Part shown: one piece after another, positions 1-41,135 of the stretch
Numbering within the stretch: position 1 is the stretch's first letter
How the letters are laid out: the number at the start of each line of letters is the position of its first letter
Virus record (IMG/VR): IMGVR_UViG_3300044705_000074
Location: 1-41,135 of that record
DNA from: a virus
Direction: 5' to 3' (one strand)
DNA length: 41,135 nucleotides
Position numbers and translations under genes: made by a program
The notes under the pieces: model-generated
Database searches by the model: none
Seen by the model: the letters and a program-made list of their open reading frames with translations, nothing else
Told to the model about the DNA's origin: nothing

Positions 1-574
1 ACGGCGGGCACCCCGTCGGCCACGAGCTGCTCCCGCTCAACTCCACGCACGTCTTCGGCAGACACCCCGCCCCGCTCCAGCTGCCCGCCGCCAGGGTGAG
101 CCCGAGGGGAGCGGCCCCGCTGCCGCCGTCGGCGTAGGCCACGGTGCAGCCGCTCCCGGTGGAGCACGCGCAGGGGAAGGGCGCATCGCTCCTGCCCTGC
201 ACCCACCCCTCGAAGAGCGCCTCGCCGGCGTCGCAGGGGCTCACCGAGTCGTCGTCGTAGACCACCACCAGGCCGGGGAGCAGATTGGGCCCCGGGTCCA
301 CGCCGCCGTCGACCGGCACCGCGCAGACCTTGGCGCGCACGTAGGCGCTACCGCCCGCGTCGACGCCGAAGGCGCTGAGGACCTGCGGTGAGGCCAGCGC
401 GGTGGTCCACACGCGGACCGAGCCGGGAGGGAGGCCACCGTCGGGGGCGGCGATCAGCACGTGGCCGGCAGGGGCCTCGGGTCCGGTGGAGAGCAGGCCG
501 GCAGCGACGGCGCCGGCGAGGGCGACGAAAGCGGCGGCGGCGCCGGCCTTCTGGGCGGAGGTGAGCGCGCTCAC
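1..574 (-). CDS. Cys-rich membrane-anchored or secreted protein, C-terminus off the left edge
   Basis: The frame is open from a GTG at 574 to the edge, 191 codons with no stop. The GTG overlaps the TGA of the upstream gene as GTGA, the coupling seen throughout this operon. Residues 1-32 (SALTSAQKAGAAAAFVALAG...) form an Ala-rich hydrophobic segment that could be a signal anchor. The remainder is Gly/Pro-rich, with paired cysteines (CDAGEALF, PCACSTGSGC) and a GCLPKTCVELSGSSSWPTGC stretch. I know no function. Its place after the appendage genes and its probable export suggest a virion surface or host-envelope protein. There is no ATG near the start, so a simple ORF scan would miss it. Confidence 0.7.
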   Translation of the reverse strand, partial: MSALTSAQKAGAAAAFVALAGAVAAGLLSTGPEAPAGHVLIAAPDGGLPPGSVRVWTTALASPQVLSAFGVDAGGSAYVRAKVCAVPVDGGVDPGPNLLPGLVVVYDDDSVSPCDAGEALFEGWVQGRSDAPFPCACSTGSGCTVAYADGGSGAAPLGLTLAAGSWSGAGCLPKTCVELSGSSSWPTGCPP

Positions 575-1653
575 TGGCAGCTCCCGGCGGACGGGTAGAC
601 CTTCACGTTCGCGAGGTGGCCGGAGAGCGGCGTCGCGGTGCTGAGGTAGTTCTCGCCGAGCAGCACGGCGATAAAACTGGTGCCGGCGCTGAAGGTGTAC
701 GCGGTGCTGTTGCAGGTGCCGTCGACGCAGACGGTTTCGTTGGCGCCGTCGTAGCGGGCGACCACGTGATGGCTTGCGCTGGGGCTGAAGGGGAAGGTGC
801 TCGAGGCGTAGGCGACGTGCGAGGTGGAGGAGAAGAAACCGTTCAGCCTGAGCTTCGAGGTGGGGTCGATGTCCCAGGTCCAGAAGTTGTTGGCGTCGGT
901 GTAGAGGCCGAGGACGGTGTTGAAGCTGCTAGCCGAGAGCGCGGCGCTCTGCACGTCGGCCTGCATGCACATGCTCTGAGCGGGCAGGCTGTAGCTGAAG
1001 GCGGCCATCACCGTGTCGGCCGAGCGGGCCACTGCGGTGCCTGCGGTGGGGATGTACGAGGTGGGGTAGGCGTTGTTCTCCACCGTGGTGTTCGTCGGCG
1101 AGCCCGACTTGGTCACCGTGACCGTCCCTGCCCCGGTGACCGTGAAGGTGCAGATCGTCCCGTGCGTCCCACAGGTCACCCCGCCCGAGGCGGTGCAGGG
1201 CAGGCCGGTGGCGGTCGCGGTGCCCACGGCCACCGCCTCGCTGCCGCTCCCCTCCATCCATGCGGTGTAGGTGCCGGTGGCGAGGCTGATGGTCTGCGTC
1301 GTGGGTGTGTCGCTGTTGAGGTAGTAGTTCAGGCCCGCCGGCTCGATTAGCGCCCCGCCGCTCTCCACCCGCAAGGTGTTGGCCGCGGCGCTGGTGCGGG
1401 AGCCGCTCAGGCAGTAGGTGGCGGTGCTGGCCCGGGTCACCGCGATGGCCTGGCCGGTGTCAGCTGGGGTGCCCGAGGCAAAGGCGCCGATGGTGGCGAA
1501 GGAGGCGGAGAAGACGGGGCCGCCGCCGGGGACTCGCACCAGCGGGAATTCGCCGGGCCCGGTGCGCACCGAAGGGTCGCCGCTCGAACGCACCAGCTGC
1601 GCAGAGGCCGGAGCCGCCAGGTAGAAGGCGACGCAGAGGGCGAGGAGACGCAT
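571..1653 (-). CDS. Secreted LamG/concanavalin-like appendage protein
   Basis: This 360-aa protein probably begins at the ATG at 1653 (MRLLALCVAFYLAAPASAQ), which gives a clean signal peptide ending in ASA-Q. An upstream in-frame start would add six residues before that signal. The start lies two bases after the TAG of the preceding gene, with GGAGCTGAGGT as ribosome-binding sequence. The segment around residues 200-220 has the YPTSYIPTAGTAVARSADT signature common just before LamG-like beta-sandwich domains in phage tail proteins, and the last 150 residues look like that jelly roll (VVARYDGANETVCVDG, HLANVKVYP). A carbohydrate-binding or receptor-binding role is inferred. A signal peptide on such a protein is unusual and could mean release into the host envelope. 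Confidence 0.7.
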   Translation of the reverse strand: MRLLALCVAFYLAAPASAQLVRSSGDPSVRTGPGEFPLVRVPGGGPVFSASFATIGAFASGTPADTGQAIAVTRASTATYCLSGSRTSAAANTLRVESGGALIEPAGLNYYLNSDTPTTQTISLATGTYTAWMEGSGSEAVAVGTATATGLPCTASGGVTCGTHGTICTFTVTGAGTVTVTKSGSPTNTTVENNAYPTSYIPTAGTAVARSADTVMAAFSYSLPAQSMCMQADVQSAALSASSFNTVLGLYTDANNFWTWDIDPTSKLRLNGFFSSTSHVAYASSTFPFSPSASHHVVARYDGANETVCVDGTCNSTAYTFSAGTSFIAVLLGENYLSTATPLSGHLANVKVYPSAGSCQ

Positions 1654-1655
1654 GG

Positions 1656-2051
1656 CTACCTCAGCTCCCACACGCGGGTGTCGGCGGGGCTGGACTGGTC
1701 CGCCGACGCCGCCCGGCAGTAGACGGTGACGTTGGGGCCCAGGTCGATGGAGAGCACGCCGGTGTTGGCCGCCACCTTCATGCCGGTGGCGGTGGTCACA
1801 CTGGTGTCGAACCCGCAGTAGATGTCGTTCGGGCCCAGGTTCTGGATGGTGATGTTCTTCCGGCTGGGCGCGGTCGAGGCCGTCGCCACTTTGGTGGCCG
1901 AGCCGGTCAGCACCTGCACCGCGGCGTAAGAGCCGCTCCCGGTGGCGGCCACGCTCACCACCGGTTCGGCCATCGACGAAACCGGGAACGCGAGCATCGC
2001 GGCGGACAGGATCAGCGCCGCGGCGATGCGAATGCTACGAAAACTCCTCAT
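1656..2051 (-). CDS. Small secreted protein with signal peptide
   Basis: A 131-aa protein with a textbook signal peptide (MRSFRSIRIAAALILSAAML, cleavage near SSMA-EP). The mature part is a short beta-rich domain with NITIQNLGPNDIYCGF and DLGPNVTVYCRA. The two halves each carry one cysteine and could form a disulfide after export. The NITIQNLG-type strand pattern resembles small domains found next to phage appendage genes, but I do not recognise a named family. The gene is preceded by GGAGGAGGG and followed two bases later by the LamG-like gene, so the two are probably translated together. Two successive exported products suggest an envelope-directed pair rather than ordinary tail parts. Confidence 0.65.
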   Translation of the reverse strand: MRSFRSIRIAAALILSAAMLAFPVSSMAEPVVSVAATGSGSYAAVQVLTGSATKVATASTAPSRKNITIQNLGPNDIYCGFDTSVTTATGMKVAANTGVLSIDLGPNVTVYCRAASADQSSPADTRVWELR

Positions 2052-2081
2052 CGGGCCTTACTCCAGCCCTCCTCCGCTCAT

Positions 2082-5000
2082 TTATTTCTTACCCACAAAA
2101 ACGTTGGAAAGTCCAGTCTGGACCTTGGGCACTTCCATCTTGCTCCGGGTCATCTGCCGCCCGCCCCCGTGGTTTCCCATGGACGACGGGCCCGGGACCT
2201 TGAACATTTGCTGCATTCCCGGCACGTTGAACAGGCTGGTGTGTGCGGGTCGGCGCAGGGCGGTACTCAGCATGAGCCGGTCCTGGTAGGTGAGGGGGTG
2301 CCCGCCCGTGGTCGCGGTCGCCTGCAAGACCCGGCGCTCGTAATCGGCATACCACTGAGGATGGACCGTGGCCACGGCCTTGACCTGATCCGCCGTGAGG
2401 GTCCGATCGTGCATATCGTCCACGATCGACTCCGGGGCCATGACGGCGCGCACCTGCTTATTGAATGCGGCCATCTGGGAGTCGCTCGGGGGCAAGGGCG
2501 AGGTCGGGAACCCGGTCGGAGGCAAGTCCGGGCTCGGAGCCACACTGGCCAGGTAGGACGCGGCCTTCGCTCCCAGGTTGGCGATGGTGTCCGCGATCTG
2601 GGGCGTATGCCGGGACAGGTTCGGCATCTGGCCCCGGATCGCCTCCTTGCTCCGGCCCTGATCGCTGGCGATGGTCCGGAGGTCGGTCACCACCCGGTTG
2701 AACGCCTCGGCCTCGGACTCGCCCTTGGCGCCGGGGTTGAGGATGGTCACGTCTCGAAGGCTCCCGGGCTTCGGGGTCAGGCGTGGGGCCGACTTGCCGT
2801 TGAAGAAGGCGTCCAAGGACTCGCCCATCTTCCGGGACGACTCCGCGGCCTTCTTGGCGATGGCGGCCACAGCCTCGGCCTTGGCTCCTCGGGCCACGGA
2901 CACCAGCCCGGCCAGAGCTCGGACCGAGAACGGGGCGTGGTGCAGGGCCATGCCGGCGATGCCGTGGCCGTGGGTCTGCGCCAGCTCCGCACGCTTGGAC
3001 TCGAGCGCCTTCTCGGTCGCGCCCTGGATCTCGTCCAGGTTCGCGTTCAGGGCATCCACGCTGACCGGCTTCTTGCCCAGCACCTCGTAGGTGTTGGCCT
3101 TGATTCGCTCCATGGCATCGGCCGCGGACTGGAGGTAGTTATGCAGGGCCTGTCCGCGCAGATCGCCGCGGGGGTCGTTCTTGGCCGCTTGGTCGAGGTA
3201 GGTTGCGACGCGCCCGGGGCTGGCCACGCGGTCATCGCCCATCTTCTCGAAGAAGCGGCGGCGCAGTTCCTTGCGGGCGTCGTAGAACGGGGCGAGGGCC
3301 TGGTTCAGATCCTTCTGGTAGGTCGCGGCGCGGCCGTAGATTTGCTCGTTCTCAAGCGTGGTCTTGAGTAGATCACGGGCCTTCATCACCCGGTCGTACA
3401 CGAGCTGGTCCGCGCCCTCGAGTGGCTTCTTGGGCCGGAACTTGTCCAGGTCCCGCTTGGCCTGGTCGAGCGCGAGGAACTGACCCGCCTTGTCTTCGGC
3501 CGAGGACACACGGTCCAGGGCGCGCTCGAGAACCACCTTGCCCCGCGAGCCCCACGCGTTCTGGAAGTCGGACTTCTCCAACTGGCCGAGGGCCTTCTGC
3601 ACGGCCTGGGGCGCTCCCATGTCCGCAGGCTCGGACTCGAGCAGGGCACGGACCATCTGCGGCTTGGCCTCCTCGTGCAGATCCTTCACGAACGCCTGGA
3701 AGTTGTCATCGCCCCGGGCCAACTTCGCGGCTACGGCGCGCACATCCTCCGGGGTGTCGATCCCCTTCGCGGACGCCTTCTCGGCCGCGCGGTCGAACCA
3801 CGAGGCGGCCTTGTCCATGGCCTCGGGCGCGTACTTGCCGGTGACCCCGAGCAAGTGTTCGACTGACGCCCCGCCGACTCCACCGAAGATCGCCGCAGCA
3901 GGCAGGTTCCCGAACACGCTCGATGCCGTGTGCTCGCGGTCCTGAAACACGTCGTCGGTCAGGTTCGCGCCGATCTGATAGATGGGCGCCTCGACCGCCC
4001 CTCGGGCCACAGCGCGAGCCAGGGGGTTCTGAAGGCCCAACGCATCGGCCGCGGCGTTGCCAACGGAGGCGATGGCTCGGTTCGGCGCCGAGGCCAACTC
4101 GAGGGCGTGTTTCAGCGCGCCCGGACCGTTGGGAGCGGCGGCCGGGGGGAGATCCGACGCGAGACCCTCGAGCGGGGCGCCGCGGTCCGATGCGGTGGCC
4201 TCGGTCGCAGGGGGATGTCGGATGTTCGCGGTGGCCTCGGTCGCGCCGGCAGTTCTAGCGGGAGCACGGATGTTGGCCGTGGCCTCGGTCGCGGCCGGGG
4301 CGGGAGGTGGACCAACAACGGGCGTGCTTTCCGTGGCCGACGCGGGCTCACCACGAGGGGAAATGACCGTGTCTGCGGTCCCGAAGCCCAGATCCTGCGA
4401 AGCTAGAATCTGCGAGTCAGAGACCGGCAACACCTTGGAACGCTCAAGGCTGCTCAGGATGTCGCTGTCAGCAACCGAATACTCTCTGGGATTGCCTCCC
4501 AGCGCAGTGAGTATCTGACTCTCTTCTACTGGGTTGAGAACATCCTTCTCCAGCAGCGGAATCGGACCCTTCTTGGTTACGGAAGTCCGTGGGATTTGAA
4601 ATTCTTGTGGATCGAACTCCATCCCGCTAGTGAGCGGAATCGGACCCTTCTTGGTTACGGAAGTCCGTGGGATTTGAAATTCTTGTGGATCGAACTCCAT
4701 CCCGCTAGTGAGCGGAATCGGACCCTTGGAGGTCAGAATGTCGCTCTCCCGCACCGGAATGGAGCCGGTCCCACCCGAGTGCGTGAGAATATCGTTCTCA
4801 CGAACCGGAATTGAACCCGTCCCATAGCCAGGCCGAGTAGGAGACGCGGCCGTCTTATCTAGGCCAACATCCGTCGACAGTTGCGTAACAGGATCAGCCG
4901 CAGGGCCTCTAGCGCCTCTCTTTCCGGCGGCCGTTACCTGCTCTGCACGCTGCTTTCGGCCCGCACTCTCGCCCAACTCTCGGCCGTAGTTCTCAAGTGC

Positions 5001-5552
5001 GGTTGCGCTTGTTTTCGCGGTCGTCGCTTCGATCTTCGGCGCGGCCTTCTCGACAGCCTCGGCAGCCCGGGGCAGGCTCTTGGCTGCGGCCTCCTCCGCG
5101 GCCAACTTCGCGCCTCCGGACTCACCTCCGGTCGCGACGGTGGACCCGAGCAGGGTTCCGTACTCGGCCACGTTCGCGGTGATGGGGTTGGCCTCGGCTA
5201 CGTCCCGCTGGCGTTGCCCGGACACGCCCGCGGCCTGGAGGATGTCCGAGGACCCGACCGGCATCAACCCCCGGAGCGCGCCCTCGCCCGCGGCCTCGGC
5301 CTGGCCTGCGACGCCGCCGTACTTCTTCTGCAACTCCTCCTGCCGCACCTGCTCGGGAGGGATGAACGTGTGCCCGGCCGCGGTGAGTTCCGGCAGGTGG
5401 ACCGGATCGACTTCGTACCGCTGTCCGTCCGAGTCCTCGACCTGGACCTTCACACCACGAGGGTAGCCGTACTTGCCCGAGGCGATGGCGTCAGGGACGT
5501 TCTCATCTGGGATCGAGACCGGCTGGCCCTTCTGATCGTAGAGGGTGGACAT
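2082..5552 (-). CDS. Large internal virion/ejection-type protein with repeat-rich region
   Basis: 1156 aa, Ala-rich and mostly helical. The N-terminus has two similar half-units (GQPVSIPDENVPDAIASGKY and GQRYEVDPVHLPELTAAGH), followed by GEGALRGLMPVGSSDILQAAG, a pattern I associate with large phage ejection proteins. Residues about 230-400 form a low-complexity linker with PIPL/IPVR and DIL-type motifs, including a 78-bp exact tandem repeat, then repeated ATEATANIR units. The C-terminal 700 residues are charged and helical, with coiled-coil stretches and a short hydrophobic GAVEAPIYQIG...AAAIFGGVGG segment. It lies in a block of three such proteins next to the tail hub, which fits a DNA-delivery role. 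No lytic transglycosylase motif was recognised. Confidence 0.7.
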   Translation of the reverse strand: MSTLYDQKGQPVSIPDENVPDAIASGKYGYPRGVKVQVEDSDGQRYEVDPVHLPELTAAGHTFIPPEQVRQEELQKKYGGVAGQAEAAGEGALRGLMPVGSSDILQAAGVSGQRQRDVAEANPITANVAEYGTLLGSTVATGGESGGAKLAAEEAAAKSLPRAAEAVEKAAPKIEATTAKTSATALENYGRELGESAGRKQRAEQVTAAGKRGARGPAADPVTQLSTDVGLDKTAASPTRPGYGTGSIPVRENDILTHSGGTGSIPVRESDILTSKGPIPLTSGMEFDPQEFQIPRTSVTKKGPIPLTSGMEFDPQEFQIPRTSVTKKGPIPLLEKDVLNPVEESQILTALGGNPREYSVADSDILSSLERSKVLPVSDSQILASQDLGFGTADTVISPRGEPASATESTPVVGPPPAPAATEATANIRAPARTAGATEATANIRHPPATEATASDRGAPLEGLASDLPPAAAPNGPGALKHALELASAPNRAIASVGNAAADALGLQNPLARAVARGAVEAPIYQIGANLTDDVFQDREHTASSVFGNLPAAAIFGGVGGASVEHLLGVTGKYAPEAMDKAASWFDRAAEKASAKGIDTPEDVRAVAAKLARGDDNFQAFVKDLHEEAKPQMVRALLESEPADMGAPQAVQKALGQLEKSDFQNAWGSRGKVVLERALDRVSSAEDKAGQFLALDQAKRDLDKFRPKKPLEGADQLVYDRVMKARDLLKTTLENEQIYGRAATYQKDLNQALAPFYDARKELRRRFFEKMGDDRVASPGRVATYLDQAAKNDPRGDLRGQALHNYLQSAADAMERIKANTYEVLGKKPVSVDALNANLDEIQGATEKALESKRAELAQTHGHGIAGMALHHAPFSVRALAGLVSVARGAKAEAVAAIAKKAAESSRKMGESLDAFFNGKSAPRLTPKPGSLRDVTILNPGAKGESEAEAFNRVVTDLRTIASDQGRSKEAIRGQMPNLSRHTPQIADTIANLGAKAASYLASVAPSPDLPPTGFPTSPLPPSDSQMAAFNKQVRAVMAPESIVDDMHDRTLTADQVKAVATVHPQWYADYERRVLQATATTGGHPLTYQDRLMLSTALRRPAHTSLFNVPGMQQMFKVPGPSSMGNHGGGRQMTRSKMEVPKVQTGLSNVFVGKK
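4555..4727. repeat. 78-bp exact tandem repeat inside the ejection protein gene
   Basis: Two exact 78-bp units (4563-4640 and 4641-4718) are followed by the first nine bases of a third, and eight matching bases precede the first. The period is exactly 26 codons, so the reading frame is kept. The encoded unit begins KGPIPLTSGMEFDPQEF and ends IPRTSVTK. Identity at every base, including synonymous positions, points to a recent duplication. Confidence 0.95.
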
Positions 5553-5554
5553 GG

Positions 5555-7600
5555 TTACCGAGAGGCGACCGGCTTAGCGCCCGCGGCCTCGAGTGCTTTC
5601 CGCGCCCTGTCCATGCGGACCTGATGCGGGCTGGGAATGGGGTTGCCGTAAAAGTCCAACTCCTGGTTGTAGGCCGCGTCCACGCCAGTCTCCAGACTAG
5701 ACCTAAGCGCACGCAGGACCCGCTTCATGTCCTCGGGGCTGGACAGAATCTTGGGGTCTTTCAGCAGCTCGGCATAGTGCTGGATGGCCTCGGCCGAGGG
5801 CACGTTGCGGAGCCCCTGGGCATGGCCGATATGGTTGGCTACGTTCTCCGCGAGCTCTGCGACCATCGGCCCGTACCCGGCGCCTCCCATCTTGATGTTG
5901 GTGAGGTGCTTGTCGTAAACGTTCTCGAGCTGGCCCAGATCCTTGTCTGCTACCGCGTAAGAAGTTCCGACAGGGGTCAGGCGGTCCATCTGGCCCTGGG
6001 CCTGCTTATCGCCCAGATAGACCTTCTGGCCCTCGACGTTGATCCCGGGTGTACCCGGGGGCGCGATACCGTTCTTTCGATAGTATTCGGCCAACGCCAT
6101 GCCCTGCCGGCGTTGCTCGTTCTCAAGCGCCTGACCCTGGTTGCGGAGATGCTGGCCAGTGAGCTCGGCCTTGCCCTTGCGTGCTTCGAGAATGTTCTTG
6201 GCCTTGACGGTATCGAGTTGCGCGTTCAACTTGTCGGCGTTGGCCATGGCCAGTGGGCCGCCGTACTGCTTGGCCAGCGCGTCCACCTTGCTCTTGGTCA
6301 GGTCGATGAGCCCGTTGCGGACCGCGGCGGCGGCCTCGTTCCTGTCCTTCTGCCCGAGGCGACGGTCGTTCATCACCTCGCGGAGCATGTTCGCACCGGC
6401 CTTCTTGTTCTCCAGGTTGTCCTTCTGCGCGTCCACGTCGCGGGTGATAGCGTCGTCGATCATGTTCGCGGCCTGATGCCCGGCCAGGCCCGCGCCGAAG
6501 CCCGAGAGCACGTTGCCGAGAATGAGGGCGATGCTCTGCCCGGTGCTCTGCGAGTGCCACAGATGGTTCGGATCGATCTTGGTGCTCATCACATCCTTGA
6601 CGATCCCGTCCAACTGCTGCTGCCGAGCCGCCTGGTCCTTCTCGAACGCGGCCTGGTCTTGAGCCTGCTTGTCGAGCGAAGCCTGTACCTTGGCGTTGCC
6701 CTCGTTCTGGACCTGGGCCTCCGCGTCCGACTCTCGCGCCTTCAGGTCGGCCTCGCGGGTGTTCGCGCCCTTCTCCTCGAACGCGGCATCGCTGATCTGC
6801 TTCTCGATGTCGTCGGGCGAACCGGGAACACGGGCATTGACACCAGGCTTGACTGCAACCTTGGCACCCTCTTCAGTGGTCCCGTTGGGCGTCGGAGCAG
6901 GGCCCGCGCCGGGGGCACCGCCATCGGGGCCAGTTCCGCGAAGGTTCACCTGTCCAGGCGGGATGGCCGGAGGCTTGGCCTTGTTGTCGCCCATGACTGC
7001 GGCCACGGCCTGGCTCGCTCGCCCACCGGGGATGATGTCCGGGGTGATGTCCCGAGCCGCATTCACAACCGCCTTGGCCGGATCGACGAACGCGGTCTTG
7101 CCGGCGAGCAGGGGTGCGCCACCGGCGAGGGCCAGGTTGGGGTGCTTGGCTACTGCGGCGTTCTCTTCCGGGGTCATGCTCCCCGGTGCGAACACCTGCT
7201 TCTGCCCGCCCGTGATCGCGTCCACGGCCTCGCCCAGCGCATCCAACCCGGGCTTCAGGTAGGTGCGGGCAGGAGCACCGATTCGATCCCAGAACTGATA
7301 GGCGTTCTCGGGCTGGCCCTGCGTCACGGTCGCGGTCGCGGCAGGGGTCTTCTCCAGATCCGTGGGGTCCTGTTGGGCGTCGATGATGTGGTCAATACCC
7401 ATCTTCGCCGCGGTGCCCACGGGGAAGCGAAGGGTCGCCTTGGCCTGCGGAGACCAGATGTGCTCGATGGTCCCATCATCGGATGTGCCCATGAGGTACG
7501 GCTTGGACGGGTCCGCGGACCCGAGCGTGCCCGGGATGACGCTCGCCGAGGTCAGCGGGTTATCGGCCGGGGCGGGCGTGGAGGTCGAGTCATCGGCCAT
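5555..7600 (-). CDS. Ala/Gln-rich coiled-coil internal virion protein
   Basis: 681 aa from the ATG at 7600. An AAGGA seven bases upstream decides this start over the in-frame TTG at 7606, and that ribosome-binding site overlaps the stop of the preceding gene. Residues about 265-340 (KARESDAEAQVQNEGNAKVQ, KDQAARQQQLDG) are a strong coiled coil. They are followed by a hydrophobic Gly-rich segment (SIALILGNVLSGFGAGLAGH) and more charged helices. This combination of long helices with one membrane-compatible segment is typical of proteins stored in the head and injected with the DNA. I cannot assign it to a named family. Confidence 0.65.
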   Translation of the reverse strand: MADDSTSTPAPADNPLTSASVIPGTLGSADPSKPYLMGTSDDGTIEHIWSPQAKATLRFPVGTAAKMGIDHIIDAQQDPTDLEKTPAATATVTQGQPENAYQFWDRIGAPARTYLKPGLDALGEAVDAITGGQKQVFAPGSMTPEENAAVAKHPNLALAGGAPLLAGKTAFVDPAKAVVNAARDITPDIIPGGRASQAVAAVMGDNKAKPPAIPPGQVNLRGTGPDGGAPGAGPAPTPNGTTEEGAKVAVKPGVNARVPGSPDDIEKQISDAAFEEKGANTREADLKARESDAEAQVQNEGNAKVQASLDKQAQDQAAFEKDQAARQQQLDGIVKDVMSTKIDPNHLWHSQSTGQSIALILGNVLSGFGAGLAGHQAANMIDDAITRDVDAQKDNLENKKAGANMLREVMNDRRLGQKDRNEAAAAVRNGLIDLTKSKVDALAKQYGGPLAMANADKLNAQLDTVKAKNILEARKGKAELTGQHLRNQGQALENEQRRQGMALAEYYRKNGIAPPGTPGINVEGQKVYLGDKQAQGQMDRLTPVGTSYAVADKDLGQLENVYDKHLTNIKMGGAGYGPMVAELAENVANHIGHAQGLRNVPSAEAIQHYAELLKDPKILSSPEDMKRVLRALRSSLETGVDAAYNQELDFYGNPIPSPHQVRMDRARKALEAAGAKPVASR

Positions 7601-7609
7601 GTTCAATCC

Positions 7610-8437
7610 TTACAGCGCGCCCAACAGAGCGGGTGCGATCTGGGCCATGCCGGGCAGGCCCTGTCCAATGGCCTGAAGCCCCTGACCACCTGCGCCGATA
7701 CCGGCGTTTAGCAGGCCGTTGCGGAACTGCAAGTTGTATTGCTGGGCGGTCCCGGCCTGGTTTCCGATCTGCTGGTTCTGCAACTGCGCGAGGTCGTTCT
7801 GGGCCCGGGTGTCGTAGCCCAACGCTCGGTTGTATTCGCCCGCGTTGAACTGGTTGTTGTTCATCGCCTGATTGGCCACGCCCTGGCCCAGAGACCCGAG
7901 CAAACCCTGAGCGTTCAACTGCTCCTGGGTCCGGGCCATGCCGGCGTTCGCAGCGGTGTTCTGGTTGGCGTTGGCGAGGTTCTGCCCGGCCGCATACTGT
8001 GCAAAGCCCGGGTTGCCGCCCCGGTTCGCTGCCATCAGCGCCATGGCCTGCTTGGCGTTCGCGTCCATGCCTTGCTGCATCTGCTGGGTCGCCAGCGAAG
8101 GGCCCTGACCGTGGGCCTGCGCGTTGAGCTGGTTGAGCAGGTCCATGTTGTAGCCCTGAGCCTGGGCTTGCTGCTGGGGCGAGTACCCGGTCGAGTTCTG
8201 CACCCGGCCCGCAGCGGTGAACGCCTGGCTCGGATCGCGGTAGGCACCCTGAGCGAACGGGCCGGTCGGGGTCGGATTCAGGCCGAAGGGGGTAAGCGTG
8301 TTCTGGAACTGCCGGCCAGCGAAGTTGCTGAGCCCGTTCTCCACGCGCACCGGATCGGAGAGATAGCCCAGGTTAGAGGCAATCTTCCCAGCGACGGTGT
8401 TGTCGAAATACTGCTTTGCGTCATCAAACAAGCCCAT
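7610..8437 (-). CDS. Gln/Asn/Ala-rich small ejection-type protein
   Basis: 275 aa beginning MGLFDDAKQYFDNTVAGKIA. The body is rich in Gln, Asn and Ala with few charged residues, and ends in a Gly/Leu/Ala-rich tail (GIGAGGQGLQAIGQGLPGMA) that could be membrane-active. It is the first gene of a three-gene helical block downstream of the giant tail-hub gene. Size, composition and position fit the smallest member of a podovirus ejection trio. No enzymatic motif is visible, and homology is not claimed. Confidence 0.6.
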   Translation of the reverse strand: MGLFDDAKQYFDNTVAGKIASNLGYLSDPVRVENGLSNFAGRQFQNTLTPFGLNPTPTGPFAQGAYRDPSQAFTAAGRVQNSTGYSPQQQAQAQGYNMDLLNQLNAQAHGQGPSLATQQMQQGMDANAKQAMALMAANRGGNPGFAQYAAGQNLANANQNTAANAGMARTQEQLNAQGLLGSLGQGVANQAMNNNQFNAGEYNRALGYDTRAQNDLAQLQNQQIGNQAGTAQQYNLQFRNGLLNAGIGAGGQGLQAIGQGLPGMAQIAPALLGAL

Positions 8438-8467
8438 GCTGCACCACTTCCTGCCCTCCGTCGCTGC

Positions 8468-11400
8468 TTACTGCATCGTCTTGGCCCCGCCGAGGGTGGG
8501 GGAGTTGGACTCCATCCCGCACAACAGGGTCAAGTTATTCAACTGGAAACTCTCCCCGGTATTATTGGGGCCAATGTCGGAAATCTCAAATCGGATCGCC
8601 GTACACCGCTCCCGGGGAAGAAACGCCCGCACCTGATAGTTGGTGCCTTCCTGCAAACCCCCGAAGTAGCCGGTCCCAAACGGGCTCGTAGACCCGAACA
8701 GGTTGGTCCCAAAGGCCGTGGTGGCATCAAAGGACAAGTCCGCCCAGGTGGTGGGGTCGTAGTCGTAGGCCACCCGGACCCGCAGGTGATGGGCCGAGCG
8801 GTACTCCATGAGCAGGTAGGCGTTCCAGATCCGTTGGAGCCCCTGGACCCCGGCTGTCTTGAACCATGTGGTCACCACCCGGACCGAGTACGGTGCGCCA
8901 TTGTCCAGATACGACCCCGGGGTCTCCTGTCGGACCGTACCATCGGCAGCGACGTAGTAATACGCGCCGTTCAGGATGATGGCGTGCTGGGCCAGGTTGT
9001 TGGTGATGGTGCTCCACTGGTCCATCACGTAGTCGTAGGTGAGCCCGCCCACCAACGTGCTGTCGTACAGGCTCGAGAAGGTGAACCGGATCTGGCTCAC
9101 GGTGGGGAGCAGGTTGGCGCTGGTAATGGTCTGCCCGTTGTACCGCTCCACCGGGGCGCCCACGTACTTGGCCTGAAGGCTACGGTCGAGCAGGTAGATG
9201 CCCTTCTCGGCCTGGAAGAAGGTCCCCAGCGGAGTGAAGCACACGCTCTCTGGCGCGATGCAGCCCACGTCGGTGTTGATGACCTGGGGCGCGGAGAAGT
9301 TGTTGTTCGCCCCTGTATCATCGGGCCCGTCGCCAACCATGAAATAGAGCCGGTTCCGCTTGGCGATGATCAACTTCTCATCCTGCACCCACAGGGCCGT
9401 GATCGGGCCGCCCTGTTGGTCCACGCGGAAAGACAGTGGGGGAGAGAAAGCTACGCCGTTACCCGGCGACCAGCCCTTGGAGTACCAGACCGAGAACGGA
9501 TCGGCGTAAGGGTCGTTCATGCCCGAGATCAGCACCCGGTTCTGCCAGGTGGTCATCAGCGTGCAGGCCGGGGGCGCCATGTTGGGCAAGGCCCCGCCCG
9601 AGGTGTAGAGGAGTTCGCCCGATAGCAAGTCCGTGTCCGCGGTCGTGTCGGTGAACGAGACCGTATCCACCGCGGGGTTATTGGCGATGGATGTCAGCTT
9701 GTAAGCCGCGGACCCGCTCATGGGGGTGCGGTAGATGTCGATGGACACGCTCTTGTGCGTGACCCGCAGGGTGGGGGCGGTGACCGTGGTGGTGACGTAT
9801 GCCTGCGTCGGACCGAGCGCGCCGCCAGAACCGGTCTGATCTCCCATAGCGGGGACGGTAACGAACAGGGCCGGGCTCGGGGCGCTGCGGTGGATCTGGC
9901 CCCGATTGTCCAGTTGGGAGTAGACCACGTAGTAGGTCCGACTGCCGGCGCCGGTCGCGTTCCCGACCGTGCCGGTGATGCCGCCCACGTTACCGTTGTA
10001 GGCAAAGGCCGCGGTGCCGTTGTAGTTGTCGGTGATGTCCAGCACCGGGCCTGAGACCACCTGCGTCCACAGCGTCAGCGCGGAGCGGGTCGTGGCCACG
10101 ATCGCGTTCCCCACCTTGGTAGCGACCTGAGCCGGGGTGTCGGTGCTGGCGATGGCAATGGACACATTGGAGAAGACGTTGGGGACCTGGGGTGACGGGC
10201 CCACGCCGTCCTTGACGAAGTAGAAGGCCGCGGCCGTCTGCTGGGTCAGAGTGGTGCCGTCGGGCGCGGCGTAGAGGACGAAGTATTGCCCGCCCGTGAT
10301 CCAGGTCGCGGCGGGGCAGGTAAAGCGGGTCCACTGCTTGGTCGAGACGTTGCCCGCGGTCAAGGTCGCGATCCCGAACTGCGTGTCGGGCACGGAGACG
10401 CCCGGGTTCGCGGTGTTGGCTGATGCCGCAGTTTCGCTCACCAACACCGAGTTGTCGCTCTGAAGCGAGGCCGTCAGATAGGCCCCGTTCGCGTCGGTGA
10501 GCATCGCGTTGTTGATGGCCTGCGCAAACTTGGTGGCCACCGCGAGTTGGTTGTCGCTGCTGGAGAGTGTGACCTGGATCGCCGCATCGAAGCCAGCGAG
10601 GGACGGGTCCGAGCCCGAGCCTGCCGCGTTGAACCACACGTAGCAGCGATGGGTGGGCGTATCCCCGTACAGAATGACGTAAGACCCGGCGCGGATCTGG
10701 GACGCGCACGATGTCGGTAGCGAGTCCGCCGAGGTGATGTCGGCCGGAAATGTGACCACGGATTGCTGGACCGTGGTGCTCGCCTTGTGGGCTTGCTTCA
10801 GCGTAACCCCGATGGCGGTGGTGGAAGCGGTCGGCTGCTCGGGGTAGAGCAAGAACCCGTGCTCGGCGGTGACTGCGTTGTTGCCGATGGGGTGGGTGTT
10901 GGCCGCTCCGTCGAAGTTGTAGACCGTACCGCCCACCACATGGAGGTTCTGGCCCATCTGCGCGGACCGGCCCTTCTCCACGGTGGAGTCCAGGGTGATG
11001 CGGCACAGGTTCTTGAACTGGAACGCGACGCGAGCAGGGTTGGCCGCGTTGCTTTGGACGTAGCCCTTGCCCGCGACCGCGCACCCCCACTTGTCGGGGA
11101 GGATGGTCTGGGCCGAGGTCGGGTTCGGGTAGACAGTCCGGAAGACGCTGGAGAGGTGATTGTTGGTCGGGAGTCCGCCGCAAGAGGAGGGCAAGGCGTG
11201 AGCAAACACGTCCCAATTCTGATCGGCGAAGAACGCGGTCGGCTGCGTGGCCGAGTCGTAGACCAGCCCCACGGCGGGGGTCGCGTTCGGGCCGATGAAC
11301 GCGTCGGTCAGCAAGCCCACGGAGCGGTAGAAGGCCGAGTCGCCGTTCGATGTGGTGGCGGTGACGCTGACCAGCACCTTGCGCACTTGATGGGTGAGGC

Positions 11401-12454
11401 TGTTCACACCTCCCGCTGCGGCAACTTCGTAGAAGAGACGGGCGCTGATATCGCCAATGAAAGATGTCGCAGTCAACTGCACGACCTGCCCCGTGGTCAC
11501 CGTAACCACGATGGTGTCGGCCCGACTCACGGTCATGTCCTGTGCATAAGCTGCGGCGGAGATGGGCCAGTTCCCGCCCCCGGCGTTGTACGCATAGGAT
11601 GTGAGAACATGGCTTCCGCACACGGCCACGTTCAGGGCCGAGGGCACGGTTGCGGGAGTGATCGACCCCGTGCCCCACACCACCCCATTCGCCTTGCCCA
11701 GCGTTCCATCCGCGCCCAGGAATGTGGTAATGATCGCGGTCGAGCCGGAGTTGAGGTATGCCAGCACCATGTCGTTGCCGTAGGGGCGAACGGAGTAGAG
11801 CCCGCCCCCAATGGCTGCGATGGTGGTCTGCCCGGAGATGGATGTGGGCGTGTGGTAGTTGATGCGCTCCCAATTGAGGTTGTTCGAGCCATCGACCCAG
11901 AACAGGTACAGGTACTGACCAGCGGCACAGCACCGAGGGCGATTACCGGTGCCAACGGTGAGCGGGCCCGCATAGACTGCGCGGTTGGACTCATCCACCA
12001 CCTGATACCAAACGCCTCCCTGCCACTCGTAGGCATAGAGAGTGACCCCGTTCAGGGTCGCAGCGTCAGGGTTGGTGAGAGATGCGATGGGGCTCTCCGC
12101 AACAACCCGGGCGGAGACCCCGAGGTTGAGCATCCGTGCGCCGTTGCCCCAGGACTTGCTCGAGGGCTGGTACACGCTGGCGAACCCCGAACCAATCTCG
12201 AGCAACTGGTCATTGAATGTGGCCAGGGAGTTGGCCGCGGTCAGGCCGGGGGACGCGGCCAGAGTCGCAGAGGAGAAGACATTGGAGTTGGCGTTGAGGC
12301 TCTGAAAGCCCCATCGCTTGAACAGTCCGCCCTTCTGGGTAAAGACAGCGTTCTCCAACTCCGCGTGCGAGAAGTTGGGGTCCGTTTTGTTGTCGGTCTT
12401 GGTGTCCAGACCGACGCCCAGGTTGATGGGGATTTGCTGCGGGACGAGGGCCAC
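8468..12454 (-). CDS. Giant tail-hub / head-completion protein
   Basis: 1328 aa from a GTG start at 12454. The N-terminus (INLGVGLDTKTDNKTDPNF, then LENAVFTQKGGLFKRWGF) matches a pattern I recognise in podovirus tail-hub or DNA-stabilisation proteins in the T7 gp12 / P22 gp10 functional class. The C-terminal third has propeller-like features (ALWVQDEKLIIAKRNRLYFM, LGTFFQAEKGIYLLDRSL, GGLTYDYVMDQWSTITNN). The middle, about residues 400-900, is a long beta-rich insertion with repeated ADITSADSLP- and TQVATKV-like strands, which makes it larger than I expect for the class. It lies between a fibre-like gene and the ejection proteins, as expected for a tail nozzle. Confidence 0.75.
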   Translation of the reverse strand: MALVPQQIPINLGVGLDTKTDNKTDPNFSHAELENAVFTQKGGLFKRWGFQSLNANSNVFSSATLAASPGLTAANSLATFNDQLLEIGSGFASVYQPSSKSWGNGARMLNLGVSARVVAESPIASLTNPDAATLNGVTLYAYEWQGGVWYQVVDESNRAVYAGPLTVGTGNRPRCCAAGQYLYLFWVDGSNNLNWERINYHTPTSISGQTTIAAIGGGLYSVRPYGNDMVLAYLNSGSTAIITTFLGADGTLGKANGVVWGTGSITPATVPSALNVAVCGSHVLTSYAYNAGGGNWPISAAAYAQDMTVSRADTIVVTVTTGQVVQLTATSFIGDISARLFYEVAAAGGVNSLTHQVRKVLVSVTATTSNGDSAFYRSVGLLTDAFIGPNATPAVGLVYDSATQPTAFFADQNWDVFAHALPSSCGGLPTNNHLSSVFRTVYPNPTSAQTILPDKWGCAVAGKGYVQSNAANPARVAFQFKNLCRITLDSTVEKGRSAQMGQNLHVVGGTVYNFDGAANTHPIGNNAVTAEHGFLLYPEQPTASTTAIGVTLKQAHKASTTVQQSVVTFPADITSADSLPTSCASQIRAGSYVILYGDTPTHRCYVWFNAAGSGSDPSLAGFDAAIQVTLSSSDNQLAVATKFAQAINNAMLTDANGAYLTASLQSDNSVLVSETAASANTANPGVSVPDTQFGIATLTAGNVSTKQWTRFTCPAATWITGGQYFVLYAAPDGTTLTQQTAAAFYFVKDGVGPSPQVPNVFSNVSIAIASTDTPAQVATKVGNAIVATTRSALTLWTQVVSGPVLDITDNYNGTAAFAYNGNVGGITGTVGNATGAGSRTYYVVYSQLDNRGQIHRSAPSPALFVTVPAMGDQTGSGGALGPTQAYVTTTVTAPTLRVTHKSVSIDIYRTPMSGSAAYKLTSIANNPAVDTVSFTDTTADTDLLSGELLYTSGGALPNMAPPACTLMTTWQNRVLISGMNDPYADPFSVWYSKGWSPGNGVAFSPPLSFRVDQQGGPITALWVQDEKLIIAKRNRLYFMVGDGPDDTGANNNFSAPQVINTDVGCIAPESVCFTPLGTFFQAEKGIYLLDRSLQAKYVGAPVERYNGQTITSANLLPTVSQIRFTFSSLYDSTLVGGLTYDYVMDQWSTITNNLAQHAIILNGAYYYVAADGTVRQETPGSYLDNGAPYSVRVVTTWFKTAGVQGLQRIWNAYLLMEYRSAHHLRVRVAYDYDPTTWADLSFDATTAFGTNLFGSTSPFGTGYFGGLQEGTNYQVRAFLPRERCTAIRFEISDIGPNNTGESFQLNNLTLLCGMESNSPTLGGAKTMQ

Positions 12455-12457
12455 GGG

Positions 12458-13126
12458 TTACCCCACCACGAGCCACTTAGATACGCCGTTACTCACGAAC
12501 ACAGCGCGTGCGCCGTTCGTGTTGATGGCTTTGGATGTTACACTGGACGTGTCAATGATGGTATCAGAGCCGGCTCGCTGAATAGTGATAGGATTGGTGC
12601 CCGCAGCCAACCCGACGTCCTTGAAAATATACATGACACCACCATTGCCCAACGCGGCAGGCAGGGTCAAGGTGATGGCCCCGCCCGTACTATCACACAT
12701 ATTCACGACACCAACCACGCCGGTCGATGATGGAATGGCCTGGGTCGTGTTGCGAGCGATCATGGCCATTGCGGGAACGTTCACAGCCCCGTTTTTGGTA
12801 ACGACCACGGGATTGAGCGAGTTATCGGTCCACTGCATATCCCCCGTCGAAGGGGTGGCTCCCAACTCCTGCGGACTGACTCCGGTCGCGCCACCCAGCC
12901 CGTAAACGGATGTCTTGACGTTGGTCAGGTTATTGTTGTTGACCGACAAGTCGCCCGTGATGTCAATGCCGGCCTGAGTGATCGGCACGCCCTTGTTGGA
13001 GGAGTGATCGTGGCCATCAACGGTGGTCTGAAGCGCGGTCTGAATCTCCTGCGCCCACGCGGGGCCGGGCTCGGACGAAGCCACCGGAACCACAATCTTC
13101 ATGTTGGGACTGATAACGGTGGACAT
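12458..13126 (-). CDS. Tail or head fibre-like protein
   Basis: 222 aa. Residues 25-65 include QTALQTTVDGHDHSSNKGVP and ITGDLSVNNNNLTNVKT. The DGHDHSSxKG motif followed by short beta repeats is common at the base of phage fibres and tailspikes. The C-terminus (NPITIQRAGSDTIIDTSS to ARAVFVSNGVSKWLVVG) has the terminal beta-prism look of fibre tips. Its ATG overlaps the TAA of the preceding gene as TAATG, and it ends three bases before the tail-hub GTG. It is a likely minor fibre. It is short for a receptor-binding protein, so the LamG-like protein downstream may share that role. Confidence 0.65.
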   Translation of the reverse strand: MSTVISPNMKIVVPVASSEPGPAWAQEIQTALQTTVDGHDHSSNKGVPITQAGIDITGDLSVNNNNLTNVKTSVYGLGGATGVSPQELGATPSTGDMQWTDNSLNPVVVTKNGAVNVPAMAMIARNTTQAIPSSTGVVGVVNMCDSTGGAITLTLPAALGNGGVMYIFKDVGLAAGTNPITIQRAGSDTIIDTSSVTSKAINTNGARAVFVSNGVSKWLVVG

Positions 13127-13488
13127 TAGAAGAACCAGAATGTGACGGTCTGCGAAGTCGTAGCCGGGGAGTTGGTGGTGCGGGCGAAGAGAAAGTTCTT
13201 CTGAAGGTTGGGGACGGGGTTGTTGGTGGCCGTATCCTCGGCAATGGAGAGGTTCTGGGGGTTGGCAACCACGATGTAGCCCTGCGGGACGCGGTTCAGA
13301 CCGTGGCGAGCAGGGAAAGACACGGACGAGTTCGAGCCCACCGGGAGCGTGGCAGTGACCGTGACCGTCTTCCCGTTCAGGAGCGGGTACTTACTCTGGA
13401 GCAGGCCGAATGCCTCCTTTACATGGTCCTGAATGCGGCGCAGCACCAGATCGGGGGTGAACTCCTGCTTGATCGGGATCGTGGCCAT
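13126..13488 (-). CDS. Small structural protein next to the adaptor
   Basis: 120 aa starting MATIPIKQEFTPDLVLRRIQ. The ATG overlaps the TAA of the adaptor gene (TAATG). A longer in-frame extension upstream lies entirely inside the adaptor gene and is not credible. The second half is a small beta domain (TVTVTATLPVGSNSSVSFPA, then QGYIVVANPQNLSIAED) ending in FWFF. Similar short proteins accompany fibres and adaptors in phage tail modules, but I cannot name the family. Tight coupling on both sides suggests it is made with the fibre protein. Confidence 0.6.
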   Translation of the reverse strand: MATIPIKQEFTPDLVLRRIQDHVKEAFGLLQSKYPLLNGKTVTVTATLPVGSNSSVSFPARHGLNRVPQGYIVVANPQNLSIAEDTATNNPVPNLQKNFLFARTTNSPATTSQTVTFWFF

Positions 13489-14207
13489 TATGCCCACCCG
13501 TCCTCGGGCCCGAACAGCGACCCGTTCGCGTACACGTCGGTGACCCGCTTGGCCCCGCCGAGGTCCCGCTTGGAGCACATGCGCCGGATGCGGTCCAACT
13601 GCTCGACTTTCTGCGCAACCAACTGCGAGGTGTCCAACTGGCGCTTGGACATCGCCTTGATGGCTGCGTCGATGGCGATGTATTCGTCCCAGCCGTTGAT
13701 GGTGTCCAGGGTGTCGCCATCGTTGACCAGCGTGGTGGTCACCGGCACGTACCAGATTTGGGCGTTGACCGAGGGCAGGTTTGGGACGGGAATGAACATG
13801 ATCTTGTTCCCGACCAGCCGATACCGCACATTGGTCAACCCAAACAAGTTCCAGGTCGTCGGCACCCACGCGTACTTGTTACGCTCGTTGAAGTTATAGG
13901 CGCCGATGGTGGTCCAGTTGTTCTGCGAGGCGTTGAGTTGCAGGTCAACACCTCGGAGCCGATAGAAGTCCGTGGGCAGAGAGTAAGCCGCCGTGCCCGA
14001 AACCACGCTGAATGCGTAGGGCGTGGGCGAGGTGAAGTATTCGGCCGTGGCGTCGGTGTCCACGATCAGGTCGTAGAGGGCCTGATTGGACGCGTTCAGA
14101 TAGTCGTTCCACTCCGAGTCCGAGATGAACACGGAGGAACCGAACTCAAGGTCGGCCTTACGCTTGGCCTTGGTCCGAAGCGTCGCGAGCGTGGTGTTGC
14201 TGGCCAC
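13488..14207 (-). CDS. Head-tail adaptor protein (podovirus neck)
   Basis: 239 aa from a GTG start preceded by AGAGGTGAG. The sequence LATLRTKAKRKADLEFGSSV, FISDSEWNDYLNASNQALYD and SGTAAYSLPTDFYRLRGVDL follows a pattern I recognise in phage neck or adaptor proteins that bind the portal ring. An ERNKYAW segment and a LVGNKIMFIPVP strand follow in the usual order. It lies between capsid-associated genes and tail genes, as expected for the adaptor that joins portal and tail hub. The role is inferred from pattern and position. Confidence 0.7.
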   Translation of the reverse strand: MASNTTLATLRTKAKRKADLEFGSSVFISDSEWNDYLNASNQALYDLIVDTDATAEYFTSPTPYAFSVVSGTAAYSLPTDFYRLRGVDLQLNASQNNWTTIGAYNFNERNKYAWVPTTWNLFGLTNVRYRLVGNKIMFIPVPNLPSVNAQIWYVPVTTTLVNDGDTLDTINGWDEYIAIDAAIKAMSKRQLDTSQLVAQKVEQLDRIRRMCSKRDLGGAKRVTDVYANGSLFGPEDGWA

Positions 14208-14217
14208 GGCTCACCTC

Positions 14218-14475
14218 TTAGGACCCGGACTGATCGGCCTGCTCGCCTTCGCCCTTGTCGTAGTCCTCGTCCGCCAACTGGCACACAGCCTTGAGGGCCT
14301 TGCCGAGCGCGGTCACATCCTCGTCCTTCAACTTCAGCCCCAGCGCATCGGCCACGTCCTGGGCCGCGCTCTTGAGGGCGGGCGAGAGGTCCCCATCCAG
14401 GCTGTCGCTGTCACCGCTGGACTCCGCGGGCTCGTCGCCCTCGGGCATGAACATGTCGGCAAGGCTCTTGACCAT
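14218..14475 (-). CDS. Small acidic protein
   Basis: 85 aa, strongly acidic (EGDEPAESSGDSDSLDGDLS) with a central helix (SAAQDVADALGLKLKDEDVT, GKALKAVCQLADEDYDKG). No family is recognised. It lies between the capsid-adjacent protein and the adaptor, with a 12-bp gap upstream and a 10-bp gap downstream. Small acidic proteins in this position can be head-completion or assembly factors, but nothing in the sequence proves that. Confidence 0.55.
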   Translation of the reverse strand: MVKSLADMFMPEGDEPAESSGDSDSLDGDLSPALKSAAQDVADALGLKLKDEDVTALGKALKAVCQLADEDYDKGEGEQADQSGS

Positions 14476-14487
14476 GGCTGCACTTCC

Positions 14488-14877
14488 TTAGTTGGTGCCG
14501 AAGTCGCCGCTGTCCGAGTACGGAATGTCCAGGCACAGCTTCGCGCCGTTGGACGGGTCGGTGGCGGTGCCGGTGTTGGCGATCTGGCACTGGACCACGA
14601 TGGTGGACGAACTCAGGGTCAGGGTGGTGATGGAGGTGGTCATGTTCTGGGAGGTCACCGCAACCCAGACATCCGGAATCATGTCGGCGTAAATCTTGTC
14701 CAACACGATGGTGTAGTTGCCGGCCGAGTTCCGGGTCACCGACTGCACGCCGACACACTTGATGGTGCCGACCGCGCCCGTGTTGCCGATGTTGACGTAG
14801 CCGGTGAGCCGGCCCTGCCGACGCTTCCGGGTCTGAAGATCCTGAAAGGTCCGGTGCGGGGTGGTAGTCGCTGCCAT
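14488..14877 (-). CDS. Possible head decoration protein
   Basis: 129 aa, beta-rich and Thr/Ser-rich: GRLTGYVNIGNTGAVGTIKC, TLTLSSSTIVVQCQIANTGT, ATDPSNGAKLCLDIPYSDSG. It is the first gene after the major capsid protein, separated from it by a strong hairpin (14896-14935). A short all-beta protein made just downstream of the capsid gene fits a decoration or cement protein. Two cysteines lie in predicted strands. A minor structural protein unrelated to decoration is the alternative. Confidence 0.5.
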   Translation of the reverse strand: MAATTTPHRTFQDLQTRKRRQGRLTGYVNIGNTGAVGTIKCVGVQSVTRNSAGNYTIVLDKIYADMIPDVWVAVTSQNMTTSITTLTLSSSTIVVQCQIANTGTATDPSNGAKLCLDIPYSDSGDFGTN

Positions 14878-14895
14878 GTGTGTTTACCTCTTCTT

Positions 14896-14935
14896 GAGCA
14901 AGACCCCGCCCTCACTGGAGAGCGGGGTCTTGCTC
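14896..14935 (-). terminator. Strong hairpin after the major capsid gene
   Basis: A perfect 14-bp inverted repeat (GAGCAAGACCCCGC at 14896-14909, its complement at 14922-14935) encloses a 12-nt loop. It lies 7 bp after the capsid stop in the direction of transcription. No T-run follows in either direction, so it is better read as a partial terminator or an mRNA-stabilising 3' hairpin that raises capsid message relative to downstream genes. Confidence 0.6.
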
Positions 14936-14942
14936 GCTGGCA

Positions 14943-16187
14943 TTAGGCCAGGCGCAGGTTGCAGTTGTAGGCAGGGGCCGAGCACCCGAGCTGGGCGTAG
15001 TAGGCGACGCGGAGCTCGAACGAGTCAGCGGACGCGTTGCGCAGGATCATCTGGTCGTCGGTCTGGATGATGAACGGGGCCTGCTTCAGCGAGCGCAGGG
15101 TCCAGGTCTTCATGGTCAGGAGGAACGACCGATCCGGGGCGCAGTTGCGGTCGGGGACGATCTTGATCACGCCCTTGGGGCCGTTCAGCAACACGGCCTG
15201 GAAGCCGATGCCGGGCTTGGGGGAGTCCTTCGGGTCGAGGTAGCGGACCTGGGCGCCGAGGATCTTGACCAGGTTGCCCCAGTTCAGGAAGTCCATGAAC
15301 CCGTAGTCGGGCGCGCCACCCTCACGGCCCACATCCCGCGCGGCATTGACCAGCGCCTCGTCGATGGCCAGGTTGCGCCCATCGGTGCGGACACCGGCCA
15401 GGCGGGTGGTGTCGAGCGAGCGGTCCTGACCGAAGAACGAGTCGCCGGTCGAGGGGGCGGTCTGGGGCAACCAGGCTCCGAGGCCCTTGACCACGTTGTT
15501 CAGGAAGTTGTTGGAGCCGACCAGCGGGTTGCCCGAGCCCGAAGTGCCCGAGCCGACCACGATCACGTCGCCGTTCGCGATCGAGCCCGCAGCCGCGACC
15601 TTGATGGTGCCGGCGTTGCGGTCCACGGCGGTGACCGTGGTGTTGCCGTGCGCGGTCTGACCGGTGGTGTCGGTGAAGAATGCCACCGGCAGGTTCACGT
15701 CGAAGTTGGTGATCTGGTCGGGGTTGGAGAGGGTCAGCGTGGTCCCGCCGCCGCCCGAACCCACGGTGCCGATGACGCCGGTCCCGTCGCCCATCAGGTC
15801 GATCGCGAGGCGCCGGCCCAGGTTGTTGATGGCGCCGTCGATCTCGGTCTTCATCACCTGGAGCATCGACCCCTTGTCGGTGGCCGAGGCCAGGATCGCC
15901 TCGTTGCCCAGGTCGGCGGTCTCGTAGGCGACCGATCGGGTCAGCGCGAAGCCGCCGAGCGAGGACGCGGCCTTGGCCGACTGAGCCGCGGCAATCGTGG
16001 GCCCAACGCCCATCGGGTTGCCGTAGATCAGGGTCTCGTTCCACTGCTTGCCGACGAAGTTGGTGTCCTTCTTGACAAGCTGGAGAAACGGATTGTCCTG
16101 ATACGCCTCGTTGGCCACGGCGGCGTCGGAATAGAGAACCTTCAGTGCCGCAGAATATGCGGTCATGTCAGCAGCGGTAGAAGCCAT
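14943..16187 (-). CDS. Major capsid protein
   Basis: 414 aa, MASTAADMTAYSAALKVLYS, with QDNPFLQLVKKDTNFVGKQW, LIYGNPMGVGPTIAAAQSAK and GALTRSVAYETADL-like segments. These are features of HK97-fold capsid proteins of this phage type: N-arm, spine helix, and a long beta-rich A-domain with Gly/Thr repeats (GTVGSGGGGTTLTLSNPDQI). The gene follows the scaffold gene, is preceded by its own 190-bp leader with two stable hairpins, and is followed by a 14-bp-stem hairpin. This layout fits a very highly expressed gene. The call rests on order, length and pattern. No database match was made. Confidence 0.8.
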   Translation of the reverse strand: MASTAADMTAYSAALKVLYSDAAVANEAYQDNPFLQLVKKDTNFVGKQWNETLIYGNPMGVGPTIAAAQSAKAASSLGGFALTRSVAYETADLGNEAILASATDKGSMLQVMKTEIDGAINNLGRRLAIDLMGDGTGVIGTVGSGGGGTTLTLSNPDQITNFDVNLPVAFFTDTTGQTAHGNTTVTAVDRNAGTIKVAAAGSIANGDVIVVGSGTSGSGNPLVGSNNFLNNVVKGLGAWLPQTAPSTGDSFFGQDRSLDTTRLAGVRTDGRNLAIDEALVNAARDVGREGGAPDYGFMDFLNWGNLVKILGAQVRYLDPKDSPKPGIGFQAVLLNGPKGVIKIVPDRNCAPDRSFLLTMKTWTLRSLKQAPFIIQTDDQMILRNASADSFELRVAYYAQLGCSAPAYNCNLRLA

Positions 16188-16376
16188 TTGCTACAACCTC
16201 GGGCCTTTGGCCCATCCCCGAAGGGAGAGAAGAGTGATGCACTCGTTCTCGAGGCTAACGCTGCGAGTCCGGGCTGGTGCGATCCCGGGAAGATTCAAGC
16301 CCTGACCGGGCTCTTGATTGTCAAAACTGTTTCACTGTTTGCACTAAATGTCAAATTGCCATATCCGCGACTCGGA
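16188..16376 (-). promoter_or_regulatory. Major capsid gene 5' leader: candidate promoter boxes and two hairpins
   Basis: The 189-bp scaffold-capsid gap holds two TTGACA boxes on the minus strand (around 16350 and 16322), but neither has a good -10 at 17 bp, so a promoter is possible and not shown. Just upstream of the capsid start are two tandem hairpins: UCCC-UUCG-GGGA, a C(UUCG)G tetraloop near 16216-16227, and GGGCC-AAA-GGCCC at 16201-16213. GAGG lies 11 bases before the ATG. Such hairpins commonly protect an mRNA 5' end or expose the ribosome site. Confidence 0.5.
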
Positions 16377-17501
16377 TTAGGCAGCCCGACTCTCCAGTGC
16401 AGCGAGAGCGGCCTGGAACCTGCCCTCGGGAGTGGACAGATCGGTAACCGGGGTTGGGGGCGCTCCCGAGGTCGTGGTGGTGGACAGGCTGGGGGTGGGC
16501 TTGGAGATTTCGGCCTGCACCTTCTTCAGCGCGGCCAACGCCTGCTCCATGCGGTCGAGGGTGGCCTCGGCCTTGTTGTCCGCCGCGGGCGCGGGCTTCG
16601 GGGCGTCCTTGGGCGCGTCCTTGGCCGCGGGCTGGTACTTGGTCTTCAGCTTGTTGGAGGCCAGCAACTTCTCCACGCGGGCGACCTCGAGTTCCTCCAT
16701 CTTGGCGAGCACATCCGCCACCTTGAGCAGCTTCTTTCCACCAGACCGCTCGTAGACCTCAGCCACGGTCTGGTAGACCCGCTGGGCGATGGTCGGGTCC
16801 TCGGACTTGGCCAGCAGTTCGTACTTGTCAGCCTCGGCCTTGAGGGTGCTCTCCACCCCGGCGAGGAACTGGTTGTACGCGGCCTGGGCCTGGGACTTCT
16901 TCGCCTCCTCGGCCGCCTTGGCTTGCTCGGCCTTGAAGTCGTCCTGGGCCTTCTTGAGAGCAGCGATCTCGTCCTGAAGCGGCTTCAGGGCCTCCTGGGT
17001 GCGCTTGGCTTCGGGGAGCGTGCCCTTGATCTTCCAGTGGGCCAGGTCATCGTAGGTGACCCCGAGCTCGGAGAAGAGGGTGTCGAAGTCCTGCTTGGTG
17101 CGCGCTGCCTCCATCAGGGACTCGAACCGGGCGATCTTGTCGGCTCGCGCCTTGACCTCGGCCTCCTTGGCGGCGATCTCGTTCTTCAGTTTGACCCGCT
17201 CGGCCTCGATCTCCTCCTTCAGCTTGCGCTCCTTCTCGAGCAACTGACGGTCTCGCTTCTGGAGGGCAAGGAACTTCTCGGTGGTGGCTTCCTCGGGCTT
17301 GGACTCGGGCGCCGGGGTGGGCGTGGGCTTCTCCTCGACCTTGGCCTCGGGCGCAGGGGCCGGAGCAGTTTTCTCCTCGGGCTTGGTCTCGGCCGCGGGC
17401 GCCTTACCATCGGGGGCTTCGGGGGTGGGTGTCGGGGCGGGAGCGGAACTACCCAACGCGGCGATGGCAGCATCCATGTTCGGATTGACGACGTTCGACA
17501 T
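16377..17501 (-). CDS. Capsid scaffolding protein
   Basis: 374 aa, Ala/Glu/Lys-rich. Residues 15-70 are a Pro/Ala/Glu linker (SAPAPTPTPEAPDGKAPAAE). Residues 75-130 form a clear coiled coil (LALQKRDRQLLEKERKLKEE), with more helices to about residue 330. The C-terminus (STPEGRFQAALAALESRAA) is a short charged helix of the kind that contacts the capsid shell. Its place between portal and capsid genes is the standard scaffold position. The start has AGAGGAAG five bases upstream. No protease gene is adjacent, so scaffold release may not need cleavage. Confidence 0.8.
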   Translation of the reverse strand: MSNVVNPNMDAAIAALGSSAPAPTPTPEAPDGKAPAAETKPEEKTAPAPAPEAKVEEKPTPTPAPESKPEEATTEKFLALQKRDRQLLEKERKLKEEIEAERVKLKNEIAAKEAEVKARADKIARFESLMEAARTKQDFDTLFSELGVTYDDLAHWKIKGTLPEAKRTQEALKPLQDEIAALKKAQDDFKAEQAKAAEEAKKSQAQAAYNQFLAGVESTLKAEADKYELLAKSEDPTIAQRVYQTVAEVYERSGGKKLLKVADVLAKMEELEVARVEKLLASNKLKTKYQPAAKDAPKDAPKPAPAADNKAEATLDRMEQALAALKKVQAEISKPTPSLSTTTTSGAPPTPVTDLSTPEGRFQAALAALESRAA

Positions 17502-17528
17502 TTCTTCCTCTGAGGGTTGGTGCGACGG

Positions 17529-19403
17529 TTACTGCGGGGCGGGTGCCGGGGCGGGGCCGGCGTTCGTGGGCAGGTACGGGCCGGTCGGGGTTGGGCCGGG
17601 CTGTCCCAACTGCGCAGGCGGTGGGGCAGTGGGCGGGGGCAAGGTCGTGCCCTGAAGCGCCTTGGCCTGTTCGATCCAGGTCCGGAGCAGGTCCAACTTG
17701 TCCTCAGCCACGTTCTGGCGCTGGGCCTTGAGGTACGCCTCGGTGAAGAGTTTGAGCCCGAGGTTGAGATCCTGGTAGGGCTCCGGGGCCATGTAGCCCT
17801 TCTTGCCCTTCTTCAGAATGCCGCTGATCTGCCAGAGAATGTTCTCCAGCGGGGCGGTGGCGAGCGAGTTCACGGCCTTGATGTCGGGATAGTCCAGCAG
17901 CCCGAGCAGGGTCGGCGGGTCGAACATGTTGGACTGTGCCAGGCTGGTGACCGCGGACAATCGCCCGGCCGGGTCCTTGGGCAAGAGCGAGGTCGGATAG
18001 ATCTTCATCACGAACTCGTCGTTCTCGAGAGCCCCATCGAGCCATTGGACGCTGTTCATGAAGTCGGCGCCGGGGACCTGGACACTGAACTTCCCGTCGC
18101 GCTCATGGATCTCACGGGCCAGGTCGATGACCAGCGCCGCGGCGTCCATGTAGAACTGCTCGTACTGCTTCCCGAGCATGGTGAACCGCTCGGTCCCGAT
18201 GTCGTGGTAGGTCTGAAGCGCGGCGGCGGACTCGAGATCGGGCGGCTTCTGGGACTGCGCCGCGAGTTGGCTCACGCCGATCAACTCGAACCCCTTGCGG
18301 TACAGGTTCTCGATCTGGGCGATGACCTGGGGCGAGACCGGGTTCGGGGTGATGACCGAGAGCGCCTCCTCCATCGTGCCGGTGCCCTCGACGATGCCAC
18401 CATCGAGGTTGTTGAGCTCGTCGGTGTTGATGCCCGCAGCCTTGTTCACGTAGTAGTGCGTGACCGCGTTCAGATAGAGGCCCTGTTGCTGCTTGCGAAC
18501 GAGGACGTTCAACTCCTCTTGCAGCCCGTCGAGGATAAAGGCCACGGAGCGGCCCCAGAAGCCCCACGGCTGGGTCTCGAAGCGGAGGAAGGCGAAGGGG
18601 AAGGTCTGCTTCTTCCACGGCTCGCGGAAGAGAACCTGATTCCCGATGGCGATGGTATGCTGACCATCGGTCGAGTCCGGGGTCGAGGGCAGGTGCCACG
18701 CCTCCACCACGAGGATCTGGTCGGCGAGGGCAGCGAAGGTTTTGAGGAGGGAGGACTCTGGCGGGACCTCCATGATCTGCTTCTTGAACTTCGGATAGCG
18801 GCTGGCGAGCACGTCCCGGTTGACGGCCTTGCGCTGGAGCAGCACGCGGGGGCAACCGTAGAGTGCGTCCTGCGGATCAACCATCAACTCCAGCGGCATC
18901 ACGCGTTCGAGGTTGATCTTGCCCTTGGTGTCCTGGTCCTCGAAGACCTTGAGGGCACCAATGTCCATGACGCAGGCGTCGCGGAGGCACTCGGGGCCGA
19001 CCACGCGCATCTTGGCGCCGTAGAACACGCCCTCTACGAGCTGGTCCATGGACTTGGCCCGCTCTTGCTGTTCGTAGTCGCCGCCATCGGTCAGGCAGGT
19101 GACCTTGATGTCGGTGTTGGCCATCTTCGCGACCAGCGTGTCCACGATGGAAGCGATGATGTTGTAGAGATACTCCTTGGGCTTACGGGGTGTAGTGCGG
19201 GCCGCGGCGTAGTCGGTCTGGGTCAGGCCCGCATATCGGGTCAGAGCCCGCCAGCACCACGTCTCGCGGTCGGCACACTCTGCGTCGAGTGTGTGCATGA
19301 CCCCGAAGAGGATTCGAGCCTGTTCGGAGTCGTCATCGACCAGCCACCAACGAGGGTCCTGGGACGAGTTGTAGAAGTTGCTAAATACGTCGGCGCTGGC
19401 CAT
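17529..19403 (-). CDS. Portal protein
   Basis: 624 aa, in the range expected for podovirus portals. Recognisable portal-like segments are the N-terminal RETWCWRALTRYAGLTQTDY and PRKPKEYLYNIIASIVDTLV region, the ERVMPLELMVDPQDALYGCP wing segment, and the WGFWGRSVAFILDGLQEELN clip/stem region followed by long helices. The C-terminus is Pro/Ala-rich (LPPPTAPPPAQLGQPGPTPT). It lies directly after the large terminase and before the scaffold, the usual order. GGAGGAGGG is 15 bases upstream of the ATG, an unusually long spacing, although no better in-frame start is visible. Confidence 0.8.
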   Translation of the reverse strand: MASADVFSNFYNSSQDPRWWLVDDDSEQARILFGVMHTLDAECADRETWCWRALTRYAGLTQTDYAAARTTPRKPKEYLYNIIASIVDTLVAKMANTDIKVTCLTDGGDYEQQERAKSMDQLVEGVFYGAKMRVVGPECLRDACVMDIGALKVFEDQDTKGKINLERVMPLELMVDPQDALYGCPRVLLQRKAVNRDVLASRYPKFKKQIMEVPPESSLLKTFAALADQILVVEAWHLPSTPDSTDGQHTIAIGNQVLFREPWKKQTFPFAFLRFETQPWGFWGRSVAFILDGLQEELNVLVRKQQQGLYLNAVTHYYVNKAAGINTDELNNLDGGIVEGTGTMEEALSVITPNPVSPQVIAQIENLYRKGFELIGVSQLAAQSQKPPDLESAAALQTYHDIGTERFTMLGKQYEQFYMDAAALVIDLAREIHERDGKFSVQVPGADFMNSVQWLDGALENDEFVMKIYPTSLLPKDPAGRLSAVTSLAQSNMFDPPTLLGLLDYPDIKAVNSLATAPLENILWQISGILKKGKKGYMAPEPYQDLNLGLKLFTEAYLKAQRQNVAEDKLDLLRTWIEQAKALQGTTLPPPTAPPPAQLGQPGPTPTGPYLPTNAGPAPAPAPQ

Positions 19404-19489
19404 TGAACTTCATCCGCGCCCTCCTCCAAGGGTATTTGCGTCACAATCCAACAACAAAATCAAATCTGTCCGTCCGCCCGTCCGCCCAT

Positions 19490-20932
19490 CTACCCGCCAA
19501 ACTGCGAGTACCACTCCCAATCCCGCTGGCGCCTCAACTCTCCGGCCATCTCGCGCTCCAGTTTGCGCCAATACTTGGCCATCTGCTCATCCGGGGTAGG
19601 GGGCGGCGGGGGCGGCACAGGATCGCGGTATAGGTATTGTCTGGCCCAACGATACCCATAGAGGGCGGCGTCGGCGAGATCGTTCTTGGCCTTTTGGTCT
19701 TCCTTCCCCTTCTTGTCATAGGTCAGATTCCGCCACTCCTCCACCAGTCGGGAGTCGGACCGGACCTTGATCTTTCCAGTGCGAAGATCGCCGTTGAAGA
19801 AGTCAATGAAAGCCAACTTCTCTCGCTTCTCGGCGGGGGTGATAGGGAGTTGATGGGTGGTGCGGAAGTGCTCGGCCAGGGCCAGACCCTGAGCACCACA
19901 GTCCATCACCACGCGCTCGGGGTTATACTTTCGCATGAAGTTCTTGATGTGCTCGGCGATCTGGTCGGGCACCATGCCGCTCTTGGCGAACTCCTCGACC
20001 ACGTACCAGTTGGGGTGGTCCTCGGCAAATGCCGAGACGATGAAGGCGGTTTGGTCGCGGGTGCCGGTATCCACGCTGAGGATGTAGGTCCACGCGGAGC
20101 CGGGGCCGAGGTCGGGGAGTTTGTCGTAGTCGTTGGCCTTGGGGTCGTACTGGTAGACCAACTCCTCGCTCGATCGCGCCCACTCGCCCAACCACTCACG
20201 CCGGTATGCGGGGGAGTTGTGGTCCCACCCGCGGGACTTCATCTGCCGCTCGATCTCCTCCTTGGCATGGGGGATGTGCGGGTTGTCGAGCACGCTCCAG
20301 CGGTGGTGGGACCATGAGGTGTCGAAGGTCGTGGCGGCGTAGAAGAGGGACGGGCCTGGACCATTGGGTGGGCGGGGCGTGGTCTCGTCCCGGTAGATGG
20401 CCGAGGGAGTGCCCAGGAGGCAAAGCGTCCCGAGTTGGTCCATCAGGGCGGGGGAGAGCACCTCATCGACCAGTGAGGAGAGATGGTCTCCGAACGATCC
20501 GGCTTCGTCGATGGCGACCAGTTTGTATTTGCCGCCGCGGAACTTCTCGATGTCCGATGGGTCCGACGCGCCCGAGACCATGATGGTCGAGCCATTCTTG
20601 AGCGTGACCGTTAGTTCGGAGTGATTGAACTTGAGCCCGAGGTTGTGCTTGGCGTCGATCGCGATCAGGTCAGGCCAGACCAGCCGCTTGGCCGAGAGCC
20701 GGGTGAGGGCGATGTAGAGGTTGACCGAGCCGGGGTGCTTCATCGCCGTCGAGAGCAGATAGTGCTCGATGGCGGTGGACTTGCCGGCGCGGCGGGTGCA
20801 GAGCGCGGTCTTCCAGCGGGCCGGGTCCTTGACGAAGGCGAGCTGCTTCGGGAACAGGGCCGAGAGCGGGTCCCAGGGGGCGCGCTTGCGATACTCCTCA
20901 AGGATGAGGCGTTCTTCTGGGGAAAGATCCAC
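19490..20932 (-). CDS. terL: Terminase large subunit
   Basis: 480 aa from a GTG start. The ATPase P-loop is CTRRAGKST (residues 45-53), with the Arg-rich form typical of terminases. Walker B is VAIDEAG (139-145), and the coupling motif is LCLLGTPSA (about 170-178). The RNase H-fold nuclease shows SVDTGT (Asp288), VVMDCGAQG (Asp344) and KNDLADAALYGY (Asp418/421). All catalytic positions are present, so the packaging motor looks functional. It is followed by the portal after an 86-bp gap. The small subunit is not adjacent; the best candidate is the gene at 23951-24376. Confidence 0.92.
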   Translation of the reverse strand: MDLSPEERLILEEYRKRAPWDPLSALFPKQLAFVKDPARWKTALCTRRAGKSTAIEHYLLSTAMKHPGSVNLYIALTRLSAKRLVWPDLIAIDAKHNLGLKFNHSELTVTLKNGSTIMVSGASDPSDIEKFRGGKYKLVAIDEAGSFGDHLSSLVDEVLSPALMDQLGTLCLLGTPSAIYRDETTPRPPNGPGPSLFYAATTFDTSWSHHRWSVLDNPHIPHAKEEIERQMKSRGWDHNSPAYRREWLGEWARSSEELVYQYDPKANDYDKLPDLGPGSAWTYILSVDTGTRDQTAFIVSAFAEDHPNWYVVEEFAKSGMVPDQIAEHIKNFMRKYNPERVVMDCGAQGLALAEHFRTTHQLPITPAEKREKLAFIDFFNGDLRTGKIKVRSDSRLVEEWRNLTYDKKGKEDQKAKNDLADAALYGYRWARQYLYRDPVPPPPPPTPDEQMAKYWRKLEREMAGELRRQRDWEWYSQFGG

Positions 20933-20963
20933 CTACTGCAACGTCCCGCCCTCCTCCGCTAAA

Positions 20964-21176
20964 TCACCGAAGACCCAGCCGCTCCAGGGCGATACCAGTG
21001 CAGTCGTCGCAAATATCAAACGTCTGCTGTTCGACTTCCTTGCCATGTCTAACTCTAAGTCTTGACCAGTTCGGCGGCAGCGGCAGACAGGAATCAAGGC
21101 ACCCGCATCCATCGCACTTGATGAAGTACGCCGTCTCAAACACGGTCTTGGGCACCTGTTGGGTCTCGTAACTCAT
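20964..21176 (-). CDS. Small zinc-ribbon protein
   Basis: 70 aa, MSYETQQVPKTVFETAYFIK, then CDGCGCLDSC and, 30 residues later, CDDC. The two Cys pairs fit a single zinc ribbon. The ATG overlaps the TGA of the upstream gene (ATGA). A longer in-frame extension lies wholly inside that upstream gene and is rejected. It is the last small gene before the large terminase. Function unknown; a nucleic-acid or protein-binding adaptor is plausible. Confidence 0.6.
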   Translation of the reverse strand: MSYETQQVPKTVFETAYFIKCDGCGCLDSCLPLPPNWSRLRVRHGKEVEQQTFDICDDCTGIALERLGLR

Positions 21177-21490
21177 GCAGCCACCTGCACGATCTCCGGC
21201 AACGGGACGCTGACTGCGGGCGGGGTAGGGGGTTCGGGCGGGATGCGGGCGTTGATCATCTGCTTGACGGCGAATTCGAGCGCGATGAAGCAGGAGGGGC
21301 AGAAGTCGCGTCGGTTCGTGGCACCGTGGCCGATAGCATGGCCCCAACCGGCGAGATCGCCCTCGGACGAAACCACGCCTCGAGCGGTCGGGATCTTGCG
21401 CGAGGCCGCGGACTCAGCCCCGCAGACATCGCAGGTGATCCAGTCCGCGGCACACTCGACGGTGATCTTCTGGGTTCCGATGTGGTGCAT
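21173..21490 (-). CDS. Zinc-binding small protein (CDVC...CPSC)
   Basis: 105 aa starting MHHIGTQKITVECAADWITC. The ATG overlaps the upstream TAA as TAATG. CDVC at about residue 20 and FCPSC at about residue 65 form a likely four-Cys zinc site, with EFAVKQMINARIPPEPPTPP after it. It is followed by a second zinc-ribbon gene with an ATGA overlap, so the two are probably co-made. I do not recognise the family. Confidence 0.6.
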   Translation of the reverse strand: MHHIGTQKITVECAADWITCDVCGAESAASRKIPTARGVVSSEGDLAGWGHAIGHGATNRRDFCPSCFIALEFAVKQMINARIPPEPPTPPAVSVPLPEIVQVAA

Positions 21491-21837
21491 TAGTTGGCCT
21501 GGCTCCCGTAATGCCCACCTGATGGGTACTGAGTTTGGTACCAAGTCACAAGCGGAGGCAGGCGTGACGGGTGTGAAGGCAGATCCTGCTCAAGCGGGCT
21601 CAAAGGGACTCTGCGCAAGTCAATAGACCTTTGCACAAGGTCGATGTTGTCGGGCGGTTTGGTCTCGTCCTTCTCCGCAGGCGCGGGGGTGGGCGGGGTC
21701 TCGTCTTCGATGCCGAGCAGGTAGCGAATCTCGGCGCGGCTCACCACCTCGTTGATAAGGAGGCTGTCCACGAGATCGGTCAGCTCGGTCGGGGATGCGT
21801 TGTCGAACTTGAACTTGAGCGTGTTCAGGTGCTTCAT
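21490..21837 (-). CDS. Orphan small protein
   Basis: 115 aa. The N-terminal half is helical, and SRAEIRYLLGIEDETPP resembles the EVRxLLGxE turn seen near portal C-termini. Ahead of it, MKHLNTLKFKFDNASPTELT and DLVDSLLINEVV are predicted strand and helix. The C-terminal half is Pro-rich and ends YPSGGHYGSQAN. Stop and next start overlap (TAATG). No function can be assigned, and the resemblance is too short to call a portal fragment. Confidence 0.5.
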   Translation of the reverse strand: MKHLNTLKFKFDNASPTELTDLVDSLLINEVVSRAEIRYLLGIEDETPPTPAPAEKDETKPPDNIDLVQRSIDLRRVPLSPLEQDLPSHPSRLPPLVTWYQTQYPSGGHYGSQAN

Positions 21838-21865
21838 GGTTACTTACCCTTCTCAGTAAGCCGGG

Positions 21866-22081
21866 TCAGTTCAGCGGCAGCGTGTGGTCCAGAAACGGCC
21901 GCAAGAAGTCCGGTGCTTCGCCCATCGGATAGCGGTACTCGATGGCACAAGAATCACCGACGTGCAGACCGACGCAACCATCGAGGCGCAAGGCCGTTGC
22001 ACGAACAATGGCTTGCTGCTCTGCGTTGATGTCGCCGGAATTAACCCGGAAGCACTCGTAGGTGGGAGTTGGCGTGGTCAT
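21866..22081 (-). CDS. Orphan small protein
   Basis: 71 aa, MTTPTPTYECFRVNSGDINA, with a helix ALRLDGCVGLHVGDSC in the middle. It starts two bases after the preceding stop, so it is coupled. No motif recognised. The leader of the next gene downstream (21838-21865) has a short CTTAC/GTAAG hairpin but no obvious promoter. Confidence 0.5.
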   Translation of the reverse strand: MTTPTPTYECFRVNSGDINAEQQAIVRATALRLDGCVGLHVGDSCAIEYRYPMGEAPDFLRPFLDHTLPLN

Positions 22082-22083
22082 GG

Positions 22084-22494
22084 TTACCGTCCCTTCTTCT
22101 GAAACGGCAAAGGAACCGGCACGGGGGTCGGGGCTGGGGTCGGAGACGGGGTCGGAGACGGCGCAGGAACCGGCACAGAAAGCGGCAGGGGGATCTGGTT
22201 GGGGCTCTCGGCCCTCTTCGCGAACAGGGCGGCGAGATCGGCCGGGATCTTCTGGCCGGGGGCGAACTCGACCGACTGGATGTTCCCGCTCGGGACCGCG
22301 ACCGCGAACTCGTCGTTGTGGAAGATGAACACCTGCCCATCCTGGTACACGGCCGTGATAACCGGCATGTTGGGGCGGGGCTTGTGGTTATGGACCTCGG
22401 ACACGTTCAGGGTTCGGGTTCCGTTGCGGTCCTCGCCCGTGTGGACGGCGATGTTGAAGGTTGCCTTGAGAACCTTGAGAGGGGGGAAAGTCAT
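22084..22494 (-). CDS. Small beta-domain protein with Pro-rich tail
   Basis: 136 aa. The N-terminal 90 residues look like a compact beta fold (ATFNIAVHTGEDRNGTRTLN, VITAVYQDGQVFIFHNDEFA). Residues 105-130 are a Pro/Val/Pro tract (PVPAPSPTPSPTPAPTPVPV) ending in a basic QKKGR, probably an unstructured tether. Its ATG overlaps the preceding TAA (start and stop share base 22494). No family is known to me. Confidence 0.55.
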   Translation of the reverse strand: MTFPPLKVLKATFNIAVHTGEDRNGTRTLNVSEVHNHKPRPNMPVITAVYQDGQVFIFHNDEFAVAVPSGNIQSVEFAPGQKIPADLAALFAKRAESPNQIPLPLSVPVPAPSPTPSPTPAPTPVPVPLPFQKKGR

Positions 22495-22883
22495 TACTCA
22501 ACTCCGGGGTATGCCAGTACGATTTCGTTGGTGTTGCGGTCCAGAGACCTGAGCACGAAACTGTCTCCGACCTCGATCGCGTTGATGTAGGATCGCGGAA
22601 TGGTTGCTCTAATCTTGCCGCTGAAAGTTTCCTTGCGGGCAAGCGCATCGACCGCAGCTTTGACGTTCTCCTGAATGCGGGCGTCAGACTCCTCGCATCT
22701 GATCTCGACCGCACCGAACTTCAAAACGGAGTTGGACTCTCGACACAAAATGAACACCGCAGCATTCTTGACAGGTAGAAGTTTCACACCCGCAACCACC
22801 GTACCGCTCGGCAACGACAAACTAACGACATCAGCAAGTCGCCGGGTCTCAGGGTTTCGGAGCGCGAAGGAATCAATCTTCAT
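22494..22883 (-). CDS. Orphan protein, possible small beta barrel
   Basis: 129 aa from MKIDSFALRNPETRRLADVV. The ATG overlaps the TGA of the acetyltransferase gene (ATGA). A longer in-frame extension would lie entirely inside that gene and is rejected. Strands such as LSLPSGTVVAGVKLLPVKNA and AAVFILCRESNSVLKFGAVE suggest a beta barrel. The C-terminus has SYINAIEVGDSFVLRSLDRN. No catalytic motif is visible. Confidence 0.55.
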   Translation of the reverse strand: MKIDSFALRNPETRRLADVVSLSLPSGTVVAGVKLLPVKNAAVFILCRESNSVLKFGAVEIRCEESDARIQENVKAAVDALARKETFSGKIRATIPRSYINAIEVGDSFVLRSLDRNTNEIVLAYPGVE

Positions 22884-23320
22884 TGATCTTCTTCTTGGCG
22901 GGGAACCGCCATCGCGTAGGGGTTGAACCTGGCTTTGATGCCCATGGCGGATGCGGCCGAGGACCACGCCTTGGATGTGTTGCTGGTTTCGGTCGGGGTA
23001 GCGTCTCCGAACGCCTCGACCATCAGGCGGCGGCCGATTCCCATGCGCCGACACCAGTTCTTGGTGAAGAGGTAGTGCAGAGTGTCGGGCGGGTTCGCGA
23101 CCACATACCCGAACAACTGCTCGGGGTCATCCTTGGCACATGCCACGACGGCGGTAGCGCGCGGGAGCAGGGACTTGATCGCACGCTGGTGCTCGGAGAA
23201 GAACGTGTCCTCGTCGATGCGCGGGTCCTGGGACGCCGTACGCAACCATGTGCTGAGCACGAACGGGTGATCGGCTTCAACCATGGGGCGGAAGCGGATG
23301 GGGAGATCGGGGGCGATCAC
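22880..23320 (-). CDS. GNAT-type N-acetyltransferase
   Basis: 146 aa from a GTG at 23320 that overlaps the upstream TGA as GTGA. IRFRPMVEADHPFVLSTWLR is the usual GNAT opening (strand 1 and helix 1). TAVVACAKDDPEQLFGYVVA is the central strand pair. HYLFTKNWCRRMGIGRRLM carries the acetyl-CoA loop R-R-M-G-I-G at residues 91-96, matching R/Q-x-x-G-x-G/A. The C-terminal helix-strand is SKAWSSAASAMGIKARF. The substrate is unknown. It could modify a host protein or a capsid component made from the same transcript. No ATG lies near the N-terminus, so the start rests on the overlap. Confidence 0.75.
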   Translation of the reverse strand: MIAPDLPIRFRPMVEADHPFVLSTWLRTASQDPRIDEDTFFSEHQRAIKSLLPRATAVVACAKDDPEQLFGYVVANPPDTLHYLFTKNWCRRMGIGRRLMVEAFGDATPTETSNTSKAWSSAASAMGIKARFNPYAMAVPRQEEDQ

Positions 23321-23574
23321 GACACCACCGGAGAGGGTTCGAAGTGACGCCGGAACCGGAGCCAGGTCGCGTGTTCGGGCAGGTGGTGTCCGTGTTCCGC
23401 GAAGCGTGCGACGGCGGCGCGGGCGATCTGCTTGGCGAGTCGCTCCATCTTCTCGGCGGCGGTCGTGCGGGAGAATTTGTCGGTGGCCTCGAACGGGTGA
23501 CCGAACAGTGTGCAACGTGCGGTGTACGGGCGCGAGGAAGAGACGTAGATGTCGATGGTGAGCGACTGATCCAT
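23317..23574 (-). CDS. Orphan small protein upstream of the acetyltransferase
   Basis: 85 aa, MDQSLTIDIYVSSSRPYTAR, then a basic helix (EKMERLAKQIARAAVARFAE). It is the first coding gene after the 23.6-23.95 kb leader. GAGGGC lies immediately before the ATG, closer than usual. Its stop is shared with the GTG of the acetyltransferase. No family recognised. Confidence 0.5.
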   Translation of the reverse strand: MDQSLTIDIYVSSSRPYTARCTLFGHPFEATDKFSRTTAAEKMERLAKQIARAAVARFAEHGHHLPEHATWLRFRRHFEPSPVVS

Positions 23575-23594
23575 GCCCTCGGCCCCAAAGAAAC

Positions 23595-23661
23595 GTCAGG
23601 TCACGGACCCGTTCACGGAATCGAGGGAGGAGGGCATCGCTACTAGGGCCCGTGACCTGAC
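23595..23661 (-). promoter_or_regulatory. Leader hairpin or attenuator candidate
   Basis: GTCAGGTCACGG at 23595-23606 is perfectly complementary to 23650-23661, with a 43-base interior. On the minus strand the second arm is followed by GTTTCTTTGG, a weak U-rich tail. The hairpin starts about where a transcript from the motif at 23696 would begin. A 13-codon frame (MPSSLDSVNGSVT) lies within it and ends at the second arm, so a leader-peptide attenuator is possible but unproven. Confidence 0.4.
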
Positions 23662-23667
23662 CCAGAC

Positions 23668-23697
23668 AGCGTTTCACAAGTATGTTTTTTAGTCAAC
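23668..23697 (-). promoter_or_regulatory. Candidate phage promoter P1 (GTTGACTAAAAAACATAC)
   Basis: The minus strand carries GTTGACTAAAAAACATAC (23697 to 23680), identical over 18 bases to 30716-30733 upstream of the primase operon. A -10 at 17 bp would be AACGCT, only two matches to consensus, so activity may depend on the AAAAAC extension or on a phage factor. It lies upstream of the whole leftward block. Confidence 0.6.
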
Positions 23698-23851
23698 TGC
23701 CAGGAACAGGCAGGTACGGGGGCGGGCCGTTTCTGAATTTTTGATGCCCCAACTCGCAGGGCATAGATGCGTCTTCTACAAAACGCGAAGGGGGGATACC
23801 CCACCCCCCACTCGAGCCCCAGCCCCGGCCCGTTGCTGGCGCCATGACGCG

Positions 23852-23891
23852 CTGCGCTGATGCATAGCGTTAGACGCAGCGCAGTATAACA
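23852..23891 (-). promoter_or_regulatory. Extended -10 promoter with overlapping operator
   Basis: On the minus strand TGTTATACT (23891 to 23883) is an extended -10 with TATACT. An inverted repeat, CTGCGCTG (23852-23859) and CAGCGCAG (23877-23884), overlaps the -10 and the expected start point, a classic repressor-site position. No good -35 is visible. Confidence 0.45.
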
Positions 23892-23950
23892 CCAGCGATA
23901 TAAACCGACGCTACACCTACGGCCTTTCAATCCGCGGGTGCCGCCAGTAG

Positions 23951-24376
23951 TTACGGGCGGTTCGGTGTCGGATCTGGCGCCGGTAACGCGGCGGTTACGC
24001 GCTCGGATGGGGCCGCAGGCAGGGCAGTGAACTCAGCATCGATCGCGGGCGCGGAATCCAGGCGGGCCAGGATGGCCTCGGCGCGGGCCCGGAGCTCGCC
24101 GTCGGACAGGGCTCGGACGCTATCTGGAGTGCTCACGTCGACGCGCACGGTCGCTTTGCCGCGCTTGTGCTCGACCATCATTCCCAAGCATTGAACCACG
24201 TCGCTTATGCGGGGCACCACGGGATCGCGCTCCATGAGCTGGCCCGCGATCTTGACCCTCGGCACGATCACTTCCCCGCGGGCGATCGCCGCGATCCTGG
24301 CCCAGACCTCCTCTTCGGGCATGGCCTCGTCAATGATTTCACTAAGGTTTCTGGGAAGGCGCGGGCGCTTGACCAT
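23951..24376 (-). CDS. Possible small terminase subunit or DNA-binding protein
   Basis: 141 aa from the ATG at 24376. An in-frame TTG at 24394 would add six residues, and neither has a clear ribosome site. KRPRLPRNLSEIIDEAMPEE, VWARIAAIARGEVIVPRVKI, ERDPVVPRISDVVQCLGMMV and SVRALSDGELRARAEAILAR give a small helical protein with a basic N-terminus and an IAxIARGEVxVxRV segment. This loosely resembles small terminase or HTH-type phage proteins. It heads the leftward block that contains the large terminase, which supports but does not prove a packaging role. Other regulators are possible. Confidence 0.45.
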   Translation of the reverse strand: MVKRPRLPRNLSEIIDEAMPEEEVWARIAAIARGEVIVPRVKIAGQLMERDPVVPRISDVVQCLGMMVEHKRGKATVRVDVSTPDSVRALSDGELRARAEAILARLDSAPAIDAEFTALPAAPSERVTAALPAPDPTPNRP

Positions 24377-24631
24377 GAGAGGATGGTCGCGCAAGAGCAG
24401 GAGATAGTCAAAGGCGCGGAGTGGCTCGGGAAAAGGCTAATGATTTCAGATTTCTAGGATTTATTCGGGGTGCGGGGCGTGATTTTGGTCCTGATTTACT
24501 AGTTATTTGGCAGTTTTCGTGCTGTGAAAATTACAGTAACACGGTAATATTACAATTGTGATTTATTTATGTAATTTTTGGTGCGAGCCACACATTTATG
24601 ACCATACATATAACCACATACAACCACGCGT

Positions 24632-24985
24632 TCCGGACTGACATCGCCCGGTCGCATTCCAGTCCGGGCCGCGGCAAAACGAACATAAACGCCCGTAATC
24701 TATTGGGAATCTCCCATACCGGTCCGACAAAATCGTTTTTGGCCATTCCGGTCAACACAAACTCGCGAAATCGCTGCGCTTTCCACCCTCGGACTGCCAG
24801 ACCGGTCTGGAGAGGGGGTAATTAGTTTGGAGAGCGTTTTTTGGTCGGCATTGTCAATTCCTACCATTCATTCTCTGTTCTATATGTTCTATTTTTAGTA
24901 GTCTAACAGTCTAAAGAACATAAACCAATAGAACAACTAGAGAATCTCTGACTGACATTACCGGTCCGCTCCCAGTCCGGACCGG
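24632..24985. repeat. CCGGAC/GTCCGG palindrome cluster
   Basis: Three palindromic arrangements are visible: CCGGACTG (24633-24640) with CAGTCCGG (24660-24667); the perfect 14-bp CCAGACCGGTCTGG (24797-24810); and CCGGTCCG (24961-24968) with CGGACCGG (24978-24985). The first and third also share a longer direct similarity (GACTGACAT...CCGGTC...CAGTCCGG), about 315 bp apart. Single half-sites (ACCGGTCC near 24718, TTCCGGTC near 24750) lie between. They look like binding sites for one factor. Confidence 0.55.
24878..24934. repeat. Nested GTTCTAT inverted repeats
   Basis: GTTCTAT occurs at 24878-24884 and 24886-24892. TATGTTCT (24883-24890) is inverted at 24915-24922 as AGAACATA, and GTTCTATT (24886-24893) at 24927-24934 as AATAGAAC. 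The nesting in an AT-rich tract suggests an operator or unwinding element. Confidence 0.5.
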
Positions 24986-25063
24986 AATCGGCCCGTCGGG
25001 AAGTATCCGCGCATGAAAGTGTTGCCTGGAAATCGCGCAGACGCTATGGTGCGAGCATGTCGC

Positions 25064-25093
25064 GTTGACTGAAAAACGGACGATTTGGAGATT
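25064..25093 (+). promoter_or_regulatory. Candidate phage promoter P2 before the early genes
   Basis: GTTGACTGAAAAACGGAC begins at 25064 and matches the GTTGAC[W][R]AAAAAC pattern of P1, P3 and P4. At 17-bp spacing the -10 would be GAGATT, three matches to TATAAT. It is the only recognisable promoter-like site before the rightward small-gene array. Confidence 0.5.
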
Positions 25094-25098
25094 CCCGC

Positions 25099-25215
25099 AT
25101 GGTTACCACGGGATGGGCGAATCAATGGAGCAACCTTGATCCAATTGCCCCAGCTCCGGAGCGCCTAACCCCGCGGATGGTCGTGTGCCGGCCCGTGGCA
25201 CCGCGTCTGCAATAG
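25099..25215 (+). CDS. Possible 38-aa leader protein
   Basis: ATG at 25099 opens a 38-codon frame (MVTTGWANQWSNLDPIAPAP...) ending at TAG 25213-25215, with GGAG eight bases upstream. If P2 acts as drawn, its start point would fall at about this ATG and leave the ribosome site untranscribed, so the two readings conflict. Low confidence. Confidence 0.25.
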   Translation: MVTTGWANQWSNLDPIAPAPERLTPRMVVCRPVAPRLQ

Positions 25216-25264
25216 GGTCGATACGTAATACACAACGGCCACAAGCCATTACCCGGAGCAACGC

Positions 25265-25474
25265 ATGGACCGCACTACCCCCCACATCCCCGGAAGCATC
25301 GCGATCGTCGATTTGTCCAAAGACAAGCTCGACCGCATCCTGGCGGCCGACGCCCATGCCTTGTGGGGTGAGTCAAAGCCGGCCCACGTGACGGCTCGGC
25401 AGATCCGCGACCACGAGGCGGGGCGGACGCTGGCGAAGATCACGGCAGACCTGGCCGTGTTGCTCGCCCGCTAG
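25265..25474 (+). CDS. Early orphan protein
   Basis: 69 aa, MDRTTPHIPGSIAIVDLSKD, then KLDRILAADAHALWGESKPA and a basic helix. GGAG precedes the ATG by about nine bases. The TAG stop forms the first three bases of the 68-bp repeated element E1, so the element begins exactly at the end of the gene. No family recognised. Confidence 0.55.
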   Translation: MDRTTPHIPGSIAIVDLSKDKLDRILAADAHALWGESKPAHVTARQIRDHEAGRTLAKITADLAVLLAR

Positions 25475-25539
25475 CAGTCGGCCCTAGTCCGTAGCCACGC
25501 GGACGCGAGCGGGTGCAAGCCCCGACCTAGGGAGTCACA
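25472..25539 (+). ncRNA. Intergenic structured element E1 (copy 1 of a 68-bp repeat)
   Basis: Exactly repeated at 25892-25959. Predicted fold by eye: a 6-bp closing stem CCCTAG/CTAGGG, hairpin GTCCG with loop TAGCCACG, hairpin CGGG with 7-nt loop TGCAAGC, then AGTCACA and the next ribosome site. The GTCCG arm shares its first G with the closing stem. The second hairpin resembles a tRNA T-arm in size and loop. This reading is an inference from complementarity. Confidence 0.55.
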
Positions 25540-25551
25540 CAGGAGGAAGCC

Positions 25552-25860
25552 ATGGCCCTTTATCTCGTCCGAGAGCGCGAGTACCAGGTGCTTCGCCGCA
25601 GCCAGCGCGGGGTGCGTCCGGGCTACGGCCCTTGGCGCACCATCAAGGCCTACGCCGACATCCTCGAAGCCGAGGAGGAGCGCGGCGCCCGGAAGACCGG
25701 ACTCTTCCAGCGCGTGGTGACGCTGCGCGGCCAGGTGGTGGTGGACGCCGAGGGGCATCGCACCGGGCAGGCGACGCCCGAGCCCTTCTGCGCCTGCGGG
25801 CGACGCATCTCGCAGTGCGACGGCAGCAGGGCGGGGTGTCGACAACCGCAACTCCGTTGA
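25552..25860 (+). CDS. Early protein with CDGSH-like Cys motif
   Basis: 102 aa, MALYLVREREYQVLRRSQRG, with AGGAGG six bases upstream. Near the C-terminus FCACGRRISQCDGS resembles the start of a CDGSH iron-sulfur site (C-x-C then C-D-G-S). The spacing is shorter than in known CDGSH proteins and the final His is Arg, so the metal site may be absent. The gene lies between the two copies of the 68-bp repeat. After its TGA the +1 frame stays open to the TAG that begins the second copy, which may mean a recent frameshift at the G-rich run near 25830. Confidence 0.55.
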   Translation: MALYLVREREYQVLRRSQRGVRPGYGPWRTIKAYADILEAEEERGARKTGLFQRVVTLRGQVVVDAEGHRTGQATPEPFCACGRRISQCDGSRAGCRQPQLR

Positions 25861-25891
25861 GACCGCGGCCGAGATCCACAAGGCGCGGCGG

Positions 25892-25959
25892 TAGCAGTCG
25901 GCCCTAGTCCGTAGCCACGCGGACGCGAGCGGGTGCAAGCCCCGACCTAGGGAGTCACA
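25892..25959 (+). ncRNA. Intergenic structured element E2 (copy 2 of the 68-bp repeat)
   Basis: Identical over 68 bases to 25472-25539, 420 bp away, and in the same position relative to the next gene: it ends 19 bases before an ATG with a GGGAG ribosome site. Same predicted three-way junction as E1. Confidence 0.55.
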
Positions 25960-25978
25960 AGCAAGGGAGCAACGAACA

Positions 25979-26230
25979 ATGGCAGATCTTTGGAGACTAC
26001 GGGAAGTGCGAGAGTGGGCCGCTGAGTGGCGCCGGTACTATGAAGAGAAAGGCGTTCCCGAAAAGTACGTCGCACTAATCCAGAAGCGATCAACAGAACT
26101 GCGCGCTGCCCTGGATTCCGCCAAAGGGTGGATGCAAAGCGCTGGAATGCCCAGCAAGCGCGAAGCAACGATTTCTGTCCGCTGGCTTGAACGCGAAGCC
26201 AGACGTGCGACAAAAGTTTTCGGTCCCTAA
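25979..26230 (+). CDS. Early orphan, helical basic protein
   Basis: 83 aa, MADLWRLREVREWAAEWRRY, highly helical and Arg/Lys/Glu-rich, ending WLEREARRATKVFGP. GGGAG lies about nine bases upstream. Such short charged helical proteins are common phage early products that bind host proteins or nucleic acid. No match known. Element E3 starts right after its TAA. Confidence 0.5.
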   Translation: MADLWRLREVREWAAEWRRYYEEKGVPEKYVALIQKRSTELRAALDSAKGWMQSAGMPSKREATISVRWLEREARRATKVFGP

Positions 26231-26300
26231 TCCCCGCGCACGGTCCGTGTCCAAGCGGCCCCTCGGGTGCAAGGCCCGAGCGTGCGAGTCAACGAAACAC
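26231..26300 (+). ncRNA. Intergenic structured element E3
   Basis: A different sequence with the same plan as E1: closing stem CGCACG/CGTGCG, hairpin 1 with loop TGTCCAAG (one mismatch in its stem), hairpin 2 CTCGGG/CCCGAG with loop TGCAAGG, then AGTCAAC. The closing stem differs from E1 on both sides but still pairs. This is covariation support for an RNA fold. Confidence 0.5.
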
Positions 26301-26319
26301 AAACCAAAGGATACAGGTC

Positions 26320-26736
26320 ATGATCAAGTCAAGCCTTGAGTGTGGCGAGTGCGGCTCTGCGGTTGAGTACACGGGTCGGAACACGGCCTATTGCCCCTAC
26401 TGTGACGTGTGCCCTGACTGCGGCTGTCCCAACGCCGATGGCTTCTCACACTATGACACATGCAACCGCGACGTTCGCTGGCGAGTATACTCGTTTGATG
26501 TGTGGGGCAACGCTCGGGACGGCTATGAGGTCAATGACGTTCGTCTGTGGGATACGCTGCACATCCCGAACAAGGCCAATGACGAGGATTTTGTTCGCGC
26601 TCTGAAGCGTGCCAATTTCCTCAAGCGTGGGTGCCGATTTTCCTCTTTCGATTTGGAATGGGAAGCGGACGATAGCCTTTTCATTTCGGACAGCCGGGAT
26701 GGTATGCCGATCTGTCGTTTGGTGCGCGAGAACTAG
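26320..26736 (+). CDS. Early double zinc-ribbon protein
   Basis: 138 aa. SSLECGECGSAVEYTG, then YCPYCDVCPDCGCPNADG give at least two CxxC pairs close together and a rubredoxin/zinc-ribbon look, followed by an acidic DVWGNARDGYEVNDVRLWDT region. GGATACAGGTC precedes the ATG, a weak ribosome site. Probably a small metal-binding protein that contacts nucleic acid or host machinery. I do not recognise the family. Confidence 0.55.
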   Translation: MIKSSLECGECGSAVEYTGRNTAYCPYCDVCPDCGCPNADGFSHYDTCNRDVRWRVYSFDVWGNARDGYEVNDVRLWDTLHIPNKANDEDFVRALKRANFLKRGCRFSSFDLEWEADDSLFISDSRDGMPICRLVREN

Positions 26737-26826
26737 ATCCACCCACCCCACCCAACAGCGATCCGGCGCACACCAAGGTTCAAGGCCTTGTCTTCCGTAA
26801 CTCCTACCCAGTACACGAGACACCAC
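26737..26826 (+). ncRNA. Intergenic element E4 with T-arm-like hairpin
   Basis: Within the 26737-26826 gap, CAAGG-TTCAAGG-CCTTG is a 5-bp stem with the 7-nt loop TTCAAGG, matching the CAAG loops of E1-E3 and a tRNA T-loop. A clear closing stem is not visible. A TTG that could open the next gene lies inside this hairpin and is not used here. Confidence 0.35.
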
Positions 26827-27417
26827 ATGTACACCCCTACCCGTCTCAAGCGTTGGACCCTGCCCAGCAACTACATGGGCGCATCATGGCCAGCCTACTA
26901 CAGCGCGGGCATCGGCGAATCGAGGGACAGTGACACGATCGAGCGCAGCAACTTCCGGACGGCGTGGGCGGCCCTGGACGCGCTCAACACCGATTGCCCG
27001 GTGTGCGAGGGGAGCGGCGACGCTCCGGAGCCCTGGGGCCGCCTGTCCGACGGGTCCCCGATTGGGTGGAAGGGGTGTGACACCTGCCACGGCTCCGGCC
27101 GCACCGTGGTTCGGGTTGAGGAGAATCATTGGGCCGTGGGCTGGGTCGCGTGGATCGCGATCCATGAGAGTAACGATGCCGCGCTCAAGGTCGCAGACGA
27201 ATTCAACGAGCGGCTCGGAAACTACCCCATTCTAGACGGTAATGATCTGGACATGCTGGAACGCGACCTTGCTTGGGACGCATGGGAGCACATGAACCGC
27301 CGCGACCGGCTCCATGCGTGCGAGCGGGCGCATATCTCCCCGATCAACGCACTCCGGAGCCTGGCCAGCATCGATGATCCGCAGGGCGCCTTGCACGATT
27401 ACTTGATCCGGCCCTGA
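26827..27417 (+). CDS. Early protein with DnaJ-like CxxCxGxG zinc module
   Basis: 196 aa from the ATG at 26827 (MYTPTRLKRWTLPSNYMGAS). An upstream in-frame TTG lies in a hairpin and is rejected. CPVCEGSGD (about residue 58) and CDTCHGSGR (about residue 84) are two CxxCxGxG motifs, the zinc-binding repeat of DnaJ-type modules. Flanking regions (ERSNFRTAWAALDALNTD, NHWAVGWVAWIAIHESND) are helical. A chaperone-like or protein-binding role is plausible. It is not a full DnaJ because no J domain is present. Confidence 0.55.
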   Translation: MYTPTRLKRWTLPSNYMGASWPAYYSAGIGESRDSDTIERSNFRTAWAALDALNTDCPVCEGSGDAPEPWGRLSDGSPIGWKGCDTCHGSGRTVVRVEENHWAVGWVAWIAIHESNDAALKVADEFNERLGNYPILDGNDLDMLERDLAWDAWEHMNRRDRLHACERAHISPINALRSLASIDDPQGALHDYLIRP

Positions 27418-27495
27418 CCGACCCCACACCGCGCCGAACCTGGCCCGTAGCTGCCCTAACCGGCGGCACGGGCTAGGGGCGTCAGAACCGACACA
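27418..27495 (+). ncRNA. Intergenic structured element E5
   Basis: GCCCGT/ACGGGC (6 bp) encloses GCTGCC-CTAACC-GGCGGC. The 3' side shares CGGGCTAGGGGCGTYAG with E6 and resembles the CTAGGGAGTCA tail of E1. An alternative CCCTA/TAGGG pairing exists, so the true fold is uncertain. Confidence 0.35.
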
Positions 27496-27509
27496 AGGGA
27501 GCCGACACA

Positions 27510-27917
27510 ATGACTATCGACGAATTCATTGACACCCACGGCCTGACCATGACTGCGGTTCAGGTTCCCGCGCGAACCGATGCCCTGTCGCATGAAACAT
27601 GGGACCTCGGCGCGACACATTGGATGTGCATCATTATCCGTCCGGGCCTGGCCTCAATGGTTGTGGAATACACTATGGGATCGGCCTACACCGATCCGCC
27701 CAAGCTTCGGGACGTGTTGAGCTGCGTCGCTTCGGAGGTGACGAGTGTGCGGTGTGAGCCGGACTTTGAAAGCTGGGCTGATTCCTACGGGTACGAGACT
27801 GATTCGATCAAGGCGGTTCGGGTCTACAAGAGCATCAAGCGCCAGAGTCGTGATCTCGTTCGGCTGCTGAACAAGGATCTCGTTCGCGTGCTCTGCGAAG
27901 AGGTCGAGCAACTTTAG
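27510..27917 (+). CDS. Conserved-type phage early protein
   Basis: 135 aa, MTIDEFIDTHGLTMTAVQVP, then ATHWMCIIIRPGLASMVVEY, DPPKLRDVLSCVASEVTSVR, FESWADSYGYETDSIKAVRV and a Leu-rich tail. This order (THWxCxIxRxG, PxxxDVLxCxASE, DFExWxxxxGYxxDS) matches a small protein I have seen in other tailed phages; no function is known to me. AAGGGAGCC precedes the ATG. A stronger family call needs a search. Confidence 0.55.
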   Translation: MTIDEFIDTHGLTMTAVQVPARTDALSHETWDLGATHWMCIIIRPGLASMVVEYTMGSAYTDPPKLRDVLSCVASEVTSVRCEPDFESWADSYGYETDSIKAVRVYKSIKRQSRDLVRLLNKDLVRVLCEEVEQL

Positions 27918-27989
27918 TTCCTGCCCCATCCGCTCCGCCCCGCTTGGCCTCGCAAGGGTCCGGGCTAGGGGCGTTAGGAGGAAACGAAC
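27918..27989 (+). ncRNA. Intergenic structured element E6
   Basis: Contains GGCC-TCGCAAG-GGTC, a 7-nt loop with CAAG like E1-E4, a GCCCC/GGGGC outer pairing, and CGGGCTAGGGGCGTTAG shared with E5. The next gene has TAGGAGG immediately after, so the element could mask or expose that site. Confidence 0.35.
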
Positions 27990-28238
27990 ATGGACCCCAC
28001 CACACCCGCCGACGCCTACAACATCGGATATCAAGACGGACTAGAGAACCCGGATGATCTGTCAATCGGCATGACCTGGCCAGACAATGACCTGAACGAA
28101 GCCTATGATCGGGGTGTAAACGAGGGCCAGGCAGAAGGCTTCCGACGCGCCCACGCGCAGTGCATCCAAGAAGGGGGAATGAGTGTGGTGAAGCCGTCGG
28201 GGTGCGCTTGGTGCAATACTCCCCGGGCTGAGTCGTGA
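27990..28238 (+). CDS. Early orphan protein
   Basis: 82 aa, MDPTTPADAYNIGYQDGLEN, a helical middle (EAYDRGVNEGQAEGFRRAHA) and CAWCNTP near the C-terminus. Strong ribosome site GGAGG. Its TGA overlaps the GTG of the next gene. No family recognised. Confidence 0.5.
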   Translation: MDPTTPADAYNIGYQDGLENPDDLSIGMTWPDNDLNEAYDRGVNEGQAEGFRRAHAQCIQEGGMSVVKPSGCAWCNTPRAES

Positions 28239-28462
28239 GCGAGGGCGCATGGTGCTACGGCTGCGAAACCGAGATGGGTTCCGATGGGCAGTGCGCCTGT
28301 CCCCATCGCAAGTCTTCCCGGGAGCTCGCCGAGGTGCTTACGACTCTGGCTCAAGCGGTCGGGGTCGCGGACTGGCCGCCTTCGGTCACAGCCGCGGATA
28401 GGGAGCGAATCGCAGCCGCCGCGCTCAAAGCGTACCAGTGGGCGCGGAGGCTGGGGCTATGA
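28235..28462 (+). CDS. Early zinc-finger-like small protein
   Basis: 75 aa from a GTG at 28235, GTGA overlap with the preceding stop. CYGCETEMGSDGQCACPH is a compact Cys/His cluster, followed by an Ala/Arg helix (AERERIAAAALKAY-like). Probably one zinc site. Function unknown. Confidence 0.5.
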   Translation: MSEGAWCYGCETEMGSDGQCACPHRKSSRELAEVLTTLAQAVGVADWPPSVTAADRERIAAAALKAYQWARRLGL

Positions 28463-28851
28463 TGCCGCAAGGCGATACCATACACACACAAGCGAGGTCA
28501 CAAATGGACTCACGAACGGCTGAGAGGCTCGGGGCTAAGGCGGGCGCGGAAATTGTTGACTTGTCTTGCGCGGACTACGGGATTGGGACCCTAGGCCGGC
28601 GGGGATGGGACGAGGGGGCGGTCAACAATGCTGTGCATCGGATTGACGGCGTGCCCGACGATTTGGCTGAGGTCTATTATGCGGCCTACGAGCACGCCGC
28701 TATCGAGCGATACGACTACCTGAGAGCAAAGGCCGAGAGTGACCCGTGCCCGGACTGTGAGGGCAGCGGCAAGGAGATGGTAGAGGAGGCCGGTGACCAG
28801 TGGGAGAGGGTCTGTGTCCAGTGTGGTGGGCACGGCTCGACCCGAGACTAA
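28459..28851 (+). CDS. Early protein with CxxCxGxG zinc pair
   Basis: 130 aa from ATG ATG at 28459, overlapping the previous TGA (ATGA) with GGAGG upstream. An internal ATG at 28504 with GAGGT is an alternative. CPDCEGSGK and CVQCGGHG at the C-terminus are two CxxCxGxG-type motifs, as in the gene at 26827. The N-terminal part (LGAKAGAEIVDLSCADYGIG) is helical. A repeated zinc motif across the early genes is notable. Confidence 0.55.
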   Translation: MMPQGDTIHTQARSQMDSRTAERLGAKAGAEIVDLSCADYGIGTLGRRGWDEGAVNNAVHRIDGVPDDLAEVYYAAYEHAAIERYDYLRAKAESDPCPDCEGSGKEMVEEAGDQWERVCVQCGGHGSTRD

Positions 28852-28880
28852 CCAGGATGCACGCACGCAAGGGAGACACA

Positions 28881-29159
28881 ATGCCACGCTACGAGATGAC
28901 CAAGCTGATGTCCGGCGAACGGGTGGTGTACGAAGGCCGCACCGAGGAACGTGCCATCGAGGCATACCTGATCGATGCCGGCTACCGGGGCGATGAGGAT
29001 GACGCGGGCGAGCCTGTGGCCGATTGGGAGCTAGTATGCTCGGTGCTGGGGCAGGAACCAGAGGAGATCCGAGAGGCCCTTCGCGTGGTGGAACTGCCGG
29101 ACCTGCACTGCCGGGAGTGCCTGGCCCCGGCCGGCACCTGTGAACACACCCGGGACTAG
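28881..29159 (+). CDS. Early orphan protein with C-terminal Cys cluster
   Basis: 92 aa from ATG 28881 with GGGAG seven bases upstream. A longer upstream in-frame extension is rejected because it overlaps the preceding gene and has no ribosome site. Acidic middle (GEDDAGEPVADWELVCSVLG) and a CREC...C-H tail (LHCRECLAPAGTCEHTRD) that may bind zinc. Function unknown. It ends 42 bp before the terminator palindrome. Confidence 0.5.
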   Translation: MPRYEMTKLMSGERVVYEGRTEERAIEAYLIDAGYRGDEDDAGEPVADWELVCSVLGQEPEEIREALRVVELPDLHCRECLAPAGTCEHTRD

Positions 29160-29201
29160 CCATGCTCCCGGACTACCCCGATCGCCCGCCCGAGTAGCCG
29201 T

Positions 29202-29227
29202 GGCCCCTAGGATCGATCCTAGGGGCC
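29202..29227. terminator. 26-bp perfect palindrome terminator between converging genes
   Basis: GGCCCCTAGGATC at 29202-29214 is perfectly complementary to 29215-29227. On the plus strand it is followed by GCTCTGCTTTT, which gives a T-tract. It separates the rightward early array from the leftward membrane gene, so it may end both. A role as a DNA-binding site cannot be excluded. Confidence 0.7.
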
Positions 29228-29641
29228 GCTCTGCTTTTGGAGCGCGTGCCAGCAATCGGCGCAAGCCAGCCGCGGACCTGGGTCGCGCCACGGAACAAGC
29301 CACCCGCCGCGGCGCATGTCCACATCCGCAAGCGTCTTGCCGCACAGGGTCCGATCTCCGCGACCGTCTGCCGGTACGACGTGGAAATAGGGCACGCGCG
29401 CGTCAACCAAAAACATCCGCGCGCTTGCCACGGGAGCGGGAGTGGGAGCGGGAGCCGGCGCCGCCCCCACCCCATAGATCCACCACACGACAGCGCCCAC
29501 GGCCGTGGCCAGTAGCACTAGCCCGCCCACGCTCGGGCCCGCGATCACGAGCGCACCCCAACCCCACACCATGGTAGCCCCGCCCGCGGCCAGGGACGCC
29601 CACCGAGCGCGGCTAGTGGGCGGGCGCGAGGGGTAGGACAT
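29219..29641 (-). CDS. Leftward membrane protein with C-terminal zinc motif
   Basis: 140 aa from the ATG at 29641 (MSYPSRPPTSRARWASLAAG). An upstream in-frame extension exists, but GGGGGAAG lies upstream of this ATG. Two hydrophobic segments, GATMVWGWGALVIAGP and VGGLVLLATAVGAVVWWIYG, suggest a two-helix membrane protein. A Pro/Ala linker and TLCGKTLADVDMRRG...LACADC, a CxGK...CxxC zinc-like tail, follow. The membrane segments invite a holin comparison, but the zinc tail is not typical. No lysis gene is adjacent, so a host-envelope role is equally possible. Confidence 0.5.
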   Translation of the reverse strand: MSYPSRPPTSRARWASLAAGGATMVWGWGALVIAGPSVGGLVLLATAVGAVVWWIYGVGAAPAPAPTPAPVASARMFLVDARVPYFHVVPADGRGDRTLCGKTLADVDMRRGGWLVPWRDPGPRLACADCWHALQKQSGP

Positions 29642-29920
29642 ACCCCACGATAAAAACTTCCCCCGGGACTGCGCAACTCCTACTTTATGGGCCACACCCA
29701 ATAGACAAAATTTCCAACGGCCCCAAAACACGATTTTGTTTTACGGCTCCAATGGTTGGCCGTCCGAAAAACCATTCCCCTCTTAACGTCCCCACCACCC
29801 TCAGCACCCCCCTTATAGGTAGAGTGTGACCCAGGTACGACGCGTGCCCACCCGCCCGTATTAGCCTTCCATCAGGAGTCGCGCCGACGAATTTGATCGG
29901 CACCAAACAAGGAGGGTGGT
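29642..29920. other. Intergenic region before the replication arm
   Basis: 279 bp with no gene. It separates the leftward membrane gene from the rightward AT-hook gene and is AT-richer than its surroundings. TTATAGGT near 29816 is a weak plus-strand -10, and TTTTGT with TAAAGT at 17 bp (minus strand, near 29690) a weak opposite one. Neither is convincing. Confidence 0.4.
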
Positions 29921-30376
29921 ATGCACCGCGAGGTCATGGCCGAGAGTCGAGGTCGAGGGCGCCCCCGCAAGAACGTGATCAAGGGCCGCGAGGACATCCA
30001 CGTCCCCGGGCCCAGACAACTCCCCACGCTCACGCCCGCGGACGAGGCCGCACTCAAGCCCCGGTGCCCCGACACCTATTCCGCCGCCGCCCCGCACCAG
30101 TGCGAGCACGCGGCCAACCACGAGGGCGACCACGAGTCCGGGCCCTACCGCTGGAACGCTTCCGGTCTGGTAGGCATGCATCACGAGCCCGAGTCGCGCC
30201 GGCTTCGGAACCTGACCCGTCGGCTGGCAAAGGCCGTCCGCTCGCGGTGGACCGAGGACCGGCCCGCGGACGTGACCGAGTTGCTACTCGACGTGAACGA
30301 GACCCTGGCCGAGCTCGAGTCCTCGAGTGCGCCAAACTCGCCCACGATCAAGAAGGATGCAGGCGGGGAGGGCTAG
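29921..30376 (+). CDS. AT-hook protein with zinc-like motif
   Basis: 151 aa. Residues 10-17 (R-GRGRPRK) form a classic AT-hook that binds the minor groove of AT-rich DNA. PHQCEHAANHEGDHESGPYR resembles a C-H-H-H zinc site. The C-terminal half is a charged helix (RRLRNLTRRLAKAVRSRWTE). AAGGAGGGTGG precedes the ATG. A DNA-binding or transcription role is likely, perhaps at the AT-rich control region. The exact target is unknown. Confidence 0.55.
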   Translation: MHREVMAESRGRGRPRKNVIKGREDIHVPGPRQLPTLTPADEAALKPRCPDTYSAAAPHQCEHAANHEGDHESGPYRWNASGLVGMHHEPESRRLRNLTRRLAKAVRSRWTEDRPADVTELLLDVNETLAELESSSAPNSPTIKKDAGGEG

Positions 30377-30378
30377 CC

Positions 30379-30645
30379 ATGCAACGGTGCGCGGGCAGAG
30401 AGAAGGACGGAAGCCAGTGCAAGTCTCGCCAGCCTCGCCCCCATTGCGAGCGCCACCGCTCCCAGAACCGGCGCGGGGTCTCGCCCGAGGACGTTCGCAC
30501 CTATGGTGAGGACCGGGAGATGGACGTGTTCGCGGTCCGGCTCCCGCGCGAACTCAAGGCCGCGCTCCAGTCCCGCGCTCGAGCCGAGGACCGGGAGATG
30601 GGCCAGCTCGTGCGCGAGGCCCTGGCCGCATACCTCGGCGGATAA
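30379..30645 (+). CDS. Ribbon-helix-helix regulator with Cys-rich N-terminus
   Basis: 88 aa from the ATG at 30379, two bases after the AT-hook gene. GGGAGGG precedes the start. RCAGREKDGSQCKSRQPRPH with a later C-x-x-H (CERH) may be a small zinc knuckle. Residues 48-86 (MDVFAVRLPRELKAALQSRA, DREMGQLVREALAAYLGG) are a clear ribbon-helix-helix (Arc/CopG-type) fold: strand, then two helices. It probably binds an inverted repeat. A longer upstream in-frame extension is rejected because it overlaps the AT-hook gene. It lies about 70 bp before promoter P3, so it may autoregulate. Confidence 0.7.
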   Translation: MQRCAGREKDGSQCKSRQPRPHCERHRSQNRRGVSPEDVRTYGEDREMDVFAVRLPRELKAALQSRARAEDREMGQLVREALAAYLGG

Positions 30646-30715
30646 TGGGCCACGTCCCGAGACAAAATCAGCCCGAGTCCAAAATCCCCAGATGGTTTTG
30701 CGCCCTTGGCGTCAG

Positions 30716-30745
30716 GTTGACTAAAAAACATACCCCCGTTACCTT
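30716..30745 (+). promoter_or_regulatory. Candidate phage promoter P3 of the replication operon
   Basis: GTTGACTAAAAAACATAC at 30716-30733, identical over 18 bases to P1. TTGACT (30717-30722), 17 bp, TACCTT (30740-30745) fits a sigma70-like layout with the start about 17 bp before the primase TTG. The strongest copy by similarity. Confidence 0.65.
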
Positions 30746-30768
30746 GATGCTGCTTCGGGGAGCAAGCA

Positions 30769-33246
30769 TTGATCCGCATCGCGCTGTACGACTCCGAAAA
30801 AGCAAACATCCCCGTGGTCAAGGATCTCGATTGGGAGAACCTGACCAACCTTCTGCACACGTACAGGTTCACACCCTGCGGCGATCAGTGCCCCGGGCGC
30901 GAGTGCCCGCACAAACTCGGCCCCGCATGGTCTCCTCACACGCTTGTTCCCGGCAAGCCTCGCGGACGCGGCAACGTGCTCGAAGTCACGGTCGCGGTCT
31001 TCGATCTGGACCATCTCGCGGAATCGGACCTCGACGCGCTCTTGCAGCGGTTGATGGACCTTGGCCTTCGCACCGCCGTTCACACCACGCATAACCACCG
31101 CCCCCCGAACGAGTGCTCAGTCCGGGTCGCGTGCGAACTCTCCCGGCCCGTGCTGGACCGCGAGTGGCCCGCGTTCCGAAGCGCGGTCGAGCGCGAGTAC
31201 CAGATCCCCGCCGACGCGCAAACCAAGGACTCGACCCGGATCTATTTCCTGCCCACATCCCCCGAGGGCCGTACCCCGCAAGTGGCCTGGTTCGGCGACC
31301 GCCCCATCGACGTGGACGCAGTGCTCGCCAAGCACCATCAGCCCACACAACTGGTCCCGCAGGTCCCCGAATACTCAGGCGAGGCCCAGCACATCGATTT
31401 GCACGCGCTGTGGGACCTGGCCCTGCGCACCAAGAACGAGGACGCGCGCCAACTCGTTCGCCTCGCGCAGAAGGGCGAGCCCATCGCGGAGGAGGGCGGA
31501 CGCGACGATGCTCTGACCCGACTCGTAGGCTCACTCGTTTACAACCTCCCACTCTCGGTCCCGCGCGAGGCCATCATTGGCATGGTCGAGCCCAGCGTTC
31601 GGGTCATGCCCGGCGACCAACCCGCGGGCGATACCTGGCTCAGCCTCGCGCGCAAGAAGATCGACCGAGCCCGGGACCGCCGCGCCGCCGAACTCGTTGC
31701 TCAAGCCGAAGAGAACGAGCGCATCCGCGCCGCCCTGGCCAAGACCTCCGCGCAGTTGGACGGCCACTCGGCTGCGGACATCGACGCGGACGGGCATTAC
31801 ACCAACGATGCGTTGCAGCGATGGGCCAAAGAGCAGGGCTGCGCCTCGGTCAACGACCTCATCTCGCAATTCGTGGTCAAGAAGTCACGAGAAGATTGCT
31901 ACTACGTCTTCCGGCACGGCGCCTATTCTCGCCCGCGAGCCAAGGCCGACCTCAAGATCGACTTCACCGAAGCGTTCGCGCCCGCACCGTTCCCCATGGT
32001 TACCACCGACCGCAAGGGAAACGTCCGCGAGCTGACCGTGGACGAGTTGCTCGAGGGTCACGTCAAACTTGCCGACGAGCGCGTCTACTCCCTCATCCTC
32101 CAGAAGTCCGTCTTCGATGCCAAGACCCGGACCTTCATCGAGGCGTGTTGCCCGCTGCGAACAGTCGCGACCGTCGAGCATCCGGAGATTCAGGAGTGGC
32201 TCAAAATCATCGCCGGGGACCGCGCCGAGTCTCTACTCCGATGGTTGGCCACTGCCCACCGACTCGAAAAGCCCACCTGCGCGCTCTACATCGACGCGCC
32301 CAAGGACATGGGCAAGAACCTCCTCGCCAACTGTATCGCCTCCCTGTGGACCGACAAAGGCCCGGCGATGCTCAAGGAGGCACTCGACAACTTCAACGCT
32401 TGCATCAAGGACTGCCCGCTGTTGTTTGCGGATGAGGCGTTACCCAAGTTGCCGGACATCACTTCGCTCTTGCGCTCGCTGGTGACCCTGAAGAACCACC
32501 GCGTCAATGATAAGCACGAGAAGAAGGTTTCGCTGGTTGGCTATCCGCGCGTGCTCGTGGTGGGCAACAACCGGAACCTGCTCACCAGCCGCGACCACCT
32601 CACCAGCAAGGACGTGGACGCAATCGACATCCGGTTCCTGTACCTGAACGCGCCCCAGGCCGCGGCCGATTACCTTAAGACCATCGGTGGTGCCACGGCT
32701 GTGAACAAATGGCTCGAGCATGGGCTGTTCGCTGAACACATCGCCTGGCTACGGACCCAGATCGATTACGAGACCCCCAACCGCCTGTGGGTGGATGGTG
32801 ACCTGGGCCAGCTCAAAAACCAATTCACCATCGACCACGTCGAGAAGGGGAACGCAGTGTGCGACTGGCTGGCCAATTTTCTCTCGCACGACCCTGCTCG
32901 ACCGCTGCACAGCCCCACCAACCTGCTTGTGGGCTGCGGTGAACTATGGGTCAAACCCGAGGCGATGACTGACCCCATGAGTTGGGAGTTGTTCGCCTCC
33001 GAGTCCCACAAGAAGCCCAGCAACCGCGAAGCCTCGGCAGTGCTGCGGGAGTTGAGCGACTCCGGGGCGACAATCCGCCCCTATGTCGGCACCGCGCGCC
33101 CGAACTACTGGAGGCTTCGATCCGAGGTTTTGTTCCAATGGATGGAGCAGAACTCAGTCGGTAATCCAGATGTAGTCAAGGCCCGTCTCGAAGCACCGAA
33201 CGACCTCATGGTCAAGACAGGACTCCTCAAGGCTCAGGTAACCTAA
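30769..33246 (+). CDS. Primase / SF3 helicase fusion
   Basis: 825 aa from a TTG start with GGGGAGC seven bases upstream; the next in-frame ATG lies about 90 codons in. The N-terminal half fits an AEP-type primase: VAVFDLDHLAE (about residue 79), TAVHTTHNHRPPNECSVRVA (about 105) and STRIYFLPTSPEGRTPQVAW. The C-terminal half is an SF3 helicase: IDAPKDMGKNL P-loop (about 507-517), LLFADEALP Walker B (about 548-556), VVGNNRNLL sensor, and a later IDIRFLYL arginine. The P-loop lacks the usual first Gly and has Asn in place of Ser/Thr after GK, so ATPase activity should be checked. It heads the replication operon. Confidence 0.8.
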   Translation: MIRIALYDSEKANIPVVKDLDWENLTNLLHTYRFTPCGDQCPGRECPHKLGPAWSPHTLVPGKPRGRGNVLEVTVAVFDLDHLAESDLDALLQRLMDLGLRTAVHTTHNHRPPNECSVRVACELSRPVLDREWPAFRSAVEREYQIPADAQTKDSTRIYFLPTSPEGRTPQVAWFGDRPIDVDAVLAKHHQPTQLVPQVPEYSGEAQHIDLHALWDLALRTKNEDARQLVRLAQKGEPIAEEGGRDDALTRLVGSLVYNLPLSVPREAIIGMVEPSVRVMPGDQPAGDTWLSLARKKIDRARDRRAAELVAQAEENERIRAALAKTSAQLDGHSAADIDADGHYTNDALQRWAKEQGCASVNDLISQFVVKKSREDCYYVFRHGAYSRPRAKADLKIDFTEAFAPAPFPMVTTDRKGNVRELTVDELLEGHVKLADERVYSLILQKSVFDAKTRTFIEACCPLRTVATVEHPEIQEWLKIIAGDRAESLLRWLATAHRLEKPTCALYIDAPKDMGKNLLANCIASLWTDKGPAMLKEALDNFNACIKDCPLLFADEALPKLPDITSLLRSLVTLKNHRVNDKHEKKVSLVGYPRVLVVGNNRNLLTSRDHLTSKDVDAIDIRFLYLNAPQAAADYLKTIGGATAVNKWLEHGLFAEHIAWLRTQIDYETPNRLWVDGDLGQLKNQFTIDHVEKGNAVCDWLANFLSHDPARPLHSPTNLLVGCGELWVKPEAMTDPMSWELFASESHKKPSNREASAVLRELSDSGATIRPYVGTARPNYWRLRSEVLFQWMEQNSVGNPDVVKARLEAPNDLMVKTGLLKAQVT

Positions 33247-33638
33247 TGCCCGCCGTCAGGATGGTCGCAGTCGTTGTCGCAGGATGCTTTCACGTTGGTG
33301 CATCCCTGTTGGCACGGGGTCAGGCAGTTACCGTAGCAGGGTTGGGTCTGGTTCCCGCCGCATTGGCTCATGCAACTCACCGGGCAAGTGCCGGCGTTGC
33401 AGTTGTTGAAGTTCGAGGTGCAGACATCGTGGCACTGCTGGACCGATCCGCTACTCCCCGACGATCCCGACGATCCGGTACTCACACTAGACCCCGTGTT
33501 TCCGCTGGACCCGGTGCTCCCGACCGTCGCTCCAGTTCCGGTGCTCCCACTCGTCCCAGCACCCACTTCGCCGTTGCATCCCACGCCGACGACCACGAAC
33601 GCCGCCAGAAACATCGCCATTAGAGTTCGCGTATCCAT
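33243..33638 (-). CDS. Cys-rich lipoprotein cargo gene (moron candidate)
   Basis: 131 aa, leftward inside the rightward replication arm, overlapping the primase 3' end by four bases. Signal peptide with lipobox VGVG-C (Cys21), then a Gly/Ser/Thr linker (GSTGSSGNTGSSVSTGSSGS) and a 60-residue tail with 12 cysteines. AGGGTGG precedes the ATG. It looks independently acquired. It could act on the host envelope, such as in superinfection exclusion, but nothing proves that. It is unlike Rz1-type lysis lipoproteins, which are not Cys-rich in this way. Confidence 0.65.
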   Translation of the reverse strand: MDTRTLMAMFLAAFVVVGVGCNGEVGAGTSGSTGTGATVGSTGSSGNTGSSVSTGSSGSSGSSGSVQQCHDVCTSNFNNCNAGTCPVSCMSQCGGNQTQPCYGNCLTPCQQGCTNVKASCDNDCDHPDGGH

Positions 33639-33673
33639 ATGACCACCCTAACGCACCCGCCTCGAGCCGCGCC

Positions 33674-33853
33674 ATGACCACCATCACCACCCCCGCTACC
33701 ACCGGGATCGGCCGAGACATTCTCCGCGGCGTGTTGGTGGGCATCACCATCGAAATCGTGACCCACATCACCCACCACCTCGTGGACAGGTTCCTCCCCG
33801 ATCTGCCCACCCCGCCTGCCCCGCCCAAAAAGCGGCGCCGGACCAAGCGATGA
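33674..33853 (+). CDS. 59-aa protein with hydrophobic helix and basic tail
   Basis: ATG at 33674, TGA at 33851-33853, 59 aa. Its stop overlaps the ATG of the nuclease gene (ATGA), strong support for a real gene despite its size. RDILRGVLVGITIEIVTHIT is an amphipathic or membrane-compatible helix, and PPKKRRRTKR a strongly basic tail. The ribosome site is weak. It could be a small membrane anchor or a DNA-binding partner of the nuclease. Confidence 0.55.
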   Translation: MTTITTPATTGIGRDILRGVLVGITIEIVTHITHHLVDRFLPDLPTPPAPPKKRRRTKR

Positions 33854-35274
33854 GCACCGCTCGTGGTCGCGCCCCCGCCGTGGTTGACGGCGAGCTCCAG
33901 CATGTCTCCGTTAGCCAGATCATGTCCTACGACGACGGCAGTGGGGGAGGGTGCCCTCGCGCGTGGTGGTACGACAAGGTTGCTCGCGTCCCTCGCGTCG
34001 ATGCCGGCGCATGGCAGAGCGTCGGCACCCTGCTTCATTCCGAGGTCGAGGATTACCTCACGGGCCGACGCACATCCTCGGACCTGTCCGCCCTCGCCCT
34101 TGCCGGCGTCCCGCACCTGCCCGAACCCTCGAGCGATCTGCTGGTCGAGCACCCGCTGGTGAACCCGGGCCTGACCGCGGCAGGTGTTCCCTTCGAGGGC
34201 TACGTCGATTGGTTGGACCCGCGAGACCCCGAGCAGCCGCACGTCGGCGACAACAAGACCACCAAGAGCATCCGACTCTGGGCCAAGACCCCGGAGCAAC
34301 TCGCGACCAACGTCCAGGCCGCGGTCTACTCCCATTGGGCCCGGCTCCGCTACCCGACCGCAAAGTCCGTGAAGTTCTCGCACGTTTACTTCGAGACGAC
34401 CCCACTCGATGACGGGGCCCATCGCTCGTGCCGCGTCGAGAACGTTTTTAAGTTGACAGAACTGGACCCCCTTTGGTTATCTATTGAGCGCACGGTTGAG
34501 CGGATGAAGGCGACCGCGCGGGAAACCCGAGACCGCGACGTAACCCCGAACACGAACCACTGCCGGGCCTATGGCGGGTGTCCCTACGCCAAGGTGTGCC
34601 CCCATAGCCCGGCCAATCGACGCACCACCGAGAACGAATCCCTGAAGGAGTTGATGATGGGCCTGTTGAACAACCTCACCATCCCCGCCGTGGAGAGCCC
34701 GGAGCAGGTATCCATTCTCCCGCCCGACGCACCGGTTCCGGTCGCAGTCCCGACCCCTGCCACGCCCTTGCCCCCAGCCCCGCCCGAGGCCGAGCGCGCG
34801 GCCCAGCCCGACCCGTTGGCCCGAGAGAAGAAGCGGGGTCGGCCCAAGAAGTACCTCCCCAGCAACATGCCTCCGCAAACCGTCGATCGCGTGCAGGAGT
34901 TGCCCCCGACCGCCCTCGCCGCCGCGGCCAAGGCCGGGTTCCGACCCGTGATCCCGCCCACGACCGAGACCCCGCCCGTGCCCGAGGGGCTCACCCTCTA
35001 CGTGAACTGCGTCCCGAACTCGTTCCACATCGTCCTCAACGCCCGGATCAACGAGTTGGCCGCGCAGTTGGCGAAGGAGGTGGATGCTCCCGACGTGCGA
35101 CTCGCGGCCAACGATTCGCCGCTGGGCTATGGCAAGTGGAAGGCCGCTCTCGCCCAAGCCATCGTCGCCGAGGGCTGCTATGGCGACGTGGTGGTCCACA
35201 GCGGCGACCTGGCCGACCCCGTGATCGACGTGCTGCGCGGGAAGGCGACCAAGGTCGTCGTGGGGGTGCGGTGA
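33850..35274 (+). CDS. PD-(D/E)XK nuclease of Cas4/AddB type with AT-hook and extra domain
   Basis: 474 aa. The nuclease core shows CPRAWWYDKV (Cys35), the metal-site pattern GYVDWLDP (Asp120) and GDNKTTK (Asp134-x-Lys136), QAAVY (Gln156), and a C-terminal Cys trio CRAYGGCPYAKVC (238, 244, 250). Four cysteines with this spacing are typical of a 4Fe-4S Cas4/AddB exonuclease. A Pro-rich linker and KKRGRPKK (327-334, an AT-hook) lead to a final domain of about 110 residues, STLYVNCVPN-like to VVVGVR, that I do not recognise. It is next to an SF2 helicase, which fits a recombination or end-processing module. Confidence 0.75.
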   Translation: MSTARGRAPAVVDGELQHVSVSQIMSYDDGSGGGCPRAWWYDKVARVPRVDAGAWQSVGTLLHSEVEDYLTGRRTSSDLSALALAGVPHLPEPSSDLLVEHPLVNPGLTAAGVPFEGYVDWLDPRDPEQPHVGDNKTTKSIRLWAKTPEQLATNVQAAVYSHWARLRYPTAKSVKFSHVYFETTPLDDGAHRSCRVENVFKLTELDPLWLSIERTVERMKATARETRDRDVTPNTNHCRAYGGCPYAKVCPHSPANRRTTENESLKELMMGLLNNLTIPAVESPEQVSILPPDAPVPVAVPTPATPLPPAPPEAERAAQPDPLAREKKRGRPKKYLPSNMPPQTVDRVQELPPTALAAAAKAGFRPVIPPTTETPPVPEGLTLYVNCVPNSFHIVLNARINELAAQLAKEVDAPDVRLAANDSPLGYGKWKAALAQAIVAEGCYGDVVVHSGDLADPVIDVLRGKATKVVVGVR

Positions 35275-35681
35275 TGATCCAGCCCTACGTTCAACATCCC
35301 GGCAATACCCGAAAGATCATAGCGGACGAGTTCCATGTCCCCATCGAGGAGCTTCCTCCCGATCGGAACTTTTTGTTTACCGCCTGGGAATTCGATCCCT
35401 TCAACTCGAAGATGCGGGCGATTTTTTACCTGAACGGGAAACTTTACGAAGTTGCGGCTGAACACTGCTCGTGCAACGGGTACAAGGGCCAGTGGCAACC
35501 TCGAGAGGTGACCTCGGCAGCCCTCGCGATGCGCCTCGTTGATCACACCTACGAGGGTGTGGTGTCGGAGCCCGATTGCCCGCTGGGCTACGGATGGCTG
35601 GACCACGAGCACCACGCCCGGTTCCGCGAGTTCATCGAGGCCCTCTGCAACATCGAGCGCGAAGGACAGACCGTCCACTAG
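35274..35681 (+). CDS. Orphan protein between nuclease and helicase
   Basis: 135 aa from MIQPYVQHPGNTRKIIADEF, ATG overlapping the nuclease stop. Upstream in-frame extension is antisense-like and rejected. NFLFTAWEFDPFNSKMRAIF, CSCNGYKGQWQ and a helical C-terminus are visible. A small partner of the nuclease or helicase is plausible from tight coupling; no domain is known to me. Confidence 0.5.
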   Translation: MIQPYVQHPGNTRKIIADEFHVPIEELPPDRNFLFTAWEFDPFNSKMRAIFYLNGKLYEVAAEHCSCNGYKGQWQPREVTSAALAMRLVDHTYEGVVSEPDCPLGYGWLDHEHHARFREFIEALCNIEREGQTVH

Positions 35682-35684
35682 CCC

Positions 35685-37517
35685 ATGTCCCTCCTCGATT
35701 ACGTGGAGGCCCCGGAGCAGGAACCGGCGAGCACACCCCGGTTCTACTCCGCGCTTCCACCCGTGTTCGATTCGGCGGACTTTCGCCGGATCAAAGCCCT
35801 CCCCCTGCGTTCTCCAGCCTCGCCGGAGGAGCAGGTTCGGTTAGCGGAAGAGATGACCTCTCGGCTTCTCCGGAATCCGCAACCGGCCTGCAATTGCGCC
35901 TCGAAGTGGAAGCAGTGCGCGAATCGCCTGCGCCCGATTCAAGGCTGGGCGCTGCACGAGGCCATGATCACGGGCCGAGGTCCGGTCGGACTCATCGGCG
36001 TGGGCGGCGGCAAGGGGCCCACGACCATGATGCTCCCCATGGTGATCCCCGGGGTGAAGGTCGCGGTCCTGCTCATCCCCGCGAATATGCGCGACGCCTT
36101 CGAGCGAGAGTGGGAGAAGTTCTCGGTCCATTTCCGACTCCCGCGCCGACCCTCGGACCGGTGGTACGCCGTGGGTGACGACAAGCCCCTGCTCCACGTC
36201 ATCACCTACAGCGAACTCTCCTCGCCCAAATCGAGCGACCTGCTCAAGAAGTTGCGCCCGGACCTGATCATCGCCGATGAGGCGCACAACCTCCGCAACC
36301 GAGGCGCGGCCCGGGTCCGACGCTTCCTCCGCTACATGCACGAGGCCCGCAGCAAGTACGCGCCCTTGAGCGGCACCATGGAGAACCGCTCCCCCATGGA
36401 GGCGGGCCACCAGTACGAACTCGCCCTCGGGGAAGGCTCGCCCTATCCGCTGCACTATCCGACCCTCGAGCACTGGTCCGAGGCGGTGAGTTCCAGGGGC
36501 GTGCCCTGCGACCCAGGCGTGCTCATGGAGTTCTGCGAACTCGGCGAGAACGTGCGTGAGGGGTTGCGTCGCCGCGTGACCCATTCCCCCGGCGTGGTGA
36601 GCACGAGTGAGAGCCAGTTCGGGGGCTCGCTCATCATCCGCCGCGCCGAGGGAATCAAGGTCCCCGAATTGATCCAGAAGATGCTCGAGGAGGTGCGCTC
36701 GACCACGACCCGCCCCGATGGTGAGGAACTGGTCGATGAGATGGCATCGGTCATGTGCCGACGCCAGCTCGGAGCAGGCGGGTACTCCTATTGGGCCTTC
36801 CCCCATGGTGAACCGCCCGAACTCATCGACGAGTGGTTCGAGCGCCGTAAGGAATGGTGCCGCGAGCTGAGGGACGTGCTCAAACTGAACCGCGAGCACA
36901 TGGACTCGCCCCTGCTCTGCGAGAATGCCGCAATCCGACACCAGCGCAAGGGGCGCGGCGAAACCATCGACCCGACGCTACCCTCGTGGCCCTCGGTGAC
37001 CTACCCGGGCTGGGCCGAGATTCGCGACCGCGTGTACCATGAGACTCGATGGAAGTGGGTCAGCGACTTCCTCGTGGACTACGCCGCGGAGTGGATGGCC
37101 GACAACAAGGGCATTGTATGGGTCGAAACCCCGGAACTCGGTCACCGCATCGCGCGCAAGACTAAACTCCCGTACTACGGCCAGGGCAAGGCCGCGAGCA
37201 AGCTCATCCTCGACGAGAAGGGCGACCGCTCCATCGTGGCATCGTCCATCTCGCACTCTACGGGCAAGCAACTGACCATGTGGTCGCGCATGCTCGTGCT
37301 CCAGTCTCCGAGCTCGGGCACGACTTGGGAGCAACTCATCGGTCGCGAGCATCGCCCCGGGCAGGAGGCTGACGAGGTGGTCGTGGACGTGGCCCTGCAC
37401 ACCGACGAGTACGAGAGCGCGTTCGCCCAGGCCCGCCTCGACGCCGAGTACCAGTACCAGACCAAGGGCGCCGAACAGAAGTTGTTGCTGGCGACGTACA
37501 CCGGAGAGTTTCCCTAG
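35685..37517 (+). CDS. SF2 (SNF2-like) helicase
   Basis: 610 aa. Motif I region GVGGGKGPTT (about 104-113; degenerate, Gly in place of the usual Thr/Ser after GK), motif II IIADEAHN (DEAH, about 195-202), motif III SGTMENR (about 229), motif VI LIGREHRPGQ (about 553). A CNCASKWKQC cluster sits before motif I and may bind zinc. Motif order and length fit SNF2-family enzymes. It follows the nuclease gene and probably acts with it in replication or recombination. Confidence 0.75.
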   Translation: MSLLDYVEAPEQEPASTPRFYSALPPVFDSADFRRIKALPLRSPASPEEQVRLAEEMTSRLLRNPQPACNCASKWKQCANRLRPIQGWALHEAMITGRGPVGLIGVGGGKGPTTMMLPMVIPGVKVAVLLIPANMRDAFEREWEKFSVHFRLPRRPSDRWYAVGDDKPLLHVITYSELSSPKSSDLLKKLRPDLIIADEAHNLRNRGAARVRRFLRYMHEARSKYAPLSGTMENRSPMEAGHQYELALGEGSPYPLHYPTLEHWSEAVSSRGVPCDPGVLMEFCELGENVREGLRRRVTHSPGVVSTSESQFGGSLIIRRAEGIKVPELIQKMLEEVRSTTTRPDGEELVDEMASVMCRRQLGAGGYSYWAFPHGEPPELIDEWFERRKEWCRELRDVLKLNREHMDSPLLCENAAIRHQRKGRGETIDPTLPSWPSVTYPGWAEIRDRVYHETRWKWVSDFLVDYAAEWMADNKGIVWVETPELGHRIARKTKLPYYGQGKAASKLILDEKGDRSIVASSISHSTGKQLTMWSRMLVLQSPSSGTTWEQLIGREHRPGQEADEVVVDVALHTDEYESAFAQARLDAEYQYQTKGAEQKLLLATYTGEFP

Positions 37518-37552
37518 TTCTCTCGGCATGTTTTATCGCAAACTCGAATCTG

Positions 37553-37581
37553 TTGACAGAAAAACGCATCGTCGCTAGCAT
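37553..37581 (+). promoter_or_regulatory. Candidate phage promoter P4
   Basis: GTTGACAGAAAAACGCAT begins at 37552, with TTGACA at 37553-37558 and TAGCAT at 37576-37581, exactly 17 bp apart: the best sigma70-like site in the window. It lies upstream of the probable ssDNA-binding protein gene and shares the AAAAAC extension of P1-P3. Confidence 0.7.
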
Positions 37582-37652
37582 TGTTCATCGGCCGTAAACG
37601 ACCGATGAACCCGAAACACAAACCAACACATACACAGAAAGGCAGTTTGAGA

Positions 37653-38159
37653 ATGAGTCTGAGTCTGTTGCAGGAGTTGCTGAAGGATGCCAAGCCCACC
37701 ATCAAGAGCGACTTCATCAAGCCGGGGGGCAAGTACCGCTTCGAGATCCAGAACATCCTCACGTACCGAGGCCACAAGGGGCATTTTTTCATCGCCGAGT
37801 TGAAGACCCTGACATCGACCAAGTTGGACCCGACCGCCACGGTCAACGCCGAGGGCTCGAGTTGTTCGTACATGTGCAACCTCGCCAACGAGTCCGGCCC
37901 CGGTAACATGCTCGGGTTCTTGATGGCGGTCACCAACGAGCCCAAGGAGAAGGTGCTCGCCAAGCTCGACTCCATCGTCGGCGAGAAGTCCGTCCTCCGG
38001 TACGCGCCCGTGGACTGCGAGGCGTACTCGGTCAAGACCAAGAAGGGCGCCGACTTCACCGCCACCCGCTGGACGCATGTGCCGCTGACCGATGCCCAGG
38101 AGAAGGACATCCTGGCCCGACAGAAGGCGGCAGACAAGGCCGCCACCAAGGCCGCGTAA
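37653..38159 (+). CDS. Probable ssDNA-binding protein
   Basis: 168 aa from ATG 37653. An in-frame frame open from 37581 starts at the -10 of P4 and is rejected. KPGGKYRFEIQNILTYRGHK, GHFFIAELKTLTSTKLDPTA, AEGSSCSYMCNLANESGPGN and SVKTKKGADFTATRWTHVP suggest an OB-like fold of the kind used by phage replication proteins. The C-terminal tail (ARQKAADKAATKAA) is basic rather than acidic, which is unusual for an SSB. It lies after the helicase-nuclease pair and has its own promoter, as expected for an abundant replication protein. No family match was made. Confidence 0.45.
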   Translation: MSLSLLQELLKDAKPTIKSDFIKPGGKYRFEIQNILTYRGHKGHFFIAELKTLTSTKLDPTATVNAEGSSCSYMCNLANESGPGNMLGFLMAVTNEPKEKVLAKLDSIVGEKSVLRYAPVDCEAYSVKTKKGADFTATRWTHVPLTDAQEKDILARQKAADKAATKAA

Positions 38160-38160
38160 A

Positions 38161-38238
38161 GGCGTGACTGAGCCGGCCGGTGCTGGTAACACCGGCGCCC
38201 GAGTCTAAATCGGGTGCTTTCAGCCGCTCAGCCCCGCC
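38161..38238 (+). ncRNA. tRNA-like structured RNA with anticodon-like loop
   Basis: One base after the preceding stop. A long imperfect helix GGCG.G.CTGAGC (38161-38173) with GCTCAG.C.CGCC (to 38238) encloses hairpins CCGGTG-CTGGTAA-CACCGG and CCCGA-GTCTAAA-TCGGG. The second resembles an anticodon arm: U33 then CTA, an amber-type reading. The reverse strand reads anticodon TAG (Leu), with a plausible class II D-arm. No canonical T-arm exists on either strand, so it may be a decayed tRNA or another RNA. Confidence 0.4.
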
Positions 38239-38438
38239 TCCCTGCTCTCCCCGAAGGGCCCCGAGTACCTACTGACGATCCCACCGAAGGAGAGCGGCGT
38301 CAGGGTCAGTAGCGACTCGTATCCGGCGACCTCCAACTTTCTGCCGCTTCGTTGGAGCGAGGTAACAAGCCCAGGAGAGCGTTCCATAGCCTTGCACGGG
38401 CTGACCGGCCATAGGGCCTCGATCGAACAGTGCTGACA

Positions 38439-38460
38439 GGCCGGAAAGACGGCCGTTTTT
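38439..38460 (+). terminator. Rho-independent terminator
   Basis: GGCCG (38439-38443) pairs with CGGCC (38450-38454), loop GAAAGA, followed by G and five T. The stem is short but the T-run is clear. It would end the transcript from P4 through the structured RNA. Confidence 0.6.
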
Positions 38461-38490
38461 CTTCCTCAAGTGAATTTCACTCAGAGTGTG

Positions 38491-38520
38491 TTGCCACAGC
38501 CTAGAGCGATTCGCTATATT
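38491..38520 (+). promoter_or_regulatory. Promoter P5, possibly leaderless
   Basis: TTGCCA (38491-38496), 18 bp, TATATT (38515-38520). The expected start falls about at an ATG at 38528 that opens MNDGRER-stop (38528-38551), overlapping the next gene's ATG. No Shine-Dalgarno is visible. A leaderless 7-codon leader peptide coupled to the next gene is possible. Confidence 0.5.
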
Positions 38521-38547
38521 CACCACCATGAACGACGGACGCGAGCG

Positions 38548-38766
38548 ATGAACACGGGGCGGTTGGATGCGGTCATCGAGGAGTACGCCAAGATGAACCT
38601 TCAGGTGAAGACCCTCTATGTGAGCCCGCACTCCTGGGCCGACCTCATGTGCGAGTACGGGGCCCGGCTCCGGTTTGAGGGCGCGTTCATCCTCCATCGC
38701 GATGCACGAATCTGCCCACGAGGGGGCGTGCCCAACGACGTGGTTGCCATCGGAGAGGCACGGTAG
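38548..38766 (+). CDS. Orphan small protein
   Basis: 72 aa from the ATG at 38548, overlapping the stop of a 7-codon leader frame (MNDGRER). MNTGRLDAVIEEYAKMNLQV, VSPHSWADLMCEYGARLRFE. Weak ribosome site, so coupling to the leader may be needed. It has its own promoter after a terminator, and tRNA-Asn follows. No family recognised. Confidence 0.55.
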   Translation: MNTGRLDAVIEEYAKMNLQVKTLYVSPHSWADLMCEYGARLRFEGAFILHRDARICPRGGVPNDVVAIGEAR

Positions 38767-38818
38767 GGCATAGGGAGGGGGCTCGGGGCGCGCATGGGCC
38801 GAAACGCGCAGTAGTTCT

Positions 38819-38896
38819 TGGCGGGTGAGCCGAATTGGGTAAGGCACGCGGCTGTTAACCGCGGATGTATTGCAGGTTCGAGTCCTGCCCCGCCAG
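38819..38896 (+). tRNA. tRNA-Asn (GTT)
   Basis: 7-bp acceptor TGGCGGG/CCCGCCA, anticodon stem CGCGG/CCGCG with loop CTGTTAA (anticodon GTT), T-arm GCAGG-TTCGAGT-CCTGC, discriminator G. D-stem is weak and the variable loop is 8 nt. CCA is not encoded. Its 18-bp T-arm sequence is identical to that of the tRNA at 39601. Confidence 0.8.
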
Positions 38897-38923
38897 CTCG
38901 TTGTATCAACCGCAGAGGACCAA

Positions 38924-39160
38924 ATGGCAACACCTGAATTTGATGCGCGTTTGAATCTGGCCTTCGTCGAACTTGCCGAGGGGGGTCGCGAAGAGGTCGT
39001 GCTTCGCTTCACCCGGGATGAGGGTGCCTTCGACAATGGCGACGATGACGGCGCTGTGTGGGGCGTCGATGTTGACGATCTCGGATGCGACGGGATTTGT
39101 AACAACGATCCCAGCGGACTCATCAAGCACCTCGCCATCGCCGTTCGGGGTGTCGAATGA
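38924..39160 (+). CDS. Small acidic protein
   Basis: 78 aa from ATG 38924 with AGAGGA six bases upstream. MATPEFDARLNLAFVELAEG, then an acidic FDNGDDDGAVWGVDVDDLGC. Stop overlaps the GroES-like gene start (ATGA). Perhaps a calcium-binding or decoy protein; that is only a composition argument. Confidence 0.5.
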   Translation: MATPEFDARLNLAFVELAEGGREEVVLRFTRDEGAFDNGDDDGAVWGVDVDDLGCDGICNNDPSGLIKHLAIAVRGVE

Positions 39161-39468
39161 AATTCCACCCCATCAACAACCAGATCCTCATCAAGCGCCG
39201 CGAACTCGCCAAGAAGTCCAAGGGCGGGATCATCCTCCCGGGCACGGCCGAGTTCGCTAACGTGACCTATGGCCAGGTGGTCGCCGTGCCCGAGGGCGAG
39301 ACCGCCATCAAGGCTGGGGACTTCATCGCCTACAACACGGTCAAGCGCCGCGAGGTGTCCATCGCCGGCAACGTGCTGGATGTGGTGGTCAACGACAAGG
39401 ACTCGGTGTTCGGTAAGTTCGAGATTGAGGACGGGGACGGTCCTCTCTTCGAGAACACCGACCGGTAG
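39157..39468 (+). CDS. GroES-like co-chaperonin
   Basis: 103 aa, coupled to the preceding gene. NNQILIKRRELAKKSKGGII and LPGTAEFANVTYGQVVAVPE follow the GroES core pattern (VLIKRxE...GGIILPxTA...GxVVAVxxG), and the chain stays within GroES length. KAGDFIAYNTVKRREVSIAG covers the beta-barrel return. The mobile loop is the KKSKGGIIL segment. It may work with host GroEL to fold the capsid, as gp31 of T4 does. The host-factor link is inferred. Confidence 0.75.
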   Translation: MKFHPINNQILIKRRELAKKSKGGIILPGTAEFANVTYGQVVAVPEGETAIKAGDFIAYNTVKRREVSIAGNVLDVVVNDKDSVFGKFEIEDGDGPLFENTDR

Positions 39469-39482
39469 GTTGCCATGGGGAG

Positions 39483-39567
39483 CAGGCGCGGTCTCCTGGG
39501 GTCCTATATCTGCTTCTAGGACTCCCCGTCACCTGCCAGTTCTAGCCCGCTGGTTCAACCGCGCCTG
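39483..39567 (+). ncRNA. Structured RNA with two alternative pairings
   Basis: CAGGCGCGGT (39483-39492) pairs perfectly with ACCGCGCCTG (39558-39567). Inside is a hairpin GGGGTCCTA/TAGGACTCCCC with one bulge. An exclusive alternative is CTAGCCC (39542-39548) with GGGCTAG (39567-39573), which would break the outer stem. It precedes a tRNA and may process or regulate transcription. Confidence 0.35.
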
Positions 39568-39600
39568 GGCTAGTCCGTTGACCGGGATGACGGTCACCTT

Positions 39601-39674
39601 GCCAGCGTAGCCCAACAGGTAGAGGCAAACCCCTCAAAACGGTTTCAGTGCAGGTTCGAGTCCTGCGGCTGGCA
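39601..39674 (+). tRNA. tRNA, anticodon CAA (Leu-like, atypical)
   Basis: Acceptor GCCAGCG/GGCTGGC (one G-G mismatch at the base, T39600-A39674 extends it), T8 and GGTAGA in the D-loop, anticodon loop CTCAAAA (CAA), T-arm GCAGG-TTCGAGT-CCTGC. The anticodon stem has a C-C mismatch at its top pair. The variable loop is short (TCAGT), whereas bacterial tRNA-Leu has a long arm, so the identity is uncertain. Confidence 0.65.
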
Positions 39675-39695
39675 CCCTATCGCCCGGAGTGAAGT

Positions 39696-39926
39696 ATGAC
39701 CGCCATTACCAACGAGACCATCACCGACGACATGCTCCATCAACTCAAGGAGCAGATGCGCGACGACTCGGCCGCAGGCAAGCCCGTGGTCGCGACCCTG
39801 AACATCGCCAAGGACGAGGACGGATGGTTCGGCTCCATCGCGGGCGAGTTCTTCCACACCATCCCCGGCGAGTCCCCGAGTGACGTGCTGCGGAGGATCG
39901 CGGAATCCCTGGACGGTGTGCAATGA
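39696..39926 (+). CDS. Orphan small protein
   Basis: 76 aa, MTAITNETITDDMLHQLKEQ, acidic, ending with GESPSDVLRRIAESLDGVQ. GGAGTGAAG precedes the ATG. Stop overlaps the next ATG (ATGA). No family recognised. Confidence 0.5.
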   Translation: MTAITNETITDDMLHQLKEQMRDDSAAGKPVVATLNIAKDEDGWFGSIAGEFFHTIPGESPSDVLRRIAESLDGVQ

Positions 39927-40111
39927 ACCCCGCGGGCCTCGCTTCACTCTCTGCGATGGTCCAACTCGCCATCGGGATTCCGTTCATCCTCTTCTGCTGG
40001 ATCGGCGGCCTCTGCCTGACCTACCGCATCGTCAGGGACACGTTCGAGCACCTGTTCGATGCCCCGCGACGAAAGCCCTGGCCGCCGAAAGGTCCCGATG
40101 CACCCGCATGA
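39923..40111 (+). CDS. Small single-span membrane protein
   Basis: 62 aa. ASLSAMVQLAIGIPFILFCW and IGGLCLTYRIV form one strong hydrophobic span, followed by a basic Pro-rich tail (APRRKPWPPKGPDAPA). Coupled to the preceding gene. With the next gene it makes a two-gene membrane pair. Holin or spanin-like functions are possible, but no lysis enzyme is near. Confidence 0.5.
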   Translation: MNPAGLASLSAMVQLAIGIPFILFCWIGGLCLTYRIVRDTFEHLFDAPRRKPWPPKGPDAPA

Positions 40112-40229
40112 GTTCTCCGATCCCGTCGCGCTGACGATCCTGTTCTTCCTTCTGACCCCGGGCACGTTCGCGTTGCTGGGCATGTTTGGGCTGATGGTGG
40201 TCGGCGCATTGGACAAGCGCCGGAGGTGA
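40098..40229 (+). CDS. 43-aa small membrane protein
   Basis: ATG 40098 overlaps the end of the previous gene by 14 bases; stop TGA 40227-40229. MHPHEFSDPVALTILFFLLT, then PGTFALLGMFGLMVVGALDK with RRR at the end. One or two hydrophobic helices. GAAAGG lies about six bases upstream of the ATG. It is shorter than common ORF cut-offs. Its GGAGG also serves the polymerase start. Confidence 0.5.
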   Translation: MHPHEFSDPVALTILFFLLTPGTFALLGMFGLMVVGALDKRRR

Positions 40230-40232
40230 ACA

Positions 40233-41135
40233 ATGGTCGCGCTCCCGCTCACCGCCTTCGACTGTGAGACCTACCAGATTCAGGACGGTCTTCTCGCGCC
40301 CCCTCTGGTGTGCGGGTCCGCAGCCGAGCCCGAGCCCGGAACCGAGCGCATCCTCTCCCGCGAAGAAGCCGTCGCCGAGTTCGAGCGCCTCCTCCGTGAG
40401 TCCGGCCGCATCATCGTGGGCGCGAACATCGCTTACGACATGGCCGTCCTCATGGTCGCCGCACCGCACCTGATCCCGCTGGTGATCGAGAAGTATGACC
40501 GTGAAGAGGTCTACGACGTACTCATCGCTCAGGGGCTCAACGACATTGCCAACGGCACGTTCCTACTCGATCCTAAGACCAGGTTCCCGCTCAAGCACCC
40601 GGACACCGGCAAGCGCGCGGAGCGGTACTCCCTCGAGTTGACCAGTAGCCTCGCTCTCGGCCGGCACAATGCCAAGGAGAACGACGCGTACCGGCTCCGG
40701 TACGGCGAACTTGCCTCGATTCCGATGTCGCAGTGGCCCGCGGTCGCGATCCAGTACCCCAAGGACGACGCGCGCAACACTGTGGACGTGGCCCGAGCCC
40801 AGATCGAGCAGGGGTACAAGAACCTGGGACACCTGACGCGTGAGGTCCGGGCCGCGCTCGGGATGCACCTCGGCGCCGTCCATGGTCTGCGGACCGACCC
40901 CGTGCGCGTGGCCGAGCTCCAGAAGAAGACCGCAGACCAATGCGCCGCCTATCAGCAAGAGTTCCAGGCCGTGGGCTTCCTTCGCCCTGGAGGGTCCGAG
41001 GACACGGCCAAGGTCAAGTCCCGGGTCGCCCGCGCATACGGGGCCACGAACCCATGTGGGAAGTGCGCGGGGACCGGGAAGGTGCCCAGCCCCAAGACCG
41101 GGAAGCCGATCCAGTGCAAGGCATGCTCCGCAACC
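40233..41135 (+). CDS. DNA polymerase I (family A), N-terminal part, runs off the right edge
   Basis: 301 codons visible from ATG 40233, preceded by GGAGG overlapping the previous stop. The 3'-5' exonuclease domain shows TAFDCETYQI (Asp10, Glu12), GANIAYDMAVL (Asp about 69) and YPKDDARNTVDV (Tyr with Asp about 177), all three exo motifs. A zinc-like CGKCAGTGKVPSPKTGKPIQ...CKAC insertion follows near the edge, the CxxCxGxG type also seen in early proteins. The polymerase domain is outside the window. It completes the replication arm with primase, helicase and ssDNA-binding protein. Confidence 0.8.
   Translation, partial: MVALPLTAFDCETYQIQDGLLAPPLVCGSAAEPEPGTERILSREEAVAEFERLLRESGRIIVGANIAYDMAVLMVAAPHLIPLVIEKYDREEVYDVLIAQGLNDIANGTFLLDPKTRFPLKHPDTGKRAERYSLELTSSLALGRHNAKENDAYRLRYGELASIPMSQWPAVAIQYPKDDARNTVDVARAQIEQGYKNLGHLTREVRAALGMHLGAVHGLRTDPVRVAELQKKTADQCAAYQQEFQAVGFLRPGGSEDTAKVKSRVARAYGATNPCGKCAGTGKVPSPKTGKPIQCKACSAT

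Follow-up and report, generated by a model that had tools for sequence, protein, structure and literature searches.

A leftward gene in a phage replication arm, probably envelope cargo, encodes a predicted stalked and cysteine-rich lipoprotein

Introduction

Why does a gene for a cysteine-rich lipoprotein run leftward among the rightward replication genes of a phage? The question is raised by positions 33243-33638 (minus strand) of a 41,135-nt window, which is an entire IMG/VR virus record (IMGVR_UViG_3300044705_000074). Both ends of the window fall within genes: the left one truncates an exported-looking gene (1-574), and the right one a DNA polymerase gene (40233-41135; phrog_17, E 2.2e-6). 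The original prediction, made from the sequence alone, read the locus as a cargo (moron) gene, possibly for superinfection exclusion or envelope change, and as a hint at the host group. Phage lipoproteins with an action on the envelope of the host have been described in a handful of model hosts. For a phage group that has received little study, the present analysis makes the idea of a surface cargo concretely testable.

Results

The reading frame at 33243-33638

The ORF was present as described, with 131 aa on the minus strand, an ATG start at 33638 and a stop at 33245-33243. A weak Shine-Dalgarno-like AGGGTGG (33643-33649, minus strand) ends 4 nt ahead of the ATG. The gene occupies the gap between the end of a primase/helicase-like replication gene at 33246 and the start of a rightward small ORF at 33674, and its 3' end overlaps that of the primase/helicase gene by 4 bases. 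The primase/helicase-like gene (30769-33246, plus strand) matched phrog_9765 (E 1.6e-8) and, below the cut-off, DUF5906 (E 1.5e-5). The small ORF (33674-33853, plus strand, 59 aa) has a codon choice score of 0.218, above every off-frame piece, and opens the next rightward block, which continues with a PD-(D/E)XK (Cas4-like) nuclease gene (33850-35274, plus strand; PF12705, E 2.3e-11) and a SNF2-type helicase gene.

The lipobox signal, Gly/Ser/Thr linker and 12-cysteine tail that had been noted in the product were all found, and among the window's ORFs of 100 aa or longer, this one alone fits the PS51257 lipobox rule. Simulated genomes (100 of 41 kb each, drawn from the window's own base statistics) averaged 1.4 lipobox ORFs, or 0.06 when a strongly hydrophobic core was required; 12 Cys per 60 residues occurred in no lipobox ORF of the set. 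Synonymous codon choice was the most gene-like of the six frames there, yet weak (-0.036), a score matched by 13% of off-frame pieces. The Cys tail alone scored +0.08, like phage genes, while the signal and linker scored lower, with codon choice atypical for the phage. These results indicate that 33243-33638 is very probably a real phage lipoprotein gene. If it were a spurious antisense ORF, the stretch would be untranslated, or rightward frames at 33246-33623 or 33370-33642 would be the real genes. The whole-ORF codon score lies under that of most known genes, the searches returned no homologs, and a consensus scan (E. coli-type consensus) found no promoter- or terminator-like site for the gene. 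However, chance did not produce the joint presence of a signal with lipobox, a stalk and a symmetric Cys tail, and the rightward frames have worse codon scores than the lipoprotein frame. We consider a spurious ORF very improbable.

The gene had also been described as the only leftward one in the arm. That description is not safe, because a leftward candidate gene at 29219-29641 (minus strand) in the same arm scores gene-like too, at 0.036, a value attained by 3.6% of off-frame pieces. Its product combines a hydrophobic segment with a Pro/Ala linker and has cysteines in its C-terminus (LCGKTLADVD...CADCW), and no homolog of it was found.

Signal peptide, lipobox and stalk

Residues 1-21 (33576-33638, minus strand) form a signal peptide and lipobox ending in VVVGVG followed by Cys21, the predicted lipidated residue. 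The PROSITE PS51257 rule asks for K/R in the first 7 residues, an uncharged stretch and a lipobox Cys at 15-35. The protein passes it as an SPase II substrate, with the Cys at 21 and a core hydropathy of 2.52. Under the strict lipobox pattern [LVI][ASTVI][GAS]C, GVGC fails, with G at -3. Deviating lipoboxes occur among o-spanins (PMC6139136). The stalk follows at residues 22-66 (33441-33575, minus strand), and 80% of its 45 residues are Gly, Ser or Thr. In AF2 models, pLDDT was below 50 across residues 20-64, that is, the stalk had no confident structure.

The cysteine tail

The tail comprises residues 67-131 (33246-33440, minus strand), with 12 Cys within residues 69-124. The gaps between them, 3-6-4-3-3-7-3-3-3-6-3, are nearly mirror-symmetric, and the reversed order differs by one residue in total. 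Such symmetry was attained by 1% of gap shuffles (0.01) and by 3e-5 of random placements. The tail has seven Cx3C pairs, compared to 1.9 expected (5e-5), and no Cx2C pair. Since the Cys spacing is nearly mirror-symmetric, the tail is most simply read as an antiparallel hairpin closed by six disulfides, and the spacing predicts rungs at 69-124, 73-120, 80-113, 85-109, 89-105 and 93-101. AF2 run without relatives gave two main helices, one per arm, at low confidence (mean pLDDT 50 and 61), and a Foldseek search with this low-confidence tail model returned nothing significant (best E 3.9).

Copper-storage bundles have Cx3C-spaced helices. The Cx3C spacing of the tail likewise sits on predicted helices, which could bind a metal such as copper through their thiols instead of forming disulfides. 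However, the exported location is oxidising, the mirror-symmetric pairing fits disulfides and no metal-binding family matched the tail protein, and a metal-binding tail seems very improbable to us.

Homolog searches

As far as searched at the sequence level, the Cys-rich lipoprotein is an orphan with no phage relative. Scans of viral and genome contigs with exact 8-residue words, which distant relatives would escape, found no homologs, nor did searches of phage records (tblastn) or of plasmids. Pfam, PHROGs, NCBIfam and PADLOC gave linker matches and nothing else, and the weak matches of a PDB sequence search were mostly to the linker. Similarity to the Llp and Ltp superinfection exclusion families was absent in tblastn on phages and in family searches. 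Six-Cys DNA patterns in viral contigs yielded, among the matches listed, low-complexity repeats only. A search of 379 Myxococcota genomes with the tail gave 15 matches at E<=0.02, where about 7.6 were expected, and most of the 15 were rejected as not being Cys-rich lipoproteins.

Relatives of the phage and the case for cargo

A search with the SNF2 helicase found MW202816 and IMGVR 3300047160_006225. Both have the Cas4-like/SNF2 pair, and the lipoprotein gene is absent from both. The TerL search found two contigs in Nannocystis-class genomes (35-36% identity), which have TerL, portal, major capsid and tail genes in common with the phage. Of these two, G108:C39 is an integrase-bearing prophage of 36.7 kb that has a lipoprotein of its own at C39:24004-24450. 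The portal search gave 80 viral contigs; lipobox genes were present in about eleven of the portal-matched loci, of differing kinds and each with at most 6 Cys per 60 residues. The lipoprotein gene was absent from 40 whole related virus records, many of them fragments, the few matches being to the linker.

Two phage-related contigs carry trypsin-like proteases, one a lipoprotein encoded directly before TerL (L456:16305-16982, plus strand) and one a membrane protease encoded directly before the Cas4-like gene (L310:3735-4463, plus strand). We considered whether relatives share a cargo slot ahead of the Cas4-like gene and rejected the idea, the second protease being its single example. As no such gene is annotated in MW202816 and 29 structural relatives do not carry the SNF2 half of the Cas4-like/SNF2 module, the slot is an anecdote.

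The cargo-like status put forward in the original prediction was supported. The gene is leftward in a rightward block, it is absent from the 40 relatives and from the two module relatives, and relatives carry unrelated lipoproteins; the E. coli-type consensus scan yielded no promoter or terminator of its own. Absence from relatives had been named as a finding that would speak against the claim, and absence was observed, but a recently gained cargo gene would look alike. We conclude that the lipoprotein gene is probably moron-like envelope cargo and not part of replication. No integrase or repressor was identified among the genes examined in the window, itself truncated on both sides.

The probable host

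Matches to the whole protein at E<=1e-3 were found in 35 of 290 Nannocystis-class (Polyangia) genomes; two control groups had 3 such genomes among 195 and 2 among 198. The Nannocystis-class matches were mostly lipoproteins with GSS-type stalks, matched mainly through stalk composition. Because Polyangia genomes are also larger, this excess gives moderate support for the host. The two structural-gene relatives in Polyangia genomes point the same way; since the TerL search included no control classes, they leave other hosts possible. The hint at the host group is partly supported, the matches running mostly through the stalk, and the host is probably a myxobacteria-like bacterium of the class Polyangia.

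Polyangia membrane proteins with a similar tail

Nine Polyangia (Myxococcota) genomes (G551, G394, G527, G556, G533, G545, G552, G559 and G214) encode membrane proteins that end in a tail spaced 3-6-4-15-3-6-3, or in one of the nine 3-6-3-15-3-6-3. As G551 and G394 have one sequence in common, there are eight distinct tails. The proteins (L349-L357) combine a helical-looking N-terminal domain with a membrane segment, a linker rich in Pro and Ala, and the 8-Cys tail at the C-terminus; the two tested matched no Pfam family. The spacing of the outer eight cysteines, 3-6-4 ... 3-6-3, is common to these proteins of the probable host class and the phage tail. The phage tail has 23 residues in place of the 15, or one extra C-x3 turn per arm. 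In contrast to the phage protein, the Polyangia proteins are larger, membrane-anchored and without a lipobox, with four fewer cysteines and two fewer turns.

In the 3.3 Mb of sequence scanned, the 3-6-4-15-3-6-3 grammar occurred elsewhere in low-complexity loci only, and a profile of the Polyangia tails gave three weak matches in 195 control-class genomes, all without such grammar. The phage tail matched a Polyangia sequence at E 0.0068 in 1 of 379 genomes, with about 2.6 such matches expected over the set. The first Polyangia tail came from the phage-tail search and the others from a profile dominated by that first sequence, so a similar design is shown and common descent is not. Judged by spacing, the phage and Polyangia tails appear to share a Cys design, each Polyangia arm being one turn shorter, and common descent is not proven.

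Possible functions of the lipoprotein

The proposed mechanism involves lipidation at Cys21 and transfer of the protein to the outside of a membrane. The host is probably Gram-negative and from the Polyangia, and the membrane probably its outer one. In the oxidising envelope, the tail would fold into an antiparallel helical hairpin with up to six disulfides, held off the membrane by the flexible stalk. There it may occlude or modify a surface receptor and keep out a second phage, similar to T5 Llp in superinfection exclusion. The product would thus be a cross-linked Cys hairpin, displayed on a stalk at the host envelope, that probably alters the host surface, and its 12-Cys mirror-symmetric arrangement has a Cys grammar common to membrane proteins of the probable host class.

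Two phage lipoproteins provide precedents. T5 Llp is a small, periplasm-facing lipoprotein that closes the receptor FhuA (PMC9586334). It resembles the predicted product in being a small phage lipoprotein at the outer membrane and in having its termini held by a disulfide (PMC9586334); Llp has the single Cys11-Cys58 disulfide, whereas the protein described here has 12 Cys and a 45-residue stalk. Ltp of TP-J34 stops DNA injection (PMC3952083). It is a lipoprotein of similar size (142 aa) and has been termed moron-like (PMC3952083), but it belongs to a Gram-positive host and to a lysogeny module, and such a module was not identified in the window.

From these analogies, superinfection exclusion is tentatively the likeliest single job of the lipoprotein; the proposal is reasonable but unproven. 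The best explanation overall, which we hold with less than even confidence, is an exported lipoprotein serving as envelope cargo, with a stalked hairpin and superinfection exclusion as its likeliest role. It is supported by the sole lipobox ORF of the window, the codon choice of the frame, the Cx3C excess, the mirror symmetry, the Polyangia tails, the AF2 helices, the lipoproteins of related phages and the Llp and Ltp precedents. Against it stand the missing homolog of known function, the empty promoter scan, the truncation of the window on both sides, the failed strict lipobox, the atypical codons of signal and linker, Llp with one disulfide and no described stalk, and the absence of a link between the tail and a receptor.

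The envelope cargo may instead aid the host or alter its surface otherwise, through adhesion, protection from secreted enzymes or cell-cell recognition, and may have originated from a Polyangia-type lipoprotein. This alternative is nearly as probable as the best explanation, and it is consistent with the signal and stalk matches to Polyangia lipoproteins, with the Cys grammar of the Polyangia membrane proteins and with the functional diversity of exported proteins in relatives, such as the trypsin-like lipoprotein before TerL. It names no specific activity, however, and the stalk matches are partly compositional and come from larger genomes.

In another alternative, the phage would have taken or copied the outward-facing Polyangia hairpin as a decoy, with one more turn per arm, on a lipid-anchored stalk. 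The decoy would compete with or mask the host surface protein, and perhaps spread to neighbours via outer-membrane exchange. We regard such a decoy as a long shot.

An o-spanin (outer-membrane, Rz1-like) of a lysis system would likewise be a phage lipoprotein with a linker, and the small size and flexible stalk of the product agree with this. Known o-spanins have 0-4 periplasmic Cys and an i-spanin partner (PMC6139136). The tail has 12 Cys, whereas none of 526 known o-spanins exceeds 4 (PMC6139136), and no i-spanin adjoins the gene, whose neighbours are the primase/helicase gene and the rightward 59-aa ORF. For these two reasons an o-spanin is highly unlikely. The gene also lies in the replication arm, while the relative G108:C39 has a glucosaminidase at the end of its structural arm. 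SitA toxins of myxobacteria, often on mobile DNA, also have a lipobox followed by a disordered region (PMC8546572), but a SitA-like toxin is unlikely because the C-terminal toxin domain and immunity gene are absent, the protein ending at its Cys tail with no minus-strand gene following.

Other features of the window

The structural arm ends in three consecutive genes (571-1671, 1656-2051 and 2-574, minus strand). Two have Sec-signal-like N-termini, one with a Laminin_G_3/tail-protein match, which is unusual for virion proteins. The gene for a 1156-aa protein (2082-5552, minus strand) contains a perfect 78-nt tandem duplication at 4555-4710.

The replication arm contains a small Cpn10/GroES-like gene (39157-39468, plus strand; PF00166, E 2.6e-11), and the plus strand also carries genes for tRNA-Asn (gtt; 38819-38897) and tRNA-Leu (caa; 39600-39677). 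An 82-nt direct repeat (93%) lies at 25469-25550 and 25889-25970; its inner arms (CCCTAG...CTAGGG) are complementary. Both copies lie directly upstream of ORFs and had no Rfam match, and the pair is possibly a repeated structured leader. A 23-nt repeat (CGAAACACAAACCAA...) at 26293-26315 and 37612-37634 lies near gene starts and may be a promoter or leader element.
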